Origin: Beverwykella pulmonaria
Lineage: Eukaryota; Ascomycota; Dothideomycetes; Pleosporales; Melanommataceae
NCBI GenBank assembly: GCA_001599595.1
Contig: BCHH01000004.1
Location: 813,905-877,904, forward strand
Direction of reading: 5' to 3'
DNA length: 64,000 nucleotides
Shown here: piece by piece, positions 1 to 64,000 of the stretch
Layout of the letters: each line of letters begins with the position of its first letter
Position numbering within the stretch: position 1 is the first letter of the stretch
The notes under the pieces: model-generated
The model's database searches: none
Told to the model about the DNA's origin: nothing
Seen by the model: only the letters and a program-made list of their open reading frames with translations
Translations under genes and position numbers: made by a program

Positions 1-609
1 GTTGCTTTTCGTCGTCACTGCATTTCTCAAGGTCGCTTCCCCTGTAATATACACATTGTTTATGGATACATGCCAGGAGATGCCTCGGTGTGGAGAACCA
101 GCAGTATAGCAATACAATTGTCATCCTCTTCAGCCTACGGCCGACTTCGGACCCTTGTTCCCGCGATCTACAGCACCTTACTTTATTTTCCTTCTGCGAC
201 TATTTGCGACTTACCGATGGCGTCATACTAGCGCTCGCCAATCACGGGTCGATCTTAGCTTCAGGGGACGACATGGCGTGAGATTTGACCAACACAACTT
301 CACAACACCGTCTGCAAACGCCTAAACAGAACGCGCTGTACATTATGCAATTGTTAGCGAAGTGTTGCTATCTACGCGGAGAAATACTTTCTTTTAGTCG
401 ATTTTTTTTTTCAACGGAGCATGTGCTACCGAGATGGCGTATTCGGCACACAACGTCGGTTCGAGAGCTGAAAGCCAGTGTTGAGCTGTAATTAAACCTC
501 GTGGCTCTTGCCGAAGGTTTAAGAAAGAGCCGGACCTGGACCTTTTCCCCGGTCGTTGGCTTTTTGCAAAGTTAATTGTCAACTCTTTTTCCTCTTTCTT
601 CCCCGCTCA
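1..609. other. intergenic, upstream of first gene
   Basis: No convincing coding sequence is seen. A pyrimidine-rich tract at about 579-605, directly before the ATG at 610, is the kind of CT-rich leader common in filamentous fungal promoters and supports that start. A T-run lies at about 401-411. Confidence 0.5.
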
Positions 610-2235
610 ATGTATTCTGAAAATCACAAATACCCCCCCGTTTCAATGAAGTCCTTAATCTTAGTGTCCACCTACCCGCCTCTCCAAACAAGTTTCTACC
701 AGTCTTCTAATAATACGCTGGACAAACGAGATCCGAGCACCACAGTGGAGGAGGTTCAAGCAGACCCCGAAGAATCTGAAGCATTGGCGCGTAGCACAAG
801 CATCACCCTAGACCCACCACCCCACCCCGTCTCATCCATACAAATACCAATTAGGAGCATTATGCGTAGCCCCTCTTCTCTCACAAAGAAAGGGAGCACC
901 GTCTCCTTTTCGACCACGATTTTAGAAGTCTCGCCTCCGCCCTCGGAAACCACCTTTCACCACCAGTCTTCCTCAGCCGTTTCGAAAATCAAGTTGCCAG
1001 AGGACACAACAGCCAAAATGGACACACAGACCAGCTCAGATGCTAAGACCGCCAAGCGCCAGGCGAAAAGACTCTCAAAGAGGTTCTCCGCACCGGTCCA
1101 GCTGAAGAAGGAAATGGATGAAAAGCGCTTATCCGTGACATCCACTTTCTCGTTTACGCCATTTCACAGGAGCTCCTCTGTCCTCGTCTCCAGCACATCT
1201 CCATCTCCACCTCCCCCATCATCAAACCCACCATCACAGTTCCCCTCCCGCACACCTTCACAATCCCAACCCTCCACCGTATCCTCTCCTTCCCCCCGCC
1301 TCCCCCCACGACCACCCCCCATCTATGACCCGCTCCAGAATTATATCCCCTGCCTTACCCCCGGATGCCGCACGCACTACCTCCTACCGCTCCTCGGACC
1401 AACTTTCTACACACCCCAAGTCCCATACGGGCTCTCCCGCACCCAGGGTCTCTGCCCCTCGCATGCAAGAAAAGACCTCCAAGCCGCGACTCTGCATTGC
1501 AAAAAAGAATACGAGTTCATGCGACAAAACGCCGGACGCCGGACTCTCGGCCTCATAGCCGCTGAATTCGACGCCTGGTTGTGCACGGTGCGCGACGAAC
1601 GCGAGAAGCAGAGTCAGGCCAACGAGCGCGATCTCCGGCTCAGAATTCTCGGTCCGCAATCTCTCCCCAAGGGGCTGAAAGAGAGCGAAGAGAAGTTCAA
1701 CTGGAGATATGCGCCCCGCCCCTGCACGTCCAAGATGTGCGTCGCCCCGTCACAAAATTCAACCAACTGCTATTATGCGATATACGACCAGCGGTACTAT
1801 CTCTGGTACCACACGCCAAGGAAGTCTGGATTGCGCATCCAGCGCTCTCTGTGTCCGCCTTGCGCGCGGAAAGACATTGATGCCGCGGAGCGCGATATCG
1901 CGCTCAAGTGGAACGAGATGCATCCGCATCAGTGGCGGGAGTGGTTGGAGAGAGTGAAGAAGGAACGTGCGGCTGAAGGCGGGTTCTGGGAACAAGCGCA
2001 GGAGAAGAGGGTTAGGGAGCGTGTGGAGGGGAAGAATGGGGGTAGAAAAGTGGGAGGGGTGGTGGTAGAGAAGATAGAGGGAGAGAAGAAGAAGGATGGG
2101 GATAAGAAGAAGGAAGGGGAGAAGAAGAGGGAAGGGGAGAAGAAGAAGGAAGGGGAGAAGAAGAAGGAAGGGGAGAAGAAGAAGGAAGAGGAGAACAAAG
2201 AAGAGACGAAGAAGAACTTGTGTGTGGTTATGTGA
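610..2235 (+). CDS. hypothetical protein with two Cys-rich modules, Lys/Glu repeat tail and CaaX end
   Basis: Single-exon gene, 541 aa from the ATG at 610. I do not recognise the family. The N-terminal 230 residues are Ser/Pro-rich and look disordered. Two related modules follow: C248-x4-C253 ... C282-x2-H285, and C372-x4-C377 ... C415-x2-C418. Both end in a similar LCP-x-(H/C)-ARKD signature, so they look like an internal duplication and could each bind a metal; that is inference. Residues about 486-532 are a charged GEKKKE hexapeptide repeat encoded by an 18-nt unit at about 2083-2190. The last four residues, CVVM, form a CaaX box, known as a farnesylation signal in other proteins. With the basic tail this suggests membrane anchoring. 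The open frame also runs 54 nt upstream of the ATG but without another ATG. Confidence 0.75.
   Translation: MYSENHKYPPVSMKSLILVSTYPPLQTSFYQSSNNTLDKRDPSTTVEEVQADPEESEALARSTSITLDPPPHPVSSIQIPIRSIMRSPSSLTKKGSTVSFSTTILEVSPPPSETTFHHQSSSAVSKIKLPEDTTAKMDTQTSSDAKTAKRQAKRLSKRFSAPVQLKKEMDEKRLSVTSTFSFTPFHRSSSVLVSSTSPSPPPPSSNPPSQFPSRTPSQSQPSTVSSPSPRLPPRPPPIYDPLQNYIPCLTPGCRTHYLLPLLGPTFYTPQVPYGLSRTQGLCPSHARKDLQAATLHCKKEYEFMRQNAGRRTLGLIAAEFDAWLCTVRDEREKQSQANERDLRLRILGPQSLPKGLKESEEKFNWRYAPRPCTSKMCVAPSQNSTNCYYAIYDQRYYLWYHTPRKSGLRIQRSLCPPCARKDIDAAERDIALKWNEMHPHQWREWLERVKKERAAEGGFWEQAQEKRVRERVEGKNGGRKVGGVVVEKIEGEKKKDGDKKKEGEKKREGEKKKEGEKKKEGEKKKEEENKEETKKNLCVVM
2083..2190 (+). repeat. 18-nt coding tandem repeat (GEKKKE)
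   Basis: About five near-identical copies of an 18-nt unit, purine-only on the + strand, lie inside the upstream hypothetical gene. Codon-level slippage would change copy number without breaking the frame. Confidence 0.8.
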
Positions 2236-3479
2236 TGGGTTGGCATGGGGTTGGCATGGGTTGGCGTTGGGTTGGTGTTGATAGGCGTTCAACTAATAAC
2301 GGCCTTCTAATGTTCGGCTGTCATAAATTGGTAATGAATGTTGGCGAGACTTAAAAGTGCTTCTATAAATGCAGTAACGTAATGAAACCTGGGTCAGTCT
2401 CCAAAAAGGCATCCACCTGTGTGCATCAGCCGTTGAGTGAATCGGGAACCCAAGGCAATTAACCGTCATTCTATAAAAAGGATTCTAGCTATAGCAACAT
2501 AGGATAAATTTGCCCGACTCTAGATTGATGATGCATCCATTTACAGTAGTCGTAGTATCAAGCCCACGTCGCCATGAACATACACCTAACGTCTCTAGAG
2601 TAGAGCACATGAGAGAATTCATAGATCCTGGAGAAAAGCTAGACAGTCAAGTTTTCCAGTCGGGCTACTGAAATCTCATGTCAAGTTTCCAATCGTAGCA
2701 TGGAGATGTGCCACCATGGAAGCGCGATCCTAAAGGTCCTGTTCTTTGTGACATTGCGCATGATACCTATTCCACCGTACCAAATTAATTGACAAGAAAG
2801 ACCGTTTATTCGTACTGGTAGATTCTCAAAGCTTTCGGTGGACGCGTGACCGATCCTGACCGAGAATTATGCATCAACATCTACGTCGATGGGAGGGTCA
2901 TCCAGGTCGATGTCCTCTTCAGTATCGAAAACTCGTCTTCGTCGTCCATGTCGAAGTTGCTGCGATCGCGATCCTAGTGGCGGTTTTCTTTGTCGATGTG
3001 TCTGCTCCGGGATCGATCGAGGTTGCTGCATGTCCGTTGACGCTGGCTGGCCGTGGGAGAAGAGACGAGGAGCCTGAGGAAGGAAGCACCTGTTACTCAA
3101 GAAGGAAACCATAAGGCTGGGTTGGTAGAGTGCGATGAAGTGAAGTGAAGAAACTCGACACCACGCCGGACTGAACGCGTTACAAATGAAGGAGCGAAGA
3201 AATTTTGGAGCACACATGGAAGCTGATAACGTTGCAGACTTCTTAGATAAAATAATAGACAGGCAGGATAGCAGGACCAAACGAAAAGAACCGCTCAACA
3301 AGCCTAGGGTATAAGCTGGGGAATCAAAATTCGCATCCCGTAATTCCACCCAACCTCTTGGACGCCTCCTGCCATGCATGTAATTATCAAACCCCCGAGA
3401 CCATAAGCACCAGACCGTATCCATCCCAACTTCCACCTAAAATGCACACACTCACGACAAGTAAACGGGTATAGCTCGC
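2236..3479. other. intergenic stretch with a possible 3' exon on the minus strand
   Basis: Four copies of GGGTTGG occur at about 2237-2275 just past the stop codon of the preceding gene. At about 2869-3075 on the minus strand there is coding-like sequence ending in an acidic tail (EEDIDLDDPPIDVDVDA) after a CCTCAG acceptor-like site. It could be a terminal exon of the minus-strand gene at 3480-4694 or chance. No homology is recognised and no other gene is seen. Confidence 0.3.
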
Positions 3480-4694
3480 CTACGATACCTCCTTCTCTTT
3501 GCCCTTGCCCTCACCTTCAGTGGACGCAGGACCCGCAAGGGGCTCGCCGTCGTCTCCGGCGTTACTGCCCTCACCCGTCTCCTTCCACTCGGAGCTTCTT
3601 CGGCTCACTCTTCCAGGACCCGTTGGATCTCTTGGGCTAGCCAATGGGCTCGTGGCAGTGGCGCCGATGCTACCGGTGATGCTGTCTGTTCGGCCATGGC
3701 CCAAAAGTCCACTGCGGATGCTCACTCCATCGGCATTCTGCTGCTTATTGGCATAGTAGCTGCTGCGCTCGCCGCTGAGTGCAGGGGCGGCGACGCCGGA
3801 TGACGAGTAGATACTGGCGCGTTCTGCATTTGCGAAGGCACCGATTCCGGTCCTGTTTTGGGGACTATAAATGGCATCGGTGTTGTTGGAAAGAACACTG
3901 AGCGGGAGAGACTCTCGGCTCCCGCCCCATACTGACGATGGGGCCAAGGCACGGACAGATGCGTTGGTGTCGAGCGAGTTTCGGCGGCGACGCTTCGACG
4001 ATGAGGCAAGGGTCAGAATGGAGGCGTCGTCCGTGAGCATGTTGTTCGCTGTGGCCGCTTGATACGAGTTGGGATGCGGCTGGAGGGATAGATGCGGCGG
4101 GATAGCGGAGGGGGGTGGAGAGGTGGTAGGGAATTGATGCGAGAAATGCACCGGCGGGCCATTGGCAGGCTGAGGATTGTGCCCGGGGCCAACGGCCAAC
4201 ACATGCGACGGGGCGGTCGATTGAATCGTCGTAAGGGTGGTGGTGAGGGAGCGATCCGAGTGGTTTGGCGATGAAAATGTGCTTCCGCCGCCTATTGTGG
4301 TGCTGTTGCGTGTCTCTGCCTTGGACCTTCCTGAATGAATGGTCTCGGGATTGGTCGCGACCGTGGGCGCAGTGGACTTTGTGCTTTTCGCCGGGGCACG
4401 CTGTTGGCTCGAGTGGCCTTCCTCCGCCGATGTAAAACTGCTGGTCGAGCGAGGGCTGACCGGGCTGGAGAAGGAGAGGGCCTCGTTGCCGGAGGTGCCG
4501 GCGAAGTGGCCGGACTGTGGATAGGGATTGTTCTTCGCTGCACCCTTCTTCGGTTTTGCCTGCGAGGCGGCCTGGCTCTTCTTTCCCGCGGGATTGGGGG
4601 ACGCATCCGAGGCGGTATTGGAGGATTTGAGGTTCGCGAGGCGCTTCATCCACCCCGTGAAGGGCCGCTTGCGGGTGTGCCGGTCTTTGGCCAT
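3480..4694 (-). CDS. conserved fungal hypothetical protein, Ser/Thr/Pro-rich
   Basis: 404 aa if a single exon, starting at the ATG at 4694; the open frame extends four codons further upstream but without an ATG. The first residues (MAKDRHTRKRPFTGWMKRL) are basic and look like a conserved N-terminal motif. The remainder is low-complexity Ser/Thr/Pro/Gly sequence, predicted disordered, with SRRSSEW near the C-terminus. I cannot assign a function. The stop at 3480 follows directly on a GTATCG that could act as a donor, so a further 3' exon is possible. It is divergent from MLH3 with about 690 bp between the starts. Confidence 0.6.
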   Translation of the reverse strand: MAKDRHTRKRPFTGWMKRLANLKSSNTASDASPNPAGKKSQAASQAKPKKGAAKNNPYPQSGHFAGTSGNEALSFSSPVSPRSTSSFTSAEEGHSSQQRAPAKSTKSTAPTVATNPETIHSGRSKAETRNSTTIGGGSTFSSPNHSDRSLTTTLTTIQSTAPSHVLAVGPGHNPQPANGPPVHFSHQFPTTSPPPSAIPPHLSLQPHPNSYQAATANNMLTDDASILTLASSSKRRRRNSLDTNASVRALAPSSVWGGSRESLPLSVLSNNTDAIYSPQNRTGIGAFANAERASIYSSSGVAAPALSGERSSYYANKQQNADGVSIRSGLLGHGRTDSITGSIGATATSPLASPRDPTGPGRVSRRSSEWKETGEGSNAGDDGEPLAGPASTEGEGKGKEKEVS

Positions 4695-5385
4695 CTGGGT
4701 TAGCAAGTTGCGTAGGTAGAGGTGGAGAGAGCGAGGAAGAATCCAAGGAGCCTCAAGTGAATGGTGCTCGCCAGTAATTGGGCCGGGAGTTAGAGGGCGT
4801 TGAGTGACATACCATGTGGCCTGGCGGCGGCTTCGGCGGTGGCCATTCCGTGCCTTTGTTCAACGCTAGGGGGGGCGCTCAATGACAGCGCGGAGAAGCA
4901 CTTCGTCTCTTGCTTGCTGTCAGTCGGTGGCGGACTTGTGCGGGTAATTCAGCAGGCCGGGGAGGCTCCACGTGTGATATATTGGTGGGTGACGAGGCTG
5001 CCGGGCCTTGACAGGACCGCAGGCGCAAACAAAGGAGCAGCTGAGCAAGGAGGCGGTGCGGTGCGTCTGCGCGCGGCGGCGGTCAAGAGCGGGCTTGGGT
5101 GGGAGGGAGCTGAGAGCCGGCAGCGAAGGGGTTTCGCGGGCGGGCTCGAATGTTTGATGTTGAGGATTCGAAGGTTGCGGGAGGAGGCCTCGCGAGACGG
5201 CTACGCTGCTTTGGGACGCAATCCAGGGTCCTGCCGGGCCGTGCAGGCGCCAAGGCCATGATGCGACGCCGCGAATTGTTCGCCCCCAAGCCACCGCAGA
5301 TCGTCGCCTCGTATCGCTCAACACCAGCGTCCGCACTCATGGCACGCTATACGAAGCCGCCTGCCCCAACGTCGACGAGGCACGC
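4695..5385. other. divergent promoter region (hypothetical gene / MLH3)
   Basis: A GC-rich stretch between two divergent starts. Open frames on both strands here are probably GC-driven and match nothing recognisable. Confidence 0.4.
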
Positions 5386-8160
5386 ATGGCCGGCACCCGC
5401 GAGCGATGCATCCTGCCTCTCCCACCGGACGTCGTAGCCCAGATCAAGTCCTCGACGGCGATTGTTTCCCTCACCGGCGTGGTCCTGGAGCTGCTGAAGA
5501 ACGCCCTCGACGCAGGCGCTACCAAGATCGAAGCCACGATCGACTTTGGGCGTGGCGGATGCTCGGTCGAAGACGATGGCCGTGGGATAGCACCCTTCGA
5601 GTTTAGGGAAGAGGGGGGGCTGGGGAAGCTCTACTGTTGGTTCTCGTGCTGCTCGTGGCCGATCGTGCGTGCGTGTGTACTGACCGTTTCAGGCACCTCC
5701 AAGTACCCATTTCCTGAATCCTGCCTCGGCCGCAATGGAACCTTTCTGGCGTCTCTCGCCGCCATGTCTCTTCTGACCATCACATCCCACCACCACGAGC
5801 ATCGGTCCTGCAATTCCATAACGTTCCACCACGCTAAAACGGTGGAAAGACAGCTGCCCGCGCCGCCACAGCTCGAGCCCAGTCATGAGAAGCATGGCAC
5901 CCGGGTTACAGTACGGAATCTGTTTGGAAACCTACCCGTGCGGGTCAAGCAGCGAACCGTGGTAGTGGAGCAGAAGGCGAAACACGATCGATTGTGGGAC
6001 ACACTCAAGAGAGAGGCCACTGGTCTCATGCTCAGCTGGCGGGGACCAGTGTTGCTGAAAGTCCGAGATGCAGACAACAAAACCGCTTTCCAAATGAATG
6101 GACAGAAAACACCCACTTCAACCAGACTCGATACGAAGACTGCTGGCAAAGAACGCTCGCGCGAGCTTCAATTCATTCTCAACACACTGACGCAAGCCAA
6201 CTACATATCAATCAACGAATGGCATGCCTGGGTCCCTGCGTCTGCGTCTACCTCCAATATTTCCATCAAGGGCGCCATTTCTCTCGACCCAGCTCCCACC
6301 AAGCGTGTACAGTTCATTTCGTTGGACATCCGGCCCCTGTCACCTGACGCCGGTCACAATGAGTTGTACGACGAGGTCAATCACATCTTTTCTCTCTCTA
6401 GCTTTGGGACTGTCGAAGACGATGCACACATGGATAAAACCGAGAAAGTCCGTCGACAACATGACGGGCGGTTCAAGAGTGACGGGCATACGAGTCGGCA
6501 ATGGAAAGGCCGTAAAGGTGTCGACAGATTTCCCATGTTTCATCTCCGCATATCGTTGAAAGACGGTCGTAGACCCAAAGGGTCTGAGGACCGACTTCTT
6601 GATAACGAAACAAACCTGCAGGCAGTAATAGAGGTGCTGAATGCCATGATCACGCAGTGGCTTTCTGTGCACCATTTCAGCCCTCGAAAACTGATTACCA
6701 GACAAGAGCGACCGAACACTGCGTCATCCTCTAATTCTACAAGCGGAACTGAGGAACAGGAAAATGCGTCTAGGAGTCCACAATCTAACAAACGAACCGC
6801 AGACTATGGAGCTCTCGGATTACGCCCTTCGAGACTACATTCTCCAATGCCAGAGAACCGCAAAAGGAAGAGGTCGATGTTAACACAACCGGGAACAACA
6901 TCTAAGAGGACGGAGCGGCAGTCTTTTATTAGTTGGTCTAGAATTAAAACCAGCAAAGCTGCCTTCTATGACAATGTGAGGAACTCGGGGAAACAAGTTG
7001 CACAAAAGGTTACAGAAGACCCTCCCTCAACAACTCCTGGGGAATGGAGCGAGTGTATCCCAAAATTGAAAGGTGTTCCCACATTCGATACCGAAACTAT
7101 CTTGCCAGGAGCCTTGAATACCTCTAGTGTTGCAGGACCTCCATGTCATGAGCTAGAAGAACACCAAATAGATACGGAGCATCACAAACACTCCAGCCAT
7201 ATTAGTGGCTGCTCAAGACTGGACATGGAAGAGGCGTTTAACGAATCATCCTTGCCTAGTGCCAACAAGCTCTCAAAAGCAGGTCTTCGGAGCGCTCAAG
7301 TGATTGCGCAGCTGGACAAGAAGTTCATCCTTGTCAAGATGTCGCGCTCTTCAGACTTGACTCCAACCCGCGATGAACTGGCTGAAGTGCTCGTCATTAT
7401 AGATCAGCACGCAGCAGACGAACGCATTCGAGTTGAAGAGCTCTTCGCCGGACTCTGCGCCCCGTTGTCAACCGAGCACAGTCACTCTCACTATCGCTCA
7501 AAGCTTGGTCACAAGTCGTGTGTTTCATTCACTATTCTCGAGAAACCGTTGCACTTCAACATCTCCTCGCAAGAACAGAGTCTCTTTACAACTCACGCCG
7601 CAAGATTTGGAGCCTGGGGCTTCCTATATGATCTTTCCGCGACCGCAAAGTCCAGTAATAAAAAAAGATTACAACCAACCTTAGCGGTCACCACTCTCCC
7701 TCCGAGTATAGCCGAGCGTTGCAAAGCGGATCCTCAGCTGCTCATCTCGTTTCTCCGCTCGACGATCTGGAAGTACGCCGAAGATCCGCATCTCCCTTCC
7801 CCTCTCGAGGATCCACCACCACCATCGCAGCCAGGAAACGAAGAGTCCCCATTATGGCTAAGACGACTGGCTAACTGCCCCCAAGGACTTGTCGATTTAA
7901 TCAATTCTCGCGCTTGTCGCTCGGCAATCATGTTTAATGACGAGTTGAAAATGGAGCAGTGCAAGGAACTAGTTGAGAAGTTGTCGAGGTGCGTGTTCCC
8001 GTTCATGTGCGCGCATGGGCGGCCGAGTATGGTGCCTTTGGTCAATCTAGGTCACGCCGGAGGGAATGAAGGCTCGGGCTTGGGATTTGGTCTAGGTGGA
8101 TCTGAATTGGACGAGAACAAGTGTTTCGTGGACGCCTGGAAGCAATGGAAGAAGCAGTGA
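5386..8160 (+). CDS. MLH3: DNA mismatch repair protein MLH3 (MutL family)
   Basis: MutL homologue of the endonuclease type. The N-terminal GHKL ATPase shows ELLKN (about 35-39) and DDGRG (63-67), then a HGTRVTVRNLF motif. The C-terminal domain has the metal-binding endonuclease motif DQHA-x2-E-x4-E (near residue 654 after splicing) and, near 856, CAHGRPS, with ACRSAI before it. MLH3 pairs with MLH1 and nicks DNA in mismatch repair and meiotic crossing-over; that is family knowledge. The open frame reads straight through, but 5636-5692 (57 nt) has a GTTGGT donor, a TACTGAC branch and a CAG acceptor, and it interrupts the conserved GLGKLY...TSKY stretch. It is therefore an intron and the protein is 905 aa. 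PMS1/PMS2 is less likely, because the linker and C-terminus fit MLH3 better. Confidence 0.88.
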   Translation: MAGTRERCILPLPPDVVAQIKSSTAIVSLTGVVLELLKNALDAGATKIEATIDFGRGGCSVEDDGRGIAPFEFREEGGLGKLYCWFSCCSWPIVRACVLTVSGTSKYPFPESCLGRNGTFLASLAAMSLLTITSHHHEHRSCNSITFHHAKTVERQLPAPPQLEPSHEKHGTRVTVRNLFGNLPVRVKQRTVVVEQKAKHDRLWDTLKREATGLMLSWRGPVLLKVRDADNKTAFQMNGQKTPTSTRLDTKTAGKERSRELQFILNTLTQANYISINEWHAWVPASASTSNISIKGAISLDPAPTKRVQFISLDIRPLSPDAGHNELYDEVNHIFSLSSFGTVEDDAHMDKTEKVRRQHDGRFKSDGHTSRQWKGRKGVDRFPMFHLRISLKDGRRPKGSEDRLLDNETNLQAVIEVLNAMITQWLSVHHFSPRKLITRQERPNTASSSNSTSGTEEQENASRSPQSNKRTADYGALGLRPSRLHSPMPENRKRKRSMLTQPGTTSKRTERQSFISWSRIKTSKAAFYDNVRNSGKQVAQKVTEDPPSTTPGEWSECIPKLKGVPTFDTETILPGALNTSSVAGPPCHELEEHQIDTEHHKHSSHISGCSRLDMEEAFNESSLPSANKLSKAGLRSAQVIAQLDKKFILVKMSRSSDLTPTRDELAEVLVIIDQHAADERIRVEELFAGLCAPLSTEHSHSHYRSKLGHKSCVSFTILEKPLHFNISSQEQSLFTTHAARFGAWGFLYDLSATAKSSNKKRLQPTLAVTTLPPSIAERCKADPQLLISFLRSTIWKYAEDPHLPSPLEDPPPPSQPGNEESPLWLRRLANCPQGLVDLINSRACRSAIMFNDELKMEQCKELVEKLSRCVFPFMCAHGRPSMVPLVNLGHAGGNEGSGLGFGLGGSELDENKCFVDAWKQWKKQ

Positions 8161-9065
8161 TGCAGAGTGAGGTCCTTGATATCAGGTGTGTGTAGTGTTT
8201 TGGTCGTAGGATACCTTTGTCGTGATACGCATTCAAGCGATTAGATACCAATTTTGATATGCATTTTCGATATCTTTCGACACCTACCAAAATCTCCCCC
8301 TGGACCCCACCCTAAAATATTCCCAAAATTCCAAGTCGCGTCAAGAAAAAGTATATTGCTGACGCGATATATGTTTGGGCGTCATGAGACCCGGAATAGC
8401 CACTTATAAAAAGGCAGCCAGGTCAATTAAACGCTCAATTCAATCTTGGAACATTCTAAGAGGGCCTATAGCGAAGTTGGTGATTTCGTATAAGCGTGAC
8501 AAATTGGTTCCGAGCGTCACGACAAAACAAAAGAATGAGGTTGCAGAAATCTAGATAGGCACGCCATTTTCAATGAAAATTTCGTGGCTTGGGGTGTGAG
8601 GCTGGACGCGAAAAATGACATTCAGGTTTTGCGAGTGGGTGCCTGATGGCGGTTGTGGCTTTGCGTCTTGGGAGGTAGGTAATTTTATTGCCTAATGAGA
8701 GGGTAGGTTGCGAGGCGCAGTATCAGATGCGTATGGAGAGCCCCCAGCTGTTGTCATTGCATCCGGTGCTGCTTTAAGATGAAGCGACAACGAGTCGCGT
8801 TGAAAGAGTTGAGATTTCGACAAGTCGAGGCATGCAAGAAGGAGGATGAACGTTTTTCTGTGACGGCTCTCCGCTTGGAAATATGTGGGACTCACGTGTG
8901 CGCTAGCCAAAACTGTCTCGGCTAACCCCTTAATGGCTGACACGCTGCGCCTGTGCCTCCCGGACTTCATATCCTCAATCCCAACCCCATAAACAACCAT
9001 GTCCTCTCTCTGCTCGCGCCCCGCTTGCGACGACTGGACCACCTCCCCTCTTCTGCTCTAAACAA
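8161..9065. other. intergenic
   Basis: No gene recognised. An inverted pair of TCGCGTCA / TGACGCGA octamers (8336-8343 and 8360-8367, 16-nt spacer) may be a hairpin or a paired bZIP-type site. Confidence 0.4.
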
Positions 9066-9860
9066 ATGGAAATGTTACGCCTATGCCGCCTGCCCTTCCG
9101 GCGCCGCGCCCGTCGGAGCCGCATCATCACCATGCTCGTCCTTCTAATTGTCTTCTGCGCGCTTCTAACACCGTTCTACATCATCTACAAGCCGCCCTTC
9201 GTTCTAATAAAGTACTTCCAAAAGCGCTGGCCGGACGTGCTCTGGCACATCGCTACGTCAGACAAAATTGTTGCACTGACCATCGACGACGGGCCGTCAG
9301 AGTACACATCTCAAATCCTGGATATTCTCCAGGAAAACGATGCCACGGCCACCTTCTTCGTCATTGGCTCTCAAGTTGCGGGGAAAGAGGAGGTTCTGCA
9401 AGATTTAGTGAGAAATGGGAATGAGCTAGGCAACCACGCTATGTACGACGAGCCCTCGCTCTCCCTCTCAGACGCAGACCTCATCCACCAAATCGAGGCT
9501 GTGGAGTCCATGATTGACAACGTCTACGACGCCGCGCACGTCGAGTACCCTCCGCGGTATTTCCGGCCCGGATCTGGAATATTCTCCTCTAGGATGCGCG
9601 AACGGCTAGATATGCTGAAGTACCGCATGGTGCTTGGCAATATCTATCCCCACGATGCGCAAATTAGCTACTGGAAAGTCAATGCGGCGCATATTTTGAG
9701 TATGCTGCAGCCGGGGGGTATCATTGTTTGCCATGATAGAAGGAGCTGGACGGTGCCGATGCTGAAGAAAGTGATTCCTGAGATTAAGAGAAGGGGGTAT
9801 CAGATTACGACTGTGACGGGGCTGGTGGATCAAGCGCCGAGGGGGAAGTCGAAACCTTGA
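9066..9860 (+). CDS. polysaccharide deacetylase (NodB domain), membrane-anchored
   Basis: 264 aa, no intron. An Arg-rich N-terminus (about 1-20) precedes a hydrophobic segment at about 22-42, predicting a type II membrane anchor with the catalytic domain in the lumen or outside. NodB motifs are present in order: TIDDGPS (motif 1, catalytic and metal Asp), GNHAMYD (motif 2, H-x3-D form), RYFRPGSG (motif 3) and IIVCHD (motif 5). The family (carbohydrate esterase 4) removes acetyl groups from chitin or related polymers. The substrate cannot be read from the sequence. The length is short, essentially one NodB domain, with no chitin-binding module. Confidence 0.85.
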   Translation: MEMLRLCRLPFRRRARRSRIITMLVLLIVFCALLTPFYIIYKPPFVLIKYFQKRWPDVLWHIATSDKIVALTIDDGPSEYTSQILDILQENDATATFFVIGSQVAGKEEVLQDLVRNGNELGNHAMYDEPSLSLSDADLIHQIEAVESMIDNVYDAAHVEYPPRYFRPGSGIFSSRMRERLDMLKYRMVLGNIYPHDAQISYWKVNAAHILSMLQPGGIIVCHDRRSWTVPMLKKVIPEIKRRGYQITTVTGLVDQAPRGKSKP

Positions 9861-10558
9861 GTTAAGTTGAGTCAATTGAACGATTCAATCCACGCCAGAG
9901 AGCCGGACTCCGGATTCGATATCACGTGTTCCGAACGCACGTGTCAGATCCTCGCGTCATTAAAGAAATAAAAACCAGGCTGTGCGGCACACGATTACCT
10001 GTCTAAACCTCGCAACTATCACCATATACGTCGAATAATGGCGACAACATAACAACCGAACGTGAAGAATGCTGCAAACCAAGGCAATCAACAAGCGCAC
10101 AACAACACCAACACAACCACCATCAAGCGAAAAGCAACAATAATACAACAGCCGAACAGCAGAAACAACATAACAGATCTCATAAGTTCCAAGACTGCAA
10201 TATATGTAACAATACCATAATGAAGCCTGCTCGTTGCACTGTTGAGGAAGGGGGGAGGGGAGGAGAGAAAAGGAAGAATGAGAGTCATTTTATCGTTTGT
10301 CATACTTTTCAATTATTTTTCGGTAAAGGATTCATTTCCCGGCGTTGGATATACAGGCCCTAGAAAGGCCCAAAAGCATTCACTCATTCGTTCGCTCAAC
10401 TGCAGGGTATAGTCCCACGCACAGAAGATACCCAATCATTTTTACCTTGCATTAGCCATCAATGTAGCATATCTCAATTTCAAGTTTCCACCTTTGTATG
10501 ATCGAATCCTCACCAGGACGCATTTCGTCCTCCCCTCCATGCCTCATCGGCCCAACCC
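9861..10558. other. intergenic, contains a C/A-rich low-complexity tract
   Basis: About 10030-10180 is strongly C/A-rich and T-poor on the + strand (CAACAA-type low complexity). No conserved coding sequence is seen. Confidence 0.4.
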
Positions 10559-11089
10559 CTACAGAGCCTTCCTCAACGCGCTCTTAAAAGGTATGATCTG
10601 CGCCTTCTCCCAATCCCACACTTCCCCTTGCACATAAATATCCCTCTTCAACCTCTCGATAACCTCTGCCTTCGTTCTAGCGCCCACCAACATGGCTGAT
10701 CCCTTCATTTTCGGCGGCGAGGTATCACCTTCTTTGATGGGCTCTTCGAGCATAGCACCTATGAACCACGTACCATTAGCAAACGTGGAGGGGAGGAAAG
10801 GGGGAGGCAAGGACGAACCCCCAAACAACCAAAACGTCTCGGGATCACTCCCTAGTCCCTCCAAATGCTTGCTCCTGACAGCCAATCGCTTCTCCAGAGC
10901 GCCGGGAAAATCGGGACATATGACGAGCCATTCTAGGATCGGGCCTGAGGCTGATGCCATTGCTCTGCTCAGTTGCGTGGTTCGGTATGGAATAGGAAGT
11001 ACTCGGGGCGCAGGTCGAGTGAGTGGCGTGGCGAGGGACTTTAGAGGAGACACGAAGCGCAATTGGAATTGGGCTGCGAGAGCGTGCAT
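10559..11089 (-). CDS. YCII-domain protein, probably mitochondrial
   Basis: 176 aa from the ATG at 11089. The open frame runs further upstream but has no ATG there. The first 45 residues are rich in Arg, Ser, Leu and Ala and poor in acids, as in a mitochondrial presequence. From MASASGPILEW onward the sequence fits the YCII/dimeric alpha-beta barrel fold: a strand with WLVICPDFPGALEKR, the long helix with RSKHLE, and a C-terminal strand pair. YciI-like proteins are small and their reaction is mostly unknown. It is followed, in the same direction, by the RNR gene 640 bp upstream of its start. Confidence 0.75.
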   Translation of the reverse strand: MHALAAQFQLRFVSPLKSLATPLTRPAPRVLPIPYRTTQLSRAMASASGPILEWLVICPDFPGALEKRLAVRSKHLEGLGSDPETFWLFGGSSLPPPFLPSTFANGTWFIGAMLEEPIKEGDTSPPKMKGSAMLVGARTKAEVIERLKRDIYVQGEVWDWEKAQIIPFKSALRKAL

Positions 11090-11635
11090 GCGGAATGTGG
11101 GGTCGACGTGGGTGAGGGGAAAGCTGGCTCTGCACGAGAGTTTAGAGGAGCGCTGCAAGATGGAAGAATGGGAGGAGGAAGCGACAAACCTTTTGTTCCT
11201 AGCTTTCTGCTCCGGCTGCGAATTGGTCCTGGGTGATGTGTGTGGGGTTGTAGCTTGAAGGGCGTGTTTGGTGGAACGGGAATGTTCCGCTAGGAGGGGC
11301 ACATCGGAATCAAGTTCGGAGCTTCTCACCCAAGGCCTGAACGCATATCACTAACACTCCTCAAGAACTCAATTGCAACAACCAAAGTCAACCGTATCGA
11401 TTTGCTACAGCTATTAGGGGCAGGTGTACGAGCGTGTAAAGAATGCCAAACCCAGCAATATCCCCACCTCATGATTTCTGATTCCTCCACGCATTAATTA
11501 TACCGACATCAAAACGTCCCATATAACGCCGTTCAATGAGAAAAGAGAGAATATACATGGCAGCTGCCTGCATCTTCGCTTCTAAGCCAGATCGGAATAG
11601 CGCCCACCGTTTTTATCGCGCCTGAAAGACAACAT
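11090..11635. other. intergenic between two minus-strand genes
   Basis: Holds the promoter of the YCII gene and the 3' flank of the RNR gene. Nothing else is recognised. Confidence 0.4.
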
Positions 11636-14583
11636 CTAACCACTGCACATCATGCAGGCATCCTTGTTCTCTATTGAGCAAGCAAGCACGGCGTCAGCGT
11701 AAATATCGCCATCGCGCGCGGCGCTCTCATTATCGTTGTCCTCGTCCTGCTTGATAGCTGGCTCCGGGAGAGCCTCCTCTTCTACAGGCTTGCTAGTAGT
11801 AGGGTCAGACGTGAGCAACTTCGGGCTGTCACCTTCTGGGACATCAGCCGTGAACGGTTTGGAGGCAAGAGCACTCTCTTTCACAGGAGGTGCGGACAGT
11901 TGCTTGTTCTCTGACGATGGGGGTGGAGTAGCGGAAGGAGTTGGGACACCATTGGAAGGGACAACAGCTGCAGTGCCGTTTGGGCTTTTGGACATGTACA
12001 TCGGTCGGGGAACTGCAGAGGGAGAAGGCGAACTGGAGTAGTTGCCGCCTGCGATACCACTGGCGTTGCCCCTCCTCTTTGACCCAAGAGCACGAGCAGT
12101 GTTCGTGTCGACAACCTTGAGGGCTTCCTGGTCGACAGTGAACTGGATGGGAGCAGAAGCCGCCATCGTTCGAAGGTAGTACATGCCCGTCTTGAGACCG
12201 AGCTTCCACCCAGCAAAGTGCATAGAGGTGATCTTGCCCATGGTAGGTTCCTTCATGTGGATATTGAGAGACTGAGACTGGTCGATGAAGGCGCCACGAT
12301 CTGCAGCCATCTGCAGGATATGTCTCTGTGAGATTTCCCACACAGTCTTGTAGAGTGCTTTGATATCATCGGGGATGTTGGGGATCCGCTGAATAGAGCC
12401 ACCTTCGGCGATGATCCTATTCTTCATGTTGTCGGACCACAAGCCCATGTCGACAAGATCTTTGAGCAACCAGGGATTGACGATCTGGAACTCGCCAGCG
12501 AGAACACGGCGGGAGTAGATGTTGGAGGTATAAGGCTCAAAGCATTCGTTGTTACCGAGAATCTGAGATGTAGAGGCAGTCGGCATAGGAGCCACGAGAA
12601 GGGAGTTGCGGAGGCCATGTTGGGCAATCTCAGCTTTGAGAGCATCCCAGTCCCAAAGATCAGTGGGGGTGACATTCCACATGTCATATTGAAGAATGCC
12701 TTGCGAGGCAGGGGAGCCTTCATAGGATTCATAGGGTCCAAGTTCTTTGGCAAGCTTGCATGATGCGGTGAGGGCAGCATGGTATATGGTTTCAAAGATT
12801 TGGATGTTAAGCTTCCTAGCCTCAGGAGACTCGAAAGGCAATCGGAGGGCGAGGAAGACGTCGGCAAGACCTTGAACGCCGAGGCCAATGGGCCTGTGTT
12901 TGAAGTTGCTGTTGCGGGCTTCCGGAACCGGGTAATGATTGACATCAATGATCTTGTTGAGATTGACAGTGACGGTCTGAACAACCTCATGCAGTTTCTG
13001 GAAGTCGTACTCGGCATGAGGAATGTCCACATACATGGGCAGAGCTAAAGATGCGAGATTGCACACTGCGACCTCCTCAGGAGAGGTGTACTGGATGATC
13101 TCTGTGCAAAGGTTGGAGCTGCGGATCGTTCCCAGATTCTTCTGGTTGCTCTTGCGATTGCAAGCATCTTTGTACAGCATGTATGGGTTTCCAGTCTCGG
13201 TTTGAGCCTCGAGGATGGCATACCAAAGCTTCTGAGCCCGGACTGTCTCGCGACCACGACCTTGCTTCTCATATCTGCGAATGTTAGTTGATGTACAGGC
13301 CTTAGTGGGATGGAATAGCCCACGAAGTGTATAGCTCCTCGAACTCATCACCATAAACGTCCGCTAGACCAGGACATTCGTTCGGGCACATGAGTGTCCA
13401 CTCGCCGTTCTCCTGCACGCGCTTCATGAACAGGTCCGGAATCCACAACGCGTAAAATAAGTCACGAGCGCGAACTTCTTCTTTGCCATGATTCTTCCGG
13501 AGGTCAAGGAAGCCGAAAACGTCGGCGTGCCATGGCTCCAGGTAGATGGCAAACGCACCTGGGCGTTTGTTGCCGCCTTGATCAACATACCTAGCGGTAT
13601 TGTTGTAGACACGAAGCATAGGGATGAGACCGTTCGACGTGCCATTTGTTCCACCAATGTAGGCCCCGGTAGCACGAATCCGGTGGACATTCAGACCAAT
13701 ACCGCCTGCGGTTTTGGAGATCATGGCGCACGTCTTCAGTGTGTCATAGATGCCCTCGATGCTGTCCTCCTTCATATCGATGAGGAAGCAGGAGGACATT
13801 TGGGGCGATGGGGTCCCCGCATTGAAGAGGGTCGGCGAAGCGTGTGTGAAGTACTTGCTCGACATGTAATTGTATGTCTCAATTGCCTTATCGATGTCTT
13901 CGCCATGTATGCCGACGGACACACGCATCAGCATGTGTTGTGGACGCTCGGCAATTTTGTCGTTTATGCGGAGGAGGTATGAGCGTTCAAGAGTCTTGAA
14001 ACCGAAGAACTGGTAGTTGAAGTCGCGATCGTAGACGATAGCGGAGTTGAGATCGTCAGCGTGTTTCATGACGATGTCGTAGACCGACTTTGAAATCATC
14101 GGCTGGCTCTTGCCATTCTTTGGGTTGACATAATTGTAGAGGTCTTGTACGACAACCGAGAATTGCTTTTTGGTTTGTTTGTGGAGATTCGAGACAGCGA
14201 TACGTGCTGCGAGGATGGCATATTCGGGATGGGTGACGGTCATGTACGCTGCGGTCTCAGCGGCCTATAGCGTGTTAATCTTGCCCGAGAGACACCTTGA
14301 GATGGGGGGGTAACGTACCAAGTTATCCAGCTCGACTGTTGTTACACCTTGGTACACGCCAGAAATGACTTTCTGGGTAATGGCAGCAGGGTCAATGTGG
14401 TCGGGATCCAGGCCATAACACAGTCGTGATACACGAGCTGTGATCTTGTCAAACTGTACGCGTTCTTTGCGTCCATCTAGACATTGCACCGTTAGCACTG
14501 ACTATATGCAGAGTCGAGCAGGGGTGAGAATGGCACTGCAGGAACGTTGAGGGTTTTTACTTACCACGCTTAAAGACGAACAT
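11636..14583 (-). CDS. RNR1: ribonucleoside-diphosphate reductase large subunit
   Basis: Four exons: 14583-14565, 14476-14319, 14264-13324 and 13274-11636, giving 918 aa. The class I RNR large subunit reduces NDPs to dNDPs with the R2 subunit in the cytosol. The N-terminus [18 protein letters not shown] is the ATP-cone start and appears only after the 6-codon first exon is spliced on. Further signatures are PQMSSCFL (active-site Cys region), NLCTEI and [11 protein letters not shown] long Ser/Pro-rich linker precedes the C-terminal redox pair in CMMCSG. Introns are 88, 54 and 49 nt; the last has a GTGGGC donor but joins exactly in the conserved LYTSYEKQG. It is divergent from the mitoribosomal L17 gene over 370 bp containing ACGCG sites. 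Confidence 0.95.
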
Positions 14584-14649
14584 GATTGCTGAGAAAAAGG
14601 ACTAAAGGTATATGGGTATCTGGAATGTGAAGGTGGGTTGATGGAGTGG

Positions 14650-14744
14650 ACGCGCCTGGGAGGGGTTGGAAGGACACAGAACTTTAAATACAAACATGGG
14701 AGACGCGCCTGCAAAACACGCGGTGCACGGTTGCAGGTACGCGT
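14650..14744. promoter_or_regulatory. cluster of MCB-type ACGCG sites
   Basis: Four ACGCG cores lie 67-161 bp upstream of the RNR start: ACGCGC at 14650, ACGCGC at 14703, ACGCGG at 14718 and a full ACGCGT at 14739. In yeasts, MBF binds ACGCGT and drives RNR genes in late G1. A CACGTG at 14752 may serve either divergent gene. Confidence 0.55.
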
Positions 14745-14953
14745 TTTGTGTCACGTGTGGGCGTTGTCTATTTGTAAGTGGTTCTTGGCAAAATTCATCA
14801 TTGCACCGATGCTCCGAGCTTTTTCAGGACAACAGCTTGAAGGTCTGACAGCAATCTGCCATTGTTGTCTACACCGCGCCCTGCATTCCAACCCAACGTC
14901 CAAATATTCTCCCCCGGCTCTAAGAATTTTATAACATTAGGTTGTTAGCCAGC

Positions 14954-15608
14954 ATGGCGGGCGCAAAGTTCAAATACCGCCATCTAAGCCGCTCATCCTC
15001 CCATCGACAAGCCCTCCTCCGAAATCTCGTCACATCACTATTCAAACACGAATCAATATCAACAACATGGCACAAGGCGAAGGAAGCACAGAGAATGGCT
15101 GAAAAGCTGGTCACCTTGGCCAAAAAAAACACAGATGCGACGAGGCGGCGGGCACACCAGATATTCTACGTATGGCATTTGGTAGCCTTTGCACCTATTG
15201 AATATTGACGAGCTTCAGACACCTCACGAAATGGTACCCAAGCTCTTCGGACCCATAAGAGAACGCTATCTCGATCGACCTGGCGGATACACTCGAGTTC
15301 TCCGAATCGAACCATTGAAGGAGGATCAGGCGGAATCAGCGATACTGGAACTCGTTGATGGACCTAAAGACCTCCGATTTGCCATGACAGCAAAGACCCT
15401 TGCGCGGTTGCCGGAAACGAAAAAAATGAACGAGCTTACAGCGAAGAACGTGCAGAAGGTCACACAATTCCGGAAAGATGGTATGGATTCATTACGGGAC
15501 ATGGTGAAGAAGATGAGGGTGGCGGATAAGGGTTGGGATGAGAAGCTCCCAGAGCCCAAGAGGGTATACCAAGAAGAGAAATATCGGAGAGATATGCATT
15601 ACCCATAG
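14954..15608 (+). CDS. mitochondrial large-subunit ribosomal protein bL17m
   Basis: Two exons, 14954-15169 and 15219-15608, giving 201 aa. The start MAGAKFKYRHLSRSSSHR and the block LLRNLVTSLFKHESISTT followed by KAKEAQRMAEKLVTLAKK are diagnostic of the bacterial L17 family. The bacterial-type core is followed by a fungal C-terminal extension of about 110 residues. The yeast counterpart is Mrpl8. The 49-nt intron (GTATGG...CAG) joins AHQIFY to TPHEMVPKLF. It works in the mitochondrial ribosome. An in-frame TTG lies 12 nt upstream, but the ATG at 14954 fits the family start. Confidence 0.9.
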
Positions 15609-16178
15609 TGAGGAGGTGCGGTCAGTTGTAGAACTATCATACAAGTGTACAAAACAAGCTGTGCATACCTGGAACATTTCACCCGGCTTTCTGTTTGTGG
15701 CTCTTGAAGTCCGTAGTTCATGGATACTCATATTCTTGCGGACTCGTGTAGCAACCGGGAGAGAATTAAAGCATTAGTGGCGAAAGTGTGTCGATCTTTG
15801 GTACTATAATGAGCGGCGCGACTCACTGACCCTGCGCAGTGTGTAGTCATGAGGGTTAGGCCAACATCACAAATTAAATGCGAGGATACATGTGTGGAAC
15901 ACTTGAACGGCTAAGAGATTGGTTGCGTGTGATTAGCATTAGCATGCGGATGATCCGGAGAAAAAGAAGTGCAGGAAGTAGATTGATTGACTTAATTCCT
16001 GTGGTATTGCAATCTACATAAAGAGACTAGAATGAAAGTGGACAAACGATTGCCGACGCCTTGGGAATGATCCCCAACGCCAAATACTAAGTAATGGTAT
16101 AAAAAGATTCGAGGGATATTACAACGCTCATGCCGTTTATACAGGAGATATACAGCTGAAGCTAGCAAGACAAGAAAT
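15609..16178. other. convergent intergenic
   Basis: 3' flanks of bL17m (+) and the syntaxin (-). No gene is seen. Confidence 0.4.
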
Positions 16179-17046
16179 CTAGTCTAAAACGACTGCTAGG
16201 ATGATGATAGTCAACACAATAGCCAAGATGAACAAGAGGATACACGCCTTACTGCGGGCACTCTTCTGGGAATTGCTCGCCTGCTTGAGGTTGACATGTG
16301 CACCTTGCGCCGCATCGCGCGTGGTAAGGACATTGTCTTCGATGGTGTCGAGTTGTACGCCCTGCTCGTGGACCATATGAGCAACGTCTCGAAACAGTTC
16401 ATTGAGCTCGCCAACGGATTGTTCGATGTTGCGGATCTCAGACTCGCGTTCGATAATGAGAGACTCCTGGAAATCTACCTCCTGCTGAGACGCTAGCCGC
16501 AGCTGTTCCTGCTCTTGTTGCTGGCCGAAGCCGCCGCTTCGTTCTTCGGTTGGCGATGTATGTTCTTGGAGTGCGGCGCGTGCGGCGGATGCTGAGGCCT
16601 TTTCTTTTTCTACGGCCTGACGCTGCAGCTGCTGGAATTCCTGGAGAGAGGCCTTGAACTCGCGGCTCAGCTTCGACTGGGTGAACTTCTGCGACGGCTA
16701 CTCTTAATTAGCGCTGCCTCCATCACGGAATTTCCCAAGCTAGACGTACCCCGACATCTGGCCAAGTAGCAATCTTCTTGATTCCCTCCCCGATCTCTTT
16801 GAATTTCCCAGACGTCTCGTCTATGATGTCGCGAACTCGCTCCCGCACACGCTCTGTCTCAAGCTTGGTGCCGATTTTAGCGAGTTCATTGGATAGCCGG
16901 ACCACGTCCCTGGTGAGGGCGAAGAGATCGTCCGAGAGCTTCGTGGAGAAGTCTCGGAATTCTGGGTCATCGGCATACTGGGGGTCGTCTTCCCGTCTCC
17001 AGGTCGTGGGCTGCGACTCCAGCGCGGAGGATCGCTGAAAGGACAT
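16179..17046 (-). CDS. PEP12: syntaxin-type t-SNARE, Pep12-like
   Basis: Two exons, 17046-16750 and 16688-16179, giving 268 aa. The N-terminal half has the helical Habc-like region (FRDFSTKLSDDLFALTRDV). A Gln-rich linker is followed by the Qa-SNARE motif with zero-layer Gln in VHEQGVQLDTIEDNV. A C-terminal tail anchor (ILLFILAIVLTIIILAVVLD) ends the protein. In yeast Pep12 acts in fusion at the prevacuolar compartment; the assignment to Pep12 rather than another endosomal Qa-SNARE is from length and overall form. It is divergent from NDC1. Confidence 0.85.
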
Positions 17047-17479
17047 GGCGCCGGTGATTGAGGGAAGTGTGAAGGCGTGATCAATGACTTGTTGTCTGAG
17101 TGGCAAGGAGGTGGCGCCCTTTTATGTTGTTCCAATGCGACTGCGTCCGGACGAGGGCGAAAGATGGTTGTCGTGGTGTTATGTCGTTACCTGGCAGGCG
17201 GCGGTCGTTCACTGCGGCAATGACGAACGCCCGGCGCACGTGCCACGCTACGCCAAGCCACGCCAAGCCGTCGGTCAAAGGAGAATCAGGCACTCCGACT
17301 AAGCTGTTTGTTTGAAGTGCTTCGACAACAAAGACATTCACGACTTCGACCGCACTCTTTCGCTCTCCGCCTTTTGGCTCGTGAACGCGCCTTCGTTCTT
17401 TTTTCTTTCTCTCCTGCGATGCCATAAATTCATTGAACCCTACACTCTCTCCACACGTTTACCACAACCAGCACCCGCA
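17047..17479. other. divergent promoter region (syntaxin / NDC1)
   Basis: 433 bp between two divergent starts. A pyrimidine-rich stretch lies before the NDC1 ATG. No other feature is seen. Confidence 0.45.
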
Positions 17480-19494
17480 ATGGCGGCACTGGCGACGCAA
17501 CCGCGACCCTACAGGGACTTTCTGACCCCAGCTTTGCACGCAAGGTTCACGGATGCGAGCGCATATACGATTCTCCTCTGCTACTTGATCGCCGTATGGA
17601 TGGGAGAGTGGAATGACTGTACGTTACATATTCCAGGCCACTCAATCAATGCTCATAGGCATTGCAGATTTCTGGACATGGTTCCCAGTCGGTCCCGCCG
17701 GCATACGCACTCTTCTCCTCTTCATACCCTCCCTCTTAATATACGTCCTGCGAGTCGCGCAGTGGCACATCGGCCAGCGAAACACCACGTCTCCCTGGCA
17801 AACCTTTCAGAAGTACACGCTGAGAAAAGCCACCTTCGCCACCATTGCCTTTTATGCTTCCTCTGCTTGGTTCTATGGCGAAATATACATATATTCACGC
17901 ACTCCAAAAGCGAGACTCCAATACACCGAGGCTGGGAAATCATACGACAGGATCAAACTCAATGAACGCCCGGTGTACTTGCGGTGTTTGTTCATCAGTC
18001 TTGCTGTCGTTCAAGCCATTGTCCATCTCTGGAGAGACTACGACAGGATTCAAGTCCCGGTAATGCGGCCCAAGAGTAACGGCAAAGGTGAAGCCCAGGG
18101 TGCGACATCCCGCACCCCTTCTAAGAAGCCCATAAAGGCGCTTCTCCAGAAACTTAGGCCGATGGTCACAACTGCTGGAGCAATTGCAGGTGCGACATTC
18201 TTCATTGGCAGCTTTATCTACTTTATTGGCCTTCGACACATCATCTGGGCATGGCATTATTGGTTTGCAAAACACCTGGTCGCTCTTGCGAAAACGTCGA
18301 AACCGTCAGGAGTCGCCCCTTTTATGAGCCTCGTTCTCATGTTCCTTACTGAAGGAGCGTTGCTTGCTCTTCTATGGCAATTCACCAACTCCGCATTCGA
18401 TGTCTATATCACTCAGGAGCCATTGAAGAAGGGAAGACCCATTACGAGTGACTCCAAGGATCCGAACGGCAGTCTTCTGAACGGTCTCAAGTCCAAGAAA
18501 TCGGGGGTCAAGGTATGTGCTTCGCTAGTCTCTTTTCAAGTACGTTTGCTAATTAGATTACCAGGCTATCGCTTTCTGGGAACTGGCTCTTATCACCGAC
18601 AGCTTCGACGATCGCCGCAAAACCATATTCGGAGAACTGGAGCGGAAGAAGGCACCCACCTTCAAACAAGTCACCGATATCTGCCTGGCGGAAATTAAAG
18701 AGATCAATAACCGTATCAACACCGCAATGGACCCAAAGTATAACCCCGAAGATGCGAATGGCACAAAGAAGGCTCCCGCCCCCATCTCCCTTGTCCCACA
18801 GATCGCTCAACCCCTCAAAAACGGCCAAATCGTCGGCCCGGGCAACCCCCCCGAAACCCGCCTGCAGAAGATCGAATCTGTAACCAGCCAAATAGCCCGC
18901 GCCCACAGCTCCCCACAGAACGCTCAAAATGCGCAGGCTCGGAAATACCTGAAGCAAGGTTCAGAAAAACTTGCCCAAGGTGCCCAAGAAGCCCAAAGCT
19001 TCTGGGTAAAGCACAGCAATAACTTTGCCAGCTCGTACTTTGGTTGGCCCTTCCGCACCTGCATCCGGCACACCGCCAACGTTGTCGTAAACGGCGCACC
19101 CTACTCCCGCCAATCTTCCATCTTCAATGCCATCACCACGCTCGTCAACCTCACCGTCGCAAGCCTAAAGGAAGACGAGTTCGGCCAATTCAACACTGAA
19201 GTCCCCGAAATGGTGCGTGTCTTTACTGCCGCAATCAAGAAGATAGAAGAGTATGTGGACGGATTGCAAGTCCATTGGACGGATGTTGATTGCCTCGCGA
19301 AGCCGGAGGCGGAGAGGAAGAATATCCCTGAAGTGGATGTGGTGGTTGATGCACTGAAGGAAGGTCTGGAGAGGATTCTGGGGTCATTCAATGAGTTCCT
19401 CGGCGCGATGGGCATGAGTAGGGTTGAAATACACGAAGCCAAAAAATTGGTAGCAAGGACGAGTCTGCCAGAAATACAGGAGCTGAGGCGGTGA
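17480..19494 (+). CDS. NDC1: nuclear pore / spindle pole body membrane protein NDC1
   Basis: Three exons, 17480-17618, 17668-18512 and 18565-19494, giving 637 aa. Six hydrophobic segments are seen in the first 300 residues (for example ILLCYLIAVW, LLLFIPSLLIYVL, LFISLAVVQAIVHLW, FFIGSFIYFIGL, LVLMFLTEGALLALLW), matching the six-TM topology of Ndc1. The soluble C-terminal half starts with AIAFWELALITDSFDDRRKTIF, a conserved Ndc1 block that is only joined in frame after removing intron 2. Ndc1 anchors nuclear pores and, in yeasts, the spindle pole body in the nuclear envelope. Confidence 0.88.
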
Positions 19495-19901
19495 AATTTG
19501 CTATTCGATTTCTTGTACGCATGTGTAACAAAATAGAGGCGGGATTGTACTAAATGAATACCCAAGAGCGCTTTTGGCTTTTATGATGAACCCGTATAGC
19601 TTCTCCGAGGTGAAGAAAGTAGTTCCGGGAGCCACTCCTATAAATGGAGGATGTTAAGCGCCGAGGCTTCCTCGACCGTCTCATACACAGGGGCAGACCG
19701 AAATCAGTGGCCCCCCAGGATCTGAATGAACAGTTGCTTCACTACACTCCGGCGTCCGCGCCTGGCTGATTCGTGCATACTTGACCGCCATATTTCTCTC
19801 ATGAACTGTCTAAGAACGCCAGTGTATACCCATAACGCCCATCAATGTATAAAGAAGGGGTATAGCAAGAAGATCTACCACTCCTTACTCCTCTCTACCC
19901 A
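19495..19901. other. convergent intergenic (NDC1 / SCY1)
   Basis: 3' flanks of two convergent genes. Nothing else is seen. Confidence 0.4.
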
Positions 19902-22623
19902 CTACCATGCATCACCCCATCCCTCATCCTCATCCTCTTTTTTAGACTCTACTTTCGGTGTTTCCTTCTTGACCTCCTTCTTCGGCGGCAAAACCACCTT
20001 CTTCGTTCCTACGGACCCCGTCGTGCTCGCCCGCCCACCCACCACCGGCCTCGTGCTCTTCGTCAGTCCAGATCCAGACTTCGTCAGGCCCTTCGGCAGC
20101 GGACTTTTTGAAACCTTCTTCGTCTGGGACTGCGCTGCTAGCCAGCCCGCGAAATCTGGTTCACCCTGGTCATCGAAGCCTTTTGAGGAGGATGTAGTAG
20201 GTGCGGGCGATGACCAGGGGTCAGACTCGACATCAGGTTTGGCTTCACCGTCCTCAAAGCCGCCCCAGCCGTCACCAAAGTCTTCCTCTGCATCTTCGAA
20301 CGCGGATGCTGGATCTGGGCTCATGATGGACGGAATTGACACGCTATGCTTGTTAAGCGTCATGCCTGATCTCGTGCTCGATGTTGTGGGTTTCTCGGCT
20401 TTTTGTGACGCGGGTGGAGGGACAGATGAGGGACGTTGCTGTGGTGTCGTAGCGCCATTGGGTCCGGATTGGATTTCTCCACTTGCGGCGGTGAGTTTGT
20501 TGGTAAAGGAGGAGATGGCCCAGCCTGCCCAGGATGTGTCGTTTGCAGGCGTTCCCATGCGTGGTGCGCCGCCCGCAGTAGTGACAGACGGAGGGGGAAG
20601 TACGCTATCCGGCATGGACTGGGCGTATTTTTTGATGCGAGCAAGGTATATGTCAACGGTTTTTGTAGCCTGGTCGCGAATAAGTCTAGTAAAACTATTA
20701 GTATAATGAGAAGCACAAAGTGAGATTTGCATACTTTTCCTTGTCCACCAGCGAAGGGCACATCACAGGGAGAAGCTTAGTAGCACAGTCGTCTTCGTTG
20801 AAAAGGTCGGATGTGGCGGCTAGGGCTAGAAGAGCGGCATTGCGAGCATGGAGGAATGGATCTCGTAATGATCGTGCAAAGGCTGCTGTAAGTACTTTGG
20901 CTCGATTCTGGTCGAACGTCAATGTTTGAGCCTAACTTCTCTGCGGTTGATAAGCTCACATTGGCTCCCAAATTACGTGCAATCTTCCCGAGACATATCG
21001 TCGTATTTGTACGAATGCCAGGCTGTTCATCGTTCGCAGTCTTTGCCAAGTACCGCAGCAGTTCGCCATTGACGATCCGGTCGGATAATTTGGGTACGAC
21101 TGTGAGCACGGCCTTGACGGTTTGTTCTCTTACCACAGGGGCTAGATCAGTAAATCCCGTTACCTACGACAGAGTTAGTATGGATTGCTGTGTGCTATTA
21201 CGAAAAGAATGAGAGAAAAACCTACCATTTGTGGAAAAATCTTGTCATTGACGATTTTCTGAGGAAGGTGATCTATCATATTAGGGAGGTTATCCAGTAA
21301 GCAGACTCGGATTGCCCGATCTGGATTCGCGAATAATCGCACAACGACAGGAGTGATTTGCGTATCGTATTCGTCGTCGTTCAGTTTTGCTCCTATTTGC
21401 ATGACTGTGCTGAAAACTTTGGCACCACCTCCACCGAATTCTACTGATTTGAGTAGTTCGGGGAGCACTTTCATCTTGAAAAAGTCTGCGGGAAAATCAT
21501 CTGCTACTTCGTCTAGTTTCCTGTCCCTTGTTAGCATCTGTGCTTCCTTTAAAGAGGACAAAAGTGCATACCCTAGCAGTTCGTCTCTCTCCTCATCAGC
21601 CTTGAGACCAAGATTTTCTATGTCCTCCGTCACCTGAATCAAAGGCGTCTGGAAGAACCCTCCAATCCTTCTCCCTTGGTCAAGAAATTGGCTCACGCTC
21701 ATTCGCGATTTTGGGTTTGGATTGAGGAGTCGCTTGTAGGTCTGGTGCATGCTTGGTGGAATGTTCTTCATCTGTCCTAGCTGATCACTCCCCAGGAAAC
21801 TGCCATTGAAGACTTCAAACATGAGGGTTCCGAAATTGTAGGCATCGATTGCGTGTGTGGGATTTTGCCGTATGACGTCCCATCCGCCTTTCGACACTTC
21901 CGGGGGCATATATCGAATCGAGTCTGGTATGAGGCCGCCGTATGTGGGAAGGACAGCATCGTCTTCTTTCATGGAGCTTAGGGCATCGAATCCACCGAGT
22001 TTCCATTCTCCGCTCTCGCTGAAGAAGATCGAAGCGGGGCGAATGCAGCCATGGACGGAGATTGCGTCTGTGTTGATAAATTTAAGTGTTTTCTGCACAC
22101 CACAGGGTCAGAACAGGCCGGCCGCACGATATGTAGTGATCTCACAGCAACATTATGTAGCCCCCACTTTATTGTTTCCTCCGTGAGGCTCTTCCTCTTG
22201 ACGTGCCAGCTCAGGGGACTGAGTCTCTCGGTCGCAATATAAATGTATGATTCCGTCTGCAATTGCTTAGCCCCAGCCCTAATGATGCCGATGCGCAATT
22301 TTTACTTCTACCGTGTCCAAGACCTTCACGACGCCCGGATGGCGGAGGGTGCGCAGTTTGCGGAGTGCATTTCGAGCGAGTGGTAATCGAGACTTGTTCG
22401 CCGATGCGTCAAAGGAGAAGATGCTACACTTTGAACCATCTTCCTAGCGAGGACAGGTTAGCAGGTTGATCTGTAGATAGAAAGATAGCTCGGGCCATAC
22501 TCGCTTTGTGCCGTTGTACAATGTCCAGATTGAGTCGTCAATGTCCACACGGTCTCCAAAGCTGTATCCAAAAGCTGGTCCTTTGGAGATTGCCGACGCA
22601 ACGGCAGATTTGAGGAAGTCCAT
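19902..22623 (-). CDS. SCY1-family pseudokinase with HEAT repeats
   Basis: Eight exons: 22623-22501, 22443-22306, 22256-22146, 22092-21572, 21520-21226, 21163-20960, 20931-20735 and 20685-19902, giving 790 aa; all phases agree. The start MDFLKSAVASAISKGPAF and SFGDRVDIDDSIWTLYNGTKR are typical of fungal Scy1. The kinase-like domain has no normal catalytic HRD/DFG (VHGCIRPASIFFSESGEWKLGGFD), so it is a pseudokinase. HEAT-like repeats follow (FFKMKVLPELLKSVEFGGGG; LFANPDRAIRVCLLDNLP). The C-terminus is Ser/Thr/Pro-rich and acidic, ending WGDAW. Relatives (SCYL1, yeast Cex1) act in Golgi-ER traffic and tRNA export. The acceptor of the fourth intron is ambiguous by 9 nt. Confidence 0.88.
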
Positions 22624-23611
22624 AGTGTTTGGCAATTATCGTACGCGGAACACCGCTGGTGATTTGTGAAAGAGTGGCGGAGATTATTCCGTTCGAGGAC
22701 ACCTTCCAAGCTGGAGATTCGCCCTTCACACTTGCCCCACTGAGCGAGTGGGGCCACGTGACAACGCAGCTGAAGCGGACGCCCGCATCTTGCCCTTGTC
22801 ACACTAGCAACACTTTCAACAAATAGCCACATTCTCTCTCCCGTGTCATCTCCATATCCCTATGAACGTTCACTGTCATGTATATTTTCGAACTCCAAAT
22901 GGATCCTACACTCACGTAGTTCTTGTTCCTCCTTTGCTACGTGCTCCCTCATCAATTGTTCCCGGAGTCAAGAATCTCGGCGTATTTAAAAAGACGCAAG
23001 GTATGAAAGATGCTTTCCCTTTTCTCTCTGAAAACTCCAACCTCACCCCGAATGATGAATATTGGTAAAAGGTCATATTGCCCATTTTGACGGTTTCTGT
23101 CTTGTATGTCTTGGGACCTGTGGCTCCCACAGGACCCAGACTGCCCAAGAAATGCCAACCTCGAACAGAGCAAACTGATGTTCTTTAAATAACTGAAAAG
23201 ATCTGACTTCAGGCCTTTCTCATAACTACTTCCCTGGTTTGACGCAGAGAAGAAGCTAACACTAGTCGCCAGCGATCATGTGAAAGGTTACATCTAGGCG
23301 GATATGTGCACTGCATGTTCCCACGTCCAAGGACAATTACAGGGGAGATGTGCAGATCAAAGCAGAGAGCAAGAAAATTAACTTTATCCAACCAAGTATT
23401 ACTATATCTGCTGCCCTGTCAATAACAGTTTCCTTGAGATCCTCCTAGATACACCTTATTTATCCTGCTCGAACGTAGGATCATGAAATACAACAAGCCT
23501 CTGCTTAAAAACCATTTATTTTATTATAGCTCAATGGTTCCTGGTATCAATCGATTAAACAATTTATCGCTTATATCGAAGGAGTGCTGATCACATTCTA
23601 TTATACACACT
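22624..23611. other. intergenic
   Basis: SCY1 promoter and the 3' flank of the proton-channel gene. Small open frames here match nothing known to me. Confidence 0.4.
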
Positions 23612-24353
23612 CTACCGTTCATTCCCACTGGATGACTCTTCCTTCAGACGCTGAACCTCATCTCGCAGTTCATCTCTCTCTTTCTCCAATTCTCCAATCC
23701 GGTCTTGGAGCTCCTTCATTTGTTCTTCAGCTCCGACGCTGAACTCATCGATGATTTTAACCACTCTCATCAATCGGAGGATTACGATGAGCGAAAATAC
23801 TTCTTCAGTGACGCCTTGGAGGGCCACCTCGAAGATGAAGGACGATATGATGATGGTTGCATCAAAGCAGTGGAATTTTGAGCGAAAGAACCTGCCATGC
23901 ATCGTCAATCAAGTTCCTTCGCTAGATGTGCAGTCCCAATATATCTCTCTCCTTACACGTGTATGTTCAGCACAAGGAGTTATTATACTTACGCGGAACC
24001 AAATGCCCACACCGAAGCTATGAGCTCAAGCACGAATAGGCAGGAGAACACGAGGCTGACGTACCCTAAGGCTGTCAATGTATCCTCGTAGGGTTTAGTT
24101 CGATGTCTACATGTAAGAAGATTGATTATGATGTCTCTCAATTAGACACTCTGTCAACAAACGCACTTTAAGAGGGTATCAGATGCCACACACCTGCAAA
24201 TAGACAGCCAACGTCTAAAGAAACAAGTAGTAGAATGCAATAATGAGCTGTCGTTGAGGTGAGGAACCGACTCACTCGCCTGCGAGTGGATGGGATGAAT
24301 TGCTCCGGATTTAGATCTCTCGAAGAAGCCGGAAGAAGCGGTGAAGTGGACAT
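23612..24353 (-). CDS. voltage-gated proton channel (Hv1 type)
   Basis: Three exons, 24353-24194, 24134-23993 and 23891-23612, giving 193 aa. It is a four-helix voltage sensor without a pore domain. S1 carries the selectivity Asp (D47 in LLLVSLDVGCLFADIII). S2 has E90 (LFVLELIASVW). S3 starts at D111 (FDATIIISSF). S4 reads VILRLMRVVKII with R140, R143 and K146 at three-residue spacing. A heptad-like helix at about 155-185 (MKELQDRIGELEKERDEL) predicts the C-terminal dimer coiled coil of Hv1. Known Hv1 channels export protons on depolarisation. The first intron (24193-24135) uses the GAGAG acceptor, the only choice that keeps the ADIIINLL frame. The third gating charge is Lys instead of Arg. 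Confidence 0.88.
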
Positions 24354-24900
24354 GATGTGAAAGAGAAGATATATTGGTTGTTACAGGTCTATCCGGCGTT
24401 GCTTGCTGAAAGAGCTTATCGGTTTGTTGATTGTTGCTTTGCGTCTCTATTCGACGAGATATACGGATCGAACTATTTAACAAAAGAACCCGCAATCTGC
24501 CACCAAGAGGAATCTGGTCATGTGTAATTCAGGACAAGGTGAAGCCGCTCCGGATTTGTCGACCTCAACAATACAAGTGAATAGTATGCTTACCTAATTG
24601 CGGCTCCGTTTAGCCCGTGCGCCCGAGCTTCGCCATCGTCATTTATTGCATGAGCAACCTTCCTGCATCTACCTTTTGAAAGGTGCCACTCCTTAACCCT
24701 CCCACTTCCTCTAGTCATCCTGCGAAGCGCCTCGATCAGCTAACACAGCAACGAAAACCTTTGATTCCGTCACCACTTGGCTTTCTACTCACAATTTATT
24801 ATTTTTAGGTTCGCCATAGCCTTGTATGAACACGCGCCTAAGCTCGAGCTTTTCTTCTCTGCTAACCTTGCGCAGATACACCTCCCGCTGACTTGTCGCC
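24354..24900. other. divergent promoter region (proton channel / PABPN1-like)
   Basis: 547 bp between two divergent starts. No further feature is recognised. Confidence 0.4.
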
Positions 24901-25898
24901 ATGGCCGACGTTGAGAACGACGCTGTGAAGCGCGAGGATGAGCAGCATGAACATGAGCAGCATGCGCAGCAAGACCAGCACCAGGACATCGACATCCCGG
25001 ACGAGGGCGGAGAAGATGAAGTACGCTTACGCCTTTCGTCCATCGCCGCGAGGCTCCATCGCGCACACTGTAGAGCATGGGCTGACAATAACTTGTAGGA
25101 GGAAATCACCGCAATGAAGCGACGCGTTCAAGAGATGGAAGAGGAAGCCGCGAAGCTGCGGGAGATGCAGGCTTCACTCGACAACGAACGCCATGATCTG
25201 CGCGAGAACAAGGAAGACGTCGACGCGCGGAGTGTCTTCGTAGGCAACGTCGACTACGGCGCCTCGCCGGAGGAGATCCAAGCGCACTTCCAGTCTTGCG
25301 GGAGCATCAATCGCGTCACAATCCTCCTGGACAAGTTCACAGGTCATCCCAAAGGGTCAGTCTTCTCATGCCAAGAGGGGGGTTCTTTTCCTTGCGTGCT
25401 CAGATGATGTGGGTGTCATGCGCGAATAGTCATCGTAGCACAATATGTTGCCAAGCTTCGGGATGCGCCCACTCACCCATCATTTGATCCTGGAGAACCT
25501 CTCGATACCTGGCAAGAGTTTGGCAGAAAGATTTGGAACGCTAATGAGCGTATGCAGGTATGCGTATGTTGAGTTCACAGAACCGAACCTCATCAATCAA
25601 GCGCTCGTGTTGAATGACAGCGAGTTCCGAGGCAGAAACCTGAAAGTATGCGCCGATTCTCCATTAAACTGCAATGAATGGTAGCTAACCTCAACAGGTC
25701 GTCCCTAAACGCACTAATCTCCCAGGCATGACGCGCGGAGGACGAGGAGGGCGTGGTGGCGGGCGTGGTGGAGGCGGCTACGGCGGTCGTGGCTCTCCGT
25801 ACGGCGGGCGTGGTGGAGGTGGATACGGACCCCCTCGGGGAGGAGGATACCGTGGTGGCTACCGTCCACGAGGCGGCTCTGGTTATCGCCCTTACTAG
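24901..25898 (+). CDS. PABPN1-like RRM protein (nuclear poly(A)-binding type)
   Basis: Four exons, 24901-25020, 25099-25355, 25558-25645 and 25698-25898, giving 221 aa. An acidic/His/Gln-rich N-terminus is followed by a coiled-coil helix ([20 protein letters not shown]), then one RRM with RNP2 SVFVGNVDY and RNP1 KGYAYVEF, and a Gly/Arg-rich RGG tail. Coiled coil + RRM + Arg-rich tail is the layout of PABPN1/PABP2, which controls poly(A) tail growth. RNP1 is assembled across the second intron, which at 202 nt is three to four times longer than its neighbours. The residues after the RRM ([11 protein letters not shown]) match the family. Confidence 0.88.
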
Positions 25899-26551
25899 GC
25901 CTCCTTTCGCTCAGTCATACACGGAAACATCAACAGACTTCGGTCACAATAGGGCGGCGCGGCGGTTTCTGAAGAAGTGATTTCGGTCATCATCGATCAG
26001 GCCACATTTTGATTTCGTCATGTACTATATCGCCGCAAAATGGGGCCTGTGCAGCTAGGTACAACGCTGCGAGCTCTAGAACTATCTGGATTGGGTCGGT
26101 GTGCGAGTTTTCATAGTTAAGATAGCCTTTTTCATGGGATGGGTATTACAAGGGGAAATTGGTCGGTTTCAACATTAATTCATACCCATTCATCTAGGCA
26201 TTGTCTTGCTGCCGTGTTCTGGAAAAGTTGAGCACTTTCATTGAATTTCTATATAAAACTGGGTAGTAAATGTACTGTAGAATGTTGTAGGTATCTACCC
26301 CAAAGAGGAGGCTTTCCGCCTCTTGTACCGTATCGCATTTGGAGAAACCCCCCAAAAAGTTGGCCAATCGCCTTCAAAACGCCAGAATCCTTTCGCGCCG
26401 GCACTATCGTTACGCATAAATTCTTGAAACGGACCCAAAATGCCTATCATCCACCAAGGATGCTACTTCACTCACCCAAGCCTTGTGGCCCATCATTTCA
26501 TCGCCGTCTCTGTTCACCATTTATGCAGTGCGCGCGGCTAGACATGAAGCA
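25899..26551. other. convergent intergenic
   Basis: 3' flanks of the PABPN1-like gene and UBC9. Nothing else is recognised. Confidence 0.4.
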
Positions 26552-27187
26552 TTATGGCGCAGGATTCTCCTTAACCAGACTCCGAATCTTCTTCTCATAT
26601 GCCTGCTTGTCTTTCTTGAAGAGATTGAACGCGTCGGCCTGCGCAGGCGAATCAGGATTTGGCTCGTCAAGCAATGATTGAATGCCCAGCAGAATCTCCT
26701 TGATGGTGATCGCAGGCTTCCAGCCTTCTTCTTCGTTGAGGATACTGAGGCAGACGGTGCCGGACGGGTAGACGTTGGGGTGGAAAAGCGGTGGTGTAAA
26801 TTTGCCTGCGCGATATCAGTACTTTTCACCGCCTCGACTTGCTAATCTTGGGATGCGCCATACATTTCGGGGGCTTTGTGGGGTACTCTGCGCCTCGTTA
26901 GCTAGATTTGGAGTGAAGAGATAAGGAGGAGAAGTACCCTCTGGAAAAATGACTTCCAGCTTGAACAGTCCGCCTTCCCAGATCGTCTTGTCTTTGCCTG
27001 GGACTCCGCAATCCCACCTCTTGAGGTCCATCATCCCACTGCTATTGCGCATGGGTTTGGCGAAGAATCCAAAGGGGTGGTCGCGTCTCCATTGCTTCCT
27101 GCGCATCTTGTGAGTAAGATCATTCAAACTGCGTGTGAGTTCAGAGTCTGACCTCTCCTCAGAGAGCCGGTTCATGCACAGGGTCAT
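26552..27187 (-). CDS. UBC9: SUMO-conjugating enzyme UBC9
   Basis: Four exons, 27187-27153, 27098-26938, 26887-26864 and 26805-26552, giving 157 aa, the usual Ubc9 length. The N-terminus [20 protein letters not shown] carries the basic SUMO-binding helix. [14 protein letters not shown] is rebuilt across a 24-nt micro-exon. The catalytic Cys is in SGTVCLSIL with the HPN (FHPNVYP) motif before it. Ubc9 takes SUMO from the E1 and attaches it to lysines in the nucleus. The Ubc9-specific insert [18 protein letters not shown] separates it from ubiquitin E2s. Confidence 0.95.
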
Positions 27188-27594
27188 GATGTGAAGGCAG
27201 CTGAACGGATAGAAAGTACGGGTTGAGTCCGTGGAGATAGCGGAGAGCAGATGTGTAGAAGGATAACTTATTGTGTTGTTTGGCGCGGCGTTGAGCCTTA
27301 TATGTGTGCAGCAAACTAAGTAGTACGAGAGCGGAACAGAACCATAGGTGAAACCAAGTCTGAGTTGTGCACCCACGTGATCGGGCGCCACACTTCAGCC
27401 TCACATGATCGCCCCGCGCTAAAAGATGCCCCGCTCAGCGAATGGCCGAGGCTCTTCCTTCCTGCAGTTTTCCGCTGCATTCTGCATACCACCTAATAAG
27501 GAGCCGCTGCAGCTATTTACATGCCTTACTATTTCGTTTTGGCCCTTTAATCTCTCCCTATACACTTCCCACCGACAAGAGTGCAGTCAATAAC
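27188..27594. other. divergent promoter region (UBC9 / PEX19)
   Basis: 407 bp between two divergent starts. No other feature is assigned. Confidence 0.4.
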
Positions 27595-28642
27595 ATGGCG
27601 GACGAGCCAGTGAAGGAAGGCGTTACTCTATTGTCTAAACAAGCAGAGCCAAATACCGACATCGCCTCTGATCCTGAAGAAGACGATCTCTCAGATCTCG
27701 ACGGCCAGTCACCTCCACCTCCCCTAGCTCCAATATCTAACCCTCCCTCCAGATGTCCTCGACGAATTCGCCAACACAAAAATTGAGTCCAAGGTCCCCG
27801 CCCCAGCCTCTACGTCGCACGGCCCAGAAAGACCCCCTCCAGAGGAATTACTCGTCACAGACCAAGATGAATTCGCAAAGCAGCTGCAGAAGGAGATGGA
27901 GCAGTTATTAGGACAAGAAGATTTCAAGAAACAATTTGAGGATATCATGAAGGAGATGGGTGATGTCTTGCCCCCACCCCCGGTCACATCAGACACAAAA
28001 GAGGAGGCCAGCAAATCAGCGGCTAGCTTGGCCTCGGCTTCGGCTTCAGTTTCAGCATCGGCAGAGAAGACAGAAAAGAGTTTCCAGGAAACCATACGGA
28101 AGACGATGGAGCGAATGCAGGAGTCGGGCGACCAAGCGAGTGCTGCAGCAGCATCATCGGACGGTGATGATATCCTAGCGCAGATGCTGAAAGAGATGGA
28201 GAGTGGCGGGTTTGGGGGCGAGGGAAGCGACGAGGACTTCTCAAAAATATTGATGGGCATGATGGAGCAGTTGACAAACAGAGAGGTACTGTACGAACCG
28301 ATGAAGGAACTGAATGAGAAATACCCGAAATGGATGGAGGATAACAAGGAAAAGGTGTCAAAAGATGATCTGAAGCGGTACGAAGAGCAGCAGACGCTAG
28401 TTAAGGAAATCACGGCAAGATTTGAGCGGAAAGGATACTCGGATGATAACTCGCAGGACCGGGAGTATATTGTGGAGCGGATGCAAAAGGTATGGTGCTG
28501 CCATGTTCGTTGCTGCGTCTACAAATTTATTAACAAATATCAGATGCAAGCCGCGGGCTCTCCTCCGCCTGATCTCGTGGGCGAAATGAACGCTGCTCAA
28601 GAAGCGCTCAACGAGATAGATCAAGGGTGCCCAACACAGTGA
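27595..28642 (+). CDS. PEX19: peroxin PEX19, farnesylation-type C-terminus
   Basis: Three exons, 27595-27703, 27753-28489 and 28544-28642, giving 314 aa. Pex19 is the cytosolic chaperone and receptor for peroxisomal membrane proteins. The acidic N-terminus (DPEEDDLSDLDDVLDEF) is the Pex3-binding type; the C-terminal half has MMEQLTNREVLYEPMKELNEKYP, the classic Pex19 block. The last residues CPTQ form a CaaX box, farnesylated in known Pex19. The first intron has the acceptor CCAG and a CTAAC branch, but the only donor that keeps phase is GCCAGT, so it looks like a GC-AG intron. The second intron (54 nt, GTATGG...CAG) has no stop and keeps frame. Confidence 0.92.
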
Positions 28643-28827
28643 TTCTTTTACAGAGCTTTTCGCTCGACTCCAGCAGATACCCCAAGTACAGGCAACGCGA
28701 CATGAAATCAGCGTTTTGCATGATAGCGTAGTGTATGAGAGAAGCATGCTACATCAATCGCCGTGTGACAACAAGTCATACTCACAACACCCAATGATAA
28801 CAAGAACTTGTACATATACCCTTCTCT

Positions 28828-29553
28828 TCAACCGTCGGTCATGTCCATTGCGTCTCCATCCGCATCTGTGAAGTTTGCGTTTGTGAATTTGGGCCACTGC
28901 TCATTCTCTGACCCGGCCGTACACTCCATGAAAAGCTGATCGTAATCTACGTCATCGCTGCCGTAGTGCTGTGACATAGTGTCCGGCTGCTCTTCGTCCA
29001 TCGACGCAATGAGCTGCTGCAATTCGTATTCCTCTTGCGCCAGAACGTATTCGGCTTCCTCTATCTCCTGCTCGGTTTGCGGCGCGCTACTCGGCACATA
29101 CGACGAGGCAGCGTCATCAAAGATTCCTTCATCTAGAAACTCGTGCTCCAGTTCAGAAGCTTGACGCGCCTTCTCCGCTTCCCAACGCTTCTGGCTCGAG
29201 ATAAAATCAAGTCGTTGAATCTAACATCAATTAATAAACATGTCCACACCAAACGCGTAAAGTTTTGCACGTACCTGGTCACCCCGCGCGTCCCACTTCT
29301 TGTCATCGCGATCTTTCCGCACCCGGCGAAAAAACATGTCACGTCTCCGCTGGGCAACCGCATCGCGGCTCTGAATCACGGGATTCGGTTTATGCGCGCG
29401 CTGGGGTACTGGTGTCTTGCCACTATGTGGTTGTGCGGCCATGGTGAAGGTAAATGCGCGCGAGAGGACATTCGCGGAGCGTTCCGAGAGTGGCGATGGC
29501 CTGGATGGCGTGTAGATGGGTTGAGAATAGAAGGGATTGGCGGCGAGCATCAT
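28828..29553 (-). CDS. conserved fungal hypothetical protein, acidic C-terminus
   Basis: Two exons, 29553-29275 and 29220-28828, giving 223 aa. I do not recognise a named domain. The N-terminal part is basic with a RRRDMFFRRVRKDRDDKKW block. The middle helix (IQRLDFISSQKRWEAEKARQ) is joined by splicing of a 54-nt intron (GTACGT...TTAG). The C-terminal half is strongly acidic (EEAEYVLAQEEYELQQLIAS; DDVDYDQLF) and ends MDMTDG. It may be a small nuclear protein; that is only a guess from composition. It is convergent with PEX19, with 185 bp between the stops. Confidence 0.7.
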
Positions 29554-30405
29554 TGTGGTAGTGAATTACAGTGAAGTAGGAGGGAGGAGGATGGTGGGTG
29601 TGGATGCGGATAGAAGGTGTTGATGTAGAGTAGAGGGAAAGAGGGCGCAAGTCGCGAGACGCGGTAGATATGGAAAGTCGCGTTCGTGTCCGTGCGCAAC
29701 ACGGGTCACGTGTTCCCAGCCACCAGGGTTCGTTCACCTGGGCACTCATCGTCTTCGAAGTGTTCGATTCATTTTAAGTCTGCTAAAGCGCGTCGCTGAC
29801 TCTCCAAATCCTGCTGCAGAGAAAGCCTCTGACTGCGCCACATGGTTTGGAGTTTCCCCTACTTTTCATTCTCCACTGGCTGAACGGTTCAGGGCCTTGC
29901 ACAGAGCACTGGAGATAGGAGTAACAAAATTTAGTAGGGCCGAGCAAATCGTTCACCTCTTGCTAGAAGCACTTACCCTCTTAACACCACGACCTGTAGA
30001 CCAAGTGTTACCAAGCGTCCAACTTCCATCTCGACTAGCGGAAGATTCTTCCCCTTGAAACATTCTTAACAAACATCCAGAAAGACTAAATCGAGCCTGT
30101 CCCTGACTGAAGTATGATTCCAGCAGGAGTATCAAGTTCAGGAATGGCCTTCCGCTTGAGCCGCGAACATGGCGGCAGATGCGTATCCGAAGCACTTGAT
30201 CATATATTAATTTTGATATCTAATATAGGCGTGATGGGGATAGAGTGCATCGTAAGCCAATTGCCGCTCGCGCAATACACTAACACTTCTCTTTTTCATG
30301 CGGTATCTTTACATCTGAGTATAAATTCTGAATATTTCTTCCTTCATCTTGCGTCTTTTGCGCGTTTCTTTCTGCCCCTGTGATTGTGTCTCCTATTCCA
30401 TCGCC
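29554..30405. other. intergenic
   Basis: Promoters of the unknown acidic protein and the AA9 gene (divergent). No gene is seen. Confidence 0.4.
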
Positions 30406-31724
30406 ATGTACCGGCCCTCAGCCTTGCTATTCGCTCTCCTCAATGGACAAGCCTATGCTCATACGTTCATCTGGGTCAGTCTCCGCGAAATCCTCCTTCC
30501 AGCACCCTCACGCTGACAGAACGCTAGGGCGTGTTTGTCAATGGTGTGGATCAGGGACTCTTCAAGGGAGTCCGTACGCCTGCATTTAACGGAGCCCCAA
30601 ATGGCGGAGGCTACTCCAATTCTCCCGTGAAAAACTTGACATCCATCGATATGCGCTGTAATGTTCTCGGAGATATACAAGCCCCAGATACGATCAAAGT
30701 TGCCCCGGGCGATAACTTGACTTTCGACTGGTGTGTAATGAGTCCTATTTCACGATAGCATTTTATGTGTTAATAAAAAAACAAAGGCACCACGACAAGA
30801 GGAGTCTCACAGACGACGTAATTGCAGAAAGCCACCACGGTCCATCGCTCATCTACATCTCACCCGACCCTCCAACTGAGAACTCGTTTGTCAAGATATG
30901 GCACGAAGGTCTATACGAAAGTTTGCCCTTCCCACAGCCAGGAAAGTGGTCGACCAGTTCAAATATTAGGAATAATAGCGGGCATATGAATGTCAGGATC
31001 CCTAGTAACCTGAAGGCAGGACAGTACGTTACGCCTCTCATTCATCCTTTTTCAGTGATGACTTTACTGATAATATCGAAAAGTTATCTGATCAGGGCCG
31101 AAATGATTGGGCTCCATGAGGGAGAGGTGTCGTTTGAAGAGAACCCAATTCGTGGCGCTCAATTTTACCCCAATTGTGTTCAGATAGAGGTTACTGGAGA
31201 CGGGAGCGTTGAGCTACCTGAAGGTGTTTCGTTCCCGGGTGCTTATCTATATGATACACCGGGTATTGTATACGACGCATGTGACTTCCTCTCTTTCGTG
31301 TCTTCGGGTTGCTGATTGTTCTTAGGTCTACTGCTCGACTCAAACTGATAACACAGCGCCTTGTGCTACTACCACTTAGTATGTACCCCGCGCTCTCCTC
31401 TTATCAGAAAGGCACTGACATTATACCCTTCCGAAGTCCTATCCCTGGTCCGACCGTCTGGTCAGGCGCATGGGCTGAGACAACATCGGCTCCCGCAGGA
31501 CCCGTTACAGGCGGAACGGCTATGCCCCCTTGGTAAGACCCACCACCTCCCCCAGTTCGTATGCCAGAAACTTACATAATCAAAGGTCCACGTGGATAAA
31601 GAAGTCCATTGTTACGTCCGCAACCTTCACAGACAAGAAGTCTGTCACGGTCGTAGGCACCTCCACCTATGAAGCTCATTGGTCGAGCACGTATCAGACA
31701 CCTGCTCCAACAGTCAGGTGGTAG
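30406..31724 (+). CDS. AA9 lytic polysaccharide monooxygenase
   Basis: Seven exons: 30406-30474, 30528-30730, 30787-31023, 31084-31267, 31326-31378, 31437-31532 and 31586-31724, giving 326 aa; phases agree throughout. An 18-residue signal peptide ends at A18, so the mature protein starts with His19 (HTFIW), the copper histidine brace. The other copper-site signatures are SHHGP (H107/H108), GLH (H181) and QFY (Q196, Y198) in GAQFYPNC. YPIPGPTVWSG is a typical AA9 C-terminal block and appears only after splicing. AA9 enzymes cleave cellulose or other beta-glucans oxidatively outside the cell. There is no CBM1; the C-terminal stretch after PPW is Ser/Thr-rich. Confidence 0.9.
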
Positions 31725-32580
31725 GGAAGATAGCTAGATTGTGGACTCTAGCAAGTACATGGGTTTCTGTGTTAGTTTTTCAAGCCAATGCATTCCATGT
31801 GCCATTCTCCTTAATTAATGATTGTATTTGTGACCACCCATCCGCATCACCACAAGCAAGTATCAAACTGGGTTTGAATGGTAAATAAAGCTAGACTCCT
31901 AATACAATATCTTTTTGCATTAATCTCACTCCACGCACTATGCCTTCGCCACCGCATCGCAGAGGTCCAGAGGACGACCACAAATTCCTACGTACCAATA
32001 CCACACTGCCTCTAGATATTAGTATTGAGTTCCTCCACGTAGAATGCTAGAGATTTTATGTTCGAGACGTTGATAGAGTGACGGGTCACAGTACGGCATT
32101 CTCTCTATAGGAGCTGTCGATGCCACTGGAGGGCTCGTGAGATACGCTGGATAAGCCGTTGAAAGGGAGGGTTGGAAAAAGTAAAAGAGGAAGGGTTCAG
32201 AAGTAGCAGCAGCAGCTGGAGGAGGAGGACAATATAGGTCAATAAGGAAAGAGCAAGGATTAAAGGGACGATGTAGCAATCAAAGTAGACTGCCTAGCGG
32301 TCAAAAACCAAAAAAGAGGATGACACGGTCAAGGAATAACTTCAAGTCAATACAGAACGCCTAAAGGTGGAAGGGGAATACCCGTTCATCAAGGAAGAGT
32401 ACCCCATGGTCAGAGGAACGTTCAATGACCAAAGAAAATCGCCCAACCATCGAATCAGCAGACGTAAGGACAGATAAGAAATTACAAAGGACAATCAAAG
32501 AAGAGCACCTGAGCATCAATGATGAACCTTTTAATGACAGAAGGGAGAATGAGGATATAATGTTATAATTTTGCTTACCT
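31725..32580. other. intergenic
   Basis: 3' flank of the AA9 gene and sequence upstream of the transposase remnant. It might include decayed transposon DNA, but no domain can be read. Confidence 0.35.
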
Positions 32581-33360
32581 GTGTGGAATTCCCTTGGTAC
32601 CTGCTTCTCGCAGGAAGCGTCTGCGCGAACCGTGGGCTTCCCCTTCGTGAGGTGGGGTACGAAAAGCGCGTTACCGGACTGTGCTTTCGGGTACAGCCCT
32701 GCAAGGGAGAAGAAGTTCACCAAGAGGAACATCCTCGCAGGATGGAGAGGAAGCGGGTTGTTCCCATTCAACCCCGACAGAATCCTCGCTGATACACCAA
32801 AACCACATGCCCAACTAACTATTCCGAAAGCTAACAAGATGATGGAGTCTCACCCGCAATACGAAGCATTGCCAACGTCCGTAACGCCAGCATCGAGAGA
32901 GGTTCTAACGTTGCTGCTCAACATAATCAAACATGTTCCTAGTGATGAAGCGAGCATCCAGCGCAAAGAGAGGCTCCAACAGAAGGTCTCCAATGCCGCC
33001 CAGACGTTTCTTGCCGAAAATGCCCTCCTTCGTGATCAAAACAAATTCTTAACCAGAATCAACGACGAAGGCAAAGTTCGTCGATCAACCAAGTCAGCGA
33101 TAATTGGGAGGGCGAAGGTGATGAGGTGGGAGGACCTCGAGAAGGCACGTACGGAGCATGCCGTGAAGGAGGTCATGAAAGCTGAGAAACAGAATAAGAA
33201 GGCTGCCAGAAGGGCTAAGCGTGTTGCGAGTGCTGCGCAGGTAGTGGAGGCTCTTGCAGGCAAGAAAAAACGCGGTCAGAAGCGGAAGAGTGAATACGGC
33301 AGCGGCAGATGCGCTAGGGTCACAGGCCAAGGCAGCGCGGATGAGCGAAACGCCGGTTGA
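32581..33360 (+). pseudogene. C-terminal remnant of a pogo/Fot1-type DDE transposase
   Basis: An open frame whose middle, FTKRNILAGWRGSGLFPFNPDRIL, is the hallmark junction after the DDE domain of Tc1/mariner-pogo (Fot1/Tan1-like) transposases. It is followed by the usual helical C-terminus (LLRDQNKFLTRINDEGKVRRSTKS, RAKVMRWEDLEKA) and a Lys/Arg-rich end (KKKRGQKRK). The HTH and DDE catalytic parts upstream are absent or unreadable, and the frame starts without an ATG. No terminal inverted repeats were found by eye. A domesticated gene is less likely, because no start or promoter can be placed. Confidence 0.8.
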
Positions 33361-34040
33361 CGATGAGGTTATGCCAGAGCCATGGAGAACTCCAGAGGCG
33401 CAGATGTGGTAGCGGAGGAACCTAAACATGAATTCAGAAACACACCTAAATTGTAGAAAGCGGATGTATTATCTGTAGACGATGCTTCACGCTATCTGCC
33501 TTCCTGCGTTTCTCGGTTCCGTGACGCCCTATGCATTTATATTTACCTCATCGTGCCCCTTCCCTTTATCATCTTCCCAGTGTTATCTCTGAAAGCGTAA
33601 TCCCAAACATGCTCGCCTGGATCCTCTTGGGAATGGAAATCTGGGGCTGTCCGAGGCGGTAAATTAGGATCGGTCATATACTGCCACTCTTTCTCGATTG
33701 TACAGCGTGCGACTGGTGTCATTGCGGTTGTCTTATGTGCATCTTGCTCTTGTGGATAGAGGAGGAAATTTCTTCGAAGCCCCCAGGACTTGCCGTAGTC
33801 AGGACAGAAAGGAAGCCCTATATGGATATGCCCAGACGTGTGGGAGGGAGGACAGCATCAGCATCATCAACTTCATTGAATTCGGAAGGAATAAGAGAGC
33901 TAGAATTTGAGGTGGTCATGCTTTATTCGCCAGCTTATCTTATTGACAGCGCACACGGGGAATAGGATCATGTGATCTAATCGTCGCTTTCCATTTTCGT
34001 CCAACTTGCAGTCTAAGAGCAGTACGATAAAGCATGCTTT
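33361..34040. other. intergenic
   Basis: No gene recognised between the transposase remnant and the 3' end of the NLR gene. Confidence 0.4.
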
Positions 34041-37000
34041 TCAAATCCGACGGAGCCTTTGAAGGAACCTATGCCGCCTAGATACATGTATCGTCGAAGT
34101 ATTTGTACTCGATGTTGGCTGTGACATTGCCGACGTATTCGGACCAGTCCTATCAGATGGGATGCTGCCATTAGAGATTGGCAAGGCGCTGAGCTTCTCT
34201 TCGACATCTTGACACTTGTGATGATTGATCCCAAAGATATTCCGGTAACCAGCGAGAGCCTTCATGTACATCCTTCTAGCTCCGTCTCTGTTACCCTGCT
34301 CAGCAAACAATAGCCCCATATTATATGCGGTATGAAGTGCAGGTATGTATGATGCAGCAAGGTCTAACCCTAAGGCTTTCTCGTAGCCTTGCAGCGCCCG
34401 AGTATACATGGCCTCCGCGTCGGCCAGCTTGCCTTGGTTTTTGTAGAGGTTGCCTAGGTTGTTGACCGTCTGGAGTGTCGATGTGTGCTTCGGTCNNNNN
34501 NNNNNNNNNNNNNNNNNNNNNNNNNNNNNNNNNNNNNNNNNNNNNNNNNNNNNNNNNNNNNNNNNNNNNNNNNNNNNNNNNNNNNNNNNNNNNNNNNNNN
34601 NNNNNNNNNNNNNNNNNNNNNNNNNNNNNNNNNNNNNNNNNNNNNNNNNNNNNNNNNNNNNNNNNNNNNNNNNNNNNNNNNNNNNNNNNNNNNNNNNNNN
34701 NNNNNNNNNNNNNNNNNNNNNNNNNNNNNNNNNNNNNNNNNNNNNNNNNNNNNNNNNNNNNNNNNNNNNNNNNNNNNNNNNNNNNNNNNNNNNNNNNNNN
34801 NNNNNNNNNNNNNNNNNNNNNNNNNNNNNNNNNNNNNNNNNNNNNNNNNNNNNNNNNNNNNNNNNNNNNNNNNNNNNNNNNNNNNNNNNNNNNNNNNNNN
34901 NNNNNNNNNNNNNNNNNNNNNNNNNNNNNNNNNNNNNNNNNNNNNNNNNNNNNNNNNNNNNNNNNNNNNNNNNNNNNNNNNNNNNNNNNNNNNNNNNNNN
35001 NNNNNNNNNNNNNNNNNNNNNNNNNNNNNNNNNNNNNNNNNNNNNNNNNNNNNNNNNNNNNNNNNNNNNNNNNNNNNNNNNNNNNNNNNNNNNNNNNNNN
35101 NNNNNNNNNNNNNNNNNNNNNNNNNNNNNNNNNNNNNNNNNNNNNNNNNNNNNNNNNNNNNNNNNNNNNNNNNNNNNNNNNNNNNNNNNNNNNNNNNNNN
35201 NNNNNNNNNNNNNNNNNNNNNNNNNNNNNNNNNNNNNNNNNNNNNNNNNNNNNNNNNNNNNNNNNNNNNNNNNNNNNNNNNGCCTCCTCGTAGCCTTGCA
35301 GCGCCCGAGTGTACATGGCCTCCGCGTCGGCCAGCTTGCCTTGGTTGGCGTAGAGGGCGCCTAGGTTGTGCAGCGCCCATTCTATTCCCCCAATATTTAC
35401 GTTACCGTCCGTGATGAAATGTTCCTGTCTTCTAACATGTTGAAGGAGCCGCTGCTGTAGGAGCCACCATTTGTCTACGTCTGTGCTAGGAACTTCAGAT
35501 GCCACGCAAGTCAGGGATAGCCTTACCAGGCTATCGTCCCACTCGCTATTTAACACGGATATCATCCATGAGTGCACACAGCTATGGACACTATACCCTG
35601 TAGACCTAGACAGCTGTTGAAGTGAAGGTTCCGTGTGAGCCAGACTATATTCGCATAGCAGTCGAACTGCCTCGTTAAAGTTCAGATAGTCCTCAGTAAG
35701 CTTTCGTATCCACTCGTCGTCTGTAGAGCCTGCGTGTCGAAGAAGTTCAAACCACAAGTCTTGCTTATCAAAATATGCCCACAGCTTGAGCAACTGGGCT
35801 GATGCCGCATTCTGTTTCTGTATCTGATTAAATGTGACCTGCCAGGTTGTATATAGTGATTGGTTTTCATATGAACTTAACCTTGGACTTGTCTTCTGGA
35901 GTTTCAACCACGACGCCTCATAGAGCTGAAGATACTCTGCAAAGCTTGTAGTCACGTGCTCTAGATATGTCCCAGCCGTAGAGAGAGCAAGGGGCAGGCC
36001 ATCTAGCTTCACGACAAGCGCATGCGCATCAGGATCTATCTTATTAGTCCTGTTCAGCTCGATTTTCCCCTAAAGTAACATACCGTTCTTGATACCCTCT
36101 CTTCTAGACATATTTGACAAAATCTTAAGCCCGTCCTCAGGTCCTGTGAGCTTCTGAACGTGGAGACGTTGTCCTTGGGTAACATTTGCTGACCGCGTTG
36201 TGATGATGATTGAACCGTGGTCAGTTTCTGGTAAATATTGACGTATATCCACTGTTGAGTGTTCAGAAACAATAGAGGTTCTGGGAGTGTCATAATTGTC
36301 ATAGATTATCAGCCAACGAGTATTTTCCCAGAGATCAAGCCAGGCTTTGACTGCATTGACCACTTGATTTAGGTCTCCTTCTAAATCTACATTAACAAGC
36401 ACTCTAGTTGAAGGATGATACTTTAGGACTTGCTGAGCGATGCCGCGAAAGCTCAATCGGAGAGAATCTTCATTGTTCGCGTTCAGCCAGAATATCGCCG
36501 TGTATTTCTCCTTATGTCGTCTGACGTATTCCACTGCTAGCTGAGTCTTTCCGATTCCTCCAAGCCCGTGAAGAACGACTGCTGATCGGCTACTGTGGCC
36601 ATGAAGCAGTTCATACATCTTCAATAGCTCATTCTCTCTAGCAACAAACTGTGCGGCTTCAGGAAATGACAAAATGTTGAGCCCGACGGCAAATTGCTCG
36701 AAATCAATACCTGTACTGGTCAGTTACATTTCAGTCAGCGCATCTATACGAAGACTTCACCCTTATACAACCTGTGGATCTCTTCCTCCAGCCGCCGGAA
36801 TGCTCGGTCCCTTCCCTCCCCGTAGTTTGGCACCATAGAGACATCGAATATCCCGATCAAACAGTATACTTCATCTTCTTCAATCTTAGTCTCACGGCGC
36901 TCTGCCCAGGACCTTCGCTCTTTGATGCTAAAATTCGTCAATGTATCGCCTCGGAGAGCAGTCTTCGCGATGCTGGTAATCTCGTGTATCTCGGACTCAA

Positions 37001-37511
37001 GCAGTGATTTGTTCCCAAGTCGCTCACCCTCTAAGCTGAAGAAGTCAACCAGCCTTGGTGCGATAAGCTCTTGAAGCGTCCAACCCCGGGTGAACCATCG
37101 ACTCATCCTAAAGGCCTTTCCCCATCCCCTTTCGCCATCTGCTCCGTTGTCAGGTTTGGAGACATCTGAAAGGTAGACGTAGCAGCGCGCAGCGTTCTGA
37201 TACCAACGAAACATGGAATTGATCGCCGCGCCGAGCTCGACTGCATTCCTCTTATCAATACAGCAGGTGTCTATCCAGAAGTATTGCAGTCCATCAGCTG
37301 CGGCCTGATCCGCGCAGAATTGTATCTTCCTCCACCCAGCCTTGTTCACAGTCTTGCTCATGTCCGCGTTGGCTTTCATGTCCGGAAAGATGACCTCCCC
37401 TTCTCCCCATGTATGAGATAGTATTGCGTAGGCAGGAACATCGCCGCTAGTAGGGTCGCGAAAGACGACCTTGCCGTCCGGGTTGCGCTGTAGGAGGCGT
37501 ATGAAAGCCAT
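34041..37511 (-). CDS. HET-NB-ARC-TPR NLR protein (gap in repeats)
   Basis: Exons 37511-36761, 36710-36084 and 36035-34041, the last broken by the gap at 34496-35281. Residues 1-250 are a HET domain: AYAILSHTWGEGEVIF, WIDTCCIDKRN and RGWTLQELIAP. The NB-ARC follows, with P-loop GLGGIGKTQLA, Walker B WLIIYDNYD, sensor GSIIITTRS and GLPLALSTAG. The C-terminus has TPR repeats of the type NLGNLYKNQGKLADAEAMYTRALQGYEKA. HET-NLRs trigger cell death in non-self recognition; that is family knowledge. The second intron (36083-36036) has GTATGT, a CTAAT branch and TAG, and removes an apparent in-frame stop. Frames before and after the gap differ, so either the N count is an estimate or there is a frameshift. 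Confidence 0.85.
34496..35281. other. assembly gap (786 N) inside TPR repeats
   Basis: The run of N is flanked on both sides by almost identical 60-bp stretches coding the same TPR segment (about 34380-34440 and 35285-35345), so the gap very likely reflects near-identical tandem repeats that could not be assembled. The true length is unknown. Confidence 0.95.
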
Positions 37512-38436
37512 GGCTTAGGGTCGGGTGCGATCTCGCAACAAGGGCGACTCGTGCGGCTTACAGTTCAAAGATCAACAGAATGGATGCAGACATCGAAGGA
37601 CTGATCGTGATAAGGTTATGCAGTGGTGATCGAAGGTGCTGCCAACGAGGCTACATCGTGGCGTAGGCTGGTCGGCTAGTTGCATAAGAAGGCAGACAAC
37701 AGTCACAACACCCATTTTATTGGAAGCTTGCGCACTGCACACTAAATCCTGGCACGTGCTGCTCAATGCCACAAGCCATTTGAGGTTTTGCGCAGTTGTA
37801 TCAAGTTTGACAAGCAGCGAGGTATGTCGTGGACGATTGTCAGGGCGAATTTGCTCTTAGACAGATAGCCTTCGCAAACTGCTTTCTGTAACAATGGAAA
37901 TGAACGAAGGAACGCAAGTGGCACGATGCGGTCCAGTACTAATAGTACCCCACACATAATTTTGAAGCTAAAAGCCGACAGCGGAGTTTCCGCAGGGTAA
38001 GTCTAGAGGAGGTCATGATTTAGAGATGAGAGATGTGCTTGTCTTGAATTCTTAGTAGCGTGCACCTTAGCATTCTCTGGCCCCCTGCACTCCTGCATCC
38101 ATCTGCCCCATCTAAATTTCGTGCTAATCCAAACTCTTTGTGTGCCAATTCCGATGCTTGAAGTGAATGGCGTAAAGTTCATCGGGTATAATTCGGCCTT
38201 TTCGTCCCTGGCATCAAAAACGTGCGACCAACCACAGGCTCTTGTAAGCGCATTCAGCGGGGTAAGAGCTGTCATGCAGTCGCAAACCGCGGTGTATGGC
38301 GTATTCATAGCTGTGTGGGGTTCTCGCATGCGCTCGGTCCCTCTGTTCGCCTCGACCACTTTACTTGTTATTATTTTTATGATATATAAATTATTTAAAC
38401 TTCAAAATCTTCCAAAATTCAAAACAAAATTGTCCG
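37512..38436. other. intergenic between NLR gene and tRNA gene
   Basis: Holds the NLR promoter. Small open frames match nothing known. The stretch before the tRNA (about 38360-38430) is AT-rich. Confidence 0.4.
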
Positions 38437-38673
38437 GCTGTAAGTGCCACACCTCGTTCTTCTTTGGGAAGAACTTGACTAACTTAAGTTAAGCCTGTGG
38501 CGCAATGGTAGCGGTAAGTTGCGTAATCGCATCGCAACAGCTTATATCCTAATAAAATTTGGTAGCGTTGGACTTCTATAACGAATATATCCAAGTAAGA
38601 ATATTCTAATATGGTGGAAAAGACGGTATCTGACAACGAGCAGAGGCTGTGGGTTCGAGCCCCACCAGGAGTG
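38437..38673 (+). tRNA. tRNA-Arg(UCU) interrupted by three spliceosomal-type introns and one tRNA intron
   Basis: The mature parts are 38437-38439, 38494-38513, 38566-38578, 38589-38594 and 38644-38673, in all 72 nt. Joined, they give a complete cloverleaf: acceptor 7 bp (G1.U72 wobble), D stem GCGC/GCGC, anticodon stem TTGGA/TCCAA with loop anticodon TCT, T stem GTGGG/CCCAC with TTCGA, and G73. The removed pieces are 38440-38493 (GTAAGT, ACTAAC, AAG), 38514-38565 (GTAAGT, CTAAT, TAG) and 38595-38643 (GTAAGA, CTGAC, CAG), plus a 10-nt intron at 38579-38588 at the normal 37/38 site. A box (TGGCGCAATGG, 38498) and B box (GGTTCGAGCCC, 38652) are uninterrupted, and a T-run follows at 38675. Without the removals no tRNA folds. 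It may be functional or a pseudogene; the fit is too exact to be chance. Confidence 0.8.
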
Positions 38674-38674
38674 C

Positions 38675-38694
38675 TTTCTTTTTGCCTTTTTTAG
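38675..38694 (+). terminator. probable RNA polymerase III terminator
   Basis: T-rich runs (TTTCTTTTT and a further TTTTTT) start immediately after the 3' end of the tRNA, as expected for Pol III termination. Confidence 0.6.
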
Positions 38695-39391
38695 TGTTGG
38701 ATTGGTTAGTTTTTGGTTGTGGAATGTTGGGAAGCGATAGGTGGGCGAATGTGGCCGTGTGAGGGGATGCGGTGACATCGTGCGTGCTTGTGAGACAACA
38801 CCAAAGATTTTGCGAATGCCCAGAGTTGTGTGTGTAGAATGGAACGAACATTAACATATTTTGATTCTAGCTCTGTGTACCACTCTATTACCTCGCGACG
38901 GAGAGATCCTGTCAGCGCCCTTATGCATGACAAGAAAGTCAAACACTCCACTGCAGGAAAGATACGATTGTGAACGAGCAAATAGCTTTTCCATTTCCTA
39001 ACCTTTGATGATCCCCTCTTGGGCCGACCATCATTGCAAAAAGTACTAGAAGATAGAGTACAGATATCCCCTCCCTCCGAAGTCCCTTACCCCAGCTGCA
39101 GGTACCAGTAACCCTCGCAAGCTATTTACTCCGGCCTTGCACTCCAAACAACCCGAGGCCCAAGACCTTGTCTTAGAAAGCAACATATTAGGGAATAGTA
39201 TCGTAAAAGCAGAGCTCTTAGCAACGAACAATGCACACAAAATGAAATGCCATCATTGGTCATACAAGCCTCTGTCCAGATCCTTTCCAATAAAAATACC
39301 CGACCCTAGATATACAACACGTAGCGCAAGACCAGCCTGCAGGTCTCGCACCTCCATCTTGCATGAGAAATGGAATATAATCAATCGCTTT
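38695..39391. other. intergenic
   Basis: No gene recognised. Open frames on the minus strand are antisense to the tRNA and its flank. Confidence 0.4.
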
Positions 39392-40828
39392 TCATAATCG
39401 TTCCGCCTGGTGGATTCGCTCGACGCGGTCGGCAAGAGGTCGCGTGAGCCCGACTGAGGCCCAAAATTCTTCCGAGATGTCGTCCCGCCGCGTCAATCTT
39501 TCCAAGAGTGCGCGTGCATCGCGCAATTCCTGGTCGAGGGCGGGCATATCATCGTCTCCCATATTTGGCTCCTCTGTGGGCCCATCCAACTGGTCATTGA
39601 ACGAGCGCTCGGGTCGCTGGCTGTCGCGCGGTGTAATCCCGCCGTAGAAGCTTCGTACATAGGCACTTGCATCTCGGGAGCGGTTGCGAACCCCGCGCGA
39701 GTAGCGGTTGGGGTTTCGAGAAGGGGGCTCGTCGGCGTACCCCTGTCGGCTTCTCCGGCGAAGCGAGGACAGCCCAGGGCGGACATCCATTTCCTCTTCT
39801 TCTGTGTCAGACGCAGTGTCGTCCTCGGAGGTGTCACAAGCGCGGATGAACAGCTCACTAGGGGGCGAATGGTGCCGCGACGGGACCGTCAGATGGGTTG
39901 CGGAAGATGCTGTGGAATTCGAATTGGAGCTTCCTGCTCGCGAGCTCGGGTGGGAGTTGGAGAAGGAGGCAGACGCTGCGGCGGAGGTGAACGACGAATC
40001 GGCAGTCGGAGCCAGGGGATCTGGGGCTACAGTATTGAGCATGTTGTCCCAGTGGTCGTCGACGGGGCTGATGCTACGCTCGCGGTCGCCCAAGCCGTCT
40101 AAAGTGGTCGCTGGACTCCAAGACTCGCGGAGGGAACTCGATGGGAGAGGGCCATCCGCGATGGTGCGGCGACCCATTCTGCGTAGAGGAGGAAAGCCAA
40201 CAGCGTTGTTATCGCTGCTGTCGTCATCGACGTCCTCGATGACCATGTTGTCGCGACTCATAAGCGGAGCTGGATCGACCCAGGAGCTCCTCGGGCGCGG
40301 GGCAGCCCTGTGGTATGGAGATCTGTTTCTGTATGCCGGCCGTTCTCGAATTTCGTCAACAGTCGCTCCCACACGGGGACTGCGCGCCGCCGCGGCAGGC
40401 GCAAAGTTCGGCGTGAAGGCTGGAAGCGCACGAGAGCTGCGTGACACCTCCCCGAAGCTCGGGATGCTCGAGTCGAACAGGCTACGGTAATATCTGTCGC
40501 GGCGCAACCGCGCGAGACCGTCATCGAGGTCTCGCGAAGCATCGCTCGGGCGAGCATAGTTTCTCGATTCAGGGACCGGGGGAGGAGGTAGGCGCGGGCG
40601 GCTGCTCGAGGCGCGGCGCGTGGCCGTCTCGGTGACTGTAAAGAACTGCTCAGCGGTGGCAAAGTTATTGTCGAACCGTCCTGGAGATCGTGGAGATCTG
40701 GAGGACCGGGCGCGTCGACCGACGAGGGAGCTGCGGCGGCGGATAGGCGAGCGCGCTGGGGCCGTAAGGTCGGCCTTGAGCGCGTCTTTCGCGGCGGGCG
40801 AGGGAGAGCGCCACACGGGGAGACCCAT
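39392..40828 (-). CDS. conserved fungal hypothetical protein, disordered
   Basis: 478 aa, one exon, ATG at 40828. The N-terminus MGLPVWRSPSPAAKDALK with RSPIRRRSSLVGRRARSSR is basic and Ser/Arg-rich. The centre is low-complexity Ser/Pro/Asp sequence with an acidic patch (DTSEDDTASDTEEEEMD). The C-terminal 60 residues look folded: a helix LDQELRDARALLERLTRRDD followed by ISEEFWASVGLTRPLADRVE. That end is the likely conserved functional part, but I cannot name it. It is divergent from the folate gene. Confidence 0.7.
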   Translation of the reverse strand: MGLPVWRSPSPAAKDALKADLTAPARSPIRRRSSLVGRRARSSRSPRSPGRFDNNFATAEQFFTVTETATRRASSSRPRLPPPPVPESRNYARPSDASRDLDDGLARLRRDRYYRSLFDSSIPSFGEVSRSSRALPAFTPNFAPAAAARSPRVGATVDEIRERPAYRNRSPYHRAAPRPRSSWVDPAPLMSRDNMVIEDVDDDSSDNNAVGFPPLRRMGRRTIADGPLPSSSLRESWSPATTLDGLGDRERSISPVDDHWDNMLNTVAPDPLAPTADSSFTSAAASASFSNSHPSSRAGSSNSNSTASSATHLTVPSRHHSPPSELFIRACDTSEDDTASDTEEEEMDVRPGLSSLRRRSRQGYADEPPSRNPNRYSRGVRNRSRDASAYVRSFYGGITPRDSQRPERSFNDQLDGPTEEPNMGDDDMPALDQELRDARALLERLTRRDDISEEFWASVGLTRPLADRVERIHQAERL

Positions 40829-41365
40829 TTTGCAGTGACGAGGAATCTGAGGGGAGAGAGGAGATGGAAGTAAAGAGTGGAGATGGTGGTTGTGATGGGG
40901 GGAGGCCTGAGGAGGAAGTCTGGGGAGGTCGGAGAGCGATGCGATGATAAGCGAGTCGCGGCAGCGCCAAAAGTGAGGCTGAGGATGGCGTGAAAGCTGG
41001 GGAACAGCACAAAGGAGGTGGGAGGGTCAATTTGGGACTATACAAACAGTGAGGCCTCGCACATCAGTATTTACACTGTCAATAAACACATGCACACATG
41101 CACAGCACAACTCAGCGCAGGCCGCGCTGCATCGCGCACCACTCATTCCCAGCCACTTCCCCCGAACTCCCCCAGGCCCGCCTAAACTGCATCTGCCAAG
41201 GCTTGATTGCTGTTTCAGGCATCCTCTGCCTCTGTCATCGCACTTTTCATCCACTGCCCGGTCTGAGTCACCGCTGTCTGCAGGAACACAGTGACTCTGC
41301 GTTTCAAAACATAACAACGTCCCTCTAGACAGCGCCGCTCATGCTGCCCTGACAACCGCCTCTAC
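40829..41365. other. divergent promoter region
   Basis: 537 bp between the disordered protein and the dihydrofolate synthetase. No feature is assigned. Confidence 0.4.
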
Positions 41366-43433
41366 ATGATCCAGCCGGGCCTCGAGCGGATTGGCCTCCT
41401 CCTCAAGGATGTCCAATTCCCATGGAAGGCCATACACGTTGCCGGAACCAACGGCAAGGGGTCTATCTGTGCCTACGCGTCTGCCTTGCTGACGCGCAGG
41501 ACCTTGCGCTGTGGCCGCTTCACGTCTCCACACGTAATTGATAGGTACGCTATCACGTGGTTCCGCACTTGCACCGTCTAACAACAACATAAGATGGGAC
41601 TGCATCGCCATCAATGGCAAGCCAATCGAGGAGGCCAAGTTTCGAAAAGTCGAGAATCATTTCCTTCGGTTGAACGAGAAGGAAAACATCAAAGCGTCCG
41701 AGTTTGAGCTTCTAACTGCAACTGCCTTTCAGATATTCAATGACGAAAAGGTCGAGGTCGGCGTGGTTGAAGTTGGCATGGGCGGGAAGCTGGACGCCAC
41801 CAACATATTGAACAACCAGGTCGTGTCCGTGATATCAAAAATTGCTCGCGACCATCAGAACTTTCTAGGCAACACCATCGAGGAAATTGCCCTTCACAAG
41901 GCTGGCATCCTCAGACCGAATGTTCCGTATATTATCAATCCCATCAATGAATGGAACGTCCACGATGTCATCACCCAGTATGCAAAGAAAATAGGAGCCG
42001 GTCCTTTGATTCATGGAGACACCGAAGAACTCAGGCGAGACTTGTACTCGTCTGTTTATTGGCACAAGTTCGCTGGTACCCTGCAGGCTTTCCAGCGAGA
42101 CAATGCTGTCCTAGCCTATCTAGCGGTTGTTGAAACACTGAAAAGCATGAATCAATCTACCAGAAAGACCCGAGAGATGCTACCTGGGATAAAGAACAAG
42201 GTGTTTCCAGGGCGTTTCCAGCATTTGCGACTCGGGGCCGTCTTTGGAGAACACAAGAGAAGGGTTCTCGTTGACGGTGCCCATAACACGGATGCAGCAA
42301 TTGCCCTCAATGAGTATGTCGCTTACAAGCTCCGAGTACCAAAAGCAAATCCGTCCAAACCCCTTAATTTGGGAACTGGTCTACGCGTCACTTGGGTCAT
42401 CGCCATGTCGGAAGGAAAGGACGCTTTCAATTATCTGGGGGAACTTTTGAAACCCGGAGACAGCGTCATAACCACTATGTTCGGCCCAGTGGATGGGATG
42501 CCCTGGGTCAAACCAATGTGTTCCAAAGAGTTACTGCAGGTTGCAAAAAAGGCATGCCCTGGTATCACTGGACTTGCCATACCCGTCGGCGGGGCCTTTC
42601 GAGCATTATGCGCAGCCAAATACTTTTCAGAACACGACAGTCCCATTGCTGTAACAGGAAGCCTATATCTCGTTGGTGACTTACTACGCGAGAAGGCCAG
42701 ATGGGACGAGGATGAAAGCTCGATCAATATGAAATCCATTGACATTGAAGAGCGCAATCGCGTCAATACCTTTTTATCACGGAGACTGGAAGAACTGGAC
42801 CAAGCCATGAATGGCAACGTTCAGATGAAACCTCAGTCAACCCGAGAGGAAGATGCAGAGCTGAAACTAAAACGAGACATAGAGAAGTTGGACCAGGAAC
42901 TAAGTAGTCTCGAGGAAGAAGAGAACACACTTCACGAAGCTCATTTCCAGAGGATTCAGAGTGACATAGGGCAAGCGTACTTTGGCACATTCGAGGAGAC
43001 ACCATCCGGATCAGACGGCTTAAGTCTCAAGCAAAAGTTCTTCACTGAGTTCGAAGATATCCGCAAGCAAATACAGAGACTTCGAGGGCCATCTCGAACC
43101 CCAACGCAAGCTGCCTCTCTACAAACACACGACCTGCGCAATATGGTCAGGAACGTCGAAACCAGTCCAAAATATGCAGACGTTCTAGCACAGGAAACGC
43201 CCAAAGTCCGGATCCGCGCACATTTCGCTGCAACCCCACAAGAAATAAAACGTTTCCCGCCTAGATCATTCAATAAAGATGGAAAGACGTTCCCAACCCG
43301 GCCAAAAGAAGGTATTCAACCGCTCCTTCATAAGCGCTCGGATGTCGTGCGGAAATGGATCCGTGGGGAGGGGGATGGTGATGACCCAGGACCAAACATT
43401 ACAAAGTACATCTCGAATGCGTCGAGACGATGA
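41366..43433 (+). CDS. dihydrofolate synthetase / folylpolyglutamate synthase family with C-terminal extension
   Basis: Two exons, 41366-41544 and 41594-43433, giving 672 aa. The N-terminal Mur-ligase-like domain has the P-loop AGTNGKGSICAY, then FTSPHVIDRWDCI (across the 49-nt intron), EVGMGGKLDATNIL, and HKAGILRPNVP. The ligase C-terminal domain has LVDGAHNTDAAIAL. These enzymes add glutamate to dihydropteroate or folate; the N-terminus fits the fungal FOL3 (dihydrofolate synthetase) form. Typical family members end near IEERNRVN (about residue 460). Here about 200 further residues follow with a coiled coil (LKRDIEKLDQELSSLEEEEN) and a basic end. I do not recognise this part; it could be a fused second gene or a lineage extension. 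Confidence 0.85.
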
Positions 43434-43770
43434 TTAATAGAGAGAAATAGTTGGAAGATGAAAGGCTTGAGGTTAACTTGTTCCTGTTTTGGTATCATAT
43501 TCGTCAACCTCAGTGCACTGAGCCGTGTCATCCTAGGTTCGGATTATACAAAAGAGTGTAAGTTATTAGACGTTAGATGCAAAGTTGCCATTTTCGCTTT
43601 TGCAGTCAAGACATGAAGGAACAAAATGGATAGAATTTGATGTTTACATGGTATAGTAACGAGCTGTATATCAAAAGACGCTAAACCTAACCAGAATTTG
43701 AAGTCTATCATCATACACAACGTCGTGCGATGCTTTCAATCAACCACAACTACCTTTTCACAAGCTCCTT
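43434..43770. other. convergent intergenic
   Basis: 3' flanks of the folate gene and the hexose transporter. Nothing else is seen. Confidence 0.4.
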
Positions 43771-45550
43771 CTATGGTGATTCCTGTCTCGCACCGGAGAT
43801 CTCGGGGATCGATCTATTCTGCGGTATCATCATGTTTTCCTGTCTATCTTCAACGGGCACTCTAGCCTCATGCTTCTTGTTGATGCCTCGCGCACCAGGG
43901 GTCAGATAGGTGTTATCCAAGTTGGGTAGCTCATCGCCCTCTGGTGGCTGCCAGTCCTTGCTCTTAATTGGATTGACGCCAAGAATGTACATGGTATCGA
44001 TCTCTTCGAGGCTGCGTCCGTGGCTTTCACAGACGAAAAAGAATACAAGCGCCGCACCCGTAAGACAGCAGGCTGCGAAAACGTAGCCGTAGCGGTAATC
44101 GATAGCGCCGATGATGTACGGCGTAAAGAACGAAATGAGGAAATTCCACATCCAGTTGGATGCTGTTGCCATGGCCATACATTTCGCGCGGTACCGCGAG
44201 GGGTAGATTTCTCCGACGACGGCCCATACGATGGGGCCCCAGGTCATGGCGAAGGCGGCGATGAAGAGACACGCGAAAACGATCATTACGTAGCCGATGT
44301 TTTGTGTTCGGGAGGGATCAACAGGGTCCAGAGCGAAGTGGCCGAGCGAAGAGAAGACGATGAAGCACATGCACATCCAAAGTCCGCCATAGATGAGCGA
44401 AGGTCGACGCCCGTACTTCTCGACGATGTAGAGACCAGGAAATGTGGTTGCAACGTTGACAGCGCCGAGGATGATGCTAGTTACGTAGGGATTGGGAAGG
44501 CCGACGGATTGGAAGATGGTCGTCCCGTAGTAAAAGAAGAAATTTGCCCCGGTAAGCTGCTGAAGAGCTTGGAGGGAGATACCTAGGAGTGTGCGGTAGA
44601 GCATAGCCGGGCCGGTGAAGATCTCGTAGAAGGGATGTTTTCCACCGCCTGCTTGCTCGGCATCAAGTTTCTGCTTGATCTCGTGGATCTCGTGGTTCAC
44701 CTCGGGGTGGTCTTCGGACAGACCGTAGCTGATTGCGATAGTCGTTCGCGCGCTCTCAATCCTGCCTCTGCGATATTCCCACCGGGGGGATTCGCGCAGG
44801 AACATGATGCCCACGCCCATGATCAACGGCCAGATGAAACCAATACCCATAGGTAGTCTCCACGAGCGAGCACTGGGAACAGCTTCAGTGCCGAAGTTGA
44901 TGCAGTATGCGGTCAGGATACCCATGGTGATGAAGAGCTGGTAGCAGCTAACGAGGGCACCGCGAACGTATCGAGGGGCGGTTTCGGACTGGTACATAGG
45001 CGTCAAGACAGATAGTCCCCCGACTCCGAGACCAGATACCCACCGACCGATAGCGACTTGGTACCATTTTCGCTCCGTCGTGATTTGGACGATTACCCCG
45101 ACGCAGAATACAATGTTCCAGAATGTTATCGAGGGTTTGCGACCGAATTTATCGGCAATGGGAGCAGCAATTAGGGCGCCTATCATTGTTCCGATGGACA
45201 ACTATTCACGGCATCAGAACTACATACGTGACGCGAAGGAAGGGGAAATGAACCAATGCGACGATACATCCCGATCTCGGATTTGTAAATGCTAGCGCAC
45301 CTGTCGCCGTCGTCGTATCCGCGAATCGTTCGAGGAAATCTGGCATTTCTAGGAATCCCGAGATTTGACCTGTGTCGTAACCAAAGATGAAGCCGCCCAT
45401 GGAGACGAGAACAGCCATCAGGAGAATGCGTGGCCGGAAGCGGTCCTTGAAGCTGACTTCCATCATTTGAAGTTTCTTTTCCGGATCTATTCCGGGTGAG
45501 GACGGGTTTGGGGAGGAGGGTTTCCCCCGAAATGTTTGGAGGAGCCCCAT
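43771..45550 (-). CDS. MFS hexose transporter
   Basis: Two exons, 45550-45254 and 45201-43771, giving 575 aa. Sugar-porter signatures are present in order: FGYDTGQISGF in TM1, GRKP after TM2, PMYQSETAPRYVRGALVS, FLRESPRW, QQLTGANFFFYYGTTIF in TM7, and ESHGRSLEEIDTMY as the PETKG-like end. Twelve hydrophobic segments are visible. The family moves hexoses across the plasma membrane by proton symport or facilitated diffusion. The intron uses a weak GTTCAT donor but joins the conserved RSGCIVALLSIGTMIG exactly. The C-terminal cytosolic tail is about 70 residues. Confidence 0.9.
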
Positions 45551-46499
45551 GTTGGGGTTGGGGTAGGTGTTGGGGTATGAAGTGTGGAGGAAGAGGAAGA
45601 GAGGAGATGGCGAGTTGTGCGGGAGGAGCAGCCCATGGGGATGCTCACGCCCATAAATATAAATGAACAGTGCAAGCTCAGGAACCCATGGGACACCGTC
45701 ATCGCGCCTGTGACCTCGCAATCCGGACCAAACACAAACATCTGTACAGTTTGAATGGGGCGTGCGCAGAAAACGTCGAACACCCGATGTCACTCCATAA
45801 TTCTTTTGCGGGACGACGTCATTTGTGTATCCGGGCCTTTTGCACACCGGCCGCTACCTTGAGGATTGCCACACTGAGACTAGCGTGGTGTTGATAGATA
45901 ATATTTGACGGTCAACGCCACGATCAATACCTTTTAAGTTAAGAGGCACAACTTCACACGGTACTGCAACCTGATTCGCGAAGCGATGTAGATTCTTTAA
46001 ACAAGACTTGATTGACCACAGGAGAAGAGGTAAAACTTATCGTTCTCTCAACATTACACCAAAGGTGACAGGGCAAACTAGTCACGTACTAGCTCCGCAA
46101 TCCTAGCTGGTAAAAAATTGAGTAATTGGCCCGGGTTTTACTCGGAGGCTCTGTGCCGGTGCCGATACCGATGTAGCGACTTCCCGATGATCCTCCGCGC
46201 GGTGGGTCCATAAGACGTCAACGAAACAGGAGGTAAGCCAGTCAGATGTTGCAAAAAATCTTTGTTGAAATGGGGCCGAGATGGCCGCGCCGCGAGGCGC
46301 CGGTGCATTGTGATTAGATTGAGTCGGAAGGCGGTGCGATGTGCGCCGATAACATAGCTTATAAAGCGAAGAATAATCGAGATAGATGTACTCGTGCCCG
46401 CCAGAGAATGTGTGTATCTCGGCCGAAGACGGATTCGAAGTTGGAAGAAGGCGAGGAGTTGTACGTGCGGACGCGGGCGATTTCAATTGAGAAGAAAGT
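45551..46499. other. intergenic
   Basis: Promoter of the hexose transporter and the left edge of the relic region. A minus-strand open frame at 46103-46588 has no recognisable domain and overlaps the NLR scrap. Confidence 0.35.
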
Positions 46500-46736
46500 G
46501 CATCGATCTCCAGCATAACAGTGAGGAAAATGTTGTTTGAGCAGATCCACAAAGAGACAGACCTGCTATCGCTAATAGGTGTCTTCAATACACAGAGGAC
46601 CCCTGAGGTAGTTCTCCGCGACTATTCAGCTAATAATACTGATGGGGGCGAAGAGGACGACGATAGCACGCTTAACGAGGATATAGACGCACTGCGAGCG
46701 TTCTCATTAGTCACTGTGACTACGGATAAATAGATC
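46500..46736 (+). pseudogene. NLR (STAND NTPase) fragment
   Basis: About 70 residues resemble the winged-helix stretch after NB-ARC in fungal NLRs: LFEQIHKETDLLSLIGVFNT, then an acidic loop, then IDALRAFSLVTVTTDK before a stop. No NB-ARC or repeat domain adjoins it, so it is a detached scrap. It is on the opposite strand to the intact NLR at 34-37.5 kb. Confidence 0.55.
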
Positions 46737-46895
46737 TGATGATGGGTATGAACTCTGCGATAATACGAACTTGCTTCATAGACGGATAATGTCATTTAAT
46801 GTGCATTCTGATGGTCAACCCCAGATAACATTGCCTTCATGAATTGTAACTCCAAATCGAATGCATCTCGGTAGCCTTGAAAGGAAATCGTTCAT

Positions 46896-48160
46896 CTATG
46901 AGGTATTTGTCAATGAACTGGTCCCTTCCAACAGCTCAAACAAGGCTCCAACGGAGGGCGACCCCATGATGTCAAAAACTACCACTTCCGCTGTAAATTC
47001 TTTCACTGTCAGATTCCTCAGCTCAATAGCGACAAGGCTGTCTATGCCAAATACATGTACCGGTTTATTAGAATCAATATCCCCAGGTTGAATAGACCGT
47101 GCGCGGGCAAGCTTTTGCGCCAACACGTCGACCACAATAGAAACTCTTCTTTCAGGTTCTTGAGCGTTTGTGAACAGTACTCCAAAGTTGACGCACTGTG
47201 ATGATGTTGTCTGTTGTAGTTTGTCCTGCGGCTAGGAGAAAAAGGCTGAAAGAGGACGTTGGGGTATGTCGATGGGTTACTGACCTTTGACTCTCATGTC
47301 CGCAGGTATGGCGAGTCCCAGAGAGATATGACTTTTGTTCGGGTCAGGCATGCATAGGAGCTTGGGGTCATAAATATCTAAGAGCCCAAAGAACTCTCCT
47401 TCGATTATAATCATCTTCCGTACCCGTTCGAAGATTCTTTGAATAGTCTCCGTCTCTGAAATCAAACTAGGTGCGTATGGCTCCCGGATCGGTCGAGAGT
47501 ACCTTCTATCCATATGCGACTCTATGTCGAGAAAGATTGTCCTGGGATGTGCAGCCAGCAGCATAGTTTGCTTGACTTGTGCTACCCACAACACATGCGG
47601 CCGAAGGGAGGAGAATAAAGAAGTAAGGGTTGGATAGTAGACAGATGTGCAAGTTGACATTGCAAATGCATCATGTTTCCAAATATTGAGTCCTGGTAAT
47701 GAGTGAGCCGGGGCGCTGATAGAGGAGCGCGAAAGTGCTACACTTACCTGAAGAGCCATCGCAGCATTAATGCAACAACGAATAGGAGGCATTGTCTTCT
47801 TACATTCATCGAGCACCGCCTGAAGTAAAGTGGACACATCTCTCTAGAATGTAGCGATATTTACACCTTCTTTTGAGAGTTCCTTGGCTGTCTTTATCGT
47901 GGCTGGTGAGATAGAAGTAGTGCCGGATGATCGAGACGCAGCAACCAAATTGCTCGCGTCGCGAGATACCATCCAATTCATGATGGCACGGCCAATCCCA
48001 TCAAGTCCACCAGCAATTAAGTTTGTCGCCTTGTCGTCAAACTTCCAATTCGGGCGATGGTGTATACGTTTCTAGACGATAAGGCTAAGGACTGGGGTGA
48101 GAGGACTCACTGGGACTACTTGATCAGGTCCGATTGCGATAACAGTGCGTCCCGAATTTT
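46896..48160 (-). pseudogene. 3' fragment of a highly reducing polyketide synthase (KR-ACP)
   Basis: Reading leftward there is an ER-KR linker (GRTVIAIGPDQVVP), the KR nucleotide-binding start (WKFDDKATNLIAGGLDGIGR), a KR core block (LDECKKTMPPIRCCINAAMALQ), a degraded KR end (LGLAIPADMRVKGQ) and an acyl carrier domain with the phosphopantetheine serine in GIDSLVAIELRN (about 47050). Frames change and there are stops, so it is not one gene. KS, AT, DH, MT and ER are absent. The right edge lies about 11 bp from a MITE-like element. Confidence 0.8.
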
Positions 48161-48170
48161 CCCCAACTCT

Positions 48171-48237
48171 ATTAGCGAACAATTATATAAGCCTAAATGC
48201 TACAGCAGCAAGAAGGTCGGCCTTTTCGTGCGCTCAC
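48171..48237 (+). mobile_element. MITE-like element, copy 1
   Basis: A 67-bp sequence about 80% identical to 49835-49900. It has a TATATAAGCC core, a GGTCGGCCTTTT segment and a right end GCGCTCAC; the left end ATTAGCGAACAA is the inverse of the intact GTGAGCGAACAA end of copy 2. It sits between the polyketide synthase fragment and the efflux-pump fragment. Confidence 0.6.
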
Positions 48238-48255
48238 ACCCTCAAGTGTCAAGTC

Positions 48256-48447
48256 TCAAGTGAACATTGAGGTGACGAAGTCGATCCCACCAATACCAAC
48301 CAACGCCAAAAACACAGTCATGATGGACTTTCTGTAAGCCTCCAAAATTGTTTCCAACAGTTTTGGGTCCAGGTCCAGAATGTTGAGTTGCGGGGCGAAA
48401 GCAACGATTTTGCGCACGTTGTTTGTGATGACCGGCTCGGTCTTCAC
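48256..48447 (-). pseudogene. C-terminal scrap of an MFS efflux pump (DHA2-like)
   Basis: About 63 residues: a helix with KLLETILEAYRKSIMTVFLA followed by a hydrophobic segment LVGIGGIDFVTSMF resembles the last transmembrane part of 14-TM drug or toxin efflux pumps. Nothing upstream continues it. Next to a polyketide synthase fragment it may have belonged to the same lost cluster. Confidence 0.4.
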
Positions 48448-48690
48448 TATCGTGGATGCAGGAGATACAATTGATAGGATAGGTTGGTTCTACTTCATGC
48501 TACACTATGATGGAGAGCGAAGAGATTCTCAGGGGGATCGATTCTATGCACAACGGGGCATGGTCCGGGCGCTAGCCGAGCATGTTCTGAGCGCTGCGCT
48601 ATGCCGTGAATGGCATACGCGTCGCGTGCTCATGTGACTTACAGCGAGCCTGGTGAGCAGCACCGTCACACTGTCTCAGTATCACATCGG
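48425..48690 (+). repeat. diverged duplicated fragment, copy 1
   Basis: Direct repeat of 51783-52065, clearly alignable (shared protein-like strings SVFxIVD, YFMLH, LAEHxLSxALCREW). Translation weakly recalls the middle of FAD-dependent monooxygenases; that is not firm. Confidence 0.6.
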
Positions 48691-49599
48691 TGATTCTGCC
48701 ACATTCATTCCCTGAGAACCAACCGCTAGTCCTCTACTTGATTACCTTCCAATACACTTCAGGGTTAGTACGACTGTGAGAGCAGTACTAGCAGGGAACA
48801 GAACGAAGGGATGGATCAGAAGTAAACAGGCTTGATTCATCAGAGTCGAGACGAATCCTTGAGGATACTCAGAGGATTCGGAGAAACTATATATATGATG
48901 TGTTACGTGACCCGTAGACACACGGCCCGATAGGCCTCCGAAGGGCCTCCGCAGGAGGCCCGCCGGGAAACAGAAGTATCCCTCACAACGATCTTAGCTA
49001 GTTCAGGATCTTCATACAGAGATAATAATTGCCAAATACCATTGTAAATACCTTATATAGTGGCTACAATACCTTTGTAGAAAATGGAACAATTCCGCTA
49101 CAATCGATTCGTACTTACCTCTTCAACATAATAAAGTTGGCTGTAGAGTGAATTGCATAGCATCTAGAGATGTATTTGCGTGTGTTTTTTGGCTGACGAG
49201 CTAACATTAAATCTTAGCTTTAAATACTACTACCAATAACACTCTACGGTCTTTAAAAAAGGCCCACGGCGTGACCAAAACTAGATTCTATAGATTCTAT
49301 CTACGACGTACTAACTACAAACGTAGAGTGCCTTACTACGTTACGTACGCTACAAAATGACCCTACTTTTGCACGAACTACGAAGGACTACGAAAGCATA
49401 ACGTAGTTCCGTACTACTTTCGGGTGGCCATACTGCTCTTGCAGATGTAGAGCTATTTTGGCGTAAAAGATACACCTGAAACATCGACGTGCAAAGTTTT
49501 TCATGTAGACTGGTTGGCAGTAGACTCACTTGACAATGCGGTGATAGGTGGTATCTGCTCTTTGAAATTTATAAAGTATTTATAAGAGTATAAGCGACA
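48691..49599. other. AT-rich intergenic with a GC-rich hairpin
   Basis: No gene. A perfect 8-bp inverted repeat GGGCCTCC / GGAGGCCC with a 3-nt loop lies at 48943-48961 within a GC-rich island; about 49000-49450 is AT-rich with short TACG-containing repeats. It may include an old LTR, but no boundaries can be placed. Confidence 0.35.
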
Positions 49600-50945
49600 T
49601 TACACGCAATCCAGTGTGTCGGTTAGCCCTATCTTAGACAAATGACAAGGACGTGGCCTCTCAAGTCCAAAACCACTCCCAGTCGTGCCGAGTTGATCCC
49701 CGATATCAGTTTCCGTCCGCGAAGACGAAATATTTTGAGTCCCATTACCATCTATATCGTACAGTTCCAGCATCCTCCTACTTGCTTCTCTTGATCTCCG
49801 TGATATCTTCAACTTGTTGGACTTGTAGAAATAAGTTAGTGAACAACTATATAAGCCTTTATGCTAGAGTAGCAAAAAGGCCGGCCTTTTGTTCGCTCAC
49901 AAGATACCTCCGCCAACCGGTGGATTGCCGCACAAGTGGCCGCAACGTGGGGATGCACGCACAGATGATGGCACTATTAACTTCGGCTATGGACCATATC
50001 ACTGTGTTTGTCATTGTCCATGTGGGATCTCCGCTCAAGGTTGAAGCACGGAGTGTGGTAAGGCGGATAACTGAGATCGCACATGTGCTGGGGAAAGGGA
50101 TATTTCGTAAGCTCGCAGTTCGACATCGTGAAGACAACGGGAAACTCACAAGAAGCCTAGAGAGAAGACCGCCATTAATACTCCCTTCTGTAACTTCGGT
50201 AAAGGCAGCGTCTTCAGCAGCGGTAGGGGCAAAATGAAGATGAATGCATCAGTGACGACGTGCAAGGTCCCCATGGCCAACCAGAAATCCATACGCTCCG
50301 CGCAATCCCTAGACACTAAAGGATCCCAGTTTCGCTAAATAGGCTGGCAGATGAGCATAGACCCTATCGTCCCACCCACGGCCCATGTGACGATGAAGAC
50401 AAGGAAGATATCGCACACACGCTGGAAGTTGGGGAGCGGAAATACGCGGCGGTATTGAAAGAGAAAGGTCATTTTCATGAGAACAACAACGGCTCCATAT
50501 CCAACGGACGCAATCCAGATGAGCTGCATGTGCCGATATGTTAGCGGTGAGTGCTTGCGGCTAAGATAGACAAACTTTGAGAAACTCGGATCTCTCCTGG
50601 ATAGAGAGGGTGTAGATGTGGCGGCCGAGTCCCAATTTTGTACCTTCATGTCCGGTTAGATTCCTCTCCTGGGGGTGCACAATCGAATTTGATGCATACC
50701 GACTGCAATTACGACAGCCACTCCGATATATAAGACCTAGAAAAAACATGTCAGTCGATGATGCTGGTTAAAGGGGAAGCATGCCATACCAGAGTTGCAG
50801 CCAAAACCCAATCGTCGATCCCCACCATCCTGATGATCACCCACCGAACATAGAATCGTAGACCCACAACTACTGTTGACATAAGCAAACACACTGCGGT
50901 GATCACTATTACCCTCCAGGAGTAGTTGTATGCATCTGGTGGCAT
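49600..50945 (-). pseudogene. SAT4/rhodopsin-type fungal membrane protein, disrupted
   Basis: Exons can be followed from the ATG at 50945: TM1 region (WRVIVITAVCLLMSTVVVGL, IDDWVLAATL), GLGRHIYTLSIQERSEF, the block LIWIASVGYGAVVVLMKMTF, then VCDIFLVFIVTWAVGGTIGS. After CQPI comes a TAG (50337-50335) in place of the usual Gln or polar residue, and the same frame goes on with RNWDPLVSRDCAERMDFWLA, then FIFILPLPLL and CAISVIRL. Downstream a 66-bp MITE-like element (49835-49900) splits off the C-terminal tail. Intact relatives are seven-TM plasma-membrane proteins of unclear function, related to Pth11-type receptors. Confidence 0.75.
49835..49900 (-). mobile_element. MITE-like element, copy 2, inside a pseudogene
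   Basis: 66 bp with terminal inverted repeats GTTAGTGAACAA and GTGAGCGAACAA (10 of 12 match) and an internal perfect palindrome AAAAGGCCGGCCTTTT. It interrupts the 3' part of the SAT4-type pseudogene. The flanks suggest at most a 2-bp AA target duplication. Confidence 0.65.
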
Positions 50946-51782
50946 CTTTGGCTTAGAGTCGGCCACAGCCGGTCATATCTCCTCTTCAGTTTCACCTCCA
51001 CGATATGCGGAACAGATGAATCAAATGACAGTAACCGCCATGAAAACTCTACTAATTGAATGTGACATGAGTCAGCCTCTGTTTTAGGTTTGCTTTGCCT
51101 GCCGCGAATTCCCCTATCAACTAATAAGTTTGAGCTACTGCCATAAAGACCGCTGGCCTACAGATATCTTACGTTCTCATCTCTTCCACTGCTGTAGCTC
51201 TGGTTAACAATATACGTAGCGCCTATCTGTCGCAACCTCTTTTACAAGCTGTCTCATGTTACGAGCCTTCTAATTGGACGAAAATTAATCGATGGTTACT
51301 CCGAACCGTAGTGCCTAAGATACGACATGTTTACGTTTCCCTCTACTAGATTTAAAATGCTGCCCAGTGTACGACCAAGTCAAGCAGCTGGCTTCTGGCC
51401 TAGGTTATTCGGCTGCAGCTAATTAACAATGTGTGATGCTGAAATTCCCTAGGCACCATATAGCTTTTACGGCTGAGTCGGAGGCTTTACCATACGCCAC
51501 TCGAGACAGCCTTAGCTTCGGATAAATGCATGTGTGGCGTACAAGGCGTTGGTCTCGCCCCCCAATAGTTCATAATAAATGGCAAAGCTGTCCAGGAAAG
51601 TAAAATAGACTTTGACTCACTAGTCAACAGAATCTTAACCCGGAAAGTGACGCCCTTGAGGCACTTCGCTTCGCTTTTGGCTGTTTACCTTACGGGAGAG
51701 TTTCCCGGTCCCAGTGCTTCTATTAAGTGACGCACTTGGACATACGGTGTGATTGAAGTTGAGTAATTCTATTAGTCAAGCG
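50946..51782. other. AT-rich intergenic, no gene seen
   Basis: Stops in all frames; no recognisable domain. Confidence 0.4.
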
Positions 51783-52065
51783 CGGTGTGATGACGAGCTC
51801 GGTCTTCGCTATCGTGGATGTAGGAGGTGCAAATGATATGATAGCTTGGCTCTATTTCATGCTACACAAAGCAGAGAGCGAAGCGGTTCTTAGGGGGATC
51901 GACAACAAGTGCATGGTTCGGGTGTTAGCCGAGCATGCTCTGAGCCCTGCGCTATGCCGTGAATGGTAAAGCGGTCGCATGATCATGTGATTGTAACAAG
52001 CCTGCCAAGCATACAAGCCGCCTGCTCATGCGACTTGCAACGAGCTTGACGAGCAGCACTGTCAC
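51783..52065 (+). repeat. diverged duplicated fragment, copy 2
   Basis: Same orientation as 48425-48690. It ends in a stop after ALCREW and then continues alignable through GAGCAGCAC and TGTCACAC strings. Confidence 0.6.
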
Positions 52066-52144
52066 ACTAGTTATAGCATAATAACTAAGCTTTTGCTTCT
52101 AATAAGTATAATTAAAGAGCTTATATGTATTTATACTTTTCGGT

Positions 52145-52938
52145 TTGGAAATGTCCTCTGATATGCGCCGAAGAAACGTTGGGCTTATGGTGATTGCGTT
52201 TAGTGTTGACTTCGAGATTGGCATTTACAAGTTCGCCAAACTTCATAGAATAGGACCCATGAGGGGAACTTCACGAGACATGGGTTTGGGGCTGCGGTTC
52301 GAGTATTTGAACCTAGTAGAAATGCTAGTCAACGGCATCAGCGAGGCCTCGACCATGTGGGTTCTGCTCCTCTCCATGAACCCAGGTGCGCTGCTTGGAG
52401 TTTTTATAACCTGGTTGCTCCAGGAACGGTCAACGGCACGTACTTCGAGGCCATTAGCTCAGCAACTTGTCTCACAGACTACGCCAAGGACAATTATGCA
52501 GGCCAGTTCATCGACAATATCCCCGCACAAACATCGTCCCGACGGCCGAGGAAGGCTTCCGTAGCGCCATGACCGTTCCCCTCGGCTATTACTTGATCAG
52601 ATTGTCGCACTTCGGAATGAGGATGATCTCGTATTCGTACAACGTTTCTGCCGTCATCGAGGCGGAACTGGTCTACAACTCTTCACTCAAAAATGGGACC
52701 ATCTTTCTTGACTACTCAAGCGTTCGATTGGGAGCGTTGTACTTCGAGACCAGCATTACCAGCCTAACAGACTCCCTATCCTCGACGGGTCCTGAATTTT
52801 GCTTTCTCCTCCTCTTCGACTGGAGAAGCGGTGTCCGGTGGCACTGTCATCGCGCCTGGGGATGTCTGGTTTGACCGCGGTTGTAGCAACGCGGGATTTC
52901 CAAATCCTTCTTCACAGATAAGCAGGCTTATACGATGA
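52145..52938 (+). pseudogene. unidentified frameshifted gene
   Basis: Coding-like sequence passes through several frames: one with LGLRFEYLNLVEMLVNGISEAS, next NGTYFEAISSATCLTDYAKD, next RSAMTVPLGYYLIRLSHFGM with VLYNSSLKNGTIFLDY-like text, then APGDVWFDRGCSNAGFPNP before a stop at 52938. I do not recognise the family. Several Asn-x-Ser/Thr sites and the lack of Lys clusters would fit a secreted protein. Read as a decayed gene; an intron-rich live gene is not excluded. Confidence 0.4.
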
Positions 52939-53642
52939 AACGGGGCGTAGAGGATAAGTGGAATTATGGATAGAGGCATTATCGACGTCTTCCTGAACAG
53001 AGGAGAGTTGGCTGCGATGAATGTGTTCTCCTTGACTCAGCCGCTCGACTCAGCCGCATGACTTCATGACGTGGGGTGTGAAGGGAATCATGAGAGTGCT
53101 ACGGCGAGATGTGGGGGTTTTGGGGGTTGAGAGCAGTGTGGCTGAATAGGCGAAAGCGAACAGGACGGTGGGTGGGAACATAACGGAAGAGCGCAACCCA
53201 ACAACGGGGATAGTGCGATTGTGTCGAAGCGGAATGGCGAGGAAAATGGGAATTCGAGAGCTGGTAATCAGTCATGGCCAAGCGTGCGATCCCCCCTACG
53301 CCAAGAGCTAGTGAACGCTAATGAACCGATAGTTGTCTCCATTGGTTGACTAGACCAGTTCTACTGACCATCAACGCGCACAGATTGGTGAGATCGCAAA
53401 TACGCCCTTGGCGTGCATTAGCTCTGAGTGAAAGCTTAGCCAAGCTGTCGGGAGTGCCATCCTCATCAATCACCATGCAATCCTGTAGGCGAGGGCTTAG
53501 CCCATATATTACCCGTCCGCATTCTTCGCCTCCTTTCTCCCTCTTCTTTCACCTCTTGCCGTTCTTCATTGCGTCTTTGGGCGTTTTTTTCTTCTTTTCT
53601 TTTTGGCCTTTCTCCTCTTCCGCGCGGCGCTTCGCTAATAAG
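52939..53642. other. intergenic, promoter of GT8 gene
   Basis: A long pyrimidine-rich tract at about 53525-53625 directly precedes the GT8 start. No other feature is seen. Confidence 0.5.
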
Positions 53643-54764
53643 ATGAAGCTTTTCGAGAGGCGGCGCATCGTTGTAGTGGTCCTTATCTCCGTATTGGTGT
53701 CGATTTCGTTATTAATCACTCTTCAAACCAACGCTATCGAAGCGATCCGTGTGCGCATCGACGAGCACAAGAACAAGAAGGAGGATGCCGCAAAAGAGGA
53801 AGAAGACAAATATAAACACGTCGAGCGGCCCAGCTACATCGACCTGCCGAGATCAACCAACGACCAGGAAAAGCTAGCCTACGTTACGTTTCTCTCGGGC
53901 ACAGTCGACCAGGATGACGATCTCGAGAAAGACAACTACCTCCAAGCCGTGCGCATCCTTGTATGGCAGCTCGTACACAATCCAGAAACGCGGACCAAAC
54001 ATGACGTCGTGGTCATGGTAACGCCAACCGTCTCCAAGTCACGTCGCGACCGCCTTCAGAAGGACGGGGCGATTATCTACCCCGTTGAATTCCTACACAC
54101 CGCGAACGACTCATGGATCCAGGCCGAGCAACACCGCTGGGACGACGTCATGACAAAGATGCGCGTGTGGGAAATGACACAGTACAGCCGCATCCTCATG
54201 CTCGACGGCGATATGATGCTGCGCTCATCACTAGATGGTGTCTTCGACGACCCTGGGGCCCAGGTTCTGCAAACAAAGGACATCAAGCAGGTCGGCTACA
54301 CTGCGCTGCCTGGCGAAGCGCCGTTGCCGGAAACCTACCTCCTCGCCTCCCTTACTGAAGTCTGGGACAGCTCCCACGATTTCCCGCCCAAGGAAGGAAC
54401 AGGCCTCAAAACCATGGGATATATGAACGCAGGCTTCTTCATCATGGCCCCATCATTACCCGCCTTCGAACACTACAAGTCCTTCATGGACATCCCCAAC
54501 TCTTTCGACCCGCGATACCCCGAACAGAACCTCATGAACTTCGCCCACAAATGGACTGGGCCGATGCCTTGGAGGGAGGTCGCATATACATGGAACATTC
54601 GGTGCCCGACGGAGAACGACTTCGCGAATGGACTTGTGAGCATGCACGAGAAGTGGTGGAAGCAGCCATATCTCTACGAGAATCAGAAGGTGAAGGACTG
54701 GCTTTTAACGCGCAGATACGAAATGAAGGGCTGGTATGACGCGTGGGATCTCACTCACCAATAA
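53643..54764 (+). CDS. glycosyltransferase family 8-like type II membrane protein
   Basis: 373 aa, no intron, ATG at 53643. Short basic N-terminus, then a signal anchor at about 9-27 (IVVVVLISVLVSISLLITL), a charged stem, then the catalytic domain: YVTFLSGTVDQDDDLEKDNY, LVWQLVHNPETRTKHDVVVM, and the metal-binding DxD in LMLDGDMML (D188, D190). YMNAGFFIMAP and FPEQN-like RYPEQNLMNF fit GT8 (glycogenin, galactinol synthase, fungal Golgi GlcNAc transferase Gnt1 types). Predicted Golgi enzyme; the donor sugar is not determinable. It is convergent with a GT90 gene. Confidence 0.85.
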   Translation: MKLFERRRIVVVVLISVLVSISLLITLQTNAIEAIRVRIDEHKNKKEDAAKEEEDKYKHVERPSYIDLPRSTNDQEKLAYVTFLSGTVDQDDDLEKDNYLQAVRILVWQLVHNPETRTKHDVVVMVTPTVSKSRRDRLQKDGAIIYPVEFLHTANDSWIQAEQHRWDDVMTKMRVWEMTQYSRILMLDGDMMLRSSLDGVFDDPGAQVLQTKDIKQVGYTALPGEAPLPETYLLASLTEVWDSSHDFPPKEGTGLKTMGYMNAGFFIMAPSLPAFEHYKSFMDIPNSFDPRYPEQNLMNFAHKWTGPMPWREVAYTWNIRCPTENDFANGLVSMHEKWWKQPYLYENQKVKDWLLTRRYEMKGWYDAWDLTHQ

Positions 54765-55115
54765 TGCGTTATGGCCTAATTTCTTCTGTTCTGCATCTCT
54801 ATTGTAACGATACCCTGTTCATATCATATTTTAGCGAGCTCCGTAGAAATCGAAGTTGAGATAAAGTTCCACGCCTCAGAGTGCCCCTTGAACACCCACG
54901 AGCATTTCAACCGCTCAATATGATGGTATCGCCTACATTTATGTGTGATGGATTTTGGGAGTGGGTGATCCTCCATAGGTATTTCGGCACAAAGGCGTAC
55001 ACAATACAAATTATTTGCCAAAATATATCATCTAGGGTATCGTAATGTATGCAAATGCACTCTTATTTCCAGCAGACGGTACAGTTTTTGTCCTCTTGCT
55101 CTACCTTTGTCTTCC
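54765..55115. other. convergent intergenic (GT8 / GT90)
   Basis: 3' flanks of two convergent glycosyltransferase genes. Nothing else is seen. Confidence 0.4.
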
Positions 55116-56553
55116 TCACGGAATGACCGAAGGATCCTTGGGCCAGTTCGCGGCAAACGCAGTCCATGGCGTTGCACGCATGACTTTGTTCCCCTTTGCA
55201 TCGCGCGTGTACAGTTTCGGCTCGAAGCCTTGCACCGAAGACCACGACCAGAAGAGGCGCCGCCAGTAGCATGTAACCTTTTCACACAATCAGCCAATGT
55301 CTGTTTCATGAACTCTCACTTTTGCAAATCCTTACTGCAGTGGGTGTCAAATACCGACGGGCAAAAGTCTCATAGCTGTTTCTCGCAATCTCCTCGGCCT
55401 CATTGTCGTGCTTCGTGTAATAGTCCATTGCCGCTTCTAGATTTCGAAAGTTCTCGGCCGCTTCGATGTAGTTGATGTCTGGGCCAGCGAGCCGCATCAG
55501 GTGCGTGTGGATTTCTTGCCACTCTAGAGGGTGCGTGATCATGGCTGAACGGCAAAGTTGAAGATATTTGAGACGCCCGGAGTAGGATGTGCCTTCGGTT
55601 TGGACGGTAAATTTGTATCCACAAAAATCCCTCAAGTTCATGACATCCTTCGTGTGCTCGTCTCTTTCATCATTTATAACCACCGGCTTGATATCACTCC
55701 AGCTCTTCCCCTCACTGACCCTAACCAACTCGCTCCTCAGCTGCGCCATCTTCACCTTGCCCCTCCAGACTACCCTCGGGTCCTTTTTCTCCCAGGGAAC
55801 CTCACGTTCAGTATCCCCGATTTCTCGCCGAATGCTGTTCCAGCTCGGCGCATGTGTGTAGTTCCAACTCCAATACGCATAGTTCGGCATCAGCCAGATA
55901 TCATTATATTCGACAGTATCTTGGCGTGTGTATCCAAAGAAGACACCTTTTGCCTTTGATCGACGGGGCAAGTCGTCGAGAGAAAAGGAAAACTCGATGT
56001 TTGGGATAGATGGGTCGGAGTTGGGGGATGTGGAGAGGGCGCGGTCGATTTGCGCAAGGGTACCGAGGATGCGTTCACGTTCGTTTCCGTTGGCGACGTA
56101 GCAGTTTTCAGGTTGACCAGAATTGACTACGAATAACTGTAGAGAAGTCAGATGGAGTTCGAATAGAGCTTGGCCCCCGTCGCCGAGAGAGGCAAAAGGG
56201 AATCCCGGAATGGGATATGTACAAACCTCACCCTGGTAGATCATGACCCGAAGCATGCACCGACCTTCCTTGATCTCAATATCTTGCATATGGACCTTGC
56301 GACCATTCCGCCTCTTGACTGCCTTATCCAAACTATGATAGAGCTTGGGGAATGCAGCATCGCACTGATCGTTTCTAAATGTATGCACATTTGAGTGCAA
56401 GTCTGCGTCGAATTTCCAATTCCTCCGAGCATATGATAGATAGCTGCCGTGTGCAGACTGTCTCCACACTGCCCACAGTTGCAAACCTATTATAGAAAAG
56501 GAAATGTAAAAAATAAGATGGGTAAACGAGAGACGGTAACCTTTGAACATCAT
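55116..56553 (-). CDS. GT90 / CAP10-family glycosyltransferase
   Basis: Three exons, 56553-56227, 56136-55336 and 55277-55116, giving 429 aa. An N-terminal signal anchor (about 11-30) is followed by the CAP10-type domain: RVMIYQGELFVVNSGQPENC, FSFSLDDLPRR, MPNYAYWSWNY, PWEKKDPRVVWRGKV, CGYKFTVQTEGTSYSGRLKYL and HTHLMRLAGPDINYIEA. The first intron (90 nt) has no stop and keeps frame, so the open frame hides it. The last exon (TCYWRRLFWSWSSV ... KDPSVIP) is out of frame with the long ORF and is gained only by splicing at GCA/GTAAGG. The relatives are xylosyl- or glucosyltransferases of capsule and glycoprotein assembly. Confidence 0.85.
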
Positions 56554-58418
56554 TTTAGCATTAGAAACGAGAAAAGCGAGAGACTGGACTGCGATAGACA
56601 GAAGAGAAGAGCAACAGCGACAACCCGAGTCGACGAGAGTCTGAGCAGATCACAGAGTATAGTTAACAAGAGCAAAAATGCATCATTATGGGGCGGTGTG
56701 GAGGATATCAGTTCGAGAAATAAGTGACCGGTTATCTCCCGCGCCTCCCCAATGCAGCAACGACGAGCGGACGCTAGCCAAATACAGCGCCACCCCTTGG
56801 TTCAGTCTACAATGCCAATGCTCCGCCAGCACTCTCTCGGCCCGCCCAGCTGCCAAGCTGCCTTGTCATCCGCAAGCTCAGGTCGAAATGATAGACTGGT
56901 GCTGATGTCGGTAGGATACGAAAGCCTCAGCCTTGTTGAGAGGACAGAGGGTGGTCCGTACATCACCTATAAAAATTGCCAAGAAGATGACTGAGTTGTA
57001 CGCAATTCTATAATTATGCACATTGGTGCATACGGAATCTGACCAGCTACGCTGTGCTACAACATATTGTGTATAGGCGCGCAACGCCCTGACGGATACG
57101 AGCCTACAAAGAGTTTCATGGACGATGAAGAGATAGGTTAGGGATAGATAATAGCATGATCATTGATAAGAAAAAACAAGGGAGATGGAAGAAGCAATTG
57201 CCATCCTAGTGGGTCCGTTGAAGATTTGTGCCTATTCGCAGCCGGGGAGGCAACTGTGGGCAGGTGGAATGTGAGGAGAACGACCGAATGCACCTCTCCA
57301 TAGGGACAGCATTGCGTTCGAAATTTGAAACAGTTGATAAGAGAGACATGGTAGGTGAACGGGGGTTGGATGATACCTGCCCTATGGAGTAAATACCCTA
57401 GCTACACCGAGTTTTCCTCTCCGATATGAGATTTACAGACCCTGGGGGCAAAACCCAAAGCGACTTCGTTGGGTGAATATTGGTGAACATTGTGCAGTGG
57501 GCATTGCCTTAAGACCGTGGATTAATGATGGAAAGGGAAGAGGTTTCATTCAAACCGAGACAAGATCCAAGAAGAGTTAGTCAAGAGCGCCAAGAATCGG
57601 TATTGCGACTAAGATTCAATTGGCTGGGAACCCTTTACGGCTGCTCGGCCTTCTCCTTCCATGAAAGATTTCCTTAATTATTCGTTAACAGCTATGCACA
57701 CGTCTGCAATGACAAGTCTGGCTTAGCAATGTTAAGTCGCGCAGTCTTAAATTCCTCGTTAACTTCAACGATGCCATTTAATATTCCATCAACTTCCCTT
57801 CCAACCGCATTCCCATCCTTGCACATCGCCTGCAAGCTCAGTCGATCCCCAATCAGCCGTGGCCCTGTGTCTTGTTTTGGGCTTCACAAATTTGTCCACC
57901 ATCTTCACAATCTCTTCACCATGCACTCCCACCGCAACCATTGGACAGAATAGCTGTAAGTAGGGTATAGGTAGGGGCTATGAAGATGTGCATTGTACAG
58001 CTAATATATATATGATTAGCCAGTGGCATATCCACGTGACGGCATGGTGTTCTGGGCTTACACGAACGCTAAAAATTTGTGAAATTACGTACAGTATTTG
58101 GCCCGGGTAGGGAGCTAGGCCGCAAGTCGAAGCTAGTGAGAACTAGTATGGAACGCGATGCCTCGAACTTCCCTGGTCGTGTAGAGCACGTCTCAATAGT
58201 CTAATATTGCTGTATCTTTTGAAATGTCTCTTCATACAATGGCTCACTAATATGGCGGGCTAGAACGCCATTCAATCCTTTCATTTGGCGCTAGCACATG
58301 AAACCCGCAAATCACGTATGAAAGGAGTTTGAGTATGGAGAAAGCCAGGAAATTATTGGGTAATATGGAGGCTGAAAGGGACAAAGTCTGACCCAATCGA
58401 AGCGGTGCTACAACAGAT
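56554..58418. other. gene-poor stretch of 1.9 kb
   Basis: No open frame with recognisable protein on either strand. About 57960-58380 is AT-rich. Confidence 0.4.
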
Positions 58419-59792
58419 CTAGACTACCTCAGAGCGCTGATTGTACTTCCAATTCCCAGCAACCTGCTCTCTCCACCTATCATTCTTCAAGATTCTCCTC
58501 ACCCTCGCTTCCAACCACGCTGTGTTGCCCCAGAATCCCCAGCTCGCCTGGAATCGCAACCAATCCACAAGCGCAGTCTCCCAGTGCATCACAAAGATAT
58601 CCCAGTCATACTCCATTTTACTCACATCCTTCAAATGAATCCAATACCTCTTTAACAACGCTTTCTCCCCTTGCTGTATCTCCAGTTCCTGTGACACAAT
58701 GCCATTGGCATCTCCAACCAACATGTCGAGAGGAATCGAACAAGTGAATAACTTGGCAAGATCGCATACTCCAAGACCGAGGCCTGTGTACTGGAAATCG
58801 TAGAATGCCACTTCTTCTCCGGAGACGCTCGTAAATAAATTCTCGCTTTTTACGTCCCCATGTAGGAGTGTCTGGTATTCTTCTGTCGGGCCCCAGCCAC
58901 TTTCTCGAGGTGCCAACACATTAGCAACCATGTCAGATATTGAGTCATTGTCTTCTTCCCATTCAGTCAAAGGCTCATTCCATTCCGAGTCGTAGTCTGA
59001 GGCGAGATTTTGGTACTCCTTCCGTCGCGTTGCAAGATAGGTGTACCCTCCATTCAACCACACGCTTTTCCGGGTTGTATCGTTTGAATCATGTGTCATC
59101 TCTTCCAATGGTGGACGTACGAGTGAGCGGTGATCCAGGTCTTTTACTCGCGGCCACCAAAATCCATGGAAGCCAGATAGCCAATCGAGTGCAGCGTGGA
59201 CTTGGGTCGGAGATAGCGCCTCTCGCTTTTCTCCCGCTACTGGATACTGTTGGCGGAGGTCACTTAGAATCATGGCTGTCGTAGAGGTGCCCTCGGGGCG
59301 GCGCTCGTTTATGCTAACAAGGCATTTTGCAACCGGGACCGACGAAGGAAGGAGTGGGGCCAGCTCCGAGTAAAAATATTGTTCCACTTGGTAGCTGAGG
59401 ATCTTCCGCAAATGACCCTCGTCATTGTCTTTTGTTGGTGGAGGCGTGATTAGTTTGAGGATGAAGGACTGGGTTTCCTGCGGCGTGGATACGTTGGAGT
59501 TCGCTGTTGATGTCGACCTTGAGGTTTGGGCTGACGAATCTAGCGATATGTGCGGAGAGGCGGTGAGGTGACATATTTGACCATATCCAGCCCATAATGA
59601 TTGAATGACCTTAAGGGAATGGAGCTGCAGGCCTTTCGAAGCGAGGAGAGAGGAGGCCACTGAGGCAGGAGAAGGTGGAGGGGACATGACAGGGTTTGGT
59701 GAGACTGGGGTGCGATAATTGAGAACAATGAGAACGACGGGCAGACATAGGGCCAGCACAAGCTTCCAGCGGATTGTGAACAAGCGCAGCAT
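58419..59792 (-). CDS. membrane-anchored kinase-like (APH/choline-kinase fold) protein
   Basis: 457 aa from the ATG at 59792; the open frame extends 20 codons upstream without an ATG. A hydrophobic anchor lies at about 10-27 (KLVLALCLPVVLIVLNY), then a Ser/Pro-rich stem. The rest has the eukaryotic-like phosphotransferase fold: SFILKLITPP (Lys strand), HLRKILSYQVEQYFYSELAP, the catalytic loop LLHGDVKSENLF (HGD-x4-N), and the metal Asp in FYDFQYTGLG. It resembles APH/EcKinase-like small-molecule kinases; the substrate is unknown. A deletion of regulatory parts is not evident. Confidence 0.75.
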   Translation of the reverse strand: MLRLFTIRWKLVLALCLPVVLIVLNYRTPVSPNPVMSPPPSPASVASSLLASKGLQLHSLKVIQSLWAGYGQICHLTASPHISLDSSAQTSRSTSTANSNVSTPQETQSFILKLITPPPTKDNDEGHLRKILSYQVEQYFYSELAPLLPSSVPVAKCLVSINERRPEGTSTTAMILSDLRQQYPVAGEKREALSPTQVHAALDWLSGFHGFWWPRVKDLDHRSLVRPPLEEMTHDSNDTTRKSVWLNGGYTYLATRRKEYQNLASDYDSEWNEPLTEWEEDNDSISDMVANVLAPRESGWGPTEEYQTLLHGDVKSENLFTSVSGEEVAFYDFQYTGLGLGVCDLAKLFTCSIPLDMLVGDANGIVSQELEIQQGEKALLKRYWIHLKDVSKMEYDWDIFVMHWETALVDWLRFQASWGFWGNTAWLEARVRRILKNDRWREQVAGNWKYNQRSEVV

Positions 59793-59883
59793 TGGGCGTG
59801 GAAAGTGGCACGTGAGTGGCAGGCAGCGGACTGTGCCACGAGGTGCCCTCACTAGCCTAATTTAGTCTAGTATCTCAAATCTG

Positions 59884-60250
59884 TTAACGTTTAAACGTGT
59901 GAGGAATATGTCCTCGTACCCCGACCTCCACGACGCCTTTGATGCCCCTGGAACTCGTTCCGACATGGAACTGGTATGTTCCTCCATCAAACGCACACGA
60001 ATCTTTCTCGACATCATACCACTCATCCGTCTTCTGACCAACCCAATCTTAACAGTTTGCGCCTCCTTTTCTTCGATGAATACTTTCTTGAACCCAACCA
60101 GTGTTCTCGGCGCGGTCTTCAACTCCTTCTTTGCCAATTAAATCGATATACTTGTATGACTACAGTACCCGCAACATTCCCAATATTGGTCACTAGCACG
60201 GAAATCGTCGCCGACCCACACTCTCCGTCTTAATTGCCTAATTTGAGATT
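59884..60250 (-). pseudogene. GH3 beta-glucosidase C-terminal (Fn3-like) relic
   Basis: Pieces in different frames line up with the fibronectin-like end of GH3 beta-glucosidases: ATISVLVTNIGNVAGTVVIQVY, then RTLVGFKKVFIEEKEAQTVKI, then DEWYDVEKDSCAFDGGTYQF and HVGTSSRGIKGVVEV, ending at the stop at 59884. At least two frameshifts separate them and the catalytic domain is absent. Confidence 0.75.
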
Positions 60251-60883
60251 ATGTCGGTGAGTGCAAATTCCATACCACTCCCACCATATCCGAACCGCTA
60301 CACAGGTTGTATGTCATATTTATAGAACCATCAGTGTCCGATCAGCGTGCCGTCACCGTACTCGAGACGATCATTCTCCACGTTAGCAGGAAACCATTTA
60401 TGGCTCACATGGTCTTCGAGATGAAACCACCGTGTACGGCATATATGGCGGTCACCGTACGTTCAAACAAAAGTCTGTTTACGGATCTGTAAGCAACTCA
60501 CCGGTACTGGCTGTCATACGTATGTACAGAACAATTGACCCGTACAGGCTCTTCAAATACTACGGTTTTACGGTATACTTACAGTTAACCACACTGTGCA
60601 TTAGACCCAATTATGGCGAGGGATTTGATAATTGAAAAACAAAGAGGAGAATCTCTTTGGAGCACCATGTTTCCCACCGCCGCTCCTTTAGCCCGTAGCC
60701 TAACAACTGGATTTTCGAAGTTCCGACCCCCTAGTGGTGACTCTGACATGTTCATCATCGGAGCAAGCAACACATGGGCCTGCTTGGATTTCGTTTCCTC
60801 GCCTCGGATCCGGCCAATCAACTCAATCATGCCTGATCCGAACACCGAGGATAACGGCCTTTAGTCTACGTAGTCGCTAGGTA
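60251..60883. other. intergenic between two relics
   Basis: No gene recognised. A short frame at 60613-60864 has no known domain. Confidence 0.35.
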
Positions 60884-61294
60884 ATGATCGCTTACGACGC
60901 CTATTTCCACCTCATAACCACGTTCAAGTCGCTGAACACAGCTATTACCTTTGTTGGCACTATTCCAGCAGCGTTGATGGCTGAGCCATCCATTAACTGG
61001 AAGGGTAGAGAGTTCGGCATCTGTCTCTCCGTTATTGTCCAGATCATTAGAGTGGCTCTGCAAGCTTCGGCACAGCATATTACCATGTTTATCATTGGTC
61101 ATTTCTTCATTGGTGCTTGTAGCGGTCTCGCCCAAGTTTTCCCGCGTTTTTGCGTTGGGACTATACTTCACCTGCTGGGCAGTTGGCTCACTGCGGGGTC
61201 TGCCCTGGTGCAAATAATCCCAATCCATATTACAAGAAAAGCAAGGTTGATCACAACAGACTGTTCAGATAAACTCAACATAGGCAAGTCTTGA
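60884..61294 (+). pseudogene. MFS sugar-transporter N-terminal relic
   Basis: About 135 residues resemble TM1-TM5 of sugar porters: YDAYFHLITTFKSLNTAITF, the MAEPSINWKGREFGI stretch (degraded GRR loop), VALQASAQHITMFIIGHFF, then IGACSGLAQVFPRF (normally GFGTGLAQ with a conserved P). The frame decays after about 61200 and no later TM region is found. Confidence 0.6.
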
Positions 61295-61712
61295 AGCAAG
61301 TACACGCTGCTTGAATGGAATAATTCAGCACGGGTGGCTCATCTACATCAAGAAATTTTGTAACGCGTCCGTTACTGTGTTCTGATCCTACAATGGGTAC
61401 AACTACACGGATATTGTAAGCTGGAATCGACACTAAACTCACTTCTTATTCTTTATTGATGATTTGGGCATTTAATACTACATGAGGCATTGTTGGGTGG
61501 GTAAATGATCGATTGTTGCTCCGCCTTTCTTACGTTGTGCTGTGCAACACTTAACAGTGATTAAAGACTCCAAGCTCGGAGGAGGACTAACTCGTACGGT
61601 TAGACTCTCGTTTGGTCTACGTTTCCATGACTTGGGCTAGCAGGCGAAATAGGAAAACCCTGGAGAGAGAAGACTAGGCAAACAAACGTCGGTATCAAGA
61701 GTATAACCACAA
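61295..61712. other. intergenic
   Basis: 3' flank of the dioxygenase gene. Nothing else is seen. Confidence 0.4.
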
Positions 61713-62845
61713 CTATACGGATACTGCACCAAGTTCATACCCATTTGCCGATTCCTTTGTCCCGTTCGTCGTTCCATTCGCCTTCTTTACAACCTCGAAA
61801 TCGACATAACTCATCCCACAAATCCACTCAATAACCGGCTCATATAGCAACAACTTCGCCTTACTCCCGGCCATGGCCCCACTCAATGCGACCCAATTCA
61901 GGACCTCATGACCTCCATGCCCCGCCTCTTTCTCTACCTCCTCATACGTCAGCCCCTTCAACCACTCGGTATCCCCCTTGCAGAACTTGTCTAAAAACTT
62001 GCGATCCCAGTCGGCATTCACTAATGGGTGAGAAGAATTGAGCGGATACTCGTTTTTCTTTGCCATCTCGACTTCGTAGTCGTCAAATTTGACGAAGAGG
62101 TCCGGGTTATCCTTGAGTACAGATTTGCCGTATGTTTGGTACTCTTTCATAAGGGCGAGGAAGGGATCGGAGGGTGGGTCCCCGGCTTGTGTGGGACTCC
62201 AGTAGGGAGGCCAGTGGGAGAGTCCGCCGGTGCATAGGAAGGCTACACGGATCTCTTCTGGGAGAGCTTTGGCGGCTTTTCGGCAGGCTTCACCGAGGGC
62301 ATAGGCGCGCGAGTATCGCATCAGTGGCGGCGTGAAGACGTTGAGGAAGATGGGGACTATGGAGACATTGGGTAAGTTGACTTTCATCAGCACCCATGGC
62401 ATGAGTAGGTTATTGCCATACTCCACTGCCCCCGTCCGCGCACAATCAAAGCCCTGGTCTACTAGCGAGTTGATTAAGAGCTCCGCGACTTTCGGGTTTC
62501 CAGGGAATTGTGTTTTCTTGCTGATGCGAAGAGGTTCCATCCATTGGTCTGCCGGGCCTTCATGAACTGGTGCAACTGACACAGCAATCGTGGGCATAAG
62601 GTTGCGGTAGAAGTTCTCGAAGTGGTCGTCCAGAAAGGCGAAGATGACATCAGGCTGAGCGTCTTCGAGTGTAATGCCCAAGTCTCGCGTTGCTTTTTCA
62701 GTGGAGGCACGTTGTTCGGGAGGTGCAGTCTCTGGGAAGCCGATGGCGCCTGCATGAATGATTAGTGGGTCTCTCCATGGGCGGAGACGACATAAAACAC
62801 ACCTGGGGCATGCGAAAGCCCGATTCCAGCAACAATTTTGCCCAT
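61713..62845 (-). CDS. LigB-type extradiol ring-cleavage dioxygenase
   Basis: Two exons, 62845-62803 and 62749-61713, giving 359 aa. Class III extradiol dioxygenase (LigB superfamily). Metal-site signatures: H12 in GLSHAPG (exon 1), DDHFENF (H57, E59), and the catalytic-type His in GGLSHWPPYW. These Fe(II) enzymes open catechol-type rings, such as protocatechuate or gallate relatives; the substrate is not known here. The gene would lose H12 without the 43-nt first exon. The C-terminus has a short Asn/Gly/Thr-rich tail. A further ATG at 63089 with a GTAAGT donor exists upstream but does not join in frame. It is divergent from an NmrA-like reductase, 401 bp apart. Confidence 0.85.
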
Positions 62846-63246
62846 TACCAACTATGATGTCCTGACTTCAATGTGCCGAATAGGGCGTGGATGACAAAGC
62901 GAAATGCGGGAGAAGAGTGGCGCAATTCGATGGCTGGATGATAAACAGGAAAGCCCGAGATGTTGCAGAACTCAGATGCAGAATATAAACAGACTTACCC
63001 TCCTCTAATGGCCATCTTGGAACCCCAGCGATCAGATACCGGAACTTAGGGATCTTGAAGAATGCGTGTGTGAGGGGCACTTCGGACATTTACGCTCGCC
63101 GCCAAACGCCTCGCAGTGGACATCGCCGCACAACAACGCAACGCTTTGCTGGTACGCGTCCAGAAGCTACAATCGCCAGCAAGTGACGACCTTGCTCAAA
63201 AACGTCGGAAAACTATCCGCTTGCCCGAGTCCAAACCCACACCACC
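62846..63246. promoter_or_regulatory. shared divergent promoter (LigB / NmrA-like)
   Basis: 401 bp between divergent starts. An ATG-led open stretch at 63089-62997 on the minus strand followed by GTAAGT may be a 5'-leader exon. No TF site is assigned. Confidence 0.4.
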
Positions 63247-64000
63247 ATGGCCTCATCTCCAGTGCCCTCCAAGGTCCTGCTCTTCGGCGCAACCGGCGTT
63301 ATCGGAAAATACATACTCTCTGCACTCATCTCAGCGCAGCCACCTTTCGAGAAAATCGGCCTGTTTACGTCGCCGGGAACGGCGGAGAGGAAGAGCGAAG
63401 ACCTTGAGAAGTTGAAGGAGAAAGGTGTTGAGGTTATAGTTGGCAATGTGAATTCTGAGGTGGATGTGAAGATGGCGTTTCAGGGCAAGTTTAGCCTACC
63501 ATACCCTGTTGAGCATTTCACACCTCCTAACCCATTACCACATTGAGTATGCTCATATGTGCTCTAACATCGTGTTCCCATAGGCTTCGACACTGTCGTC
63601 TCTGCCCTTGGCCGCAATGTCATCCTGACCCAAATCCAACTCCTCGACCTGGCCGAGGCCACTCCCAACATCCACACCTTCTACCCCTCTGAATACGGCA
63701 CCGACATCGAATATTCACCTTTGTCTGCCTTTGAAAAACCACACCAACTCAAGCTCCAAGTGCGAAAGCACATACGAGACCACATTTCGCGGCTCAACGT
63801 CACGTATCTCGTGACCGGCCCGTACTCGGATCTGTACATTGGGAAATTGAACGGGGATCTAGTAACAGCAGGTTCCTTCGATGTTAAAAACAAAAAGGCG
63901 ACATTACTTGGGACAGGTAATGAGAAAGTTAGTTTCACAACCATGCACGACGTTGGCGTTCTCCTCGTCTCCGCCCTCAAAACACCCGTTACCACCTCCC
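63247..64000 (+). CDS. NmrA-like / isoflavone-reductase-type NAD(P) protein (partial)
   Basis: Partial at the right edge: exon 1 63247-63484, exon 2 from 63584 to the window end. Rossmann start [14 protein letters not shown] (GxxGxxG). [23 protein letters not shown] and [14 protein letters not shown] match the NmrA / PCBER / isoflavone reductase group, atypical short-chain dehydrogenases that reduce aromatic substrates or sense NAD(P). The intron (63485-63583) has a GCAAGT donor with a CTAAC branch and TAG acceptor, a standard GC-AG intron; no GT donor keeps the frame. Confidence 0.85.

Follow-up and report, generated by a model that had tools for sequence, protein, structure and literature searches.

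Some yeasts carry mRNA-type introns in their U6 snRNA genes, a case that resembles the reading proposed here in that a Pol III transcript holds a spliceosomal intron, and that differs from it in that yeast U6 is itself a part of the spliceosome, whereas here U6 is contiguous and the introns lie in tRNA genes instead. Eukaryotic tRNA introns are placed mostly at 37/38 in the available part of PMC4090602, where the ectopic tRNA introns of nucleomorphs and of a red alga are described as short or of the bulge–helix–bulge (BHB) type. As here, the tRNA genes of Cyanidioschyzon merolae and of nucleomorphs hold several introns per nuclear-type gene, in the D and T arms and at 37/38; unlike here, those introns are short (3–24 nt in Guillardia) or BHB-type, and none is described as GT-AG in that part of the paper (PMC4090602). 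Spliceosomal introns are known in ascomycete nuclear rDNA, one of Cladonia grayi being 57 bp (PMC8527467, available part), and a 355-bp insert in the 18S gene of Pleosporales, said in the accessible text of PMC11889510 to begin after GT and to end with AG, is missing from the mature rRNA. As far as these texts extend, the rDNA introns are like those described below in being mRNA-type introns in an RNA not made by Pol II, but they sit in rRNA, at few sites in one repeated gene, as against 25 dispersed tRNA genes. Introner-like elements of fungi, including Dothideomycetes, offer a further parallel, spliceosomal intron gain in the same fungal class (PMC4457414, in part). The available portions of PMC6652019, PMC6461891, PMC11782384, PMC12730881 and PMC4457414 mention no spliceosomal intron in a tRNA gene, and no report of a spliceosome-processed tRNA is among the matches listed in the open-access literature, subscription papers and preprints being mostly outside it. 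tRNAs are not known to use the mRNA-splicing machine; ectopic spliceosomal introns are known, and those described here would extend them to tRNA.

The tRNA-Arg(UCU) gene at 38437–38673 of the window (the whole 64,000-nt stretch of DNA that was analysed) is very probably a working nuclear gene whose precursor would carry three U2-type spliceosomal introns and one ordinary tRNA intron, and such introns appear to have spread through the tRNA gene set. All parts lie on the forward strand. A TATA-like element, TATATAAA (38383–38390), stands 54 nt upstream of the mature 5′ end. Exon 1 (38437–38439) is GCT, nucleotides 1–3, which pair with 70–72 (G1·U72), and is followed by spliceosome-type intron 1 (38440–38493; 54 nt, at 3|4 in the acceptor stem; GTAAGT..ACTAAC..TAAG), whose branch CTAAC (38479–38483) has its A at 38482, 11 nt before the intron end. 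Exon 2 (38494–38513; nucleotides 4–24) supplies what is left of the acceptor 5′ strand, along with the greater part of the D arm, and spliceosome-type intron 2 (38514–38565; 52 nt, at 24|25 in the D stem; GTAAGT..CCTAAT..GTAG) has the branch CTAAT (38549–38553), with the branch A at 38552, 13 nt before its end. Exon 3a (38566–38578; nucleotides 25–37), with the anticodon TCT, is separated from exon 3b (38589–38594; nucleotides 38–43) by the 10-nt ordinary tRNA intron TAACGAATAT at 37/38 (38579–38588). Spliceosome-type intron 3 (38595–38643; 49 nt, at 43|44; GTAAGA..TCTGAC..GCAG) has the branch CTGAC (38630–38634), its A at 38633 being 10 nt before the end, and exon 4 (38644–38673) holds the variable loop, the T arm with the B box GGTTCGAGCCC, the acceptor 3′ strand and G73. 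A Pol III-type terminator, TTTTT (38679–38683), starts 6 nt past nucleotide 73.

The first-pass annotation had joined five exon pieces into a 72-nt tRNA-Arg(UCU), and base-by-base re-reading confirmed this assembly; ARAGORN names the joined form tRNA-Arg(tct) and treats the 10-nt piece, said to occupy the normal 37/38 site, as an ordinary intron, i(37,10). Our own cloverleaf parser found zero mismatches in any stem and one G·U in the acceptor, as had been claimed, and U8, G18G19, U33, TTC, the anticodon UCU and the discriminator G, features that speak to structure only, are present in the joined tRNA. Left in place, intron 1 does produce the two acceptor mismatches (AAGCCTG) described earlier, and the GTAAG starts, CTRAY branches, AG ends and lengths (54, 52 and 49 nt) of the three removed pieces agreed on re-reading. 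Intron 1 is the weakest element, resting on consensus signals and three base pairs, because exon 1 has just 3 nt. ARAGORN called no tRNA in the unspliced locus, and neither a whole-window ARAGORN run nor Rfam at gathering scores called one at 38437–38673. BLAST of the genome with the joined tRNA found no second intact tRNA-Arg(UCU) gene, another point that the annotation had named as bearing on its reading; the sole match was exon 4. The proposal that this tRNA needs both the spliceosome and the tRNA endonuclease gains support from 24 further tRNA genes with the same intron type, so that the single odd gene first noticed now reads as one of 25.

The genome (eukaryotic, 45.6 Mb, 31 contigs) was searched with the Rfam tRNA model, which matched at least 32 places at E≤0.001 and at least 39 at E≤10 (63 of 1174 first-look candidates scored), and further tRNA genes came from B-box patterns with terminators, a 12-letter motif designed to catch 58|59 introns, and BLAST. 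For one pattern of B box plus terminator, 100 of 110 places were considered, and regions were taken only if they resembled tRNA ends. The 12-letter motif occurs at 98 places, 84 of which were inspected (3 already in the set and 81 new, in 80 regions), and 12 of these 84 are tRNA genes; L067 was inspected without its upstream part. Bare B-box/T-loop motifs are not enriched over backward controls (204 versus 355, and 98 versus 157 for the 12-letter motif). The parser, which reads the cloverleaf after GT..AG pieces have been taken out, gave 55 full-length tRNA genes (L047 weakly), and the initiator Met genes L011 and L012 together with L146 and L147 bring the number found to 59. Spliceosome-type introns number 33, in 25 of the 59: three each in Arg(UCU) and Thr(UGU), two in four genes and one in nineteen. 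An ordinary 37/38 intron is also present in 19 of the 25. Nine of the 25 were found solely via the 12-letter motif, which was aimed at introns; leaving these out, 16 of 50 tRNA genes carry 21 introns in searches without that aim. The genes L030, L038, L039 and L040 are Rfam finds that had been read by eye at a stage when no splice filter was in use. L043, L048, L049, L052, L061 and L062, with no parse or a very low score, were treated as chance B boxes, and no tRNA gene was obtained from L106–L145; since the Asp genes L069 and L084 were readable by eye yet escaped the strict parser, genes among L106–L145 could be missed. Genes for Tyr, elongator Met, Ser(UGA), Val(UAC) and Pro(CGG) are absent from the 59, so the census is incomplete and unfound genes exist. 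L057 (G000:C17:711695-711764) is a weak tRNA match (31 bits) with a low parser score; it was not read as a nuclear-type tRNA, and is perhaps of organellar origin.

The 33 introns are 47–58 nt long except for one of 72 (median 52 nt). All end in AG, and 32 start with GT; the only non-GT 5′ site belongs to the 48-nt GC-AG intron of a Leu(UAG) gene (L041, G000:C1:909262-909408), which has a TACTAAC branch. CTRAY is the best branch candidate in 30 of 33 and the branch A lies 9–13 nt before the intron end in 30 of 33, both together in 29, a CTRAY branch at the short fixed distance from AG that marks U2-type introns. The 5′ sites are likewise U2-type in being GURAGU-like (+2 T in 32 and C in 1; +3 A/G in 31; +4 A in 26; +5 G in 32; +6 T in 27), a consensus partly imposed by the search at +3 and +5, through the GTRNG of the strict filter, and at +6, through the 12-letter 58|59 motif; the 21 introns of genes found without that motif have +4 A in 15 and +6 T in 15. 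For most genes the filter asked for GTRNG, NAG, a loose YTNAY-like branch and 40–130 nt, and it left free the CTRAY spacing and, for most genes, the narrow length. Rules were relaxed for five genes (L041, L051, L054, L069 and L084), that for L054 being a length of 44–60 nt with no branch required. Among strict-filter introns, 22 of 23 have CTRAY at 9–13 nt, compared with 121 of 2042 (5.9%) other passing candidates at the same loci, and 22 of 23 fall within 47–58 nt, compared with 12.3% of the other candidates.

Introns of coding genes in the window, taken from spliced alignments to homologues, measure 49 nt and then 52, 49 and 49 nt (n = 4); one of two such alignments was without an intron, and among five other gaps three were GT-AG, one gave none, and one, GC-only, was unused. 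The earlier statement that the tRNA introns resemble this genome's mRNA introns thus holds on a small sample of four, of which the 52-nt intron has the branch TTGAC, not CTRAY. A histogram of mRNA-intron motif counts over the window gave 12 against 6.8 expected at 45–49 nt and 9 against 8.4 at 50–54 nt, with most other length bins under expectation, and shows little. Unlike introner-like elements, which would be many near-identical introns, the 33 tRNA introns, compared with one another, show no similarity at E<0.01 apart from 15- and 12-nt matches between two Asp paralogues. In five pairs of paralogous genes the mature tRNAs are 99–100% alike in four and 85% in the fifth, and the introns of the same pairs are 60–77% identical (shuffled, 55–59%).

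Joining the exons restores tRNAs throughout. ARAGORN gave the expected anticodon for 23 of 25 joined genes, against 1 of 25 unspliced forms, and a different anticodon for the other two. With the cuts slid by −10 and +10 nt the number fell to 5 and 3 of 25, and slides of 1–2 nt still left 19–22, so the exact boundary is not fixed by ARAGORN. Our stricter parser read 25 of 25 at zero, 13 at −1 and 20 at +1, 1 at −10 and 0 at +10, and it met no acceptor mismatch in any of the 25 joined genes. In a decoy test on 62 loci of L041–L105, each of at most 1000 nt, real GT..AG rules gave a high-scoring joined tRNA at 15 loci, and four decoy splice rules gave 0, 0, 0 and 1, the single decoy match being L046, an intron-free gene. 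Insert boundaries are better fixed, without splice motifs, by intron-free sister genes: Ser(GCU) L030 and sister L021 have 1 mature difference, and the mature tRNAs are identical for Lys(CUU) L055 and sister L026, for Ala(AGC) L059 and L060 and sister L015, and for Pro(AGG) L051 (within G000:C5:1635400-1636022; two introns) and sister L146 (G000:C15:867298-867385). For all six inserts of these five intron-bearing genes, GT..AG is among the 1–4 possible placements. In the two Asp genes, where options of equal score existed, the D-loop boundaries were hand-picked.

A first tally gave 17 isoacceptors with intron-bearing genes only, from which two were then removed on account of intron-free genes, a Pro(AGG) gene identical in mature sequence and a diverged Asp(GUC) gene; the intron-bearing copies of these two may therefore be dispensable. 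The remaining 15, which among the 59 genes found have only intron-bearing full-length copies, are Cys, Glu(CUC), Phe, Gly(GCC), His, Ile(UAU), Leu(AAG, CAG and UAG), Pro(UGG), Arg(ACG and UCU), Thr(UGU), Val(AAC) and Trp. For Cys, Phe, His and Trp, each of the genes found carries one or more spliceosome-type introns. Genome BLAST found no other full-length copy of Arg(UCU), Cys, Glu(CUC), Phe, His, Trp or Thr(UGU); it missed the known, short-exon Thr(UGU) gene, and hence detects intact copies and not split ones. L148 (G000:C3:2370254-2370291) is a truncated Phe copy that lacks the intron present in the D loop of the full Phe gene.

The 33 introns occupy 16 sites: two of these are within the B box, 58|59 with twelve introns and 53|54 with five, and the other sixteen introns are spread over fourteen sites; none is at 37/38, the place of ordinary tRNA introns. 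The searches favoured 58|59, through the 12-letter motif, and 53|54, where an intron leaves the B box visible to B-box patterns. In the 16 genes found without the 12-letter motif, three introns at 58|59 and five at 53|54, of 21, make a preference for the B box likely and do not fix its size. In the Pro(AGG) gene L051 the second insert lies within the anticodon, between nucleotides 34 and 35.

A split B box should weaken TFIIIC binding. The twelve introns at 58|59 split it and should make for a weaker Pol III promoter, a loss for which the TATA-like elements upstream may make up. Such elements lie within −75 to −12 in 23 of the 25 intron-bearing genes and in all 30 of the other parsed tRNA genes, and T5 or longer runs lie within 60 nt in 25 of 25 and 25 of 30, respectively. 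Removal by the spliceosome could be right and the productive transcript nevertheless come from RNA polymerase II, Pol III being little used or unused for genes with a split B box. The 12 of 33 introns at 58|59, the TATA-like elements before 23 of the 25 genes and the fact that spliceosomes normally act on Pol II transcripts lend themselves to this reading; we judge it unlikely, given that T5 runs follow all 25 genes and that the same TATA-like elements precede all 30 intron-free ones. That Pol II is not required is indicated by the spliceosomal rDNA introns in the available part of PMC8527467. A different cutter, the tRNA splicing endonuclease, could also be supposed to remove the introns, as for the ectopic introns of Cyanidioschyzon, nucleomorphs and archaea, and archaeal ectopic introns at 3/4, 25/26, 53/54 and 59/60 (PMC4090602, available part) are at or near some sites here. 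In two BHB arrangements the full 4-bp central helix forms in 0 of 33 introns in either; 3 of 4 pairs form in 2 and 7 of 33. The same two arrangements applied to 39 ordinary introns gave 4 of 4 pairs in 3 and 2 and 3 of 4 in 4 and 18, so the test is weak, few ordinary introns passing it either. A helix-based cutter would leave CTRAY and AG at a fixed spacing unexplained, and we regard this alternative as very improbable.

Scarcely more probable than the endonuclease is that the intron-bearing loci are dead or dying copies and that the cell relies on intron-free tRNA genes. Intron-free copies do exist for Ser(GCU), Lys(CUU), Ala(AGC), Pro(AGG) and Asp(GUC), and the genes that the census missed (Tyr, elongator Met and other isoacceptors) leave room for more. 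This view has to contend with 15 isoacceptors that have only intron-bearing full-length copies among those found, with the BLAST result for seven of the 15, which sees intact copies and not split ones, and with joined genes that in 25 of 25 cases lack an acceptor mismatch and in 25 of 25 have a T5 run. Chance, by which a free-cut search would have picked short exons from AT-rich flanks, draws on the 3-nt exon 1 of the Arg(UCU) gene and on the relaxed splice rules in five genes, two of them with a hand-picked boundary. The decoy rules (0, 0, 0 and 1 against 15), the inserts fixed by intron-free sisters without splice motifs and a branch spacing that was not imposed make it exceedingly improbable.

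Under the preferred reading, spliceosomal removal from a Pol III transcript, we infer the splicing itself from the DNA as follows. RNA polymerase III would transcribe the Arg(UCU) locus, as its TATA-like element and T5 terminator suggest; U1 and U2 snRNPs would recognise the 5′ sites and the CTRAY branches, respectively, and the spliceosome would remove each intron of about 52 nt as a lariat. Trimming by RNase P and RNase Z would follow, and last the tRNA endonuclease and ligase would take out the 37/38 intron. Since the acceptor stem, D arm or T arm is interrupted by introns, splicing should precede the trimming. Making some tRNAs of this fungus thus probably needs the mRNA-splicing machine. 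With somewhat less assurance, we think it reasonably probable that at least the Cys, Phe, His and Trp codons and the Arg codon AGA can be decoded only after spliceosomal pre-tRNA processing, with several tRNAs needing the spliceosome and then the tRNA endonuclease, that mRNA splicing capacity is directly coupled to tRNA supply, and that spliceosomal introns are gained preferentially in the B box. If so, spliceosomal action extends widely to short structured tRNA precursors, tRNA processing must follow another order, with splicing first and end trimming later, and the supply of tRNA is bound up with the splicing of mRNA. Sister genes that share a mature tRNA within one genome, some intron-bearing and some intron-free, would form a clean natural system for studying how introns are gained and lost; that such genes escape tRNA finders is a warning.

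U6 and SRP RNA are usually Pol III products. Both are contiguous in this genome, and a general spread of introns over Pol III genes is therefore unsupported. The folylpolyglutamate synthase encoded in the window is 77% identical to that of Melanomma pulvis-pyrius and 69% to that of Pleomassaria siparia, the closest named matches; Melanomma belongs to Pleosporales, Melanommataceae. On this one protein the genome is placed in Pleosporales, and a lichen fungus, which rDNA introns had hinted at as the source, was rejected. Adjacent HET-domain and NB-ARC genes (Pfam) lie at 34041–37514 of the window, and a stretch at about 34.5–35.3 kb, within this region, translates as X. Elsewhere in the genome, a near-identical dispersed repeat, GTTCGACACGAAC.CAA.C.ACTTGCGTTG plus a T run, occurs at about 26 places among the matches listed (for example G000 C1:549837, C2:2495917 and C10:1760319), and its B-box-like start and T-run end could mean a short repeat made by Pol III.
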